Assembly (NCBI GenBank): GCA_017468465.1
Contig: JAFUIN010000004.1
Coordinates: forward strand, 1-41,425
Reading direction: 5' to 3'
Source of the DNA: Clostridia bacterium
Lineage (GTDB): Bacteria; Bacillota; Clostridia; UMGS1840
DNA: 41,425 nucleotides
Shown: positions 1 to 41,425 of the stretch, piece after piece
Layout of the letters: the number at the start of each line of letters is the position of its first letter
Position numbering within the stretch: position 1 is the first letter of the stretch
The notes under the pieces: generated by a model
What the model was told of the DNA's origin: nothing
Seen by the model: the letters and a program-made list of their open reading frames with translations, nothing else
Database searches by the model: none
Translations under genes and position numbers: made by a program

Positions 1-418
1 CATACTTATGCTGCATGCAATGCTACGCCGAGAGGTGAGGTTGGCGGATAGCAAAAGGCATTATAATCTAAAATTTGTGGGACACAAATTTTCACCTTAT
101 AAAAACAAAAAGCATAGGAATAACTCTATGCCTTTTGCGTTCTCGTTCATTTTATCCAGCCGTAAATAAGGCGCAGAGAAAAGGATGCAGAATTAAGAAA
201 TCGAATCAAAGCTTTGCTTTGACAGTGCCCGAAGCTGTACCCGTGTGTACAGCGAGCGGTGAGATTCATTGATTCTGCGCCTTTTATCCAGCCGTAAATA
301 AGGCGCAGAGAAAAGGATGTAAAATGGAGAAACCGAACCCGCAGGGGTCATCCGAAGCCGTACCGAGTGTACGGCGAGCGATGAGGTTCATCCATTTGGC
401 GCCTTTTATCCAGCCGTA
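1..418. repeat. Composite intergenic repeat cluster after glnN
   Basis: This stretch has no credible gene and is filled by one truncated and two tandem copies (about 168-296 and 299-418) of a repeat that begins with AGGCGCAGAGAAAAGGATG and ends with GCGCCTTTTATCCAGCCGTA. Outer ends pair (GGCGCAGA with TCTGCGCC in the first complete copy). An inner hairpin GCTGTAC/GTACAGC or GCCGTAC/GTACGGC is kept in all copies, and a second inner hairpin varies in sequence between copies. Positions 1-165 match the block at 30870-31005, including a hairpin AAAATTTGTG/CACAAATTTT whose counterpart there is AAAATTTGC/GCAAATTTT. The right end abuts the glnN stop codon, so it would form the 3' end of the glnN transcript. 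Confidence 0.8.
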
Positions 419-2503
419 CTATACGCTGAAGAGAAGGTCGCCATATGCCGGATACGGCCAGTAGGTCTTATCGGTAACGGTTTCCAGATTGTCGGCAATT
501 TCGCGGGCTTCCTGCATTACGGAAAGTACTTTTTCACAATAATACTGTGCAATTTCTTTGCCGTCGGTGATTGCTTTTACACCTTGCAGATTTTCATCCA
601 GACGGTTGATGGTAAGATACAGCTCATCGGTTAAGGCGGTAACTTTTTTTGCTACTTCCATTTCATAAGCACCAGCCCCGACGGTTGCTGCTTTATTCTG
701 AATGGAAACGCACAAATCACTTGCAAAGCGGGAACACGCGGGAAGAATTTCTTTCCGCACCATTTCCAACATGGTAAGTGCTTCGATGTTGATTACTTTG
801 GAGTAGCTGTCGAGCAACACTTCGCAGCGGGATTCCATTTCCACACGGCTGTATATTTTGTGTTTGCCAAACAGGGCAATATTTTCGTCGGATATGTAAT
901 AGGGCAATGCTTCCGGGGTGGTTTTCAAGTTCAAAAGTCCACGTTTTTCAGCTTCTTCCACCCATTCATCAGAATAGTTGTTGCCGTTAAAAATGATACG
1001 TTTGTGGTTTTTAACAGTCTCCTTGATGATTGCATTGACTTCTGCTTCAAAGTCTTTTGCGGTTTCCAGACGGTCTGCAAATTCGCACAGAACATCTGCA
1101 ACAATGGTATTTAAGATAATGTTGGAGCAGGAAATGGAAAATGCCGAGCCCAACATACGAAATTCAAATTTATTACCGGTAAAGGCAAAGGGAGAAGTAC
1201 GGTTCCGGTCGGTGGTGTCTTTTTTGAAATGCGGAAGCACATCTACCCCACCGTCCATCGTTCCCTTTTTCACTTTCTGATAGGGGGTATCGGTTTCGAT
1301 TGCCTCCAAAATGGCAGTCAGCTCATCTCCCAAGAAAACAGACATAATGGCAGGGGGTGCTTCACTGGCACCCAAACGGTGATCGTTTCCTGCGCTTGCC
1401 GCAGAAATGCGAAGCAAATCCTGATGAGAATCCACCGCTTTTAAGACTGCTGTCAGGAAAAGCAAAAACCGCAGATTGTTTTCCGGATTTTTTCCCGGAT
1501 TCAATAAATTTACACCGGTATTGGTAGAAATAGACCAGTTATTATGTTTCCCGCTTCCGTTGACACCGGCAAAGGGCTTTTCGTGAAGCAAGCATACCAG
1601 ATTGTGCCGTTCTGCCACTTTTTTCATCACTTCCATAGTGAGCTGATTATGGTCAGTTGCAATATTGGTAGTGGCAAAAACGGGCGCCAGCTCGTGCTGG
1701 GAGGGCGCTGCTTCGTTGTGCTTGGTTTTCGAGAGAACGCCCAGCTTCCACAGCTCTTCATCCAGCTCTTTCATATAAGCAGAAACCCGCGTTTTGATGG
1801 CTCCAAAATAATGGTCTTCCAACTCCTGCCCCTTGGGCGGTTTGCAACCGAACAGAGTTCTGCCTGTAAAAATCAGGTCGGGACGCTTGTCATACATTTC
1901 TTTATCAATTAAAAAATATTCCTGTTCCGCACCAACAGTGGTGGTTACCGTGGCATCCGAATCGTCTCCGAACAGCTTCAGAATTCTGCCTGCCTGGTGA
2001 CTGATTACTTTCATGGAACGAAGCAGCGGTGTTTTTTTATCCAGCACCTCACCGCTATAGGAATAAAAGGCGGTTGGAATACATAGAGAACCGTCTTTGA
2101 TAAAGGCATAAGAGGTGGGGTCCCAGGAGGTGTAGCCTCTTGCTTCAAAGGTGGACCGGAGTCCGCCGGAGGGAAAGCTGGAGGCATCAGGCTCTCCTTT
2201 GATCAGCTCTTTCCCGGAAAATTCCATTAAAACCTTGCCGTCTCCTGTAGGAACGATAAAGCTGTCGTGCTTCTCTGCAGTAATCCCCGTCATAGGCTGA
2301 AACCAATGGGTATAATGGGTTGCACCATGTTCTACTGCCCAGTCTTTCATGGCAGCTGCTACTTGGTTTGCCACATTCAAATCCAAAGCTTCTCCATCTT
2401 CCATGGTGCGTTTTAAGGCTTCGTATACCTCTTTGGGCAGACGAGCTTGCATTTGGGTATCGTTAAATACGAAACTGCCGAATAATTCCGGAATATTTAT
2501 CAT
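419..2503 (-). CDS. glnN: Type III glutamine synthetase (GlnN)
   Basis: Makes glutamine from glutamate, ammonia and ATP in the cytoplasm. The 694-residue length fits the large GSIII family (about 700) and not GlnA type I (about 450-470). Visible motifs are [10 protein letters not shown] (residues 191-200, metal-binding Glu residues), [13 protein letters not shown] (262-274), [10 protein letters not shown] (315-324, ammonium/glutamate site) and [15 protein letters not shown] (371-385), which are hallmarks of this family. ATG is preceded by AAAGGAAG at a normal distance. It is the last gene of the gltX-glnS-asnA-glnN series, 32 bases after asnA, so ammonia assimilation is tied to Asn and Gln supply. 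The symbol glnA is also used for GSIII in databases. Confidence is very high. Confidence 0.97.
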
Positions 2504-2535
2504 AAAAGTTTCTTCCTTTTCAAAAAATCGTTTGC

Positions 2536-3543
2536 TTACAGAAGATTCATACCGTATTCTTCTGCCATTTTACGGGTATTTTTATCCCAAACAGACACCT
2601 GCACCTCACCCACATGGGCTTTTTCCAGAAGCAGCATACAAAGTCTGGACTGACCGATGCCTCCGCCCATGGTTAAGGGAAGGGTTCCGTCCAGGAGCAT
2701 CTGATGGAACGGCAAAGTCTTTCGGTCTTCGCAACCCGCTTTTATAAGCTGCTCCTCCAGTGCTTTTTGGTCTACACGGATACCCATGGAAGAAATTTCC
2801 AATGCAGAATCCAACATGGGATTATAAAAGAGCAAGTCGCCGTTTAACTTCCAGTCATCATAATCGGGCGCCCGCCCGTCGTGCTTCTTGCCCGACTTCA
2901 ATACATCGCCGATTTGCATAATAAACACGGTTTTGTGTTCTTTGGCGATCAGATTTTCCCGTTCCTTTGCAGTGTTTTCGGGATATTTATCTTCCAGCTC
3001 CTGAGAGGTGATAAAGGTAACATCGCGACACAGAGATATGGTTAAATTGGGATAATCCTTTTTGATTTCGTCCAGGGTGTCGCAAATGGCACCCACAATC
3101 CCGCGCACTGTCTGTTTTAAGAAATCTAAATTGCGGTCTTCTTCGCCGATAATGGTTTCCCAATCCCACTGGTCTACATAAATGGAATGAAGGTTATCCA
3201 TGGTTTCGTCACGGCGGATGGCATTCATATCAGTATAGATGCCTTCCCCTTTGGAAAAGCCGTACTGATGGAGGGCAAGCCGTTTCCATTTTGCAAGAGA
3301 ATGCACGATTTCTGCCATACTCTGCGTTTCGGGAATATCAAAAGTAACGGCACGCTCTACCCCGTTTAAGTTATCGTTTAACCCCATGCGGGATTCCACA
3401 AATAAGGGTGCAGTGACTCTTTTTAAGTTGAGCACCTGTGCCAATTTATCCTGAAAAATACGTTTGGTTTTACCGATTGCCGTCTGGGTTTCGTAAATAT
3501 TCAAGGTTTTCGGATACCAGACGGGTCTGATGGTGTAACTCAC
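2536..3543 (-). CDS. asnA: Aspartate-ammonia ligase (asparagine synthetase A)
   Basis: Forms asparagine from aspartate, free ammonia and ATP. At 335 residues it has the normal AsnA length and the class II aminoacyl-tRNA-synthetase-like core. Recognisable segments include [15 protein letters not shown] near residue 50, [15 protein letters not shown] near residue 100 and the C-terminal [15 protein letters not shown], the motif 3-like Arg segment. The start is GTG at 3543, chosen because GGAGGG lies at ideal distance upstream and the protein begins exactly where family members do. It sits 24 bases after glnS and 32 before glnN. Using the ammonia-dependent enzyme beside a glutamine synthetase suggests growth with good ammonium supply; that last point is inference. 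Confidence 0.96.
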
Positions 3544-3567
3544 GGTTACTCCCTCCTTTTTTGGAGA

Positions 3568-5220
3568 TTAGTTGGGTTTGTAGCTGTCTTTCAAGTTGAC
3601 AATCAAGTTAAAGGTGTTTTCAAATTTGCTGTCTTTCTGGAAATAGCCGTTGCGGACAAACTGGAATTTGTCTTCCAGTGTCGCATCCTTTACGGAAGGC
3701 TCACAAATGGCTTTTTTCGCAGTGACAGAATCTTTATTGAGATAATCGTCATAGCCTTTGTCTTCGGGCATATCATTCATATTTTCCAAGGTGAACAGTC
3801 TGTCATACAGACGGACCTCCTGTTCCACACCAAACTGTGCGGATACCCAATGAATGGTACCTTTTACCTTTCTGCCATCGGGAGCGTTGCCCAGGAAGGT
3901 TTCAGGGTCGTAGGTACAGTGGATTTCCACCACATTGCCGTTTTCGTCTTTCACCACATCCTGATACTGAATGAAGTAGGTCCCCATCAGACGAACCTCT
4001 CCGCCGGGTTTCAAACGGTGGAACTTCGGTGGCGGAACCTCTGCAAAGTCGGAACGTTCAATATAAATTTCACGGGTGATGGGAACTTCGCGGTAAGTGG
4101 TTTCAGGGTCCTGCGGGTTGTCGGGCAGTTTTACATATTCCACCTGACCTTCGGGATAGTTGGTTAACACCACTTTCACAGGGTCCAACACAGCCACACG
4201 GCGTTTTGCAGAGCTGTTGAGCTCATCACGAATACAATATTCCAACAGCCCGATATCCACCAGACTGTTTGCTTTTGCAACGCCGGAGCGTTTCACAAAT
4301 TCAAAAATGGAAGACGGTGTATATCCACGGCGTCTTAATCCACAAAGGGTTGGCATTCTGGGGTCATCCCAACCGTCAACAATGCCCTCTTCCACCAGCT
4401 GACGTAAGTATCGCTTGGACATCACGGTGTAGCCTACATTGAGACGCGCAAATTCATACTGGTGCGGCGGCATTTCAAAGCCTACATTTTTCACTACCCA
4501 ATCATACAGGGGGCGATGGTTTTCAAATTCAATAGAGCAAAGAGAATGGGTGATACCCTCCAGCGCATCCTGCAACGGATGTGCAAAATCGTACAAGGGA
4601 TAAATGCACCATTTGCTGCCCTGACGGTGATGGTCAGTATGGACGATTCGATAAATTGCAGGGTCACGCATGTTCATATTGGAGGATGCCATATCAATTT
4701 TGGCACGAAGTGTTTTTTCGCCATCTTTGAATTCGCCGTTTTTCATTCGTTCAAAAAGGTCTAAATTTTCTTCTACGCTTCTGTCACGGTAGGGCGAATT
4801 TTTACCCGGTGCATACAGGGTGCCACGGTACTCCTTCATTTCTTCGGCAGACAAATCACACACATAGGCTTTGCCTTTTTTAATCAGCTGGCAAGCGAAT
4901 TCATAGCATTTATCAAAATAGTCGGAGCCGTAAAACACGCCACCGTCCGGAATGGCACCCAGCCATTCCAAATCCTTATAAATTGCCTGAACATATTCAT
5001 CGTCTTCTTTTGCCGGGTTGGTATCGTCATAGCGAAGATTAAACTGCCCGCCGTATTTTTTGGCAGTTCCCCAGTTAATCCAGATTGCCTTGGCAGAACC
5101 GATATGCAAATATCCGTTTGGCTCGGGCGGAAAACGAGTGTGAATTTTTTCCACCTTGCCTTCTGCAAGGTCTTTATCTATAATTTCATGTATAAAATTG
5201 CTTTCCATTACTTCTGACAT
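3568..5220 (-). CDS. glnS: Glutaminyl-tRNA synthetase
   Basis: Charges tRNA-Gln with glutamine. The 550-residue protein carries [11 protein letters not shown] (residues 31-41, class I HIGH motif), RYDDTNP, and VMSKR (266-270, KMSKS motif), followed by the two beta-barrel anticodon-binding domains typical of GlnRS. The start ATG at 5220 has GGAG eight bases upstream. An open frame runs 40 codons further upstream, but those codons are a dispersed repeat and have no family similarity. GlnRS is uncommon in Bacillota, most of which charge tRNA-Gln indirectly through GatCAB, so its presence beside gltX suggests a direct route and a discriminating GluRS. That inference needs the rest of the genome. 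Confidence 0.96.
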
Positions 5221-5265
5221 TTTTTTGTCTCCTTTTTTAGAACAATTACTGATTGCATCAGCTAT

Positions 5266-5325
5266 TTCTCTCCCTCCGTCTTTTGCTTCGCAAAATCCAC
5301 CTCCCTCGTCAGAGGGAGGCAAGAA
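5266..5325. repeat. Dispersed palindromic repeat in glnS leader
   Basis: Reads CTCCCTCCGTC, a small hairpin TTTTGCTTCGCAAAA, then CCTCCCTCGTCAGAGGGAGG, which itself folds as CCTCCCTC/GAGGGAGG. The outer arms also pair partly. From memory this is one of the commonest short repeats in gut Clostridia genomes. It lies in the untranslated stretch upstream of glnS and accidentally prolongs the glnS reading frame. No function is visible beyond its strong folding potential in the gltX-glnS mRNA. Confidence 0.7.
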
Positions 5326-5340
5326 GGGTGCTTTTTTCAA

Positions 5341-5520
5341 AGCCCTTACACTTCAATCGGGGTGAACATCACACATTGTGCACTGTTTTTCAAGCCCTTA
5401 CTTTTTTAATGGGGTGAAGAAAAACAGATGCAGAATGGGGAATGTGAACCCGAAGCTGTATATGTTATACTGCGAGGGGTGAACATCACACATTGTGCGC
5501 TGTTTTTTCAAGTCCCCACC
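5341..5520. repeat. Diverged direct repeats between glnS and gltX
   Basis: Two near-identical blocks (about 5356-5395 and 5475-5515) share GGGGTGAACATCACACATTG and then TGC(A/G)CTGTTTTT and CAAG. Between them lies ACAGATGCAGAATGGGGAA followed by CCCGAAGCTGTATATG, which matches the core of the composite repeat found at 168-296 and 18683-18812. This is a diverged member of that family, lying just beyond the gltX stop. I see no gene or separate promoter for glnS here, so gltX-to-glnS readthrough is likely. Confidence 0.6.
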
Positions 5521-7155
5521 TTACATTGAAAGGCGGGCTTTTACCAATTCATTCCCCATCACCTTAAACACTTCATAAGTGTCGGGGGTGTTCTGACGGC
5601 CGCAAATCTGCACACGGAGTACGGTGGACACCTGTGCAACATTGCCTTTATAGGCGTCGGGGTTTTTCTTATACTCTTTCATGTTAGCGGTAAAGCCGTG
5701 ACGCTCGGACAGGTCTTTGATTTTTTGGAACCATTCGTCCTGGGTATCGTTTTCGTCATATATTTCCCGATATTCCAAAATCAATGCTTTTCGGTCTTCT
5801 TCTGAAATATTTTCAGGGAAAACATATTCGGGTTGATACAGTGCGGGGAAAAAATAGGAAATGTAATCTTTTATTTCGGACAGCTTGGCAATGTCTTTTC
5901 TGGGTTTGGGGCCAACTCTTCCGATGTTTAAGATTTGAAGCACCTTTTCTTTCTCTGCAGTAATAATATCATAAAATTCTTTATCGTATTCTTTGGTATA
6001 AGCTTCCAGCAGCTCATAAAGCTCCACGTTTTTGAGCTTGGCAAGCTCGTTTTTGGAAACGTCGTCTAACTTCACCAAATCAAACAACGCACCGGATACA
6101 GACATTTTCTTGGGAGAGAAGGGAAAATCGCGGTAAGATTTATCGGGATTTTGTGCATACCATTCTTCAAAGTTGGAGTTCAACAGTGTCATCAGGTATA
6201 CCATCACACAGTTTACCACATATCCCTCCTGTTTATAGAACGAAAGGGCAAGCTCGGGGTCTTTTCGTTTGGAAAGCTTACGCTTGGTGTTGCCATCCAT
6301 TTTCATGAGTGGTGCAATGTGCATATATTTTGGTGCTTTTAAGCCAACTGCACGATACAGCTGCAGATGAATGGGCAAGGTGGCAATCCATTCGTCACCT
6401 CTTACCACGTGGGTGGTGCCCATTAAATAATCGTCTACCACATGAGCGAAGTGATAGGTGGGAATGCCGTCGGATTTTAAGATTACCACATCCATATCGT
6501 TTTCCGACAGTTCCATATCGCCTTTTACCAGGTCGGTAAATTTGAATTTATTTTCCACACTTCCCTCGCTTCTGAACCGGAGCACCCAGGGAAGCTTTTG
6601 GTCTAATTTGTCTTTGATTTCTTCCAAAGATAAGCTGCGGCATTTTGCCCACTTGCCACGGTAACCCAGGTTGTCTGCTTTTTCAGCTTCCTGGCGGGCT
6701 CTCATTTCGGAAAGCTCCTCTTCAGAACAAAAACAAGGATATGCCATCCCTTTTAACACCAGCTCTTTTGCAAACGCCTGATAAATTTTGGCACGCTGTC
6801 GCTGACGGTAGGGGCCGTAGTTGCCCTTTTCGCCTTCTACCAATGCACCTTCGTCAAAATTCAAGCCGAAGTGGGAAAGCCCGTCGATAATTGCCTGCAC
6901 GCCGCCCTCTACCTCACGCTTCTGGTCGGTATCCTCAATTCGCAGATAAAAGGTACCGCCGGAAAGATGGGCAAGACGCTCGGAAGTCAGCGCTGCATAT
7001 AAATTGCCCAGATGCATAAATCCGGTAGGGCTGGGTGCCATACGGGTCACCTTTTCTCCCTCCTTTAACGCACGTTTGGGATAGGTCTCAAAAACCGATT
7101 CCAAAGAGGGTAAGGTATCGTCAAACAAAAGTGTTGCCAAAGACTTGGTATCCAT
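5521..7155 (-). CDS. gltX: Glutamyl-tRNA synthetase
   Basis: Attaches glutamate to tRNA-Glu. Class I signature APSPTGFMHLG lies at residues 40-50, LRIEDTDQKR at 71-80, a CFC motif at 141-143 and KLSKR at 293-297. The protein is 544 residues, longer than the usual 470-490, because of an N-terminal extension of about 35 residues before the catalytic core and a longer C-terminal domain. The start ATG at 7155 follows GGAG at nine bases and a strong promoter. Upstream codons open in frame are AT-rich non-coding DNA. First gene of the gltX-glnS-asnA-glnN series. Whether it also charges tRNA-Gln cannot be read from the sequence, but the adjacent glnS argues against need for that. Confidence 0.96.
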   Translation of the reverse strand: MDTKSLATLLFDDTLPSLESVFETYPKRALKEGEKVTRMAPSPTGFMHLGNLYAALTSERLAHLSGGTFYLRIEDTDQKREVEGGVQAIIDGLSHFGLNFDEGALVEGEKGNYGPYRQRQRAKIYQAFAKELVLKGMAYPCFCSEEELSEMRARQEAEKADNLGYRGKWAKCRSLSLEEIKDKLDQKLPWVLRFRSEGSVENKFKFTDLVKGDMELSENDMDVVILKSDGIPTYHFAHVVDDYLMGTTHVVRGDEWIATLPIHLQLYRAVGLKAPKYMHIAPLMKMDGNTKRKLSKRKDPELALSFYKQEGYVVNCVMVYLMTLLNSNFEEWYAQNPDKSYRDFPFSPKKMSVSGALFDLVKLDDVSKNELAKLKNVELYELLEAYTKEYDKEFYDIITAEKEKVLQILNIGRVGPKPRKDIAKLSEIKDYISYFFPALYQPEYVFPENISEEDRKALILEYREIYDENDTQDEWFQKIKDLSERHGFTANMKEYKKNPDAYKGNVAQVSTVLRVQICGRQNTPDTYEVFKVMGNELVKARLSM

Positions 7156-7209
7156 GGTTGGTTGCTCCTTTATGATAAAAAATGCACATAATACAGTATT
7201 ATACATTAT

Positions 7210-7238
7210 ATTATAGCAAAAAGCATCTTCATTTTCAA
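7210..7238 (-). promoter_or_regulatory. Sigma-A promoter of gltX
   Basis: On the minus strand TTGAAA (7238-7233) and TATAAT (7215-7210) are separated by exactly 17 bases. The expected start is about 50 bases upstream of the gltX ATG. It is the only strong promoter seen for the gltX-glnS-asnA-glnN series. Confidence 0.8.
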
Positions 7239-7309
7239 GTGTTTTTTTTGATTTTTTGGGCATCTTAAAAAAATTTTTCAAAATTTTCAAAACTTTTTTC
7301 AAAAACCCC

Positions 7310-7338
7310 TTTACAAAACACAAGATATATGGTAAGAT
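7310..7338 (+). promoter_or_regulatory. Promoter of nrdJ
   Basis: TTTACA (7310-7315), a 17-base spacer and TAAGAT (7333-7338). The spacer is occupied by the first NrdR box, so repressor binding would block polymerase. It is divergent from the gltX promoter. Confidence 0.65.
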
Positions 7339-7365
7339 AATATTCGTCAACACAAGATATTGTGT
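7318..7365. promoter_or_regulatory. Pair of NrdR boxes controlling nrdJ
   Basis: Two 16-base elements, ACACAAGATATATGGT (7318-7333) and ACACAAGATATTGTGT (7350-7365), start 32 bases apart, about three helical turns. They match the known NrdR box pattern ACACWATATATWGTGT, the second one almost perfectly palindromic. Paired boxes at whole-turn spacing upstream of ribonucleotide reductase genes are characteristic of the dNTP-sensing repressor NrdR. One box lies within the promoter spacer and the other at the likely transcription start. Confidence 0.82.
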
Positions 7366-7394
7366 CAAATCACACTTTAACCCAATTTCTGAAA

Positions 7395-7428
7395 AACGCT
7401 GAAACCGGTAGAAAATCAGCGTTTTTTT
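7395..7428 (+). terminator. Terminator-like hairpin in nrdJ leader
   Basis: AACGCTGA (7395-7402) pairs with TCAGCGTT (7416-7423), followed by a run of seven T. It lies after the predicted nrdJ promoter and before its ribosome site, so it may attenuate nrdJ transcription. No upstream plus-strand gene exists that it could terminate. Confidence 0.65.
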
Positions 7429-7504
7429 CGCCCTCTGGCAAAGAAAGACGGCACAATATTTTTTGGAAATAAATATCAGAACAAAAACGAGAAGGGACAA
7501 AATT

Positions 7505-9775
7505 ATGGAACAGGAAAGCATATTTTTCAAAACACAGCTCCAGAAAGATATCTGGGAAAAGAAATACCGCCACAACGGCGAAAATATTGATGAATTTTTT
7601 GAAAGAATCTCCGGAGGCAACAAAGACATTATCCCCTTGATGATAGAGCGCAAATTTCTGCCAGGAGGCCGAATCATTGCCTCCAGAGGTCTGGCGAAGG
7701 AAGGCAGAAAAATCACCTACTCCAACTGCTATGTAATCTCTCCGCCGGAGGATAACATCGAAGGCATTTTTGAATGTGCCTCCAAGCTGGCAAGAACCTA
7801 TTCTTACGGCGGCGGCTGCGGAATTGACATTTCCAAGCTGTCTCCTGCCGGTGCCAGAATCAACAATGCCGCAAAAGAAACCACCGGCAGCGTTTCCTTT
7901 ATGGATTTGTATTCCATGGTAACCGATTTAATCGGTCAGTCGGGACGCCGCGGTGCATTGATGATTTCTTTGGAATGTACACATCCCGACCTGCCTCGCT
8001 TTATCGACATCAAAAACGATCTGGACAAGGTGACCAAGGCAAACATTTCGGTCAGAATCCGTGATGCCTTTATGAAAGCCGTGGAAGAAGATGCCGATTG
8101 GGATTTAACCTACACCCGTGAAGCAACCGGTGAAAAAATTGTAAAAACCGTAAAAGCAAAAGAATTGTTCCAAAAGCTGGCACACAACAACTGGGATATG
8201 GCAGAACCTGGTGCACTCTTCTGGGACAGAATCGAAAACTGGAACCTCTTAAGTGAAGATGACTCCTTCCAATTTGCCGGTGTAAACCCCTGTGCAGAAG
8301 AACCCCTGCCCGCAGGCGGAAGCTGCTTGTTAGGAAGCATCAACCTGTCAGAATTTGTGCTGAACCCCTACACTGAAAAAGCAGAATTTGATTTTGATGC
8401 CTTCTCTGATGCTGTGGAAAAATCTGTCATCTACTTAAACGAAGTGCTGGAAGAAGGATTAGAGCTGCACCCCTTGGAAGAACAAAGAAAAAGCGTAAAC
8501 GACTGGAAACAGATTGGTCTGGGCATTATGGGCTTGGGCGATTGCTTAATTAAACTGGGCATCCGCTACGGCTCTGCTGCATCGGTGAAAATCTGTGATA
8601 AAATCGGCTTCAAAATGGCAGACACCGCAATTTATACCTCTGCAAAGCTGGCAGAAGAAAAAGGTGCATATCCGCAGTATAAAGAAGAAGCAATTTTCAA
8701 CAGTCCCTACTTCCAGGAAAACACCACCAAACGCACCCGTGACTTTGTGAAAAAAGTGGGGCTGCGCAACAGTCAGCTTCTGACCATTGCACCCACCGGC
8801 TCCATTTCCACCATGCTGGGTATTTCCGGCGGTCTGGAACCTATTTATAACATTTCTTACACCAGAAAAACCGAGTCCTTACACGGCGAAGAACGGTTCT
8901 ACACCGTATATACCCCCATTGTAAAAGAAGTGATGGACAATTTAGGTCTTTCCGAAGGAGACGAGCTCCCCAACTATATTGTCACTGCGATGACCTTAAA
9001 CTACAGAGAAAGAATCAATATGCAGTCCATCTGGCAAAAGCATATTGATGCCTCCATTTCCTCCACTGTAAATGTTCCGGAAGAATTTACCAAAGAAGAT
9101 GTGGAAGACCTTTATCTCTACGCTTGGAAAATGGGCTTGAAAGGGGTTACCATCTACCGTGATAACTGCAGAAGAACCGGCATTTTGCTCAACAAAACCG
9201 ATTCTCAGACTCCCGAAGTGGAAGCAACTCATTTTGATGCGATTAAGCCTATGTCCCGTTCTCAGATTGGAAAAACCTACGGTACCACCTCCAAATATAC
9301 CACTGCCTGCGGTAACCTGTTTGTTACCATCAACCGTAATCAGAATGGCGACATTGTGGAATCTTTCGTAAACACTTCCAAAAACGGTATCTGCAAATCC
9401 AACATTGACGGTATCAACCGTATGATTTCTTTGTCCTTGCGAAGCGGTGTGCTGGTTTCCGAAATTATTGACCAGTTAAAGAACATCTCCTGTCCTGCCT
9501 GCTTAAGACTCCGCACCAAAGGGGAAAAGCTGGATGGTCAAAGCTGCCCCGACATTATCGCAAGAGCCTTGCAGGAAGAATATGAATCCGGCTTCTTCTC
9601 GATGAATGTACACCCTGCAATGAAAAAGGAAACTCCAAAGGCAGACATCACAACCTGTGAGGACGATGGAGATATTTCACGGTTTCCCACCGTCTGCCCC
9701 GAATGTAAAACCAAATTGAAACACGAAGGCGGCTGTGTCTCCTGCGATAACTGCGGATGGACCAAATGCAACTAA
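7505..9775 (+). CDS. nrdJ: Adenosylcobalamin-dependent ribonucleotide reductase (class II)
   Basis: Reduces ribonucleotides to deoxyribonucleotides with a B12-generated thiyl radical, so it works with or without oxygen. The 756-residue protein shows the reductase fold signatures: NCYV (Cys75), the active-site triad N261-x-C263-x-E265 in NPCAEEPL, GSCLLGSINL (Cys274, redox partner of Cys75) and APTGSIS. The C-terminus ends in CPEC and CVSCDNCGW, a zinc-ribbon-like Cys cluster usual for this subfamily. The ATG at 7505 was chosen because AGAAGGG precedes it and the frame upstream overlaps the leader hairpin region. It is preceded by NrdR boxes and followed 17 bases later by aroE-aroK. No separate B12 riboswitch was recognised. 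Confidence 0.95.
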   Translation: MEQESIFFKTQLQKDIWEKKYRHNGENIDEFFERISGGNKDIIPLMIERKFLPGGRIIASRGLAKEGRKITYSNCYVISPPEDNIEGIFECASKLARTYSYGGGCGIDISKLSPAGARINNAAKETTGSVSFMDLYSMVTDLIGQSGRRGALMISLECTHPDLPRFIDIKNDLDKVTKANISVRIRDAFMKAVEEDADWDLTYTREATGEKIVKTVKAKELFQKLAHNNWDMAEPGALFWDRIENWNLLSEDDSFQFAGVNPCAEEPLPAGGSCLLGSINLSEFVLNPYTEKAEFDFDAFSDAVEKSVIYLNEVLEEGLELHPLEEQRKSVNDWKQIGLGIMGLGDCLIKLGIRYGSAASVKICDKIGFKMADTAIYTSAKLAEEKGAYPQYKEEAIFNSPYFQENTTKRTRDFVKKVGLRNSQLLTIAPTGSISTMLGISGGLEPIYNISYTRKTESLHGEERFYTVYTPIVKEVMDNLGLSEGDELPNYIVTAMTLNYRERINMQSIWQKHIDASISSTVNVPEEFTKEDVEDLYLYAWKMGLKGVTIYRDNCRRTGILLNKTDSQTPEVEATHFDAIKPMSRSQIGKTYGTTSKYTTACGNLFVTINRNQNGDIVESFVNTSKNGICKSNIDGINRMISLSLRSGVLVSEIIDQLKNISCPACLRLRTKGEKLDGQSCPDIIARALQEEYESGFFSMNVHPAMKKETPKADITTCEDDGDISRFPTVCPECKTKLKHEGGCVSCDNCGWTKCN

Positions 9776-9792
9776 TAAGGACTTGATTATCT

Positions 9793-11139
9793 ATGAACTG
9801 TTTTCTTACCTTAGACGAACTAAAACAGTACCAACCCAAAAGAGACACCTATTTTGTGTTTGGTGACCCCATCGGACACAGTTTGTCTCCCCAACTGCAT
9901 CATTCATATTTTTCTCTTGCTCACCTGGACGGCGATTACCTCGCCGTTCGGGTGAGCCAACCCGAATTACAGGAAGCCATTGACTGCGTCAAAGGGTATG
10001 CCAAAGGTGTCAACCTGACCATTCCCTTAAAAGAGGCAGTCATTCCTATTTTAGATGAGATTGACGAAACTGCAAAAGCAATCGGTGCGGTAAACACCCT
10101 GACATTTGCGAAGGGCAAGGTAAAAGGCTACAACACCGATTTTTACGGCATTGAGCTTGCCTTAAAAGCAAAGGGTGTTGATTTAACAGACGCCCACATT
10201 CTGATTCTGGGCAACGGCGGTGCGGCAAAAGCTTTCCTGGCAGTTTCGAAAAAATATACCTCCCATATCACCGTGGCAGGCAGAAATATGGAAAAAGTAG
10301 CTGCCTTTTGCAAAGGCACCGGTTCCACCCCAGCCCTTCTTTCGGAGGTAACGGGAAATTTTGACGTCATATTTAACGCAACCTCTATGGGAATGGGGGC
10401 TCAAATAAGCTTGTCTCCCCTCTCTGTTTCCCAGTTGCAGCATGCGCGTTTTTTGTTTGATGCCATTTACAATCCTGTTTGCACCAATTTTCTGACCTTG
10501 GGAAAAATGGGTGACATTGACGGCGTAAACGGGCTCCCGATGCTGATTTATCAAGGCTTAAAAGCACAGGAAATCTGGGGAAATCCGGTGGATGACTCCT
10601 ATGCCGATGTGATTGATTCAACCCTCAAATCCGAATTTACAAATGCAAAGAAAAACATTGTGCTAATCGGTTATATGGGAAGCGGAAAAACCACCATAGG
10701 AAAAGAAATTTCCCGTCAGACCGGAATGCCTTTTTATGATATGGATGAACTTTTGGAACAGCTGTTAGGAAACAAAATTTCTGATGTCTTTGAACAAAAG
10801 GGCGAAGCATTTTTCCGTGAGAAAGAAAGCGAATTGGCAAAAAAAATTGCCCACTTACACGGTTGTGTCATTTCCACCGGCGGCGGCATCATCAAAAATA
10901 AAGAAAATATCCCTTTCTTAAAAGAAAACGGAACGGTGTTTTTCCTGAATCCGCCCTATGCGGAAATTGAAAAAAGACTCATGGGAGACAGCACAAGACC
11001 CTTGCTGAAAAACCCAAAAAATCTGAAACAGCTTTATGAAGAACGGCTGAGCTTATACCAAGCTGCTGCCGACTTCATCATCTTAAAAACCGATGCCAAA
11101 GAAAGTGCAGGTGAGATTCTTGAAATTTTCCGTGCGTAA
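9793..11139 (+). CDS. aroE/aroK: Fused shikimate dehydrogenase and shikimate kinase
   Basis: A single 448-residue chain carrying two shikimate-pathway steps. Residues 18-275 are AroE: GDPIGHSLSP (24-33) binds shikimate, Lys80 in NLTIPLKEAV and Asp116 in YNTDFYG are the catalytic pair, and GNGGAAKAF (140-148) binds NADP. Residues 285-448 are AroK: P-loop GYMGSGKT (293-300), DMDEL (316-320) and STGGG (361-365) for shikimate binding. Together they turn 3-dehydroshikimate into shikimate 3-phosphate. All key residues of both halves are present, so both activities are expected. It is 17 bases after nrdJ and overlaps dgkA, so the three are probably cotranscribed. Confidence 0.95.
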   Translation: MNCFLTLDELKQYQPKRDTYFVFGDPIGHSLSPQLHHSYFSLAHLDGDYLAVRVSQPELQEAIDCVKGYAKGVNLTIPLKEAVIPILDEIDETAKAIGAVNTLTFAKGKVKGYNTDFYGIELALKAKGVDLTDAHILILGNGGAAKAFLAVSKKYTSHITVAGRNMEKVAAFCKGTGSTPALLSEVTGNFDVIFNATSMGMGAQISLSPLSVSQLQHARFLFDAIYNPVCTNFLTLGKMGDIDGVNGLPMLIYQGLKAQEIWGNPVDDSYADVIDSTLKSEFTNAKKNIVLIGYMGSGKTTIGKEISRQTGMPFYDMDELLEQLLGNKISDVFEQKGEAFFREKESELAKKIAHLHGCVISTGGGIIKNKENIPFLKENGTVFFLNPPYAEIEKRLMGDSTRPLLKNPKNLKQLYEERLSLYQAAADFIILKTDAKESAGEILEIFRA

Positions 11140-11494
11140 ATTCTTCAAAAGCTTTGTGTATGCCTGTTCGGGCATCAAAGAGGTTTTTTCTCACGAGCAA
11201 AACTTCAAAGTGCATCTTCTTGCCGCTTTTCTTGTGGTTCTGTTCGGATTGCTCCTGAAGGCTTCCCGATTGGAATGGTGTGTGTTATTTTTAGCGGTGG
11301 CCTTGGTGCTTGCAGCCGAAATGCTGAACACTGCCATAGAAAAGCTTTGTGATCTCACCCACCCCGAACAAAACGAGACCATCCGCATTGTAAAAGATGT
11401 TTCTGCCGGAATGGTGCTTGTTTGTGCCATTGGAGCAGCCTGCACCGGAATTGTCATCTTTTTACCAAATCTCATAAGCTTACTCATAAAATAA
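11120..11494 (+). CDS. dgkA: Diacylglycerol/undecaprenol kinase, DgkA family
   Basis: A small integral membrane kinase of about 124 residues that phosphorylates undecaprenol or diacylglycerol. The family motif EMLNTAIEKLCDL and the following KDVSAGMVLV are intact, with three hydrophobic segments (HLLAAFLVVLFGLLL, the CVLFLAVALVLAAE stretch and a C-terminal one). The start is uncertain. I prefer TTG at 11120 (protein MKFSVRKFFKSF...), preceded by AGGTGA, because that matches the usual N-terminus; ATG at 11093 is an in-frame alternative. Either way it overlaps the end of aroE-aroK, suggesting translational coupling. In Gram-positive bacteria the substrate is usually undecaprenol. Confidence 0.88.
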   Translation: MKFSVRKFFKSFVYACSGIKEVFSHEQNFKVHLLAAFLVVLFGLLLKASRLEWCVLFLAVALVLAAEMLNTAIEKLCDLTHPEQNETIRIVKDVSAGMVLVCAIGAACTGIVIFLPNLISLLIK

Positions 11495-11498
11495 AAAA

Positions 11499-11526
11499 TG
11501 CCTCCTTTTTTGAAGGAGGCATTTTC
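11499..11526. terminator. Terminator between dgkA and copA
   Basis: Perfect 10-base stem ATGCCTCCTT/AAGGAGGCAT with flanking A and T runs, placed just after the dgkA stop. It ends the nrdJ-aroEK-dgkA transcript and could work in both directions. Confidence 0.85.
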
Positions 11527-11559
11527 CACCCTCTCGCCACAGAAAGAAAGGAGAACCCA

Positions 11560-13692
11560 ATGGAAAAAGTAATCTTAAAAATCGGCGGAATGACCTGCGG
11601 TGCCTGCTCGGCATATTTGCAAAAACAACTGAATAAAAAGGCAGGCATCAAAGCCAATGTAAATATTGCCACCCATATGGCAGAAGTTTTCTATGATGCC
11701 GACACCGTAACCCTTTCTATGATTGAAAAAATTGTTTCCGACAGCGGTTACAAAGTGCTTCAGGCAGAAGAAAAGAGCTATCTGAAGCAAAAGCTGATTT
11801 GTGCGCTGTGTTTCACCATCCCCCTCTTTTATCTTTGTATGGGACCAATGGTGGGACTGCCTGGCATCTCCAATCCTACATGGAATGCTGTCATTCAGCT
11901 ATTGCTTACCATCCCTGTCATGATTGCCGGCTACCAATTCTACACAGTGGGGTTTTCCAAGCTGATTCATTTGTCCCCCAATATGGACACCCTGGTTGCA
12001 ATCGGCACACTTGCTTCTTTTCTGTATAGTCTTTGGGGAACGCTGAAAGCCTTCGGGCATGCTTCGCATCATTTATATTACGAAAGCACAGCTGTCATCA
12101 TTACCCTGATTCTTCTGGGAAGGTTTTTGGAGCAACGCTCCCGTGGAAAAACCGGAAATGCTATCCGCTCGCTGATGAATTTGTCTCCCAAAACCGCTCT
12201 TTTAATCATAGACGGCACCGAAATTGAAGTCCCCCTGGAAGATGTCAAGGTCGGCGACATTCTTGCCGTAAAGCCCGGGGCATCTTTCCCGGTAGACGGA
12301 ACGGTTCTGAATGGCTCCTCCTCTGCCGATGAAAGCATGCTCACCGGAGAAAGTCTCCCTGTTTCCAAAGGAATTGGAGACCAGGTGTTCGGTGGAACAT
12401 TGAATCAAAAAGGATATCTTACCTATCGGGCAGAAAAGGTTGGAAGCGATACGGTGATTTCTCAAATTATTCGCATGGTGGAAGAAGCCTCCGGCTCCAA
12501 AGCTCCCATTGCAAAGCTGGCAGACGTGATTTCCAGCTACTTTGTTCCTGCCGTGTTTGCCATTGCCTTCCTTTCTGCTGCAATCTGGGCAATGTCGGGA
12601 AAAGATTTTGAATTTATTCTTCAGATTTTTATTTCGGTTTTAGTCATTGCCTGTCCCTGTGCATTGGGGCTGGCAACTCCCACCGCCATTATTGTGGGAA
12701 CCGGACGTGCAGCGAAAATGGGAATTTTATTCAAAAATGCTGCCGCACTGGAACAAACCCAAAAGATTGACACCGTGGTTTTTGACAAAACAGGAACATT
12801 AACAGTAGGAAAGCCCTCGGTTACCGACATTCTCCCCGTAAACTGTTCTTCGGAGGAACTGCTTGCCTATTCAGCATCTTTGGAAAAATTCAGCGAACAC
12901 CCTTTAGCCGATGCTGTAGTTCAAAAATGGGGTGAAAAGCCTTTGCTTGACGTTACCGATTTTGAAGCTGTTACAGGGCTTGGTGTAACGGGAATTATCC
13001 ATGAAAAAGTCATAAAAATAGGAAATCCGTCCTTTACAGGTGTCTCCCCAAAAGAAGCAGAAGCCCTCTCCAAAGAGGGAAAAACGCCTCTGATTGTTAC
13101 CGCAGACGGCAAATTGCTGGGAGTGTTAGGCGTTTCCGACACCGTAAAACAATCTGCAAAAGAGACAGTAAAAGCCCTCATGACCATGGGTATCACTCCC
13201 ATAATGCTCACCGGCGATAACGAAAACACCGCCCGTGCGATTGCAAACAAAATCGGAATTGAGCAAGTCATTTCTCAAGTGTTGCCCCATGAAAAAATGG
13301 AAAAAATTGAAATTTTGAAAGCTTCGGGCAAAACGGTTGCCATGGTGGGTGACGGCATCAATGACGCTCCTGCCCTCACCGCAAGCCACATTGGCATTGC
13401 AGTAGGCGGCGGCACCGATATTGCCATTGAAAGTGCCGACATTGTATTGGTAAAAGATAACATCAACGACGTGGTAACTGCCATCCGCTTAAGCCGTGCC
13501 ACCATGAAAACCATCCGGCAGAATCTGTTTTGGGCATTTGGCTACAACACCCTCTTTATTCCCGTTGCAGCAGGGGTATTGTTCCCCGCCTTTCACCTGC
13601 TGTTAAATCCCATGCTTGGTGCACTGGCTATGAGCCTGTCTTCCGTATCGGTTGTGTCCAATGCACTTCGCCTGTACCGAAAAAAACTGTAG
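11560..13692 (+). CDS. copA: Copper-exporting P1B-type ATPase
   Basis: Pumps Cu(I) out of the cytoplasm using ATP. The 710-residue protein has one N-terminal heavy-metal domain with MTCGAC (Cys13, Cys16), membrane helices, TGES (262-265, actuator), the transport motif CPC (365-367), the phosphorylated Asp409 in DKTGT, the HP locus SEHPLADA, GDGINDAPAL, and a C-terminal helix pair ending in the copper-type motif MLGALAMSLSSVSVVSNALR. CPC together with MSSSVSV-like C-terminal residues supports copper or silver over zinc. The ATG at 11560 is preceded by AAAGGAG. No CopZ or CsoR gene lies next to it. It is convergent with the SLH gene across a shared terminator. Confidence 0.95.
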   Translation: MEKVILKIGGMTCGACSAYLQKQLNKKAGIKANVNIATHMAEVFYDADTVTLSMIEKIVSDSGYKVLQAEEKSYLKQKLICALCFTIPLFYLCMGPMVGLPGISNPTWNAVIQLLLTIPVMIAGYQFYTVGFSKLIHLSPNMDTLVAIGTLASFLYSLWGTLKAFGHASHHLYYESTAVIITLILLGRFLEQRSRGKTGNAIRSLMNLSPKTALLIIDGTEIEVPLEDVKVGDILAVKPGASFPVDGTVLNGSSSADESMLTGESLPVSKGIGDQVFGGTLNQKGYLTYRAEKVGSDTVISQIIRMVEEASGSKAPIAKLADVISSYFVPAVFAIAFLSAAIWAMSGKDFEFILQIFISVLVIACPCALGLATPTAIIVGTGRAAKMGILFKNAAALEQTQKIDTVVFDKTGTLTVGKPSVTDILPVNCSSEELLAYSASLEKFSEHPLADAVVQKWGEKPLLDVTDFEAVTGLGVTGIIHEKVIKIGNPSFTGVSPKEAEALSKEGKTPLIVTADGKLLGVLGVSDTVKQSAKETVKALMTMGITPIMLTGDNENTARAIANKIGIEQVISQVLPHEKMEKIEILKASGKTVAMVGDGINDAPALTASHIGIAVGGGTDIAIESADIVLVKDNINDVVTAIRLSRATMKTIRQNLFWAFGYNTLFIPVAAGVLFPAFHLLLNPMLGALAMSLSSVSVVSNALRLYRKKL

Positions 13693-13730
13693 AAATTTCT
13701 TCCCGGTTGCAACGAAACGGTTGCATATAA

Positions 13731-13768
13731 AAAAATCCCGCTACTCTTTTTGAGTAACGGGATTTTTG
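13731..13768. terminator. Bidirectional terminator between copA and SLH gene
   Basis: AAATCCCG-TACTC pairs with GAGTA-CGGGATTT with one mismatch, with A and T runs on both sides. It lies between two convergent stop codons and can serve both genes. Confidence 0.85.
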
Positions 13769-13815
13769 CTGTTTGGTTAAGAAAATTTTATACTACAGTC
13801 AACGGTATTTCCGTT

Positions 13816-16800
13816 TTACTTTTCCGGAAATTCTTCTGCATCAATGGTAAGTTCGCAAGTACCTTCGCCCATATTGATGATTTCAGACAGGTATAAAATG
13901 GCATCCACGGTTTCTGCAGGGTCATGGGTATATTTGTAACGTGAATAATCTGAAAGATTGTACACCCATTCATTCAGTGTTTCGTCCCAGTATCCATCTT
14001 CTCCCACATCAACATATTCGGTTCCGTCATCATAATTGGTATAATCATCACCAATCGTTGCTTTTATTATACCGCCGCCGGTAATTACACCGGTGTTGAT
14101 ATATTTGGTTCCGCTTGTAGTAAGCGTGCATCCGTTCCCTACAGAAATTGTGCCTTCATTGTAGTTTACAAATCCGTTGTTCATTATTTCAGCATTTGCA
14201 CCGTTTTTAACTGTTATGGTACCTTTGTTTGTTAAAGGACCATAAATTTCAAGATTGCTATACTGACGGTCGCTGCTTGTATTCTGAACATTGATTATGC
14301 CGGTTTCTCCCACATTTATTGTTCCATACAATTCCAGACGTCCGTAATAACGGTCTGCATTAAGATTAATTGTGCCGTTAATGTTTATTTCGTCATCGTG
14401 GAAATAAGGATAGCCACCCATTGAATTAATGGTACCGTTAAGATTTACAACATCAAAATTGTTGGTGTGGAAATGTGCCTGGTTATTTACTACAGAACCG
14501 TTTGCAAATGTAAGAACACCATTACCGTTTAATGAGATTCCGGTATCTTCGGGAACAGTTACTGTTGAACCTGATTCAAACGTAATGTTTTTAGCCCTGA
14601 TAGAACCTAAATATGTGGTTCCTAAATCTCTTCCCGTGTAAGTTGCAGCAACGCTGCCACCGTCTTCTACGATAAAGTTACCATTATTAATATAAAGGTC
14701 AGCCGCTGTATCATAATCCTTATTTTCTGCAATCGTAAGTGTAGCACCGTTTGCGATTGTAAAACTCGGTGTTTCGTGTATGCTGATAGTAACATTTGCG
14801 GGAATTGTCAGCGAAGCTGAAAGTGTGATGGGTGAACTGTCATTACAGTGAATATAATAACTTTTTGTGTTATTAACACTTCCAAGTGCAGTAACAACTT
14901 CTGCCCATGTTGCACAAGTAATAGTTTCCTGATCTTCGTAGTAGTTATTGCCCCAATAATCAACATCAATCCTCTGCTGAACGTCGTTTACCGATATGGT
15001 TAAATCAGCATAGTCACTGATTGTTTTTACAGTGCTGAAAGGATAAGTAACAATCAGATTTTCACCTGATATTGTATATGTGCCACCGTTCCAGTCTACA
15101 TAGTCTTCTCCGTCATAATATTCGCCGGTTACGGAAATTGTATCCGAAGTGCTGTAAGACTCGCCGGCAAACGGAGTAAATACAAATTTCAATGTATCGT
15201 ATGCATCGAAATTATTGTTAGTTCTGTAGTTATCAAAGGAAACATTGTTGTACAAGACATATCCGGTTAATGCGTGTCCGCTTAAGTGATTGTTGATATA
15301 TGCAACATAATCTTTTGACGGGTCATCGTTATCAACAAGGTATGCCTCAAATGTTCCGATACCACGGTCTACATTTGAGGTATATTCCATAGATGTTGCA
15401 GAATCAGAGCCGTTTGCAATTTTCGCTTTAACTTCCTGAATTGCAATTACTTCACCATTTGAATCAATCCATTTATAATAATAAGTGATTGAAGAAGGAA
15501 TCATAATCGCATTTTCATCTGTTACATTAACTTCAAAACTGATTCCATCAACAGCGTTTGCATCCAAATATCCGTTAGCATCGTTGAAAGCAGCCACTAC
15601 TGATGCATCTGTGCCAACATAGTATTTAGCAGTATTTGAAGGAGGTGTAACAGTAACTTTCATATCAAGACTTGCTGGAAGATTTTCGGGTTCTTCGCAA
15701 TCAAGACTTACCAGACCATCTTCAACTTCAAAACTTACAGCAGTTGTGTCTTCGCTGAAAACAGTGCTGATGCTGTCTGCCGACACTTTTTCACCTGCAA
15801 TCCAGAGTGCATGCACTTCAAGATTAGAGATTATCGGAGTGCGTGTCATGTCATAATTCCAGCCGGTGAACAAATATCCCGAGCGTGAAGCAGTGGGGAT
15901 TTTTGCGGTGGGTGTAAAGTCGCCGAATTTAACAACAACTGAGCCAATGCTGTTTACTTTGTTATCGGCATCTTCTTCTGTAATATAGAAGTTTACGGTT
16001 CTGGGCGGAACGTTACCAATCCAAATGGTGCTTAAACCATTAAGTTCAAAACGTACATGCCAAATGCCGGCAATTTCAACAAGTTCACCATTTACCAATT
16101 CTTTTGTGCCTTCTTTATTGGTGTGGCTTGCGGAGAACACATATTTGGTCAGGTCTGCATCTTCAGGGAGACCTAACTGCTCTTTAGAGAGTGTAACAGT
16201 TACTTTTCCAACAGGATGTACTGCTTTTGCTTCTTCTTCCGGATTTTCCGGAACCAGCATAAGATTTACATCGACTGCTGTTGCGGTTACATCTTCCAAA
16301 TCCTCTGCACTGACAGCACCTTCAGATGCTTCAATAAAGCCGTTCACCACAAGAGTCTGTGCTGCGGAAATTTCTTCAGGTGCTTGCTCATTTTCAGAAT
16401 TTTCAATGGATAAGGTAAGAGTTGCTTCGCCAGTTACTTCTACAGGATTTTTCTCATCGTCTAAAAATGTGGTATGGTCAATATCGGTTAACACCACGGG
16501 GCTTTTATCCGCGTTGTCTGTCATAATATCCTGTGCAGTTACTTCTGTAGTGCTGTTTACGCTGCATTCTGCAGCAGCTTTACCTTCATAGTCTCCGGTT
16601 CCGGTGATTTCTGCTTTAATGGTTTTACCCATATCAAAAGCAGTGACCGTATAGGTGGTTCCTGCAACGGTAATTTCTGTGCCGCCTACTGTCCATTTTA
16701 CCGTTCCGGTAGCGTCTTTAGGATTGGTTTTGAAGGTCAAAACATCTCCAACATTTGCAGTGGTAACTTCCGCATCATTCACTAAGAATTTTGCACCGGT

Positions 16801-17709
16801 AATAGAGGTTGTGGAGCTTCCTCCAACGCCGCCTCCGCCGCCGCTGAAGCTCTGGCCTTTGAAGGTGTATTCAACAACTAAAACGTCTTTGGAAGCAACG
16901 CCGTTTAACACTGCGATTGCTTTTAATGTAGTAGTTTTGGAAATGGAAATTTCTTTTTTATATTTGGTGCTTTTTACAGTAGGAGTTTTGCCGTCTGTAG
17001 TATAGTAAATGTCAGCACCTTTCGTGGTTGTTGTAAGCGCAACCTTCTGTGTTTTGGTATATTCTCCACCAGTTACAGATGCTACGGGAGTTGCAGGGAT
17101 TATAGAATTTTCAGCACCTGCCAAGCCATTATAAGCCATCACCGCGATATCTCCACGGGTAGCCGGAGCACCTTTCACACCTTTTAAGCCGGTAGAAATA
17201 CCTTTTTGGGAAGCAACTTCCAAATATCCTTTGGACCAATCAGCAGGATCAACAACAATGCCGTCGCCAAAGCCCAAAGCACATACAACCATTTTGATTG
17301 CTTCTTCGTATTTCACCTTATCTTCCGGGCGGAATTTTCCATTTCCGTCACCGTTGATAATTTTTTCATTGGAGGCAATATTGATGTAGCCGCTTGCCCA
17401 ATGGTCGCTTGCCACATCGAAAAATTTGGTTTCGCCAACCGCTCCTTCAGCGGCGGTTTCTTTGTCAATCATTCTGCAAACAACAGCTGCCATTTCAGCT
17501 CTTGTAATGGACTGTTCTGCTCCGAAGGTTTTGTCCGGATAACCTTCTAAAATTTGCATCTGTGCTAATGCAGTCGCAGCTTTTGCATAATAGTCAGTTT
17601 CTTTCATATCCCAAAAAATCGTACTATTTTCATCAGCTGCAAAAATATTCATGGGTACCAATGACAAAAGCATCACAAGTGCCAAGAATATGCCAATAAA
17701 ACGTTTTAT
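13816..17709 (-). CDS. Large SLH-domain surface protein with beta-helix-like C-terminal half
   Basis: About 1,297 residues, secreted and held on the cell wall. From the N-terminus: signal peptide (KRFIGIFLALVMLLSLVP, cleavage after NIFA), three S-layer homology repeats (about residues 30-190; PDKTFGAEQSITRAEMA is typical), a chitobiase-C-terminal-like beta domain (YYTTDGKTPT), a Gly-rich linker, Ig-like domains, an InlB/Flg_new-type repeat (GYLFTGWNYD), then a long Thr/Asn-rich stretch of short beta strands resembling a right-handed beta-helix. No sortase signal or catalytic motif is seen. The proper signal peptide begins at an ATA codon (17709), ten bases after AAAGGAAG. The first conventional start would be TTG at 17685, which loses the basic N-region. 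Likely an adhesin or envelope protein; its ligand is unknown. Confidence 0.88.
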   Translation of the reverse strand: MKRFIGIFLALVMLLSLVPMNIFAADENSTIFWDMKETDYYAKAATALAQMQILEGYPDKTFGAEQSITRAEMAAVVCRMIDKETAAEGAVGETKFFDVASDHWASGYINIASNEKIINGDGNGKFRPEDKVKYEEAIKMVVCALGFGDGIVVDPADWSKGYLEVASQKGISTGLKGVKGAPATRGDIAVMAYNGLAGAENSIIPATPVASVTGGEYTKTQKVALTTTTKGADIYYTTDGKTPTVKSTKYKKEISISKTTTLKAIAVLNGVASKDVLVVEYTFKGQSFSGGGGGVGGSSTTSITGAKFLVNDAEVTTANVGDVLTFKTNPKDATGTVKWTVGGTEITVAGTTYTVTAFDMGKTIKAEITGTGDYEGKAAAECSVNSTTEVTAQDIMTDNADKSPVVLTDIDHTTFLDDEKNPVEVTGEATLTLSIENSENEQAPEEISAAQTLVVNGFIEASEGAVSAEDLEDVTATAVDVNLMLVPENPEEEAKAVHPVGKVTVTLSKEQLGLPEDADLTKYVFSASHTNKEGTKELVNGELVEIAGIWHVRFELNGLSTIWIGNVPPRTVNFYITEEDADNKVNSIGSVVVKFGDFTPTAKIPTASRSGYLFTGWNYDMTRTPIISNLEVHALWIAGEKVSADSISTVFSEDTTAVSFEVEDGLVSLDCEEPENLPASLDMKVTVTPPSNTAKYYVGTDASVVAAFNDANGYLDANAVDGISFEVNVTDENAIMIPSSITYYYKWIDSNGEVIAIQEVKAKIANGSDSATSMEYTSNVDRGIGTFEAYLVDNDDPSKDYVAYINNHLSGHALTGYVLYNNVSFDNYRTNNNFDAYDTLKFVFTPFAGESYSTSDTISVTGEYYDGEDYVDWNGGTYTISGENLIVTYPFSTVKTISDYADLTISVNDVQQRIDVDYWGNNYYEDQETITCATWAEVVTALGSVNNTKSYYIHCNDSSPITLSASLTIPANVTISIHETPSFTIANGATLTIAENKDYDTAADLYINNGNFIVEDGGSVAATYTGRDLGTTYLGSIRAKNITFESGSTVTVPEDTGISLNGNGVLTFANGSVVNNQAHFHTNNFDVVNLNGTINSMGGYPYFHDDEININGTINLNADRYYGRLELYGTINVGETGIINVQNTSSDRQYSNLEIYGPLTNKGTITVKNGANAEIMNNGFVNYNEGTISVGNGCTLTTSGTKYINTGVITGGGIIKATIGDDYTNYDDGTEYVDVGEDGYWDETLNEWVYNLSDYSRYKYTHDPAETVDAILYLSEIINMGEGTCELTIDAEEFPEK

Positions 17710-17719
17710 CTTATTTGGT

Positions 17720-17965
17720 CTTCCTTTCTTAAATGAAATTTTGGTTGCTGTTTTGAAACAAAGTTTCGCCCATCAAAATGAAAAGCCTCCAGTTTCACTT
17801 TTTATGGGAACCCCATCAGTGTTTTCAAAGCAACAAATGAATATATTTTATATTTTTTATGCAAAAAAATCCTCTCTGTGGCACTTGCTCGGTAACAGCC
17901 ATTGCAGAGCAAGAACAATACGATACCTGAAATTTATGATAATTCTGCAAGGATATCAACTGTTA
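17720..17965 (-). promoter_or_regulatory. Long 5' leader of the SLH gene
   Basis: About 260 nt separate the promoter from the start codon. On the minus strand it contains a stem CTTGCTC/GAGCAAG (near 17890-17915), a small hairpin ATGGG/CCCAT and a stretch of short complementary segments before the ribosome site. I could not match it to c-di-GMP or any other riboswitch class, so a regulatory role is only possible. Confidence 0.4.
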
Positions 17966-17970
17966 AAAAT

Positions 17971-18000
17971 AGTATATCATATAGTAAGCGCCATTGTCAA
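17971..18000 (-). promoter_or_regulatory. Promoter of the SLH protein gene
   Basis: Minus strand TTGACA (18000-17995) and TATACT (17976-17971) with an 18-base spacer; both hexamers are at or one step from consensus. The gene start is about 260 bases downstream. Confidence 0.75.
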
Positions 18001-18089
18001 TTAACTTTGATATATTTTCCAATTTTCTGTTAGCAAAAGTCACAAAGAAAGAAATGCAAAAACTTTTGGCAGCAGGAGTCATTCGCCTA

Positions 18090-18200
18090 TACCAAAAAAA
18101 CTGTAAAAAATGAAAAAGAGAAACAGGGCTGCTGTTTCTCTTTTTCCTCGTTTTGTGTGGTTGCACAAAGGAGCTATTTTTCAAATAAGCAACTTCATAA
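18090..18200 (+). other. Degenerate unit of the structured-RNA family
   Basis: Contains a perfect 15-base stem GAAAAAGAGAAACAG/CTGTTTCTCTTTTTC and then TTTGTGTGGTTGCACAAAGG and GAGCTAT, closely matching the 3' part of the RNA unit at 40340-40528 (TTTGTGTGGTTACAAAGGAG). It faces the complete unit on the opposite strand and their 3' ends meet near 18200. I see no good promoter and no terminator hairpin of its own, so it is probably a remnant. Confidence 0.5.
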
Positions 18201-18376
18201 AAAAAGTGCGCAGCAGAAGCCACGCACGAAAAATGCATTGCTCCTTGTCGCCAAACAAAACTTTACAAAACAAACACAAGATATGCGTATGCAAAGCAGA
18301 GCATGCATTTTTACCAAAAAAGGTATAAAAAAAACACACATCTAAGCGTTTGTTTCCTATTCAGTTTTGTTTGGCA
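18199..18376 (-). ncRNA. Structured small RNA, unit A of a local family
   Basis: About 178 nt read from a strong promoter to a UNCG-like terminator. A perfect 13-base stem GCCAAACAAAACT (18375-18363)/AGTTTTGTTTGGC (18262-18250) closes the fold, a second stem AAACAAAC/GTTTGTTT lies inside, and the apex carries TTGGTAAAAATGCATGCTCTG. The tail AAGGAGCAATGCATTTTTC is followed by a 9-base terminator stem and seven T. The apex and tail match the units at 40340-40528 and 40576-40725, while the stems differ in sequence but still pair. No coding potential is convincing. Function unknown. Confidence 0.72.
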
Positions 18377-18381
18377 TTTTT

Positions 18382-18410
18382 AGTATAGCATTTTTGTCCG
18401 CATTTGTCAA
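18382..18410 (-). promoter_or_regulatory. Promoter of RNA unit A
   Basis: Minus strand TTGACA (18410-18405), exactly 17 bases, then TATACT (18387-18382) preceded by TGC, an extended -10. It starts transcription a few bases before the closing stem of the RNA. Confidence 0.8.
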
Positions 18411-18415
18411 GGAAA

Positions 18416-18455
18416 ATAAAAAGACGAAATTCTGTTAGGAATTTCGTCTTTTTAT
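18416..18455. terminator. Intrinsic terminator upstream of RNA unit A
   Basis: GACGAAATTC/GAATTTCGTC stem with A and T runs on both sides. Almost the same sequence occurs at 27513-27549. It would stop minus-strand transcription coming from nhaC before the RNA promoter. Confidence 0.8.
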
Positions 18456-18468
18456 TTTACGTTAACAT

Positions 18469-18812
18469 AAGGCGCAGAGAAGTGCTGCGCACGGCATAAG
18501 CTGCGCACGGCATAGGAAACAATGAGCAATGCAGAATGCACCATTCATAATTTTGGTGGCAGGCGTTGTCTGCATTGAAAATATGCGGGTCGTCGAGGAC
18601 GCCGACCCCTACAATGCTGCATGCAATGCTACGGCGAGTGATGAGGTTCATCCATTTGGCGCCTTTTATCAAAACCACAAACCAAGGCGCAGAGAAAAGG
18701 ATGCAGAATCCGGAAATCGAAAGAAAACCACCGGTTTTCTCTTCCCGAAGCTGTACCGTGTGTACAGCGAGTGGTGAGATTAACGGATTGTGCGCCTTTT
18801 ATCAAGCCGCAA
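18469..18812. repeat. Two composite repeats after nhaC
   Basis: Two copies of the AGGCGCAGAG...GCGCCTTTTATCAAGCCG family, at 18469-18670 and 18683-18812. The first carries an inserted block with GCGGGTCGTCGAGGACGCCG and CTGCATGCAATGCTACG, the same block found at 30702-30760 and, in part, at 1-30. The second has the variable inner hairpin GAAAACC/GGTTTTC. The right end touches the nhaC stop codon. No gene is seen here. Confidence 0.8.
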
Positions 18813-20432
18813 TTAAGCTTGTTTGTTTTTGGTAATTGCTTTCATCACAAACAAGGTTGCAACAGTGAGCACAATACCAACGGGGAGCAATACCCAAGCG
18901 TTGGGGATAAATGCTGCCAACAGGTATACCACGAAGGAAATCAGTGCTACGGTGATTGCATAAGGCAGCTGAGTAGACACGTGATTTACATGGTTAGACT
19001 GGCTTCCTGCAGAAGACATAATGGTGGTATCGGAAATGGGAGAGCAATGGTCACCGCAAACCGCACCTGCCAGACAAGCAGAAACGCCAATGATTAAGAA
19101 TTCGCTGTCACCCGGGAACATTGCAGTTACAATGGGAATCAAGATACCGAAGGTTCCCCAGGAGGTACCGGTAGAGAATGCCAGCACACAAGCAACCAGG
19201 AAGATGATTGCGGGTAAGAAGCCAGCCAGACCTGCTGCTGCAGAGTTCATTAAGCCTTCTACAAATTCAGCAGCGCCCAGTAAACCGGTCATATTTTTCA
19301 GGGCAGTTGCAAAGGTTAAGATTAAAATTGCAGGAACCATTGCATTGAAGCCCTTGGGGATACATTCCATTGCTTCTTTGAAGGTGATTACTCTTCTTGC
19401 AATTAAGTAAATAATGGTTACCAAAAGTGCTACAATAGCGCCCCAGGGTAAGCCAACCGTTGCATCGGTGTTACCAAACGCATCAATAAAGCTTGCGCCG
19501 GAGAAGAATCCGCCAACATATAATAAACCGATGATGGAAATCACAACCAGAACGATAACCGGCAGAATTAAGTCGATTACTTTACCTTTGGGATTTGCGC
19601 CTTCGTCAGCATCCGGAAATTCTTCTTTGCCGGAGGTAAACAGGTCACCTTTGGTCAAAGCGTTGTGTTCATGGAGCTTCATAGGGCCGTAATCAAATTT
19701 CATCAAAGTAATGGCAATAATGAACACTAAGGTTAAAAGAGAATAGAAGTTATAGGGAATTGCACGAACAAACAGCTCAATGCCGGAATAGCCGGTGCCT
19801 TCTGTAAATTCGGAAACGGCAGCTGCCCAGGAAGAAACCGGAGCAATCATACAAATAGGTGCAGCAGTTGCATCAATTAAATATGCAAATTTTGCACGGG
19901 AAATGTTATGACGGTCGGTTACCGGACGCATTACACTACCAACAGTTAAGCAGTTGAAATAGTCGTCAATAAAGATTAACACACCCAAAACAAAGGTGGC
20001 AAACATTGCACCCACACGGGATTTGATGTTTTTTTCTGCCCATCTTCCGAATGCGGCAGAACCGCCTGCTTTGTTGATTAAGGCAACCATAGCGCCTAAA
20101 ATCACCAGGAAAATGAAAATGCCTGCGGTGCCGGAAACTGCAGAAATGAGCCCGTCGTTAACCACTTTGTCCAAAGCGCCAACGGGGTTCCAGTTTACAG
20201 CCAGAAGACCGCCCAGCACAATACCAATGAATAAAGAAGAATACACTTCTTTGGTAATGAGGGCAAGTGCGATTGCCACCAACGGCGGAACCATTGCCCA
20301 GAAAGTTGCGAAATAATTGCTAACAGGAGCTTCGTCTCCGGTTGCAAATGCCACCATCGCAGTGCCCAGCATTAAAAACAGGGTCAAAAGCGAGGTCAGC
20401 ACACTTTTCTTTTTGAAAATTTTCATTTTCAA
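18813..20432 (-). CDS. nhaC: Na+/H+ antiporter, NhaC family
   Basis: A 539-residue polytopic membrane protein that exchanges sodium for protons. It has about a dozen hydrophobic segments and the NhaC family patterns FIDDYFNCLTVGSVMRPVTD near residue 155, MIAPVSSWAAA near 196, STGTSWGTFGILIPI near 430 and GDHCSPISDTTIMSSAGS near 466. An extra N-terminal segment (MKMKIFKKKSVLTSLLTLFL, then AFATGDEA) looks like a signal peptide before the first core helix, which is common in clostridial members. ATG follows AGGAGG. A homologous family exchanges malate/lactate or other ions, so substrate is by family only. Confidence 0.9.
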   Translation of the reverse strand: MKMKIFKKKSVLTSLLTLFLMLGTAMVAFATGDEAPVSNYFATFWAMVPPLVAIALALITKEVYSSLFIGIVLGGLLAVNWNPVGALDKVVNDGLISAVSGTAGIFIFLVILGAMVALINKAGGSAAFGRWAEKNIKSRVGAMFATFVLGVLIFIDDYFNCLTVGSVMRPVTDRHNISRAKFAYLIDATAAPICMIAPVSSWAAAVSEFTEGTGYSGIELFVRAIPYNFYSLLTLVFIIAITLMKFDYGPMKLHEHNALTKGDLFTSGKEEFPDADEGANPKGKVIDLILPVIVLVVISIIGLLYVGGFFSGASFIDAFGNTDATVGLPWGAIVALLVTIIYLIARRVITFKEAMECIPKGFNAMVPAILILTFATALKNMTGLLGAAEFVEGLMNSAAAGLAGFLPAIIFLVACVLAFSTGTSWGTFGILIPIVTAMFPGDSEFLIIGVSACLAGAVCGDHCSPISDTTIMSSAGSQSNHVNHVSTQLPYAITVALISFVVYLLAAFIPNAWVLLPVGIVLTVATLFVMKAITKNKQA

Positions 20433-20480
20433 ATACCTCCTAAATTGATTTCCTCATAATTTGGAAATACGCTTAGAATA

Positions 20481-20509
20481 ATGTTACCATATCAAGAAAA
20501 AAATGTCAA
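20481..20509 (-). promoter_or_regulatory. Promoter of nhaC
   Basis: Minus strand TTGACA (20509-20504), 17 bases, TAACAT (20486-20481). Lies about 50 bases upstream of the nhaC ATG. Confidence 0.65.
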
Positions 20510-20530
20510 GAAAATACGACAATCTTCTTC

Positions 20531-21466
20531 CTATTTTACCAAGTTCTCCTCTTTTTTGTCTGCCTTTTCGGGCAGCTGCACCAAAAGAATGGCACCAAAC
20601 ATCAACACACAACCCCAGATTTCACGGGAAGACAACGCACCTCCGGTAAGGTCCCACCCCCAGGAAATTAAAAGAACGGTAGTTAAGGTTGCAAACACAG
20701 ATTCCAGGCTCATCAGAATGGAAGCGGAGGTGGGGTCGGTATATTTCTGCCCCACAATCTGCAATGTATATGCCACACCGCAGGACAACACTCCTGAATA
20801 ACCGATGGATGCCCAAAGAGAAAGCACCTGTTTTAAGGTGGGTGTTTCTCTCATCAGTACCATGCCGATTAAATTCAAGATGCCACACACAAAAAACTGC
20901 AGACAGGCAAGCTTTACCCCGTCTACCATGGGGGAATATTTATCAATGGCAAGAATATGGAAGGCAAACACAAAGGCACAGATGATGGTTAAAATATCTC
21001 CAACATTGATTGCAAGAGAACCGTCCATACACATTAAGTAGAGCCCGCCCAAGGCAATCACAACCGAAACTGCAATGACTCCACGGGGCTTTTTGCCCAT
21101 AAAAAGACCTAAAACGGGAACAATCACCATATAAAGGGCTGTTAAAAAGCCGGATTTTCCGGGGCTGGTATACACCATGCCGATGGTTTGAAGAGTGCTT
21201 GCCACACAAAGACAAACACCGCAGATGACTCCGCCTGTCAAAAGGGTTTTATCTGCTTTTTTCACACCAATGCCCTTTTTCTTTTTGGAGCGGTCCAAAA
21301 AATAAATCACCGGCAACAGCACCACGCCGCCCAACACACTGCGAATGCCGTTGAAGGCAAGAGGAGAAATTTCTTCCACCCCTTTGCTCTGTGCAATAAA
21401 AGACACACCCCAGATAAAAGCGGTGAGCAGCAAAATCATATTTCCTTTGAGTTTTTGAACATTCAT
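20531..21466 (-). CDS. EamA/DMT-family transporter
   Basis: A 311-residue membrane protein with ten hydrophobic helices in two EamA halves (about residues 8-140 and 150-295). Typical segments are TAFIWGVSFIAQ in helix 1, TSPGKSGFLTALYMVIVPVLG at the end of the first half, and SILMSLESVFATL plus the conserved Glu in the second. The Lys/Glu-rich C-terminus is cytoplasmic. Family members export amino acids, metabolites or drugs; substrate cannot be told. ATG follows AGGAGA. It is separated from nhaC by that gene's own promoter. Its own promoter is covered by an inverted repeat resembling Spo0A boxes. Confidence 0.9.
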   Translation of the reverse strand: MNVQKLKGNMILLLTAFIWGVSFIAQSKGVEEISPLAFNGIRSVLGGVVLLPVIYFLDRSKKKKGIGVKKADKTLLTGGVICGVCLCVASTLQTIGMVYTSPGKSGFLTALYMVIVPVLGLFMGKKPRGVIAVSVVIALGGLYLMCMDGSLAINVGDILTIICAFVFAFHILAIDKYSPMVDGVKLACLQFFVCGILNLIGMVLMRETPTLKQVLSLWASIGYSGVLSCGVAYTLQIVGQKYTDPTSASILMSLESVFATLTTVLLISWGWDLTGGALSSREIWGCVLMFGAILLVQLPEKADKKEENLVK

Positions 21467-21480
21467 AATGCTTCTCCTAC

Positions 21481-21509
21481 ACTATATTTTGTCGAATTTT
21501 CTTCGACAA
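21481..21509 (-). promoter_or_regulatory. EamA gene promoter overlapped by inverted Spo0A-like boxes
   Basis: Minus strand TTGTCG (21509-21504), 17 bases, TATAGT (21486-21481). The perfect inverted repeat TTGTCGAA (21489-21496)/TTCGACAA (21502-21509) covers the -35 and spacer. Each arm contains TGTCGAA, the consensus Spo0A box core, so repression by Spo0A~P is plausible; another dimeric repressor cannot be excluded. Confidence 0.6.
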
Positions 21510-21530
21510 TAAAAGACAAATTTTGCCCAA

Positions 21531-21556
21531 AAAAAGCATCCTTGCGGATGCTTTTT
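21531..21556. terminator. Terminator between the EamA and small membrane protein genes
   Basis: AGCATCC/GGATGCT stem with loop TTGC and A/T runs on both sides. Ends minus-strand transcription from the four-helix-bundle operon before the EamA promoter. Confidence 0.8.
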
Positions 21557-21636
21557 TCCTAACTCCGACTAAATTATACATATATGCAGCTAAGTCTGAA
21601 GAAAAGTACACCATTTTGATACTTGCAAATAGGAAT

Positions 21637-21843
21637 TTATTTTTCTTCTTTCTCCATGTTCTCTTTGCTCTTTTTCAAAAATAATGAACCAAGACAAAGA
21701 AATGTCGAACCAAGGCATAACCATACAATGCCTATAGAAGTATTGTTCCCACCAACAATGTTTATAATTGCTGCCAAGTAGAACAATACGGCTGATACAT
21801 AGAAAAGCGTAGAACTAATTTTATATTCTTTCGATTTTTTCAT
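21637..21843 (-). CDS. Small two-helix membrane protein, unknown function
   Basis: Sixty-eight residues: a Lys-rich start (MKKSKEYK), two hydrophobic segments (about residues 11-29 and 36-55, LFYVSAVLFYLAAIINIVGG and IVWLCLGSTFLCLGSLFL), then a charged tail KKSKENMEKEEK. ATG follows AGGTGA at five bases. It lies 19 bases after the four-helix-bundle gene on the same strand, so the two are probably cotranscribed. I do not recognise a family. Confidence 0.72.
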   Translation of the reverse strand: MKKSKEYKISSTLFYVSAVLFYLAAIINIVGGNNTSIGIVWLCLGSTFLCLGSLFLKKSKENMEKEEK

Positions 21844-21862
21844 TTTTCACCTCGCCAAATGC

Positions 21863-22219
21863 TTATTTATCTGAATTTTGCTTTGCGGTTTTACAAGAAG
21901 CAATCAGCATTACCTTAAGAGAACTACATTTGGAAGAAAGCGATTTAAAGGTGGTTTCATCAATATATTTCGTTCTACATAACAATTCAAGCCAATACCC
22001 TGTTTCACTTGCTTCTTTCAAGGCGATTTCGAGCTTTGAAATAAAATCTTTTTTTCCTTGTGCATACTGTGCTTCATGAATATTGGCACCAATAGAAGTA
22101 CCGCTTCTACCGATTTGATTAGAAATAATGGATTCGTGATTAGATTTCAAATGTTTCACAAGATTTATAATTTCTACGGAAAATTCCATAGAAAGTTCGG
22201 TAAGTTTATTTTCTTTCAA
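21863..22219 (-). CDS. Four-helix bundle protein, S23/IVP-like
   Basis: About 118 residues, all helical, with the family pattern SKQIGRSGTSIG-like segment (NQIGRSGTSIGANIHEAQ), then DFISKLEIALKEASETGYWLELL. Members are encoded inside 23S rRNA intervening sequences and as free genes of unknown role; related Avd proteins bind nucleic acid in diversity-generating retroelements. I place the start at TTG (22219), giving MKENKLTELSMEF, because AAAGGAAG lies seven bases before it and relatives begin this way; ATG at 22252 has no ribosome site. TATAAT is found just upstream. A palindrome array precedes the gene and a small membrane protein follows it. No reverse transcriptase or rRNA is nearby. Confidence 0.82.
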   Translation of the reverse strand: MKENKLTELSMEFSVEIINLVKHLKSNHESIISNQIGRSGTSIGANIHEAQYAQGKKDFISKLEIALKEASETGYWLELLCRTKYIDETTFKSLSSKCSSLKVMLIASCKTAKQNSDK

Positions 22220-22265
22220 AAAATTGCTTCCTTTTATGAAATTATATCCCATGATTGTATATATT

Positions 22266-22440
22266 TTAATGATGCATCGCCGTTGGCGATATGATGTATA
22301 GCTTTCGCGTAATGATGTTGTTCGTTTCACTCACAATGAGGTGATGTTTGCCATAAAATGTGGCGAAGCCATACATCATTCGCGAAGCGAACATCATTGA
22401 CGAAGTCAACATCATTTGCCACAGGCAAACATCATTCAAA
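22266..22440. repeat. Array of small variable palindromes spaced by ATGATG/CATCAT
   Basis: Four ATGATG-type blocks (starting at 22269, 22291, 22312 and 22341) are followed by four ACATCAT blocks (22373, 22391, 22409, 22429), so the whole forms one large inverted repeat. Between the blocks sit short hairpins whose stems differ but always pair: ATCGCC/GGCGAT, TTCGC/GCGAA, TTGAC/GTCAA, TTTGCC/GGCAAA, mostly with GAA or TTC loops. The array lies between tRNA-Val and the four-helix-bundle gene. Maintained pairing with changing sequence implies selection or a copying mechanism acting on the folded form. Confidence 0.85.
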
Positions 22441-22441
22441 A

Positions 22442-22478
22442 AAGTCACCTTTGTCTTGGTAGACAAAAATGACTTCTT
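22442..22478 (-). terminator. Terminator downstream of tRNA-Val
   Basis: AAGTCA-TTGTC pairs with GACAA-TGACTT with a small internal bulge, and on the minus strand is followed by TTTTTT. It would end the tRNA transcript before the palindrome array. Confidence 0.75.
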
Positions 22479-22482
22479 TTGT

Positions 22483-22559
22483 TGGTGGAGACAACTGGGA
22501 TCGAACCAGTGACCTCTTGCATGTCAAGCAAGCACTCTGACCAGCTGAGCTATGCCTCC
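22483..22559 (-). tRNA. tRNA-Val (anticodon GAC), CCA encoded
   Basis: The full cloverleaf is visible: acceptor GGAGGCA/TGTCTCC, D-arm GCTCAGCTGGTCAGAGTGC, anticodon stem CTTGC/GCAAG with loop TTGACAT (anticodon GAC, reading GUC/GUU), T-arm CTGG-TTCGATC-CCAG, discriminator A and an encoded CCA. Length with CCA is 77. Confidence 0.96.
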
Positions 22560-22576
22560 GTGCAAAAACAACTCTT

Positions 22577-22604
22577 ATTATACATCATTTCCCGAATTTG
22601 TCAA
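22577..22604 (-). promoter_or_regulatory. Promoter of tRNA-Val
   Basis: Minus strand TTGACA (22604-22599), 16 bases, TATAAT (22582-22577), about 18 bases before the tRNA. Both hexamers are perfect consensus. Confidence 0.85.
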
Positions 22605-22612
22605 GCAAAAAG

Positions 22613-23164
22613 CTAAACAGCCAGCGAAAAATATTCTGCCACGGTTTCCGGCGATTCCTTCATTCCGTGATCCACCCACCACCGCACCGTTTCCACAAAG
22701 GTTGAAGCAATGTGATTGATCCAGAAATCTTCGGGAAGAATGGTGCTTTTTCTTTCTTCAAACAAAGAAAGCTGACTTTTTATCAAACGAAGCAGACCTT
22801 TTTTGAAATATTGCAAAAAAAGTTCGTTGTTTTGCCCTACCAACAATTTTAAGATGTTGTTATCGTTGTTTTTCAGATGTTTTAACAAATGCAAAAAGAC
22901 GCTGTCACCCTCCTCGCAGGTGAAAATGTGTCTATGCTGGATTTCCGGCTTGGAAACACTGTCAAAAATGTGGCAAAACAGCTCTTCACAAAGCTCTTTT
23001 AACAAAAAATCTTTGGTTTCAAAATGGGCATAAAAAGTAGCACGACCTACATCTGCCCGTTCCAGAATTTCACCAACGGTAATTTTTTCAAAGCTTTTTT
23101 CCGACAACAGCCCTGTAAAAGCCTGAAAAATTGCTTCCCGTGTTCTTTTTTGCCGTCTGTCCAT
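22613..23164 (-). CDS. TetR/AcrR-family transcriptional regulator
   Basis: About 183 residues. The N-terminal helix-turn-helix is clear (ITVGEILERADVGRATFYAHFETKDFLL, around residues 27-54), followed by a helical ligand domain similar to the clostridial TetR_C type with a C-terminal WWVDHGMKESPE segment. Start ATG at 23164 is preferred because GGAGAA lies eight bases upstream; an ATG six codons earlier lacks a good site. It is divergent from a cation diffusion facilitator with inverted repeats between them, so it probably represses that transporter and itself. The inducing ligand is unknown; a metal is possible but this family usually binds organic ligands. Confidence 0.9.
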   Translation of the reverse strand: MDRRQKRTREAIFQAFTGLLSEKSFEKITVGEILERADVGRATFYAHFETKDFLLKELCEELFCHIFDSVSKPEIQHRHIFTCEEGDSVFLHLLKHLKNNDNNILKLLVGQNNELFLQYFKKGLLRLIKSQLSLFEERKSTILPEDFWINHIASTFVETVRWWVDHGMKESPETVAEYFSLAV

Positions 23165-23194
23165 ACTGTTTTCTCCATACATTTTTTCAAATTT

Positions 23195-23300
23195 GTTCCA
23201 TACCGAATCATTTCAGGATTTCATCTGTTGATTTTTTGCCCGTCTGTTCATATGATATTATTGAACACTGTATTCGGTATCGAACATAGGATACCATATT
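23195..23300. promoter_or_regulatory. Divergent operator region between tetR and the CDF gene
   Basis: GTTCCATACCGAAT (23195-23208) and ATTCGGTATCGAAC (23272-23285) are inverted copies with one difference. Overlapping the second is GGTAT...ATACC, and between them lies TGTTCA-N11-TGAACA. These are plausible binding sites for the adjacent TetR regulator. I did not find a fully convincing promoter for either side. Confidence 0.55.
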
Positions 23301-23333
23301 TTTCGGTCAAAGTCAACAGGAGGATTTTGAAAC

Positions 23334-24215
23334 ATGGAAAAAAATATGCTCATTGCATTTTGTTTGAATTTTCTATTTTCGGTTTTTGAATTTATCGGCA
23401 GCATCTTTACAGGAAGTGTTGCCATTGCATCGGATGCCGTTCACGATATGGGAGATGCTGTGACCATTGGAATTTCTCTGCTGTTTGAAAGAAAAAGCAG
23501 AAAACACCCCGACGAAGCCTACACCTACGGCTACCGAAGATATTCGGTTCTGGCAGGCATTTTCTCTACCGTGGTTTTGCTGATTGGTTCTTTGTTTGTT
23601 ATCTACCGAGCTGTGGATAGAATTTTCAGCCCTGCTCCCATCCACTATAACGGAATGATTGGGTTTGCAATCGTGGGCGTTTTGGTCAACGGCTGTGCTG
23701 CGTTTTTTACCCGTGAGGGTGATTCTGTCAACCAAAAGGCAGTCAACCTGCATATGCTGGAGGATGTGTTGGGATGGGCTGTGGTGCTCATTGGCGCCCT
23801 TGTGATGAAATTCACCGACTTTCCTCTTTTGGACCCGCTCTTATCCATCGGAGTGGCAGGCTTTATTTTGTTTCACGCGCTCAAAAACTTAAAACGCGCA
23901 ATCGACTTATTTTTGGAAAAAACGCCCCGGGGAATTTCGCCCGCTCAAATCGTAGAAAAGCTGTCTCAGCTGGATGGTGTTTTAGAGGTTCACCACCTCC
24001 ACCTAAGAAGCATTGACGGTGAAACACATTCTGCAACCATGCACGTGGTGACAGAGGGAGATTTTGCGCAGATTAAAAAATCTGTCCGTGAAACGCTCTC
24101 CTCCTGCGGCATCAGCCACGTAACGCTGGAGCTGGAAACGCCCCGGGAGCATTGCCCCGATAAGCACTGCACCGTGGCAGAACAAAAGCATTGTCACCAC
24201 CATCACCATCATTAA
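23334..24215 (+). CDS. Cation diffusion facilitator transporter with His-rich tail
   Basis: A 293-residue CDF-family metal/proton antiporter: six hydrophobic segments, then a cytoplasmic metal-binding domain (from about residue 205). Metal-site motifs are DAVHDMGD (about 34-41; His38 and Asp34/Asp41) in helix 2 and HMLED (about 142-146) in helix 5. The protein ends in EHCPDKHC and then HCHHHHHH, a run that should bind Zn, Ni or Co. GGAGG precedes the ATG. The helix-5 motif and the His tail favour zinc-like metals. It is paired with a divergent TetR gene and ends four bases from the convergent TRIC gene. Confidence 0.92.
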   Translation: MEKNMLIAFCLNFLFSVFEFIGSIFTGSVAIASDAVHDMGDAVTIGISLLFERKSRKHPDEAYTYGYRRYSVLAGIFSTVVLLIGSLFVIYRAVDRIFSPAPIHYNGMIGFAIVGVLVNGCAAFFTREGDSVNQKAVNLHMLEDVLGWAVVLIGALVMKFTDFPLLDPLLSIGVAGFILFHALKNLKRAIDLFLEKTPRGISPAQIVEKLSQLDGVLEVHHLHLRSIDGETHSATMHVVTEGDFAQIKKSVRETLSSCGISHVTLELETPREHCPDKHCTVAEQKHCHHHHHH

Positions 24216-24219
24216 AAAA

Positions 24220-24864
24220 TCATTCTTCCAAGTGAATTTTGGGAAGACTCCAGCGATATTTAGTTGCCAACAGACGAATCAAAACCACCAACGTCATGGG
24301 AAGTGCAAAGGTCCACACATCTGCAAAGAAATATTTTCTGGAAAAATAGTATACAATTCCGCCAAAAATGGTGGCAAGTGCATACACGTGCTTCTTAAAA
24401 ACGTAGGGAGTGGTATTGGTTAAAATATCACGGAAAATGCCGCCTCCCACTGCGGTAATCATCCCGATTGCCACAACTAAAAAGCCGTTTTCGCCATATC
24501 CGCTCATATAGGCAACCTCGGCACCCGTAACGGTAAATGCGGCAAGCCCCAAGGCATCAAACACGTTGTTGATTTGCTCAATCCGTGTGCGGAAGTCGTA
24601 AAAATGACGTCGGTTCCGATAAGCAATCAAAAAAACTGCCACAGAAACCGCCATTGCAATGATACACACGCGGCTGTTCATAAAAATAGCCGGCGGATGA
24701 ATGCCAATCAGAATATCCCGCACAATTCCGCCGCCCACCGCTGTAATGCAAGAAACAAATACCACGCCGAATATGTCCAGATTTGCACCGATTGCCACCA
24801 ATGCTCCCGATACCGAGAAGGCAACCGTGCCCACAATTTCCAAAATACGCATAAATTCGGTCAT
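24220..24864 (-). CDS. TRIC/UPF0126-family membrane protein
   Basis: A 214-residue protein with seven hydrophobic helices and two copies of the family repeat: ITAVGGGIVRDILIG near residue 40 and ITAVGGGIFRDILTN near 136, each followed by a Pro-containing helix. Bacterial TRIC channels conduct K+ or other monovalent cations; some members have been annotated as glycine transporters, so the substrate is open. ATG follows AAGGAGA. It is convergent with the CDF gene (four bases apart) and divergent from the cysteine-synthase gene. Confidence 0.92.
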   Translation of the reverse strand: MTEFMRILEIVGTVAFSVSGALVAIGANLDIFGVVFVSCITAVGGGIVRDILIGIHPPAIFMNSRVCIIAMAVSVAVFLIAYRNRRHFYDFRTRIEQINNVFDALGLAAFTVTGAEVAYMSGYGENGFLVVAIGMITAVGGGIFRDILTNTTPYVFKKHVYALATIFGGIVYYFSRKYFFADVWTFALPMTLVVLIRLLATKYRWSLPKIHLEE

Positions 24865-24899
24865 AGATGGGTTCTCCTTTTTTTTGATTTGTTGTTATC

Positions 24900-24928
24900 A
24901 GTATATCACAAAATATATCATCCGTCAA
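24900..24928 (-). promoter_or_regulatory. Promoter of the TRIC gene
   Basis: Minus strand TTGACG (24928-24923), 17 bases, TATACT (24905-24900), about 30 bases before the ATG. Confidence 0.7.
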
Positions 24929-25014
24929 TTCATAAAATACTTTTTTGAAGATTTTCTCTCCAAAAGAAAAACAGGCACATTTTTTCAAAAATTGCATAAA
25001 ATATCCAAAAATGA

Positions 25015-25043
25015 TTGCATTCTTCCGAAGAATGTGTTACAAT
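25015..25043 (+). promoter_or_regulatory. Promoter of the cysteine-synthase gene with spacer palindrome
   Basis: TTGCAT (25015-25020), 17 bases, TACAAT (25038-25043). A perfect 8+8 inverted repeat CATTCTTC-C-GAAGAATG (25018-25034) fills the spacer, which is a typical place for a repressor site. The binding protein is unknown. Confidence 0.65.
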
Positions 25044-25084
25044 ACATTTGTTTCTGTGAAAATTCTTGGAAAGGACTTTGATCC

Positions 25085-26014
25085 ATGATATATAACAACA
25101 TTTTAGAAGCCATCGGCAACACGCCCTTAATCCGTCTGTCTCGGATGGTGGAGGAAGATTCTGCCGAAATTTTGGTAAAATTTGAGGGCTTGAACGTAGG
25201 CGGCTCCATTAAAACCAGAACTGCCTACAACATGATTTTAGATGCAGAACAAAAAGGTCTCATCAACGAAAACACCATCATTGTGGAGCCCACCAGCGGA
25301 AATCAGGGCATCGGGCTGGCATTGGTGGGTGCAGTAAGAGGCTATAAAACCAAAATCATTATGCCCGATTCTGTCAGCGAAGAACGCAGAAAGCTGGTCA
25401 ACCATTACGGTGCGGAAGTGATTCTCATTCACGATGCGGGCAACATTGGTGACTGCATTGACGAGTGCTTGAAAACTGCTCTTAAAATGCAGGAGGAAGA
25501 CGAAAACGTGTTCGTTCCCCAGCAGTTTGAAAATCCTGCCAATGTTGACATTCAGCGCAAGCAAACCGGCATGGAGATTTTAGAACAGGTGGCAGGTCCC
25601 ATCCACGGCTTTTGCTCGGGTATCGGCACCGGCGGCACCATCACCGGCATCGGTGAAACCTTAAAAGAAAAAAATCCTGACATGGTCATCTGGGCAGTAG
25701 AACCTGAGGATGCAGCAATTTTATCCGGCGGCTCTATCGGAACCCACTTGCAAATGGGCATTGGCGATGGGCTGATTCCCGCCATTTTGAATCAGAATAT
25801 TTACGACGACATCTGCATTGTAAAAGACGAGGAAGCCATCCGCACCTCCAAAGAGCTGGCATCCATGGAAGGCATTCTGTGCGGCATTTCTTCGGGCACC
25901 AATGTGGCAGCGGCAATCAAGCTTGCCAAAAAGCTGGGCAAAGGAAAAACCGTGGTAACCGTGCTTCCCGATACAGCAGAGCGGTATTTCTCTACCCCCT
26001 TATTTGAAAAATAA
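25085..26014 (+). CDS. cysK: Cysteine synthase-like PLP enzyme
   Basis: A 309-residue fold-type II PLP enzyme. The PLP lysine is Lys43 in GGSIKTRTA, the phosphate loop is GTGGTIT (181-187), and SSGTN near residue 268 binds the ring nitrogen. Normal CysK enzymes combine O-acetylserine with sulfide. Here the substrate loop reads TSGNQG (70-75) where CysK has TSGNTG, and the PLP segment reads NVGGSIKTR instead of NPGGSVKDR. This may mark a subfamily with another beta-substitution substrate, so the cysK symbol is tentative. ATG follows AAAGGA. Monocistronic, with its own promoter and terminator. Confidence 0.85.
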   Translation: MIYNNILEAIGNTPLIRLSRMVEEDSAEILVKFEGLNVGGSIKTRTAYNMILDAEQKGLINENTIIVEPTSGNQGIGLALVGAVRGYKTKIIMPDSVSEERRKLVNHYGAEVILIHDAGNIGDCIDECLKTALKMQEEDENVFVPQQFENPANVDIQRKQTGMEILEQVAGPIHGFCSGIGTGGTITGIGETLKEKNPDMVIWAVEPEDAAILSGGSIGTHLQMGIGDGLIPAILNQNIYDDICIVKDEEAIRTSKELASMEGILCGISSGTNVAAAIKLAKKLGKGKTVVTVLPDTAERYFSTPLFEK

Positions 26015-26020
26015 ATTGAA

Positions 26021-26048
26021 AAAGGCAACGTGCATGTTGCCTTTTTTT
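26021..26048. terminator. Terminator after the cysteine-synthase gene
   Basis: AGGCAAC/GTTGCCT stem with loop GTGCAT and a run of seven T, eight bases after the stop codon. Confidence 0.9.
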
Positions 26049-26058
26049 GTAAAATTTA

Positions 26059-26087
26059 TTTACATTGTTTGCACAGTGTGGTACAAT
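26059..26087 (+). promoter_or_regulatory. Promoter of the GT-C-like membrane protein gene
   Basis: TTTACA (26059-26064), 17 bases, TACAAT (26082-26087), about 36 bases before the ATG at 26124. Confidence 0.7.
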
Positions 26088-26123
26088 GATTTTAGAAAAC
26101 TTCTAAAAAAGGAGTAACTTTTT

Positions 26124-27356
26124 ATGAAAAAACAAGTGCTTCCGAACACAAAAAAGACAGACCTTTCTTCCTTTTTGGTGATTGCTCTTTCTATGCTGGC
26201 GGTATACTGGGTGGTGTGGTCATTTACGGGAATGTGGCCCTGGACCAAAAATTTCTATAATTCCTACACTTTGCAGGCTTGTCGGTGGTTAAGCGGACAT
26301 CTTGATTTGGGTCAAAATTACTCCCATTTGGAAATTGCCGTTTTTGAAGGCAAGTTTTTTGTGAGCTTTCCACCCTTTCCCTCTTATGTGATGCTTCCCT
26401 TTGCGCTGTTGTTTGGGGAAAATACGCCTGACGGCTGGATTGCCCTTGGGGTGAGTCTTTTTGGCGCGTGGTATGTGTTCAAGCTGTTTAAGCACTATGA
26501 AAAATCTGATTCCTCTGCAATTTTCTGGACGCTGTTTGTGACCGTTTGCTCCAATATGGTGTTCATTTCGGTGAACGGCTGGGTCTGGTTTTTTGCGCAG
26601 AATTTATGCTTTTTGCTGTCGGTTATGGCAATTTATTATGCCGTTTTGGGAAAGGGCGGGCGTTCACTTGCATTTTGGGCAATGAGTGTAGGCTGCCGTC
26701 CCTTCAATGCGCTGTATGCCCCCATTTTGCTCCTTATTTTATATCAAAAACTCAAGGAAACCGAAGGTCTCTCCTTTGGAAAGCAGATTTTGAAATATTG
26801 GAAATGGGCGATTGCCCCGGTTGTAATTGCGGCAAGCTATATGCTCTTAAACTACTTTCGTTTTGGAAACATTTTGGAATTTGGTCATAACTATTTGCCC
26901 GAATTCACCAATGCACCAAAAGGACAGTTCCATTGGGATTATATTAAAGAGAATTTTCCCCTTTTATGGAAGCTTCCGCCTATGGGTGAAACGGGAAGAC
27001 TGCAATTCCCCAAATTCAACGGTATGGCAATCTGGCTGGCGACTCCGTTCTTTTTATCCTATGGAATCTACACGGTTGCCTCCATCCTTCAAAACCGCAA
27101 AGGCAACGGCCTGATTCGGCTGTTGATTCCCATTACGGTGATGGTGCATTTTCTGTGCCTCACTGCACATAAAACCATGGGTGGCTTCCAATGGGGAAAC
27201 CGCTATCCTCTGGATGCACTGCCTTATGTTCTGTTGGGACTGATTTTAGCCAGTGAAAAGGATGATATTTTGGAAAAATATCAGATTCCCCTTGCAATTT
27301 TGGGGCTTGCTTTGAATGTTTCAGGGACGATTATTGTCTACAACAACTGGATATAG
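26124..27356 (+). CDS. Polytopic membrane protein, probable GT-C-type glycosyltransferase relative
   Basis: A 410-residue protein with about ten hydrophobic helices. After the first helix comes a large outside loop with NFYNSYTLQACRWLSGHLDL and then HLEIAVFEGKFFVSFPP, and the C-terminal part has GGFQWGNRYPLDALPY. That layout (helix 1, acidic loop, many helices) resembles GT-C lipid-linked sugar transferases of the PMT/ArnT kind. A DE or DD catalytic pair in the first loop is not clearly present (HLD, HLE), so activity is uncertain. ATG follows AAGGAG. Stands alone between a terminator and repeats. Confidence 0.7.
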   Translation: MKKQVLPNTKKTDLSSFLVIALSMLAVYWVVWSFTGMWPWTKNFYNSYTLQACRWLSGHLDLGQNYSHLEIAVFEGKFFVSFPPFPSYVMLPFALLFGENTPDGWIALGVSLFGAWYVFKLFKHYEKSDSSAIFWTLFVTVCSNMVFISVNGWVWFFAQNLCFLLSVMAIYYAVLGKGGRSLAFWAMSVGCRPFNALYAPILLLILYQKLKETEGLSFGKQILKYWKWAIAPVVIAASYMLLNYFRFGNILEFGHNYLPEFTNAPKGQFHWDYIKENFPLLWKLPPMGETGRLQFPKFNGMAIWLATPFFLSYGIYTVASILQNRKGNGLIRLLIPITVMVHFLCLTAHKTMGGFQWGNRYPLDALPYVLLGLILASEKDDILEKYQIPLAILGLALNVSGTIIVYNNWI

Positions 27357-27365
27357 AATAGTATG

Positions 27366-27500
27366 TTCATTTTCTTTGGTGTCAAAGAAAACGAACCAAA
27401 AGAAACCACCGCCCAGAATTTTTGCAATCCCAAACATTCGTCTTTCTAAAACGATAGCGAATTGCAAAAATAACGGCGGAGTTTTTAGGTATCCCGTTCG
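27366..27500. repeat. Imperfect inverted repeat downstream of the GT-C-like gene
   Basis: CCGCC-N3-AATTTTTGCAAT (from about 27411) pairs with ATTGCAAAAAT-N3-GGCGG (to about 27480); CTTTGGTGTCAAAG at the left end is itself a hairpin. From memory, similar CTTTG...CAAAG-containing repeats are scattered in gut Clostridia. No coding content seen. Confidence 0.55.
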
Positions 27501-27512
27501 ATGACAAATATT

Positions 27513-27549
27513 AAAAAGACGAAATTCTTTACGAATTTCGTCTTTTTTT
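27513..27549. terminator. Bidirectional terminator
   Basis: GACGAAATTC/GAATTTCGTC stem with A and T runs at both ends, nearly identical to that at 18416-18455. Serves the plus-strand membrane protein gene and the minus-strand uvrA transcript. Confidence 0.85.
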
Positions 27550-27568
27550 AGTTTTTAACAAATGCTGT

Positions 27569-27690
27569 AAGGCGCAGAGAAAATGGTTCAAAATGTTGAA
27601 ACCGAACCCGCAGGGAAGTTCCCGAAGCCGTACCGCGTGTACGGCGAGTGGTTCGGTTGCGGCATTATGGACCATTTTATCAAGCCGTAA
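27569..27690. repeat. Composite repeat after uvrA
   Basis: One copy of the AGGCGCAGAGAAAA...TTTTATCAAGCCGTAA family, with the inner hairpin GCCGTAC/GTACGGC and the variable arms GGTTCAAAATG and CATTATGGACC that partly pair. It ends ten bases before the uvrA stop codon. Confidence 0.8.
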
Positions 27691-27700
27691 GAGTCCAAGC

Positions 27701-30229
27701 CTATAGTTTGTCGCGTAAAAACCGGCCGGTATGTGACTTTTTCACCTTTGCAACTTCTTCCGGTGTGCCCGTTGCCACAACGGTACCACCCTCGTCACCG
27801 CCTTCGGGCCCCATATCAATGATGTAGTCGCCCACTTTAATCACATCTAAATTATGCTCAATAATCACAATGGTGTTACCACCGTCACAAAGACGGTTCA
27901 GCACGTCGATGAGCTTTCTCACATCGTCAAAATGGAGACCGGTTGTGGGTTCGTCTAATATATAAATTGTTTTGCCTGTGGGACGTTTGGAAAGCTCGGT
28001 AGCCAGCTTCACACGCTGTGCTTCCCCACCCGAAAGGGTTGTGGAGGGTTGTCCTAATTTGATATAGGACAGCCCTACATCATATAAAAGCTGAAGCTTC
28101 CGTTTAATGGAGGGGATATTTTCAAAAAATTCCAACCCTTCTTCCACGGTCATATCCAGCACTTCGTGGATATTTTTCCCCTTATAGCGAACCTCCAGGG
28201 TTTCCCGATTGTATCGTTTCCCTTTACACACATCGCAAGGCACAAACACATCGGGCAAAAAGTGCATTTCAATTTTCACGATGCCGTCGCCCTCGCAAGC
28301 CTCACAGCGACCGCCTTTGACGTTAAAGCTGAACCGTCCCGGTCCGTAGCCTTTCATTTTGGCGTCGTTGGTAGCAGCAAACAGGTCACGAATCAATGAA
28401 AACACGCCGGTATAGGTTGCAGGATTGGAGCGTGGAGTTCTGCCGATGGGTGACTGGTCGATGGCGATGACCTTATCCAGATGCTCCATCCCCTCGATAG
28501 ACTTATGAAGGCCGCCCCGGCTTTTTCCGCCGTTTAAGTGATGAAACAGCTCCTGATATAAAATCTGATTAATAAGAGACGATTTTCCCGAGCCGGAAAC
28601 CCCTGTTACAATGGTCATACAGCCCAACGGAATGGAGACATCAATGTTTTTTAAGTTGTTCTGTTTCGCCCCTTTTACAGTTAAGAAATTGCCGTTGCCC
28701 TCTCTTCTTTCTTTGGGAACGGGGATTTGCTTTCTTCCGGAGAGATAGTCACCTGTAAGAGAGGTTTTGCTCTTCATAATTTCTTCAGGGGTTCCCTCTG
28801 CTGTGATATATCCGCCGTGAATCCCCGCACCGGGGCCAAAATCAAACACATAATCGGCGGCACGGATGGTATCTTCGTCATGCTCCACCACCAGAACAGA
28901 ATTTCCAACATCACGAAGCCGAAGCAATGTTTCGATGAGCTTTTCGTTGTCCCTTTGATGGAGACCGATGCTGGGTTCGTCTAAAATATATAACACGCCC
29001 ATTAAGTAAGAGCCAATCTGAGTTGCCAGCCGGATTCGCTGCGCTTCACCGCCGGAAAGAGAACCTGCCGAGCGGGACAGCGTAAGATAGGAAAGCCCCA
29101 CCTTATCCAAAAAGCCAAGCCGTTCTTTGATTTCTTTCAAAAGGCGTTCGCCAATTTGTGCTTCTTTTTCGGTAAGCGAAAGTTTTTCGAAAAACGCAAT
29201 CAGTTCTTTTACGGGAAGCTTGGTCATTTCGTAAATATTGATGCCGCCAACGGTCACACCCAGCACTTCTTTTTTCAGCCTTGCACCCTGACAGACATGA
29301 CAGGGCTTCTGACTCATAAAGCTTTCAATTTCGGCTCTTGCCCAGGAAGAAGATGTTTCCCGATAGCGACGCTCCATATTGGTCACAACGCCCTCAAAGT
29401 CGCTGAAATAGGTGCCGGTAGAGCTTCTGCGGCGGTAGTCTATTTTTAATTTTTCGCCCCCGTTTCCGTAAAGAATCATTTCCAGAAACTTGGGATCCTG
29501 TTTGGAAATGGGTTTCGTCATAGAGTAGCCATAGTGCTGACAAACTGCCGTTAGCAAATTGTATGCAATGCTGTCCGATTTATCGGCAGAATACCAACCG
29601 CTTCCACGAATGGCACCATCTACCACGGATTTTTCGGGGTCCACCACCAAATCGGGGTCCACCTTCATCAAATGACCGATGCCCCCGCATTCGGGACAGG
29701 CACCATAGGGATTGTTAAAGGAAAATGCACGGGGCGATAATTCTTCCATAGAAATATCGCAATCGGGACAAGAATAATTTAAGCTGTAGGTATTTTCTTT
29801 TCCTGTGTCATGCTCTAAAACAGTCACCAACCCATCGGTTAAATCTACTGCTGTTTCCAGAGAATCGTTCAAACGGGAACGAATTTCTTCTTTTACCGCC
29901 AAGCGGTCTACCACAATTTCTACGGTGTGCTTGATATTTTTATCAAGGCGGATTTCTTCGGACAAATCATATTGATTCCCGTCCACTCTGACACGGATAA
30001 AGCCGCTTTTTTTCGCGTTTTCCAGCACCTTCTGATGCTCTCCCTTTCTACCACGGACCACAGGTGCTAAAATGACAATTTTGCTCTTTTCGGGAAATTT
30101 CATAATTTTGTCTACAATCTGGTCAATGGTTTGCTTATGAATTTCCTTTCCGCATTTGGGACAGTGGGGAATGCCGATTCTGGCATATAACAGTCGAAGA
30201 TAATCGTAAATTTCAGTCACAGTTCCCAC
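27701..30229 (-). CDS. uvrA: UvrA excinuclease subunit, main part downstream of a frameshift
   Basis: UvrA recognises DNA damage and loads UvrB in nucleotide excision repair. This frame encodes roughly residues 99-940 of the normal 940: zinc-binding CPKCGKEI, the first ABC signature [13 protein letters not shown], second P-loop [10 protein letters not shown], a second zinc site CEACEGDG...[23 protein letters not shown] and the Walker B segment [10 protein letters not shown]. The N-terminal part lies in another frame (30217-30522). Restoring one A near 30256 joins the two perfectly, so this start (GTG) is not natural. It follows uvrB on the same strand, with 480 bases of repeats between. Confidence 0.93.
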
Positions 30230-30522
30230 AGTGGAGCGAGGGTTTCTGGAGGTGGTTTCTGGTCGATGGAAATAGCTGGCGAAAGCCCCTCGATCAAGTC
30301 TGCCTGCGGCTTGTCCATCTGCCCCAAAAACATACGGGCATAAGAGGATAAGGACTCCACATAACGACGCTGCCCCTCTGCATAAATGGTATCAAAAGCA
30401 AGGGAAGATTTGCCCGAACCGGACACTCCCGTAAATACCACCAGCTTGTCTCTGGGAATTTTCAAATCTATATTTTTTAAGTTGTGCTCTCTGGCACCTT
30501 TGACGTAGATGTTATCTCTCAT
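30217..30522 (-). CDS. uvrA: UvrA N-terminal fragment upstream of a frameshift
   Basis: Encodes [20 protein letters not shown], the first P-loop [14 protein letters not shown] and [11 protein letters not shown], all canonical UvrA. After DQK the frame goes wrong ([12 protein letters not shown]) where UvrA proteins read [12 protein letters not shown]. The bases are AAACC where AAAACC is expected, so one A is missing from a homopolymer (plus-strand TTT at 30256-30258). ATG follows AAAGGAA. A sequencing or assembly slip is as likely as a true mutation. Alone this fragment would lack most ATPase parts. Confidence 0.92.
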
Positions 30523-30559
30523 AAACGATTTTCCTTTTTTTGATTGCTTTTATAAACTA

Positions 30560-31008
30560 TTGCTAACCGTAAAACCCTATAATTTTGCTGCCTTTACACA
30601 AGTAAATGAGCATTTCAGAACAATCCTCCATCCGAAGAAACGAAGTAAATGAAGAATAGTGAATAATTTCGGTGCCAGTCGTTTGCCTGCATAAAAAATA
30701 TGCGGGTCGTCGAGGACGCCGACCCCTACAATGCTGCATGCAATGCTACGCCGAGAGGGGGTGAGTTTTGCTCTAACCAAGGCTCCTTTTATCAAGCAGA
30801 AAATAGGCGCAGAGAAAATTGACGAAAATTCGTCAACCGAACCCGTAGGGGTTACCCGAAGGCGTACACAGGTACGCCGAGAGGTGAGGTTGGCGGATAG
30901 CAAAAGGCATTTTTATCCAAAATTTGCAAACTGCAAATTTTCACTTTATAAAATAATATAGAATAAATCCCTATGCCTTTTGCGGTCTCGGCAATTTTAT
31001 CAAGCCTA
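30560..31008. repeat. Composite repeats between uvrB and uvrA
   Basis: Two repeat blocks. About 30640-30795 contains GCGGGTCGTCGAGGACGCCG and CTGCATGCAATGCTACG as at 18580-18640. 30805-31008 starts AGGCGCAGAGAAAATTGACG, has hairpin GACGAAAATTCGTC, GGCGTAC/GTACGCC, and AAAATTTGC/GCAAATTTT, and ends TTTTATCAAGCCTA at the uvrB stop codon. Its right half matches 1-165. No gene or clear promoter for uvrA is visible in it. Confidence 0.78.
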
Positions 31009-32973
31009 AGATTGGTAGGCTTTGATTTTGTCACGCAACTCCGCCGCTTTTTCAAAGTCTAACGCCTTTGCTGCTTTGTTCATTTCTTCGGTTAAGCGCA
31101 GGATTTCCGTTTCCAGCCAGCCATCGTCACGACGCTCTTTTTTGCCTGTTTTTGGTGTTTGTGCTTTTTTGGTTGCCTCGATTACGGCACGGATATCTTT
31201 TTTGATGGTCACGGGGACGATGCCGTTTTCTTTGTTATAACGGTCTTGAATGTCCCGACGTCGATTGGTTTCCCGAATGGCTTTTTCCATCGAATCGGTC
31301 AAGGTGTCGGCATACATAATGACTTTGCCCTCTGCATTTCTTGCGGCACGTCCGATGGTCTGAATGAGAGAGGTCTCGCTTCTTAAAAATCCTTCTTTAT
31401 CTGCATCTAAAATGGCAACTAAGGAAACCTCGGGCAAGTCCAGCCCCTCACGAAGCAGATTGATGCCTACCAACACGTCGAATTCTCCCATGCGCAAATC
31501 ACGGATGATTTCCATACGCTCCATGGTGTCAATATCCGAATGGAGATATCGCACTCGTACTCCTGCCTCTGTAAAATAGTCGGTCAAATCTTCTGCCATC
31601 CGTTTGGTTAAGGTGGTTATCAATACGCGCTCGTTTTTTTCGGTGCGCAAATTGATTTCCGAGAGCAAATCATCAATCTGACCGTCGGTTGGACGAACAG
31701 AAATTTCCGGATCCAAAAGTCCGGTTGGACGAATCACCTGCTCCACAATGCGTGTAGAATGCTCTCGCTCGTAATCGGCAGGCGTGGCACTGACAAACAC
31801 CGCCTGATTGATTCGTTCGATAAATTCGTCAAAATTTAAGGGGCGGTTATCATAAGCCGAGGGAAGTCGGAAGCCATAATCCACCAAAGAGGTTTTTCTG
31901 GCACGGTCCCCTGCATACATTCCCCGCACCTGCGGCAATGTAACGTGAGATTCGTCAATCACCAACAGAAAATCTTTTGGAAAATAATCTAAAAGGGTGT
32001 AGGGCGCGCTGCCGGGTTCTCGTCCGCTGATATGACGGGAATAGTTCTCAATCCCCGAGCAGAAGCCGATTTCCGCCATCATTTCCAAATCGTAATTGGT
32101 GCGCTCGGTAATCCGCTGTTTTTCTATCCATTTTTCCCGTTCATCAAAAAACTGTATGCGTTCCTCCAATTCTTCCTCGATAGTTTTGATGGCACGCTCC
32201 ATTTTATCGGTAGTAGTGGCATAATGGGAAGCAGGAAACACTGCAATGTGGCTTCTTTCTCCCAGAATTTCGCCGGTTAAGGGATTGATTTCGGTTAACC
32301 GATCAATTTCGTCTCCGAAAAATTCCACACGAAGCACCATTTCGTTGGAGTTTGACGGGAAAATATCCAGCACATCCCCATTCACACGGAAGCATCCTCT
32401 GTGAAAGTCGATGTGATTTCTTTCGTATTGAATTTCGATGAGTTTTTTTAAGATTTCGTTGCGGTCCTTCTCCATACCTACCCGCAAGGAGACACACAAA
32501 TCAGTGTAATCCTCCGGGTCACCAAGACCGTAAATACAAGAAACCGATGCCACAATGATGACATCTTTTCGCTCAAACAGCGCTGTGGTTGCAGCATGAC
32601 GGAGCTTATCAATTTCATCATTGATCTGGGCATCTTTTTCAATGAAAGTATCGGTGCCGGGAAGATAGGCTTCCGGCTGATAATAGTCATAATAGGAAAC
32701 AAAAAATTCCACCGCATTTTCAGGGAAAAATTCTTTGAATTCACTGCAAAGCTGTGCCGCTAAGGTTTTGTTGTGAGCAAGCACCAGCGTGGGCTTTTGC
32801 ACTTGTTCAATCACATTGGCAATGGTAAAGGTTTTTCCCGAACCGGTTACCCCAAGCAGCGTTTGATATTTGTCCTTTTGCAAAATCCCCTCCGAAAGCT
32901 GTCGGATTGCTTGAATCTGGTCGCCTTTGGGCTTCATTTCGGATATGATGCGAAAGGGTTTTGACTGCTCCAT
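31006..32973 (-). CDS. uvrB: UvrB excinuclease subunit
   Basis: Damage-verifying helicase-like subunit that works with UvrA and UvrC. The 655-residue length is normal. P-loop GVTGSGKT lies at 41-48, the beta-hairpin region [21 protein letters not shown] near 93-113, helicase motif VIDESH, motif VI (QTIGRAARN) and a C-terminal UVR domain ([22 protein letters not shown]) that contacts UvrC. ATG follows GAGGAGG. No LexA-type operator was found in the 400 bases upstream. First gene of a uvrB-uvrA pair. Confidence 0.97.
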
Positions 32974-33090
32974 TCTGATGCCTCCTCTCTTTTTGGATTA
33001 GGTGCAATAAGGGCAATCGGCATTGCCGACAGCCCTTATATAAAATGAAAATTGAAGAATGAATGATGAATCATTTTGGCGCAGGTCTCC

Positions 33091-33184
33091 TGTCATTCTG
33101 AGGAGTATAAGCGACGAAAAATCTCTCTTTTTGAAGTTTGTGATAACCTTATATAGAGATTCCTCGACTTCGCTCGGAATGACA
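33091..33184. repeat. Terminal-inverted-repeat element upstream of uvrB
   Basis: Begins TGTCATTCTGAG and ends CTCGGAATGACA, with an internal AATCTCTC...GAGATTCCTCGACTTCG. A sister copy is at 40971-41071. The remaining bases between uvrB and degV (32974-33371) contain a strong hairpin near 33005-33035 (arms GGGC-CGGC/GCCG-GCCC) and a further fragment GGGATTCCTCGGCGCC; no gene is seen. Confidence 0.72.
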
Positions 33185-33371
33185 GTAGAGGAAGTCATCA
33201 CCTTACGTTGGGATTCCTCGGCGCCTGCATATATCATTGGTACCTCGGAGCGACACCTCTCGGGCGCTTGCACCGGTGCCAGTGTTACAGCTTGGTTTTC
33301 TGTTTTTTCCATTCTCTATGGGAATCATAGGAAAATTGATTCAGCAATTATGCGCAAATTTTCAAAAATTT

Positions 33372-34250
33372 CTACATCTTCTTCTGGAACATAAGCCCAA
33401 CTAAGCCCGGGCCGATATGAACACCGATGGTAGAACCAACCTGGTCGATGTGAATTTCTTCTCCGGGGAAGTTTTCATGCACCATTTCTATAAATTCATC
33501 GTAGTAGGAGGCCTTGGTGGAATACACAATCATGTAGCGGTAGCCGCCCTCTTTGGTGGCATCTTTTACCAGCTCCATAATTCTTGTCATAGCTTTTTTG
33601 ATGCCGCGCACCTTTTCTGCGGGGGCAACCAAGCCATCTTTTACGGTCAAAATGGGTTTAATGTCCAGAATGGTTCCCAGAAGGGCGCTTGCACCGGTGA
33701 TTCTGCCGCCCCGTTTTAAGTATTCCAGGGTGCCATTTACCAAAAAGATATTATTGGATGCACAGCAATTGTCAATGATTTTCACAATTTCATCTGCAGA
33801 TGCACCGTTTTCATAAGCGGTGATGCCTTCCCTGATGGCATAATAGTAGCAAATGGTGTAAAACTTGGAATCAACGAGACGAACATCCAGCTTGATGCCT
33901 TCGTCTTCCAGATTTTTGAGTGCAATTTTCACATTGTTATAGGTGGGACTGCCGGCAGAAGAAATACAGGTGAAAATGTAGGTGTCATATTCATTTTTTG
34001 CCGCCTGCTCCCGAAAATATTCCTCAATGGTAAAAGCAGTCACCTGAGAGGTGGAAACGCTTCCCTTATTTTCTTCCATAAAGGCGAACACTTCATCGGC
34101 TGTGATATCCACTCCGTCCAAATATTCCTGTGCTTCGCCATCGTGGGGTTTTAAGTATACATGAAAGGGCAACACATCAATGTTTTTCTCTTTGACATAT
34201 TCTTTCGGGAGATCCCCTGCAGAGTCGGTTACAAACTTAATTTTTGCCAT
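33372..34250 (-). CDS. DegV family fatty-acid-binding protein
   Basis: A 292-residue protein. DegV/FakB proteins bind a fatty acid and present it to the kinase FakA for use in phospholipids. Visible motifs are VTDSAGDLP (residues 5-13), GSVSTSQ and SSAGSPTYNN (in place of the common SSxLSGTYQ), plus the C-terminal domain ending GVHIGPGLVG. Start chosen at ATG 34250, which has AAAGGA seven bases upstream; an ATG three codons earlier overlaps that ribosome site. It follows the S4-domain gene on the same strand by 20 bases and is probably cotranscribed with pap. No fakA is in the window. Confidence 0.93.
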   Translation of the reverse strand: MAKIKFVTDSAGDLPKEYVKEKNIDVLPFHVYLKPHDGEAQEYLDGVDITADEVFAFMEENKGSVSTSQVTAFTIEEYFREQAAKNEYDTYIFTCISSAGSPTYNNVKIALKNLEDEGIKLDVRLVDSKFYTICYYYAIREGITAYENGASADEIVKIIDNCCASNNIFLVNGTLEYLKRGGRITGASALLGTILDIKPILTVKDGLVAPAEKVRGIKKAMTRIMELVKDATKEGGYRYMIVYSTKASYYDEFIEMVHENFPGEEIHIDQVGSTIGVHIGPGLVGLMFQKKM

Positions 34251-34270
34251 TGTTTTCATCCTTTCTATCC

Positions 34271-34486
34271 TTATTCAACCGTAATTTCATAATCCTGGAA
34301 GGTAACAACGTCACCGGAGCGGATTTTTTTGCCCCGACGGCTTTCCGGTTCGCCGTTGACCGAAACCAAACCGTCTACAATCACATATTTGGCTTCACCG
34401 CCTGTGGCTACCAGATTTTCTGCCTTGAGTAGATTTTGCAGAGTGATAAATTCGTCTCTTAATTGAAATGTTAATTTTTCCATCAT
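34271..34486 (-). CDS. S4-domain RNA-binding protein, YaaA/RlbA type
   Basis: Seventy-one residues forming a single S4 domain: LQNLLKAENLVATGGEAKYVI, then DGLVSVNGEPESRRGKKIRSGDVV, a pattern also seen in YaaA, RsuA and tyrosyl-tRNA synthetase. Free S4 proteins bind structured rRNA and are linked to ribosome assembly. Its ATG overlaps the pap stop codon as TAATG, with AAAGGA just upstream, so it should be translationally coupled to pap. The usual place for this gene in Bacillota is beside dnaN and recF; here it lies between pap and degV. Confidence 0.88.
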   Translation of the reverse strand: MMEKLTFQLRDEFITLQNLLKAENLVATGGEAKYVIVDGLVSVNGEPESRRGKKIRSGDVVTFQDYEITVE

Positions 34487-35976
34487 TATTTTCCTTTTTG
34501 TTTCAAAACTTCTTCCAGTGTTTCGGTAATAATCCGAAGCACTTCGATTCGTGCATACCGCTTGTCGTTGCCGGCAATGAGATGCCATGGCGCAATTTTG
34601 GTATGGGTTTTTTCAATCATTTTTTCAATGGTGCAAATATAATCGTCCCACTTTTCACGGTTACGAAAATCCTCATCGGTTAATTTCCATGCTTTGTGAG
34701 GATTTTCCCGACGGTCTTCAAACCGTTTCAGCTGCTCATCTTTGGATATGTGCATAAAGAACTTCATCACGATTGCACCGCTGCCTACCAGGTGCTTTTC
34801 CATATCGTTGATTTCAAAAAATGCTCTGTCATATTCTTTTTGGGTGCAAAAGCCTTCTACCGCCTCCACCATCACTCTGCCATACCAGCTGCGGTCAAAA
34901 ATGGCAATGTGGCCGGATTTGGGAATGTTTTGCCAGAATCGCCACAAATAATGGTGCGACAGCTCCTCTTTGGTGGGTGCCGGTGTGGAAAACACCTGAT
35001 AGCCTCTGGGGTCCAGCGCAGTGGTAAGACGTTTGATGGCTCCGCCTTTTCCGCCGGCGTCCCAGCCCTCAAACACAATCACAACCGGTTTTTTCTTAAG
35101 ATACAACCGATTATGCAAATGCTCCAGCTTGTCCTGATAAAAGCTCAGCTTTTCCTGATATTCTTTTTTTCCCATGGAAAGGCTCAAATCCACCGAATCC
35201 AGATAATTGGTGGAAACATTCCGGTCCAGAATGGGACGGGGAGATTTTTCTGACTGCTTTTTCATGGCGATTTTCTTTTCCAGCTGGAAAATCAAAATTT
35301 CAAAAATACGCAAGGTGGCATAGGCAATATCGTTGCCGTTTACAATGTGCCAGGGCGCATTTTCTTTGTCGGTGGCTTCAATCATTTTTTCAGAAACCGC
35401 CAAATATTTATCGTATTGCTTATTATGCTTCAAATCGTCCTTGGAAACACGCCATTTGGTTTCTTTGGAGTCCATCAGTTCCTTCAGGCGACGTTTCTGC
35501 TCGTCCTGAGAAATGTGAATAAACAGCTTCACCAGCAGATTATCGTCATCGGTCAAAAGCTTTTCAAAGGCGTTAATTTCGTCCAGGTCATGATGAAAAC
35601 GGTTTGTTTTTACCTTTTTGTCAATGTGGTCATTAAGCACACGGCGATACCAGCTTCGGTCGAAAATGGCAATTCTTCCTTTTTCCGGAGTTTTGGTAAT
35701 GAAACGCCGCAAAAAAGGATATCTGCTTTCTTCCTCGCTTTCGTCCTTAATGGTATAAACGGTGAAGCCACGAGGGTCCAACGGAAGAATAAAGTGGTTA
35801 ATCAGCTGACCTTTTCCCGAAGCTCCCCAACCTTCCACCACCACAATCACGGGGATTTCCAGCTTTCTTGCTTCTCTTTGCAGTGTTGCAAGCTGTTCCT
35901 GATATTGCTCTAATTTCTTTTTAAGTTCTTTGGGAGACAAATCCCCCAAAGCCAGTTTTTCGCATTTTCTTAACAT
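34486..35976 (-). CDS. pap: Two-domain polyphosphate:AMP phosphotransferase (PPK2 class II)
   Basis: Transfers phosphate from polyphosphate to AMP to give ADP. The 496 residues contain two PPK2 domains: the first has Walker A GWGASGKG (49-56) and lid/Walker B FDRSWYRRV (105-113), the second GWDAGGKG (304-311) and FDRSWYGRV (360-368). This duplicated form is the class II (PAP) architecture, in which the C-terminal domain is catalytic; the N-terminal Walker A here has SGKG in place of GGKG. ATG follows a GGCAGGG site. Followed by a TAATG-coupled S4 gene. No ppk1 or ppx in the window. Confidence 0.94.
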   Translation of the reverse strand: MLRKCEKLALGDLSPKELKKKLEQYQEQLATLQREARKLEIPVIVVVEGWGASGKGQLINHFILPLDPRGFTVYTIKDESEEESRYPFLRRFITKTPEKGRIAIFDRSWYRRVLNDHIDKKVKTNRFHHDLDEINAFEKLLTDDDNLLVKLFIHISQDEQKRRLKELMDSKETKWRVSKDDLKHNKQYDKYLAVSEKMIEATDKENAPWHIVNGNDIAYATLRIFEILIFQLEKKIAMKKQSEKSPRPILDRNVSTNYLDSVDLSLSMGKKEYQEKLSFYQDKLEHLHNRLYLKKKPVVIVFEGWDAGGKGGAIKRLTTALDPRGYQVFSTPAPTKEELSHHYLWRFWQNIPKSGHIAIFDRSWYGRVMVEAVEGFCTQKEYDRAFFEINDMEKHLVGSGAIVMKFFMHISKDEQLKRFEDRRENPHKAWKLTDEDFRNREKWDDYICTIEKMIEKTHTKIAPWHLIAGNDKRYARIEVLRIITETLEEVLKQKGK

Positions 35977-36078
35977 AGTTTTCCCTGCCTTTTGTTGCCT
36001 GTTCCAAATGGAGTGTGTTTCTCTAAAAGCAAACGAGGGACAGCACCCTCAATTTGTTGGGGGCGTTGTCCCACAATT

Positions 36079-37278
36079 TTAATCCTGTAAGCTTTCTACA
36101 AAATGTGCCAGCCGTTCCATGCCTTTTTTGATGCTGTCCATACCGGTTGCATAAGACCAACGGCAGAAATCATCGGCACCAAAGCCGGAACCGGGCACCA
36201 AAGCAACCAGTTCTTTTTCCAATAAAAGATTGCAAAAATCGTCAGAGGTATGGATGGTAACTCCGTCAAACTTTTTGCCTTTCAGCTTGGAAATGTTCAT
36301 CATAATGTAAAATGCGCCCTTGGGCATTCTGCAAGAAAGCCCTTCGATTGCATTGATTTTTTCATACATATAGTTTTTACGTTCTTCAAAGTGTTTTTTC
36401 ATGTCATAAACACAGTCCAAAGAGCCGTCCAATGCTGCGATTGCAGCCGCCTGTGCAATAGAGTTGGGGTTGGAGGTTGCGTGTGACTGAATGTTTGACA
36501 TCACCTTTGCCAAGCCTTCCTCACAAGCAGTATAGCCGATACGCCAGCCGGTCATTGCATAGGTTTTTGACACAGCATTTACGGTAACGGTGAGCTTCTT
36601 GATTTCTTCTCCCAAGGTTGCAATGCTAACCGTATCGCCTTCGTATATCAAATGCTCATACACTTCGTCGGAAATCACCATAATCTGTTTTTCTACACAG
36701 AAGTCGGCAATTTTTTTAAGCTCTTCTTTGGAATATACAGAGCCTGTGGGGTTAGAGGGACTGCACAGAATCACCGCTACGGTTTTCTCGGTTATTTTTT
36801 CAGCCAGCTCTTCCACAGTAAATTTGAAGTCGTGCTCTTCGGTGGTATCTAAAATCACGGGAACACCATCTGCAAGCTTCACCATTTCGGGATAGCTTAC
36901 CCAATAGGGTGCCGGCACAATGACTTCGTCACCGGGGTCACAGATTGCCATGAAAATATTGGTTAAAGAATGCTTCGCACCATTGGAAATCACGATGTTT
37001 TTCGGTTCGTAATCTAAATTATTTTCCCGTTTTAATTTCCGCGCAACCGCCTGTTTTAACTGCAAAGTTCCGGATGCGGGAGTATATTTGGTCATTCCCT
37101 TGGACAGCGCGTCAATCGCTGCCTGCTTGATATGGTCGGGGGTATCAAAGTCCGGCTCACCGGTGCCAAACCCAACGGCATCAATGCCCTCTGCTTTCAT
37201 TGCCTTGAATTTGGAATCAATGGCAAGGGTGGGAGAAGCAGAAACTGCTCCGCCTTTTTTGCTGATTTTTAAGCTCAT
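36079..37278 (-). CDS. aspB: Aspartate/tyrosine-type aminotransferase, class I
   Basis: A 399-residue PLP-dependent aminotransferase of fold type I, subgroup I-gamma. The PLP lysine is Lys238 in NAVSKTYAMTGWRIGY; SPSNPTG (173-179) and SDEVYEHL (203-210) hold the cofactor, and the C-terminal Arg that binds the substrate carboxylate is in FCRWSYA. The closest match is bacterial AspB, which makes aspartate from oxaloacetate and glutamate. A related aromatic or alanine aminotransferase cannot be excluded. ATG follows TTGGAG. It has its own promoter and lies about 100 bases upstream of pap. Confidence 0.9.
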   Translation of the reverse strand: MSLKISKKGGAVSASPTLAIDSKFKAMKAEGIDAVGFGTGEPDFDTPDHIKQAAIDALSKGMTKYTPASGTLQLKQAVARKLKRENNLDYEPKNIVISNGAKHSLTNIFMAICDPGDEVIVPAPYWVSYPEMVKLADGVPVILDTTEEHDFKFTVEELAEKITEKTVAVILCSPSNPTGSVYSKEELKKIADFCVEKQIMVISDEVYEHLIYEGDTVSIATLGEEIKKLTVTVNAVSKTYAMTGWRIGYTACEEGLAKVMSNIQSHATSNPNSIAQAAAIAALDGSLDCVYDMKKHFEERKNYMYEKINAIEGLSCRMPKGAFYIMMNISKLKGKKFDGVTIHTSDDFCNLLLEKELVALVPGSGFGADDFCRWSYATGMDSIKKGMERLAHFVESLQD

Positions 37279-37376
37279 ACTATCTTTTTCTCCAATCTGT
37301 TATGTTAACCCTGAACGAAATCGAATTTCTCTCAAAAAATGAAAGTTCTTTTTTATTAAATTTCATATCGAATTCT

Positions 37377-37405
37377 ATTTTACTATATTACGCCAAAAAA
37401 AGCAA
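37377..37405 (-). promoter_or_regulatory. Promoter of the aspB-like gene
   Basis: Minus strand TTGCTT (37405-37400), 17 bases, TAAAAT (37382-37377), about 100 bases before the ATG. Confidence 0.6.
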
Positions 37406-37461
37406 GGGTTTTTACAATAATTCTGCAAGTTTTTTATTTGCTTCTGTCATTTTTGACAATT

Positions 37462-39204
37462 TTAGTCCAAACTGTTGAAAAACTCTCCTTTTACTCCTCT
37501 GCGGAACACATCCAGAGTCTCGGGGGTTTCGTCTAAAAAGTAGGGTCTGGCAACAATATGCTCCATTCCCTCCCGGAAGTCTTTATCTCCCCAGTTAAAC
37601 CAAACTGCCGCTTTGATGTTTTTGTAATCGCCCATATGGGTGAACATTTCTTTCATCCATTGCACCTTATCACCACCGTAGGAGCTGGAAGCAAACTCGG
37701 TAACAATCCAGGGAGTATCGGGGAAGGTTTGCAAATATAAATCGTTCAGCCCGTCAAAGGAAGGCTTGAAATCGTTCCATTCCTCGTGATAAAGCTCATA
37801 GAAATAGTTTCCGGTGTTATATTTGGTCACACCCAGAAGCTGAATTTTATCGTTGCCGGGATAATAATTCATATAATGATTAAAACTTGCAGGAGGATAA
37901 TTGCCATACTGGGGATTGAAAATCCAGATGACATTGTCTACCCCTTCCTCTGCAAAGATGTTGTAGATACGGTCAAACACCATTTTATAGATGTCCGGAT
38001 CCTGCAGTGTAACCACACCGCTGTAGGTGCACCAGTCCGTATTCATTTCATTATTCACACGGAACAAAATGGGGTGAGAAAATTCTTTGAATGCTTTGGC
38101 ATATTTGCGAATCTGGTCATCCCACAAGCCGTCGATTACTTCAAAATTGGGGTTTTTTGCAGAATCCAATGCGGAATGGTCAATGGTGCATACCTGAAGA
38201 GTCATCTCGGTGATTTTTCCGTCGGCATAGGCTTCCTCCAGCCCTTTCATCGGCGGTTCTTCCATGAGATAGGTGTAGCCCATACACAGCTCAAACCGAT
38301 AGTCCAGCTTCTGCTGCAGCTCTTCCATGGTGGGCGCCATACCCTCCACAGTAATCAGCTTATAATTGTATACGCCCCAAAGGATATCCTCACGGGTGGA
38401 AAGCTCTTCGTAAAAGCGCTTGGTTTCTTCGTTCCACTTTGGCAGGATGGGCTTGGTTTCTATAAAGGTCATATTTCTGCCCTTTTCCGGGAAGGTCACA
38501 AAGGAAGAAAGAATTTTGTCAATCATTTCACGGTTATATTCTTTGGCTTTTACCATAATTCTATGATACATCTGCCCATATTGTTCATCAAAAACATAAG
38601 CAAAGGTGTAGGCATTCAACTCCACCGTGCTTCCTTCTGCCGGCTGGCGTGTCATGCTGAGAATCCGCACAGGACGGTTTCCTACATAACGGACGGTATC
38701 TTCGTGCAAGGTGATGTTGTTGGATTCCTGATAAGCAGGATTTGCCACATATTTATTGATATACTGGTCAATATACATCAGCGTTTCCACGTAAGGAGAT
38801 GCCTCTCTGGTAAGAAGCACTTCATATCCGTCGCCATAGCCCTTGGCACCGCCTTCCCCACGGGAAAAATCAAAGCGGACATCGCCGGGCAAATCCAGAT
38901 AAAACCCGTTGGGAAAATCTACCACACGGGTGTGGGTTTCGTTTTTGTATACTTTTTTCACATCATAACGATAATCTGCTTTGGTCGGATTGGCAAGCAA
39001 AACATTCCCCTGATATGCCTGAATTGAGGTGATATGGGAAAAATCGCCGGTATATTCATGCAATTTCGGCTGAACGTTTTGTGCATTGGGATGATAAAAG
39101 GAAATGGGAAACAGCGGTTCTTCCTGATTCAACAAAGAACAACCTGCAATGGCACCCAGACAAAGCACCAACGCCAACACAGCCGTAATCAAATTACGCT
39201 TCAT
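37462..39204 (-). CDS. Lipoprotein with GH26-like glycosidase domain
   Basis: A 580-residue exported lipoprotein: basic start MKRN, hydrophobic core and lipobox LGAIAGC with lipidated Cys22. Residues 30-245 form a domain I do not recognise. Residues about 255-570 resemble family 26 glycoside hydrolases: PILFRVNNEMNTDW (acid/base Glu386 candidate), IWIFNPQYG, and WIVTEFASSSYGG (nucleophile Glu503 candidate), then AVWFNWGDKD. GH26 enzymes cut mannans or mixed-linkage glucans. Similarity is by motif only and activity is not assured. ATG follows ACGGAGG. Divergent from a PfkB sugar kinase. Confidence 0.8.
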   Translation of the reverse strand: MKRNLITAVLALVLCLGAIAGCSLLNQEEPLFPISFYHPNAQNVQPKLHEYTGDFSHITSIQAYQGNVLLANPTKADYRYDVKKVYKNETHTRVVDFPNGFYLDLPGDVRFDFSRGEGGAKGYGDGYEVLLTREASPYVETLMYIDQYINKYVANPAYQESNNITLHEDTVRYVGNRPVRILSMTRQPAEGSTVELNAYTFAYVFDEQYGQMYHRIMVKAKEYNREMIDKILSSFVTFPEKGRNMTFIETKPILPKWNEETKRFYEELSTREDILWGVYNYKLITVEGMAPTMEELQQKLDYRFELCMGYTYLMEEPPMKGLEEAYADGKITEMTLQVCTIDHSALDSAKNPNFEVIDGLWDDQIRKYAKAFKEFSHPILFRVNNEMNTDWCTYSGVVTLQDPDIYKMVFDRIYNIFAEEGVDNVIWIFNPQYGNYPPASFNHYMNYYPGNDKIQLLGVTKYNTGNYFYELYHEEWNDFKPSFDGLNDLYLQTFPDTPWIVTEFASSSYGGDKVQWMKEMFTHMGDYKNIKAAVWFNWGDKDFREGMEHIVARPYFLDETPETLDVFRRGVKGEFFNSLD

Positions 39205-39255
39205 AAAAGACCTCCGTCTTTCTCTTCATAAGACTTACATACTCATTCGCATTTT

Positions 39256-39284
39256 ATTATAGCAAACAAATCTCTATTTGTAAA
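39256..39284 (-). promoter_or_regulatory. Promoter of the GH26-like lipoprotein gene
   Basis: Minus strand TTTACA (39284-39279), 17 bases, TATAAT (39261-39256), about 50 bases before the ATG. Confidence 0.78.
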
Positions 39285-39302
39285 TAAAATTTTATAATTT
39301 TG

Positions 39303-39331
39303 TTGATTGTTTTTAGGTTTTGTGATAAACT
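39303..39331 (+). promoter_or_regulatory. Promoter of the PfkB kinase gene
   Basis: TTGATT (39303-39308), 17 bases, TAAACT (39326-39331), about 20 bases before the ATG at 39354. Confidence 0.6.
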
Positions 39332-39353
39332 ACAGAAAAAGGAAGTGACATTT

Positions 39354-40232
39354 ATGAATGTGTTGGCATTTGGCGAAATTTTGTTTGATTGTTACCCCAC
39401 TGACGAAAAAATCGGCGGTGCACCGTTTAACTTTTGTGCCCATCTTGCACAGCTGGGTGCAAACAGCTATCTATACAGCGCTGTCGGTAATGATAATCTT
39501 GGGAAAAAAGCCTTGGAAAAAGCTTTGTTTTTCGGTGTGAATACCCGCTATATACAAACCTCAAAAGCCCACCCCACCGGCATTTGTAAAGTGTCCTATC
39601 AAGGTGACACCCCCACCTATGATTTGAGCCGGATTTCTGCTTATGATGCCATTTCTTTTCAGCCGCTCCTCCCAACCCACTCCTTTGATTTACTTTATTT
39701 CGGCACCTTGGCACTTCGTGAAGAACGCTCAGAAAAAACTTTGGAACAGCTTCTTTCCCACGGAAAATTCGGCACGGTATTTTTTGACATCAATCTCCGT
39801 CAGAACTACTTTTCCAAAGAAACAGTAGAAAAAGGGCTGGTTGCCTCTGACATTGTGAAAATGAATCGGGAAGAATTTGCTTATGTAAAAGAAATTTCAG
39901 CTACAAAAGCTACCGATAACCAAACTGCATTGCAGAAAATCAGCACACTTTACGGCATCAAAACCGCCATTCTCACTTTAGATAAAGAGGGTGCCTGCGT
40001 TTATGACAAAGAAAAAGGTTTTTTCTTTGCACCGCCAAAGGAAACAAGCTTTGTTTCTGCAGTGGGTGCCGGAGACAGCTTTTGTGCCTGTTTTTTGTAT
40101 CACCTGTTCCATGGTGCGTCCATTTTAACCGCATTGGATAAGGCAAGCACTCTATCCTCCTATGTGGTGTCCCGTGAAGAAGCAGTGCCAGCCTATCCCG
40201 ACTGGCTGAAACAGGAATTAAAAAGTGTTTGA
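39354..40232 (+). CDS. PfkB-family sugar kinase, probably fructokinase
   Basis: A 292-residue ribokinase-fold enzyme. The substrate-binding motif GGAPFNFCAHLAQLG lies at residues 22-36, NLRQNYF near 150 and the catalytic GAGDSF near 238, where Asp is the base. The N-terminal pattern GEILFDCYP and GGAPFN are typical of fructokinases, which make fructose 6-phosphate from fructose and ATP. ATG at 39354 follows GGAAGTG. It is divergent from the GH26-like lipoprotein, so both may serve carbohydrate use, but no sugar transporter is nearby. Confidence 0.88.
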   Translation: MNVLAFGEILFDCYPTDEKIGGAPFNFCAHLAQLGANSYLYSAVGNDNLGKKALEKALFFGVNTRYIQTSKAHPTGICKVSYQGDTPTYDLSRISAYDAISFQPLLPTHSFDLLYFGTLALREERSEKTLEQLLSHGKFGTVFFDINLRQNYFSKETVEKGLVASDIVKMNREEFAYVKEISATKATDNQTALQKISTLYGIKTAILTLDKEGACVYDKEKGFFFAPPKETSFVSAVGAGDSFCACFLYHLFHGASILTALDKASTLSSYVVSREEAVPAYPDWLKQELKSV

Positions 40233-40265
40233 AGTTTTTTTGCTCAATTCAGCAATCTATTTTTG

Positions 40266-40292
40266 TGCGTAGCTTCGGCTGCGCATTTTTTT
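40266..40292 (+). terminator. UUCG terminator after pfkB, remnant of an RNA unit
   Basis: TGCGTAGC-TTCG-GCTGCGCA followed by seven T. It is preceded by AGCAATCTATTTTTG, which matches the tail of the RNA family (AGCAATGCATTTTTC in unit A), so it is probably the 3' end of a lost unit that now terminates pfkB. Confidence 0.8.
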
Positions 40293-40304
40293 ATTGGGAA
40301 AGAC

Positions 40305-40333
40305 TTGTTTTTTTCAATAAACTATGCTACACT
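40305..40333 (+). promoter_or_regulatory. Promoter of RNA unit B
   Basis: TTGTTT (40305-40310), 17 bases, TACACT (40328-40333), preceded by TGC (extended -10). The preceding AAAGACTTG is identical before unit C. Confidence 0.7.
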
Positions 40334-40339
40334 ATAAAT

Positions 40340-40528
40340 AACCACACAAATCAAATCGCCTATGATTTGACACACAAAATATTTCAAAAGTATGCAGATT
40401 TACTATTGGTAAAAATGCATGCTCTGTTTTCGCATACTTTTGGTGTTTTGTGCTCAAAGATGTTGAATTTGTGTGGTTACAAAGGAGCTATGCATTTTTC
40501 ATGCGTAGCTTCGGCTACGCATTTTTTT
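40340..40528 (+). ncRNA. Structured small RNA, unit B
   Basis: About 189 nt. Closing stem AACCACACAAAT (40340-40351)/ATTTGTGTGGTT (40467-40478), a side hairpin TCAAATC/GATTTGA, inner stems CACAAAA/TTTTGTG and CAAAAGTATGC/GCATACTTTTG, apex TTGGTAAAAATGCATGCTCTG, tail AAGGAGCTATGCATTTTTC and a terminator ATGCGTAGC-TTCG-GCTACGCAT with T run. The apex and tail agree with units A and C, but the stems do not agree in sequence and still pair. A short frame reading MHFSCVASATHFF across the terminator is not considered a gene. Confidence 0.75.
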
Positions 40529-40540
40529 ATTGGGAAAGAC

Positions 40541-40569
40541 TTGTTTTTTTCGATAAAATATGTTATACT
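40541..40569 (+). promoter_or_regulatory. Promoter of RNA unit C
   Basis: TTGTTT (40541-40546), 17 bases, TATACT (40564-40569), preceded by TGT. Nearly the same as the unit B promoter, 236 bases downstream of it. Confidence 0.75.
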
Positions 40570-40575
40570 GATTTT

Positions 40576-40725
40576 GCAACATAGTTTCATATATGCAAAA
40601 CGAGAGCATACTTTTGTTAAAAATGTATGCTTTGGTTTCATTTATCTCGTTTTGCAGGTAAACTATGTTGCAGTAGTGACCGAAGTGATACATTTTTAGT
40701 GCGTAGCTACGGCTACGCATTTTTT
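40576..40725 (+). ncRNA. Structured small RNA, unit C
   Basis: About 150 nt. Three stacked perfect stems: GCAACATAGTTT (40576-40587)/AAACTATGTTGC (40660-40671), GCAAAACGAG (40595-40604)/CTCGTTTTGC (40646-40655), GCATAC (40606-40611)/GTATGC (40625-40630). The apical region TTGTTAAAAATGTATGCTTTG resembles that of units A and B. The terminator is TGCGTAGC-TACG-GCTACGCA plus six T; TACG is another UNCG tetraloop. It ends four bases before the ribosome site of the Cys-rich gene, so it may act as that gene's leader. Confidence 0.75.
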
Positions 40726-40745
40726 ATTTGGAGGACTGGAATAAA

Positions 40746-40946
40746 ATGATTATTGATATCACAGGAATTGAGTTGGTTCCCGGAAACCACGGGAAAGACT
40801 GCCCCGGAAACGGTGAAAACGGCAATGAATGCTGTTGCGACGAATGCAATTACTTATGTTGTTGTTTAGAATATTTTAAGCCGCAAGACTGTAAAAATTG
40901 TGTCCATACAGAATGTCCTCGAAACGAATCGCAGAAATTGCGTTGA
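40746..40946 (+). CDS. Small Cys-rich protein, unknown function
   Basis: Sixty-six residues with 11 cysteines, grouped as ECCCDEC, LCCC and DCKNC...TEC, after an N-terminal segment MIIDITGIELVPGNHGKDCPG. No signal peptide or membrane helix. The cysteine pattern suggests metal binding or an iron-sulfur or zinc site; I do not recognise a named family. ATG at 40746 is chosen because GGAGG lies 11-12 bases upstream; TTG at 40728 is an in-frame alternative but would sit inside that site. It directly follows the terminator of RNA unit C, with no other promoter seen. Confidence 0.72.
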   Translation: MIIDITGIELVPGNHGKDCPGNGENGNECCCDECNYLCCCLEYFKPQDCKNCVHTECPRNESQKLR

Positions 40947-40970
40947 AAAGTGTGTAAAGTTTTTTCCTAT

Positions 40971-41071
40971 GTCATTCTGAACGTAATGGCTTGCCATGCA
41001 GTGAAGAATCTCTTTTTGCATGATTTTCTCCACTCTTACATCGAGATTCCTCGACTTCGCTCGGAATGACA
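40971..41071. repeat. Terminal-inverted-repeat element, second copy
   Basis: Begins GTCATTCTGAA and ends CTCGGAATGAC, with AATCTCTTTTTG and CGAGATTCCTCGACTTCGC inside, as in the copy at 33091-33184. The middle differs between the two. Typical of small non-autonomous repeats; no gene inside. Confidence 0.75.
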
Positions 41072-41164
41072 CCCGTTGTGTGTTTTAGTCATTGGCTGTT
41101 CTGTCACTCGTTAGGAAACACCCTTATGACAGCTTTATCTATCGGCTTACTCCCGTCTCCCATA

Positions 41165-41203
41165 TAAAAAAAGATGAAATCCATAAGGATTTCATCTTTT
41201 TTA
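41165..41203. terminator. Bidirectional terminator
   Basis: AAAGATGAAATCC/GGATTTCATCTTT stem, loop ATAA, with A and T runs on both sides. Confidence 0.85.
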
Positions 41204-41218
41204 TTTTTTCCACTAATA

Positions 41219-41290
41219 TAAGGCGCAGAGAGTGCTGCGCACGGCACATGGACGAATGAATCATGAATAATGAATAGTGAATAATGGATC
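41219..41290. repeat. Fragment of the composite repeat family
   Basis: AAGGCGCAGAGAGTGCTGCGCACGGCA matches the left end of the copy at 18469, then the sequence passes into ATGAATCATGAATAATGAATAG, a simple imperfect repeat. The rest of the unit is missing, apparently replaced by the insertion sequence that begins at about 41293. Confidence 0.65.
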
Positions 41291-41292
41291 AA

Positions 41293-41425
41293 TGTCAATA
41301 AAGTAGACAGTAAAAAGAGAAAAAATTATACAGACATAAGCAATGCCTCCTTTTGGTTAGGAGTAAGACCATTATTGTGTGAGTGAGGTCTGACAGAATT
41401 GTAAAAACCATTTATGTAAGTAAAA
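41293..41425 (-). mobile_element. End of an IS3-family insertion sequence (cut by window edge)
   Basis: The end starts with TGTCAATAAAGTAGAC, a plausible terminal inverted repeat with the TG tip usual for the family, followed by the 3' end of a transposase. Only about 133 bases are in the window; the other end and target duplication cannot be seen. Confidence 0.72.
41326..41425 (-). CDS. IS3-family transposase C-terminus (partial)
   Basis: The last 32 residues or so read YINGFYNSVRPHSHNNG followed by LTPNQKEALLMSV and a stop at 41326. This matches the end of the integrase (DDE) domain of IS3/IS150 OrfB proteins, typically YN..RPH..L...TP. The frame runs off the right end of the window, so catalytic residues are not visible and intactness is unknown. 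Confidence 0.8.
   Translation of the reverse strand, partial: FTYINGFYNSVRPHSHNNGLTPNQKEALLMSV

Follow-up and report, generated by a model that had tools for sequence, protein, structure and literature searches.

Unit A, an RNA encoded on the minus strand of 41,425 nt of DNA from a Clostridia bacterium (the window, meaning the whole stretch of DNA that was analysed), belongs to a family of promoter-plus-leader cassettes that, judged from their sequences, probably act as transcription attenuators for genes of exported and small proteins. The units share one anatomy and one type of promoter, most of them lie in cis ahead of a gene, and each of their alternative helices shows complementarity that is specific to its own unit. 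The original prediction recognized three related RNAs in the window; a cis-leader role, apex-tail pairing, and an antiterminator were no part of it.

The coordinates first given for unit A with its promoter (18199-18410) were correct, the unit itself lying at 18375-18199 on the minus strand, and the promoter described for it, TTGACA-17-TATACT with TGC ahead of the -10 box, was present on that strand. The 13-bp closing stem P1, GCCAAACAAAACT/AGTTTTGTTTGGC, was likewise found at 18375-18363 / 18262-18250, and it differs from the stems of units B and C, as claimed. Unit A is composed of the following parts:

18382-18410, minus strand: promoter (-35 box TTGACA at 18410-18405, 17 nt, -10 box TATACT at 18387-18382, TGC before the -10 box)
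18199-18375, minus strand: whole attenuator-like RNA without an adjacent gene (from the fold and the R1 model, 141.3 bits)
18363-18375, minus strand: 5' strand of P1, GCCAAACAAAACT, at the predicted RNA 5' end
18321-18340, minus strand: strand 0, which would pair locally with the apex from its 5' side (bounds approximate; from the sequence and the family swap test)
18297-18313, minus strand: strand 1, the apex, UAAAAAUGCAUGCUCUG (from pattern search and swap tests)
18250-18262, minus strand: 3' strand of P1, AGTTTTGTTTGGC (from the fold and alignment)
18229-18248, minus strand: strand 2, the tail, ACAAGGAGCAAUGCAUUUUU, with complementarity both to strand 1 and to the 5' half of the terminator
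18199-18227, minus strand: predicted terminator (hairpin strands 3 and 4 at 18227-18206, T run at 18205-18199)

Between the P1 strands the apex reads TTGGTAAAAATGCATGCTCTG, and after AGTTTTGTTTGGC the tail reads ACAAGGAGCAATGCATTTTT, with the hairpin and T run next. The fold of unit A reached -69.3 kcal/mol (z -7.4), and none of 200 shuffles was equally good. The calculated duplexes of its tail were -18.2 kcal/mol with the middle segment (strand 1) and -15.0 kcal/mol with the terminator 5' half. Unit A, scored at 141.3 bits by covariance model R1, was itself one of the seven founders of that model.

Two further complete units and two remnants were located in the window:

40305-40333, plus strand: promoter of unit B, TTGTTT-17-TACACT (from the sequence)
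40339-40528, plus strand: unit B, complete (strand 1 at 40410-40426, tail at 40480-40499, terminator at 40501-40528)
40574-40726, plus strand: unit C, complete (strand 1 at 40618-40635, UAAAAAUGUAUGCUUUGG; tail at 40678-40697; terminator at 40699-40726)
18152-18183, plus strand: remnant D, which faces unit A and retains the 3' strand of P1 and a shortened tail from a unit since lost
40206-40292, plus strand: second remnant, tail and terminator (36 bits), at the end of a pfkB-type gene and ahead of unit B

Units B and C stand in tandem, C beginning 46 nt past B, and fold at -62.9 kcal/mol (z -6.3) and -57.8 kcal/mol (z -8.8), respectively. The tail of unit C is compensated to CCGAAG..AUACAUUUUU, matching its changed strand 1. 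Local alignments scored 103 for A-B, 53 for A-C, and 68 for B-C, against maxima of 35, 32, and 32 in dinucleotide shuffles (0 of 1000 for each pair), and the apex pairs and tail pairs each exceeded shuffles by themselves (0 of 2000 each). Because alignments, apices, and tails all went beyond shuffled sequence, the proposed kinship of the three copies stood. The degenerate unit said to meet unit A on the plus strand is real (alignment score 42, shuffle maximum 31), but it is merely a 3' remnant of approximately 32 nt, remnant D, with neither apex nor 5' stem. Tandem units were also noted at loci L045, L082, L032, and L185 besides the B-C pair (40339-40726), and those inspected each carried its own promoter, which would mean two-input control of one gene. 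The window additionally contains a dispersed intergenic repeat (GGCGCAGAGAAAAGG..., CCGAAGCxGTACCG...TACGGCGAG...TGCGCC) that occurs at least six times, frequently next to the ends of genes (150-424, 5359-5507, 18612-18817, 27551-27677, 30683-31006, and 41195-41240).

A pattern search of the source genome (G000; 1.51 Mb, 32 contigs) yielded further copies, and model R1 was built from units A, B, and C and four units from elsewhere, with P1 and the terminator as its only structure. The source genome holds at least 14 copies at E<=1e-4. Within the class, R1 matched at least 52 of 196 genomes (E<=0.01); in a phylum-wide sample, 2 of 299 genomes matched at E<=0.001, namely the source genome and one weak match of the same class. 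A second model, R2, built from 108 aligned matches, found the family in at least 98 of the 391 genomes sampled from this class (E<=1e-4). Copies per genome ranged from 1 to 24 among the matches listed, with 18 genomes scored more fully; per-genome counts otherwise rest on the best 14 (R1, class), 9 (R1, phylum), and 7 (R2, class) scored candidates. Matches among named records included Oscillospiraceae, Ruminococcaceae, and Monoglobus assemblies and Lachnospiraceae MD329; a copy is also present in a named strain, Ruminococcus bromii ATCC 27255. R1 also matched 74 of the 82 sources fetched by pattern; the eight without a match were two viral contigs, Mariprofundaceae, Pseudomonadota, Pseudoalteromonas, Marinomonas, a bacterium, and Clostridium UBA1056. 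Neither of the two pattern matches on viral contigs was scored by R1, and phage records contained nothing matching B and C.

The alternative helices were examined by comparing the duplex energy of each unit's own strands with that of partner-swapped strands in 96 non-redundant units, from which near-duplicates had been thinned, with statistics that ignore kinship. Segments were cut by P1 and the terminator only, so that the alignment presupposed none of the other pairings. P1 itself, compared in an earlier run, gave -16.66 kcal/mol with its own partner and -8.22 kcal/mol when swapped, which supports replacement of the stems with pairing kept. The local helix between strand 0 and the apex (0:1) gave -6.62 for own and -5.20 for swapped partners (z -8.3), the apex-tail helix (1:2) -15.86 and -11.91 (z -15.4), the helix of the tail with the terminator 5' half (2:3) -15.91 and -12.09 (z -13.3), and the terminator hairpin (3:4) -13.24 and -8.39 (z -20.8); for all four helices, 0 of 5000 permutations reached the own-pairing value. 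Both halves of 1:2 contributed (X:T2, z -12.7; W:T1, z -8.5), as did both parts of 2:3 (T1:terminator loop, z -12.2; T2:5' arm, z -4.4), and in the weaker signals, W:T1 and T2:terminator arm, own pairing beat 90% of the others in 20 and 26 of the 96 units. Non-adjacent controls were null (strand 0 region:tail, z +1.7; apex end W:terminator, z -0.5), and the earlier run, on whole segments, gave the same pattern together with three null controls. Standard pairs made up 93.5% of those between apex and tail at the four positions flanking the A run (shuffles: mean 80.7%, maximum 85.4%), and slid registers of this flank gave 4-67%. The replacements include U-A, U-G, C-G, and G-C pairs (for example, UGCA/UGCA, UACA/UGUA, CACA/UGUG, UGUA/UACA, and GUAU/AUAC), and pairs are broken in several members (for example, UGUA/AACA). 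The apex, the tail, and the terminator 5' half are each used twice; therefore, the helices are mutually exclusive. In nested minimum-energy folds, the terminator appeared in 49 of the 96 units and the antiterminator in 47, so that complementarity and folding alike present terminator and antiterminator as exclusive alternatives. These pairing and fold tests covered units other than L031:1553 (antisense), L109:1768 (partial), and sequences shorter than 140 nt.

The -10 box ended exactly 4 nt ahead of P1 in 140 of 180 units, TGn was present in 165 of 180, and at most two mismatches to TTGACA/TATAAT occurred in 100 of 180 compared with approximately 1% of shuffled upstream sequences. Transcription generally starts approximately 7 nt after the -10 box, and with the fixed spacing this places the start of the RNA flush with P1; for unit A the predicted start is G 18375. 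A Shine-Dalgarno (SD) sequence with an ORF start lay 8-60 nt past the terminator (median 20 nt) in 121 of the 173 units that had 200 nt or more of downstream sequence. The corresponding counts were 375 of 4957 for random positions within these loci and 6 of 170 for the opposite end and strand. The count remained 73 of 106 when the pattern-fetched set was omitted. The gene-start count covered units other than L031:1553, L109:1768, the remnant at window position 40206, and six units with less than 200 nt of contig; the promoter count was made without L031:1553, L109:1768, L073:2681, L062, and units with less than 45 nt upstream. Loci L120-L127 and later matches among named records stood outside the pairing, gene-start, fold, and promoter counts.

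We considered whether the units are instead free-standing small RNAs, some of which would use the apex and tail to act on further transcripts or on one another. Nearly every unit carries its own predicted promoter and terminator, 52 of the 173 units (A included) have no gene start by our rule, and the apex and tail sequences common to the copies would permit cross-pairing. However, a gene start follows 70% of the units, mostly 15-25 nt beyond the T run, and a free RNA needs no complementarity between tail and terminator, yet such complementarity is conserved. We therefore regard this explanation as unlikely. Attenuation through a leader peptide, in which a ribosome would read the leader from the tail's GGAG..AUG as its start, appears highly improbable: GGAGxxAUG occurs in many tails, but the gap between GGAG and AUG is approximately 2 nt, one or both elements are missing in units C, E, and H, and the unit starts at the predicted RNA 5' end, which leaves no room for another SD sequence.

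The genes behind the units, read here as attenuator-controlled, encode recurrent kinds of protein. Among the matches listed for 75 downstream proteins of the first set, LRR_5 occurred 14 times, the copper amine oxidase N-terminal domain 8 times, and MazE/AbrB-like domains 3 times, along with single M23, S11, SLH, CHAP, and other domains. Proteins shorter than 100 aa made up 47 of 121, and by a simple rule an export-type N terminus was present in 46 of 74 longer proteins versus 91 of 426 other ORFs of the same loci. Behind 13 of the 121 units lay the gene of a Cys-rich protein, 61-83 aa long and containing a CCC run. The gene led by unit C is of this family, which is also found behind other units of the source genome:

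40746-40946, plus strand: gene of a Cys-rich 66-aa protein, its ATG 19 nt past the end of unit C

The Cys-rich proteins follow the pattern PGN.GKDCxGNG...ECCCxECxY, with several copies per genome behind leaders (window 40746-40946; L004, L058, L060, L062, and others). No named family was found for the protein among the PADLOC matches listed or among the 25 families listed each from Pfam, NCBIfam, and PHROGs, and no relative was present among PDB sequences.

The family as a whole has a promoter upstream and a predicted intrinsic terminator before a gene start; in unit A the gene start is missing. The adjacent gene of unit A is lost or was never present, and without it unit A would now yield only a short terminated RNA. 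A role as leader of the SLH-domain gene approximately 0.5 kb beyond was rejected because this gene has its own promoter-like site (TTGACA-18-TATACT at 18000-17971, by inspection) and because its homologue in genome G002 (57% identity over approximately the first 284 residues) has no unit upstream (L267, no match). The SLH-domain ORF (17685-18000, minus strand) shows no ATG or GTG where one is expected after AAGGAAG (AAATAAGATAAAACG); its start codon is changed or unusual, with a leader of approximately 290 nt from TTGACA-18-TATACT.

The original prediction further proposed a mobile or fast-evolving regulatory RNA, and the regulatory character and the replacement of stems held up, whereas autonomous mobility did not. 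It had proposed comparing flanks for empty sites, and the informative congener, G003, lacked the whole block and not the RNA alone. In that genome (C18, L265), the antiporter and P-type ATPase genes lie less than 200 nt apart, and a block of approximately 5 kb (window 13.8-18.75 kb), which holds units A and D together with the SLH gene, is absent. Only G003 kept both flanking genes in order; in G004 and G002 the genes downstream of the antiporter are unrelated. The absence in G003 points to gain or loss of a gene block, and hopping by the RNA alone is not supported. There is very little chance, accordingly, that the units are small MITE-like elements with the closing stem as inverted ends. Such elements would account for copies dispersed over both strands, the inverted ends, and the remnants (D and 40206-40292), but the stem sequences are not conserved termini, differing among copies with compensation; the promoter lies outside the stem and goes with the unit at fixed spacing (140 of 180); the distance to the gene is fixed; and in G003 more than the RNA is missing. 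The MITE class was rejected, as neither conserved terminal inverted repeats nor, in G003, an empty site cut at the element ends was found.

For the attenuator reading, we propose the following mechanism from the sequences. RNA polymerase would start flush with P1, and the apex could pair either with the strand just 5' of it as a local hairpin (0:1) or with the tail (1:2). The latter would form a long pseudoknot, the tail being downstream of P1. Alternatively, the terminator's 5' arm and loop could take up the tail (2:3), giving an antiterminator that would exclude 3:4. OFF would then correspond to 1:2 plus 3:4 and ON to 0:1 plus 2:3, and some factor (a metabolite, protein, or RNA) that fixes the apex in its local form would turn the gene on. 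Switching in the cell, OFF as the default, and such an apex-holding factor are what we infer. With no cost set on the pseudoknot, summed energies favoured OFF in 95 of 96 units (mean advantage 10.5 kcal/mol); a cost of +8 kcal/mol lowered this to 74 of 96. Because the sum leaves out the pseudoknot cost, the direction of the switch is a guess. The apex A run was 5 in 89 of 96 units, a figure biased by the anchor, which required an A run of at least 4; the tail U run was at least 5 in 96 of 96, and the strand 0 U run at least 4 in 76 of 96. Since G-C pairs would pair equally well, these tracts may point to the binding of a factor or to a U-A-U triplex. A U-A-U triple helix formed from the U5/A5/U5 tracts upon displacement of strand 0 is speculation. 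The SAM-II and telomerase pseudoknots carry U-A-U triplexes, and the units may similarly combine an A:U helix and an adjoining U-rich strand within a pseudoknot; unlike in those RNAs, the triplex here is a possibility raised by the tracts alone.

Searches at gathering score against Rfam 15 (4227 families) revealed no family matching the units, and the window gave only a tRNA. At a permissive threshold, units A and B/C and locus L024 gave matches far below gathering scores only, and 20 further loci gave no match over a unit. 6S RNA was ruled out, with no RF00013 match to the window or units, as was the T-box, with no T-box family match at gathering score. A Gut-1 RNA (RF01706) was noted at L025 (1906-1977, minus strand), with a unit following a few hundred bases downstream. 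No description of the family was found in the literature searched, including passages of PMC2965389 and PMC8040213, and the RNA family may exist without a name among published candidates such as the 3161 of PMC8040213. Transcription attenuators are a known kind; this RNA family and its apical-loop pseudoknot relay are apparently undescribed.

The trp leader is a strand-exchange transcription attenuator (1:2, 2:3, 3:4), and the units resemble it in forming a chain of exclusive helices that ends in a terminator ahead of a gene. They differ in that no leader peptide was found in them, in the extra strand 0, in their many unrelated target genes, and in strand 1, which lies within the apical loop that caps a long stem, so that 1:2 is a pseudoknot. 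With terminator riboswitches (Rfam cis-reg), they share the leader position, the choice between antiterminator and terminator, and several copies per genome, but they have no Rfam 15 match, and the genes behind them encode exported and small proteins rather than the members of a single pathway. T-box leaders are large, occur many times per genome in Gram-positive bacteria, and carry an antiterminator; the units share all of these features, but no tRNA-pairing element was identified in them.

If this reading is right, a regulatory RNA without an Rfam entry is present in about a quarter of the sampled genomes of the class, with up to 24 copies per genome, and in gut bacteria it links the genes of LRR surface proteins with those of enzymes of the cell wall and of tiny proteins. 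A shared switch would imply that there is a single signal to look for. More tentatively, and with the odds somewhat against it, the units may constitute a new leader class that could be the most frequent attenuator in many gut Clostridia not yet cultured; in it, a five-strand relay (0:1, 1:2, 2:3, 3:4), with a U5/A5/U5 U-A-U triplex in the OFF state, would let one shared factor set a regulon of exported, tiny Cys-rich, and other proteins.

Follow-up and report, generated by a model that had tools for sequence, protein, structure and literature searches.

A putative promoter-coupled attenuator RNA recurring before mixed genes in Clostridia

Three related RNA units, A, B and C, have been located in the window (the whole 41,425-nucleotide stretch of Clostridia bacterium DNA that was analyzed), and they are quite probably promoter-coupled transcription attenuators working by strand exchange. 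A single RNA strand, which can choose either the tip of a hairpin or the terminator, probably decides whether the gene behind the unit is transcribed. The promoter, the stems, both complementarities of this strand (the tail), their covariation, their overlap, and the spacing of the genes are seen in the sequence itself.

A wider reading, to which we give an even chance, is that the units belong to an undescribed class of RNA switch, carried by about a quarter of the sampled Clostridia genomes, with as many as a dozen copies in one genome. This class would sense a common signal, and the tail of its members, by branch migration between a pseudoknot and an antiterminator, would set how far surface proteins and unknown small proteins are expressed. 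If so, it would represent a previously unlisted system by which many uncultured gut Clostridia control a regulon of multiple genes. With the switching strands defined to the single base in 153 parsed examples, its ligand or partner could be searched for directly. Several small proteins that match nothing in Pfam or NCBIfam would also gain a functional context.

The units of the window

Units B and C follow each other on the plus strand, while A is a third member on the minus strand. The features are as follows.

18196-18378, minus strand: unit A, with its own promoter upstream, its terminator at 18199-18227, and no gene directly behind
40265-40292, plus strand: terminator of a pfkB-type gene (hairpin 40265-40286), a copy of the unit terminator
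40305-40333, plus strand: promoter of unit B, TTGTTT, 17 nt, TGC-TACACT (-35-like TTGTTT at 40305-40310; -10 TACACT at 40328-40333, preceded by TG); the position fits the profile of 116 homologues
40340-40351, plus strand: 5' arm of the basal stem P1 of unit B
40408-40431, plus strand: apex strand of unit B, GGTAAAAATGCATGCTCTGTTTTC, with A5, the putative GCUCU toehold, and the conserved U-rich bulge
40467-40478, plus strand: 3' arm of the basal stem P1 of unit B
40481-40500, plus strand: tail of unit B, AAAGGAGCTATGCATTTTTC, whose predicted partner is the apex or the terminator 5' arm
40501-40528, plus strand: intrinsic terminator of unit B, TTCG loop (40501-40522 in the narrower delimitation)
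40541-40569, plus strand: promoter of unit C, TTGTTT (40541-40546), 17 nt, TGT-TATACT (-10 at 40564-40569)
40576-40587, plus strand: 5' arm of the basal stem P1 of unit C
40616-40637, plus strand: apex strand of unit C, GTTAAAAATGTATGCTTTGGTT
40660-40671, plus strand: 3' arm of the basal stem P1 of unit C
40678-40698, plus strand: tail of unit C, GACCGAAGTGATACATTTTTA, complementary to its own apex (-20.0 kcal/mol)
40699-40725, plus strand: intrinsic terminator of unit C, TACG loop (40699-40720 in the narrower delimitation)
40746-40946, plus strand: gene for a 66-aa cysteine-rich protein behind unit C, with its ribosome site within 40727-40739

The original prediction described B and C as two tandem units with promoters of 17-nt spacing and a TG before the -10 element, and all of these elements could be located. 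The hexamers of both promoters are weak by themselves, and a scan for consensus promoters flags neither. Among 116 non-redundant homologues, TTGAnA and TGnTATAAT are found at a constant distance upstream of the first base of the basal stem. The predicted rod folds were borne out as well, since B and C fold far more stably than dinucleotide shuffles (z -6.8 and -7.5, respectively), with 0 of 200 shuffles as good. As had been described, the basal stems differ between B and C and pair perfectly in each, the apex is common to both (in B its motif, GGTAAAAATGCATGCTC, has its first base at 40408), and the terminators carry UNCG loops. Part of the similarity between B and C has been attributed to recent duplication, because the two terminator-promoter junctions share a 74-nt repeat of 91% identity, which includes the terminator of the pfkB-type gene.

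On the plus strand opposite unit A (18140-18230), a fragment, TTTTGTGTGGTTGCACAAAGGAGCTATTTTTC, resembles unit B in the 3' arm of the basal stem and in the tail. It may be either a decayed unit or an antisense partner.

Rod anatomy and the two pairings of the tail

From the homologous loci, 158 distinct units have been extracted and 153 of these parsed. The rod measures 150-190 nt and contains an interior loop. Median lengths are 14 pairs for the basal stem and 18 for the second stem, and the two are separated by an asymmetric loop whose 5' side is often AAUA. The A5 run of the apex and the U4 run of the tail are near invariant, partly by construction since the parsing was anchored on both runs. 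The bulge of the apex, YUCURUUU, is conserved though mostly unpaired. Arms of the same unit form basal stems of -20.2 kcal/mol, compared with -9.5 kcal/mol for permuted arms (z -33, inflated by relatedness), which upholds the claim of a functional RNA with compensatory stem changes. A long-stem subtype (L101, L102, L103, L112, L115, L113, L110, and L133) has a second stem far longer than that of the main type, the apex AAAAATGCAAATTCC or a similar one, and the tail TATCGGAGTTTGCGTTTTT.

The tail lies between the basal stem and the terminator and is complementary both to the apex strand and to part of the terminator (its 5' arm and loop). Over 64 distinct aligned segments, 87% of the apex-tail cells are paired with a covariation score of 0.239; in slid registers at most 65% are paired and the score is at most 0.121, and 0 of 500 shuffles reach the observed value. 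Cells changed on both sides number 47, against at most 15 in the slid registers. The energies of strands from the same unit and of permuted partners are -16.5 and -13.2 kcal/mol for the apex-tail pairing (z -14.3) and, in a gapped duplex test, -14.4 and -11.3 kcal/mol for the tail-terminator pairing (z -13.5); these permutation values are also inflated by kinship, for which the slid registers control in the apex-tail pairing only. An ungapped register test of the tail-terminator pairing gives a z of 2.1, insertions disturbing the ungapped alignment.

At least six tail bases are common to both pairings in 152 of the 153 units. Since the same bases are used twice, the apex-tail and tail-terminator helices are mutually exclusive. 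In one unit (L083_1732) all three strands have changed, the apex to CGC..GCUUUGAUU, the tail to AAUCAAAGCGGCG, and the terminator to GCGCGGCUGUGAUUU, and in another (L019_981) the three strands have likewise changed together. Folding with the tail free gives more antiterminator than terminator pairs in 91 of the 153 units, and when the tail is held unpaired the terminator forms. Units A and B of the window show the same preference for the antiterminator with a free tail and for the terminator with the tail held unpaired. The alternative helix, exclusive to the terminator and kept by covariation, is weak in unit C, where the potential antiterminator reaches -7.0 kcal/mol compared with -16.9 kcal/mol in B, and the terminator prevails even when the tail is free. 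This weakness has been attributed to the TACG loop. The original prediction treated the change from TTCG to TACG as an exchange within the UNCG class, which is correct for the loops, but the change is not neutral because it costs the potential antiterminator of C one base pair.

Based on these observations, a mechanism can be proposed. Transcription would start at the basal stem, and the RNA would fold into a rod made of the basal stem, an asymmetric AAUA-type hinge, the second stem, and an A5/U5 apical hairpin beside a single-stranded GCUCU bulge. From this bulge, serving as a toehold, the tail would invade the apical hairpin and take the place of its U-strand. Such apex-tail pairing would become possible once the tail is made, and the terminator would then be free to form (OFF). 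A free tail that meets the terminator 5' arm first would form an antiterminator with this arm and the loop (ON), so that the gene ~20 nt downstream would be transcribed. The assignment of the two states is suggested by the order of transcription. We infer, in addition, that the apex-tail pseudoknot forms in cis by strand displacement and that a signal exists which sets the balance by acting on the rod or the apex.

Some features count against the attenuator. The much longer second stem of some units would strain a pseudoknot in cis, the antiterminator of unit C is weak, and 41 of 150 units have no recognized gene behind them, although several of those precede another unit. Also, the lengths of the basal and second stems are uncorrelated (-0.18), where back-folding would predict a correlation.

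Genes behind the units and competing readings

The intrinsic terminator lies between the promoter of the unit and the gene, upstream of the ribosome site. Of 150 units, 52 have a ribosome site and start codon 17-25 nt behind them, compared with 4 of 750 shuffled sequences that preserve base composition only. This gap is too short for another promoter, and such genes therefore depend on read-through. In the genome of the window, 10 of the 12 units precede a gene at a distance of 22-102 nt; B precedes C, and A precedes none.

The downstream genes are mixed and encode cysteine-rich small proteins, Cu_amine_oxidN1 proteins, other secreted proteins or lipoproteins, small helical proteins without a family, and a LytTR regulator. 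The 66-aa cysteine-rich protein behind unit C has no Pfam or NCBIfam match. It belongs to a family (MIIDxxGIELxPGN...CCCDECNYLCCC) with at least five copies in its own genome, each behind a unit (window 40746-40946, L010, L101, L102, and L103). Another family of 75-78 aa proteins, many of them ending in HDF, is found directly behind units in several bacterial families (L038, L075, L094, L098, L011, and L162); among those scanned, none has a Pfam match above the cut-off.

The signal could be a small molecule or ion that binds the A5/U5 and CUCURUUU core and shifts the exchange, which would make the units riboswitches proper, a sub-case of the attenuator. This is possible, if somewhat doubtful. 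The conservation extends beyond pairing, as seen in the near-invariant A5 and U4 and in the U-rich bulge that is kept though mostly unpaired, and riboswitches typically combine a terminator with alternative helices. However, the very mixed genes point to no ligand. Cyclic di-GMP would be the natural guess for such a mixture and is disfavored, since no GGDEF domain has been detected in the genome of the window (G000; 96% completeness) or in a second genome (G004), both of which carry units.

In another sub-case, which we consider rather unlikely, a protein or other RNA would bind the rod or apex and set the switch by protein-dependent antitermination. The sequence conservation of the apex and bulge and the mixed regulon are consistent with such a binder. 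On the other hand, no ANTAR or CAT_RBD domain was detected in the genome of the window, whose 96% completeness leaves a small gap, and the units are therefore disfavored as ANTAR or RAT (CAT_RBD) antitermination targets.

The original prediction viewed B and C as self-contained, stand-alone RNAs. Its counterpart here is that the units are small RNA genes acting in trans after their own termination, the gene behind being incidental or reached by leaky read-through. Each unit does have its own promoter and a strong terminator, no gene follows directly on some of them (A included), and many copies occur per genome. This reading is improbable because far more start codons than expected by chance lie 17-25 nt behind the unit, with no room for another promoter, and because the complementarity of the tail to both apex and terminator is kept within each unit. 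A stand-alone RNA would have no fixed link to a downstream gene, whereas most units are followed by a gene in the same orientation, and in a third of these cases the terminator lies directly before the ribosome site of that gene. Together with the mutually exclusive helices of tail, apex, and terminator, this makes an attenuator leader the better description.

Leader-peptide attenuation has been rejected. The apex AAAAAUG resembles a start codon, but it has no preceding ribosome site and homologues alter it (AAAAACGC, AAAAAGTA, and AAAAATAC). A 6S-like RNA that mimics an open promoter, suggested by the rod length of 150-190 nt and the interior loop, is extremely improbable given that the genome has a separate 6S RNA, that the units have no RF00013 match at E values up to 10, and that the gene spacing and alternative pairing would be left unexplained.

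Distribution and relation to known RNAs

The covariance-model search that had been suggested for these RNAs has been carried out with a model built from 13 units, and many Clostridia homologues were found. The 1.5 Mb genome of the window contains 12 units; two further matches there are an antisense artefact and the pfkB terminator. All 9 genomes of the order carry units. In a draw from the class, 70 of 291 genomes (45 of 180 genera) have them, and E-values outside the order fall as low as 5e-26. In a phylum-wide draw of 299 genomes, which may hold few carrier families, only the genome of the window matched. Tandem units are also seen at other loci (L039, L076, L081, L083, L133, L140, L171, and L197). 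The named records in which the apex is matched exactly are metagenome assemblies of Clostridia, Oscillospiraceae, and Monoglobus, many of them from the gut of ruminants or rabbits; one is labeled Bacteroides and may be a mis-binned contig. A phage or plasmid origin has been rejected, as unit B has no match among phage and plasmid records and one exact apex pattern was not found in viral contigs.

The original prediction could not match the units to a known family, and this stands. The window units match no family in Rfam release 15, even at permissive thresholds, and in two sets of 20 homologous loci only tRNAs score above the gathering threshold. The RNA was not found in the literature; supplementary candidate lists were outside this scope, so an earlier unnamed prediction is possible. 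One such catalogue, from human microbiomes, comprises thousands of candidate RNAs (Fremin and Bhatt, PMC8040213).

Among the closest known systems are the ZTP/pfl (PMC10085676) and fluoride (PMC11077080) riboswitches, which terminate transcription with strand displacement. Like the units, they are leader RNAs before a gene in which a terminator competes with an alternative helix, and pseudoknots occur in that class. The units differ in being absent from Rfam 15, in having no assigned ligand, in recurring as a promoter and switch cassette before unrelated genes, and in the tail that is common to the rod apex and the terminator.

T-box leaders are likewise large, with mutually exclusive antiterminator and terminator, but the units have no T-box match in the Rfam scans and the genes behind them are not amino-acid related. 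c-di-GMP riboswitches occur in many, also tandem, copies before mixed and often secreted proteins, as the units do, but the units lack an Rfam match and their genome lacks a detectable GGDEF domain. 6S RNA also forms a long rod of similar length, but the units have no RF00013 match. The canonical 6S RNA of the genome lies elsewhere, at G000:C9:84618-84810 (L001; RF00013, 73.8 bits).

At the contig end (41290-41425), the sequence resembles, by eye, the terminal part of a minus-strand transposase gene, and the assembly therefore probably breaks inside an insertion sequence.
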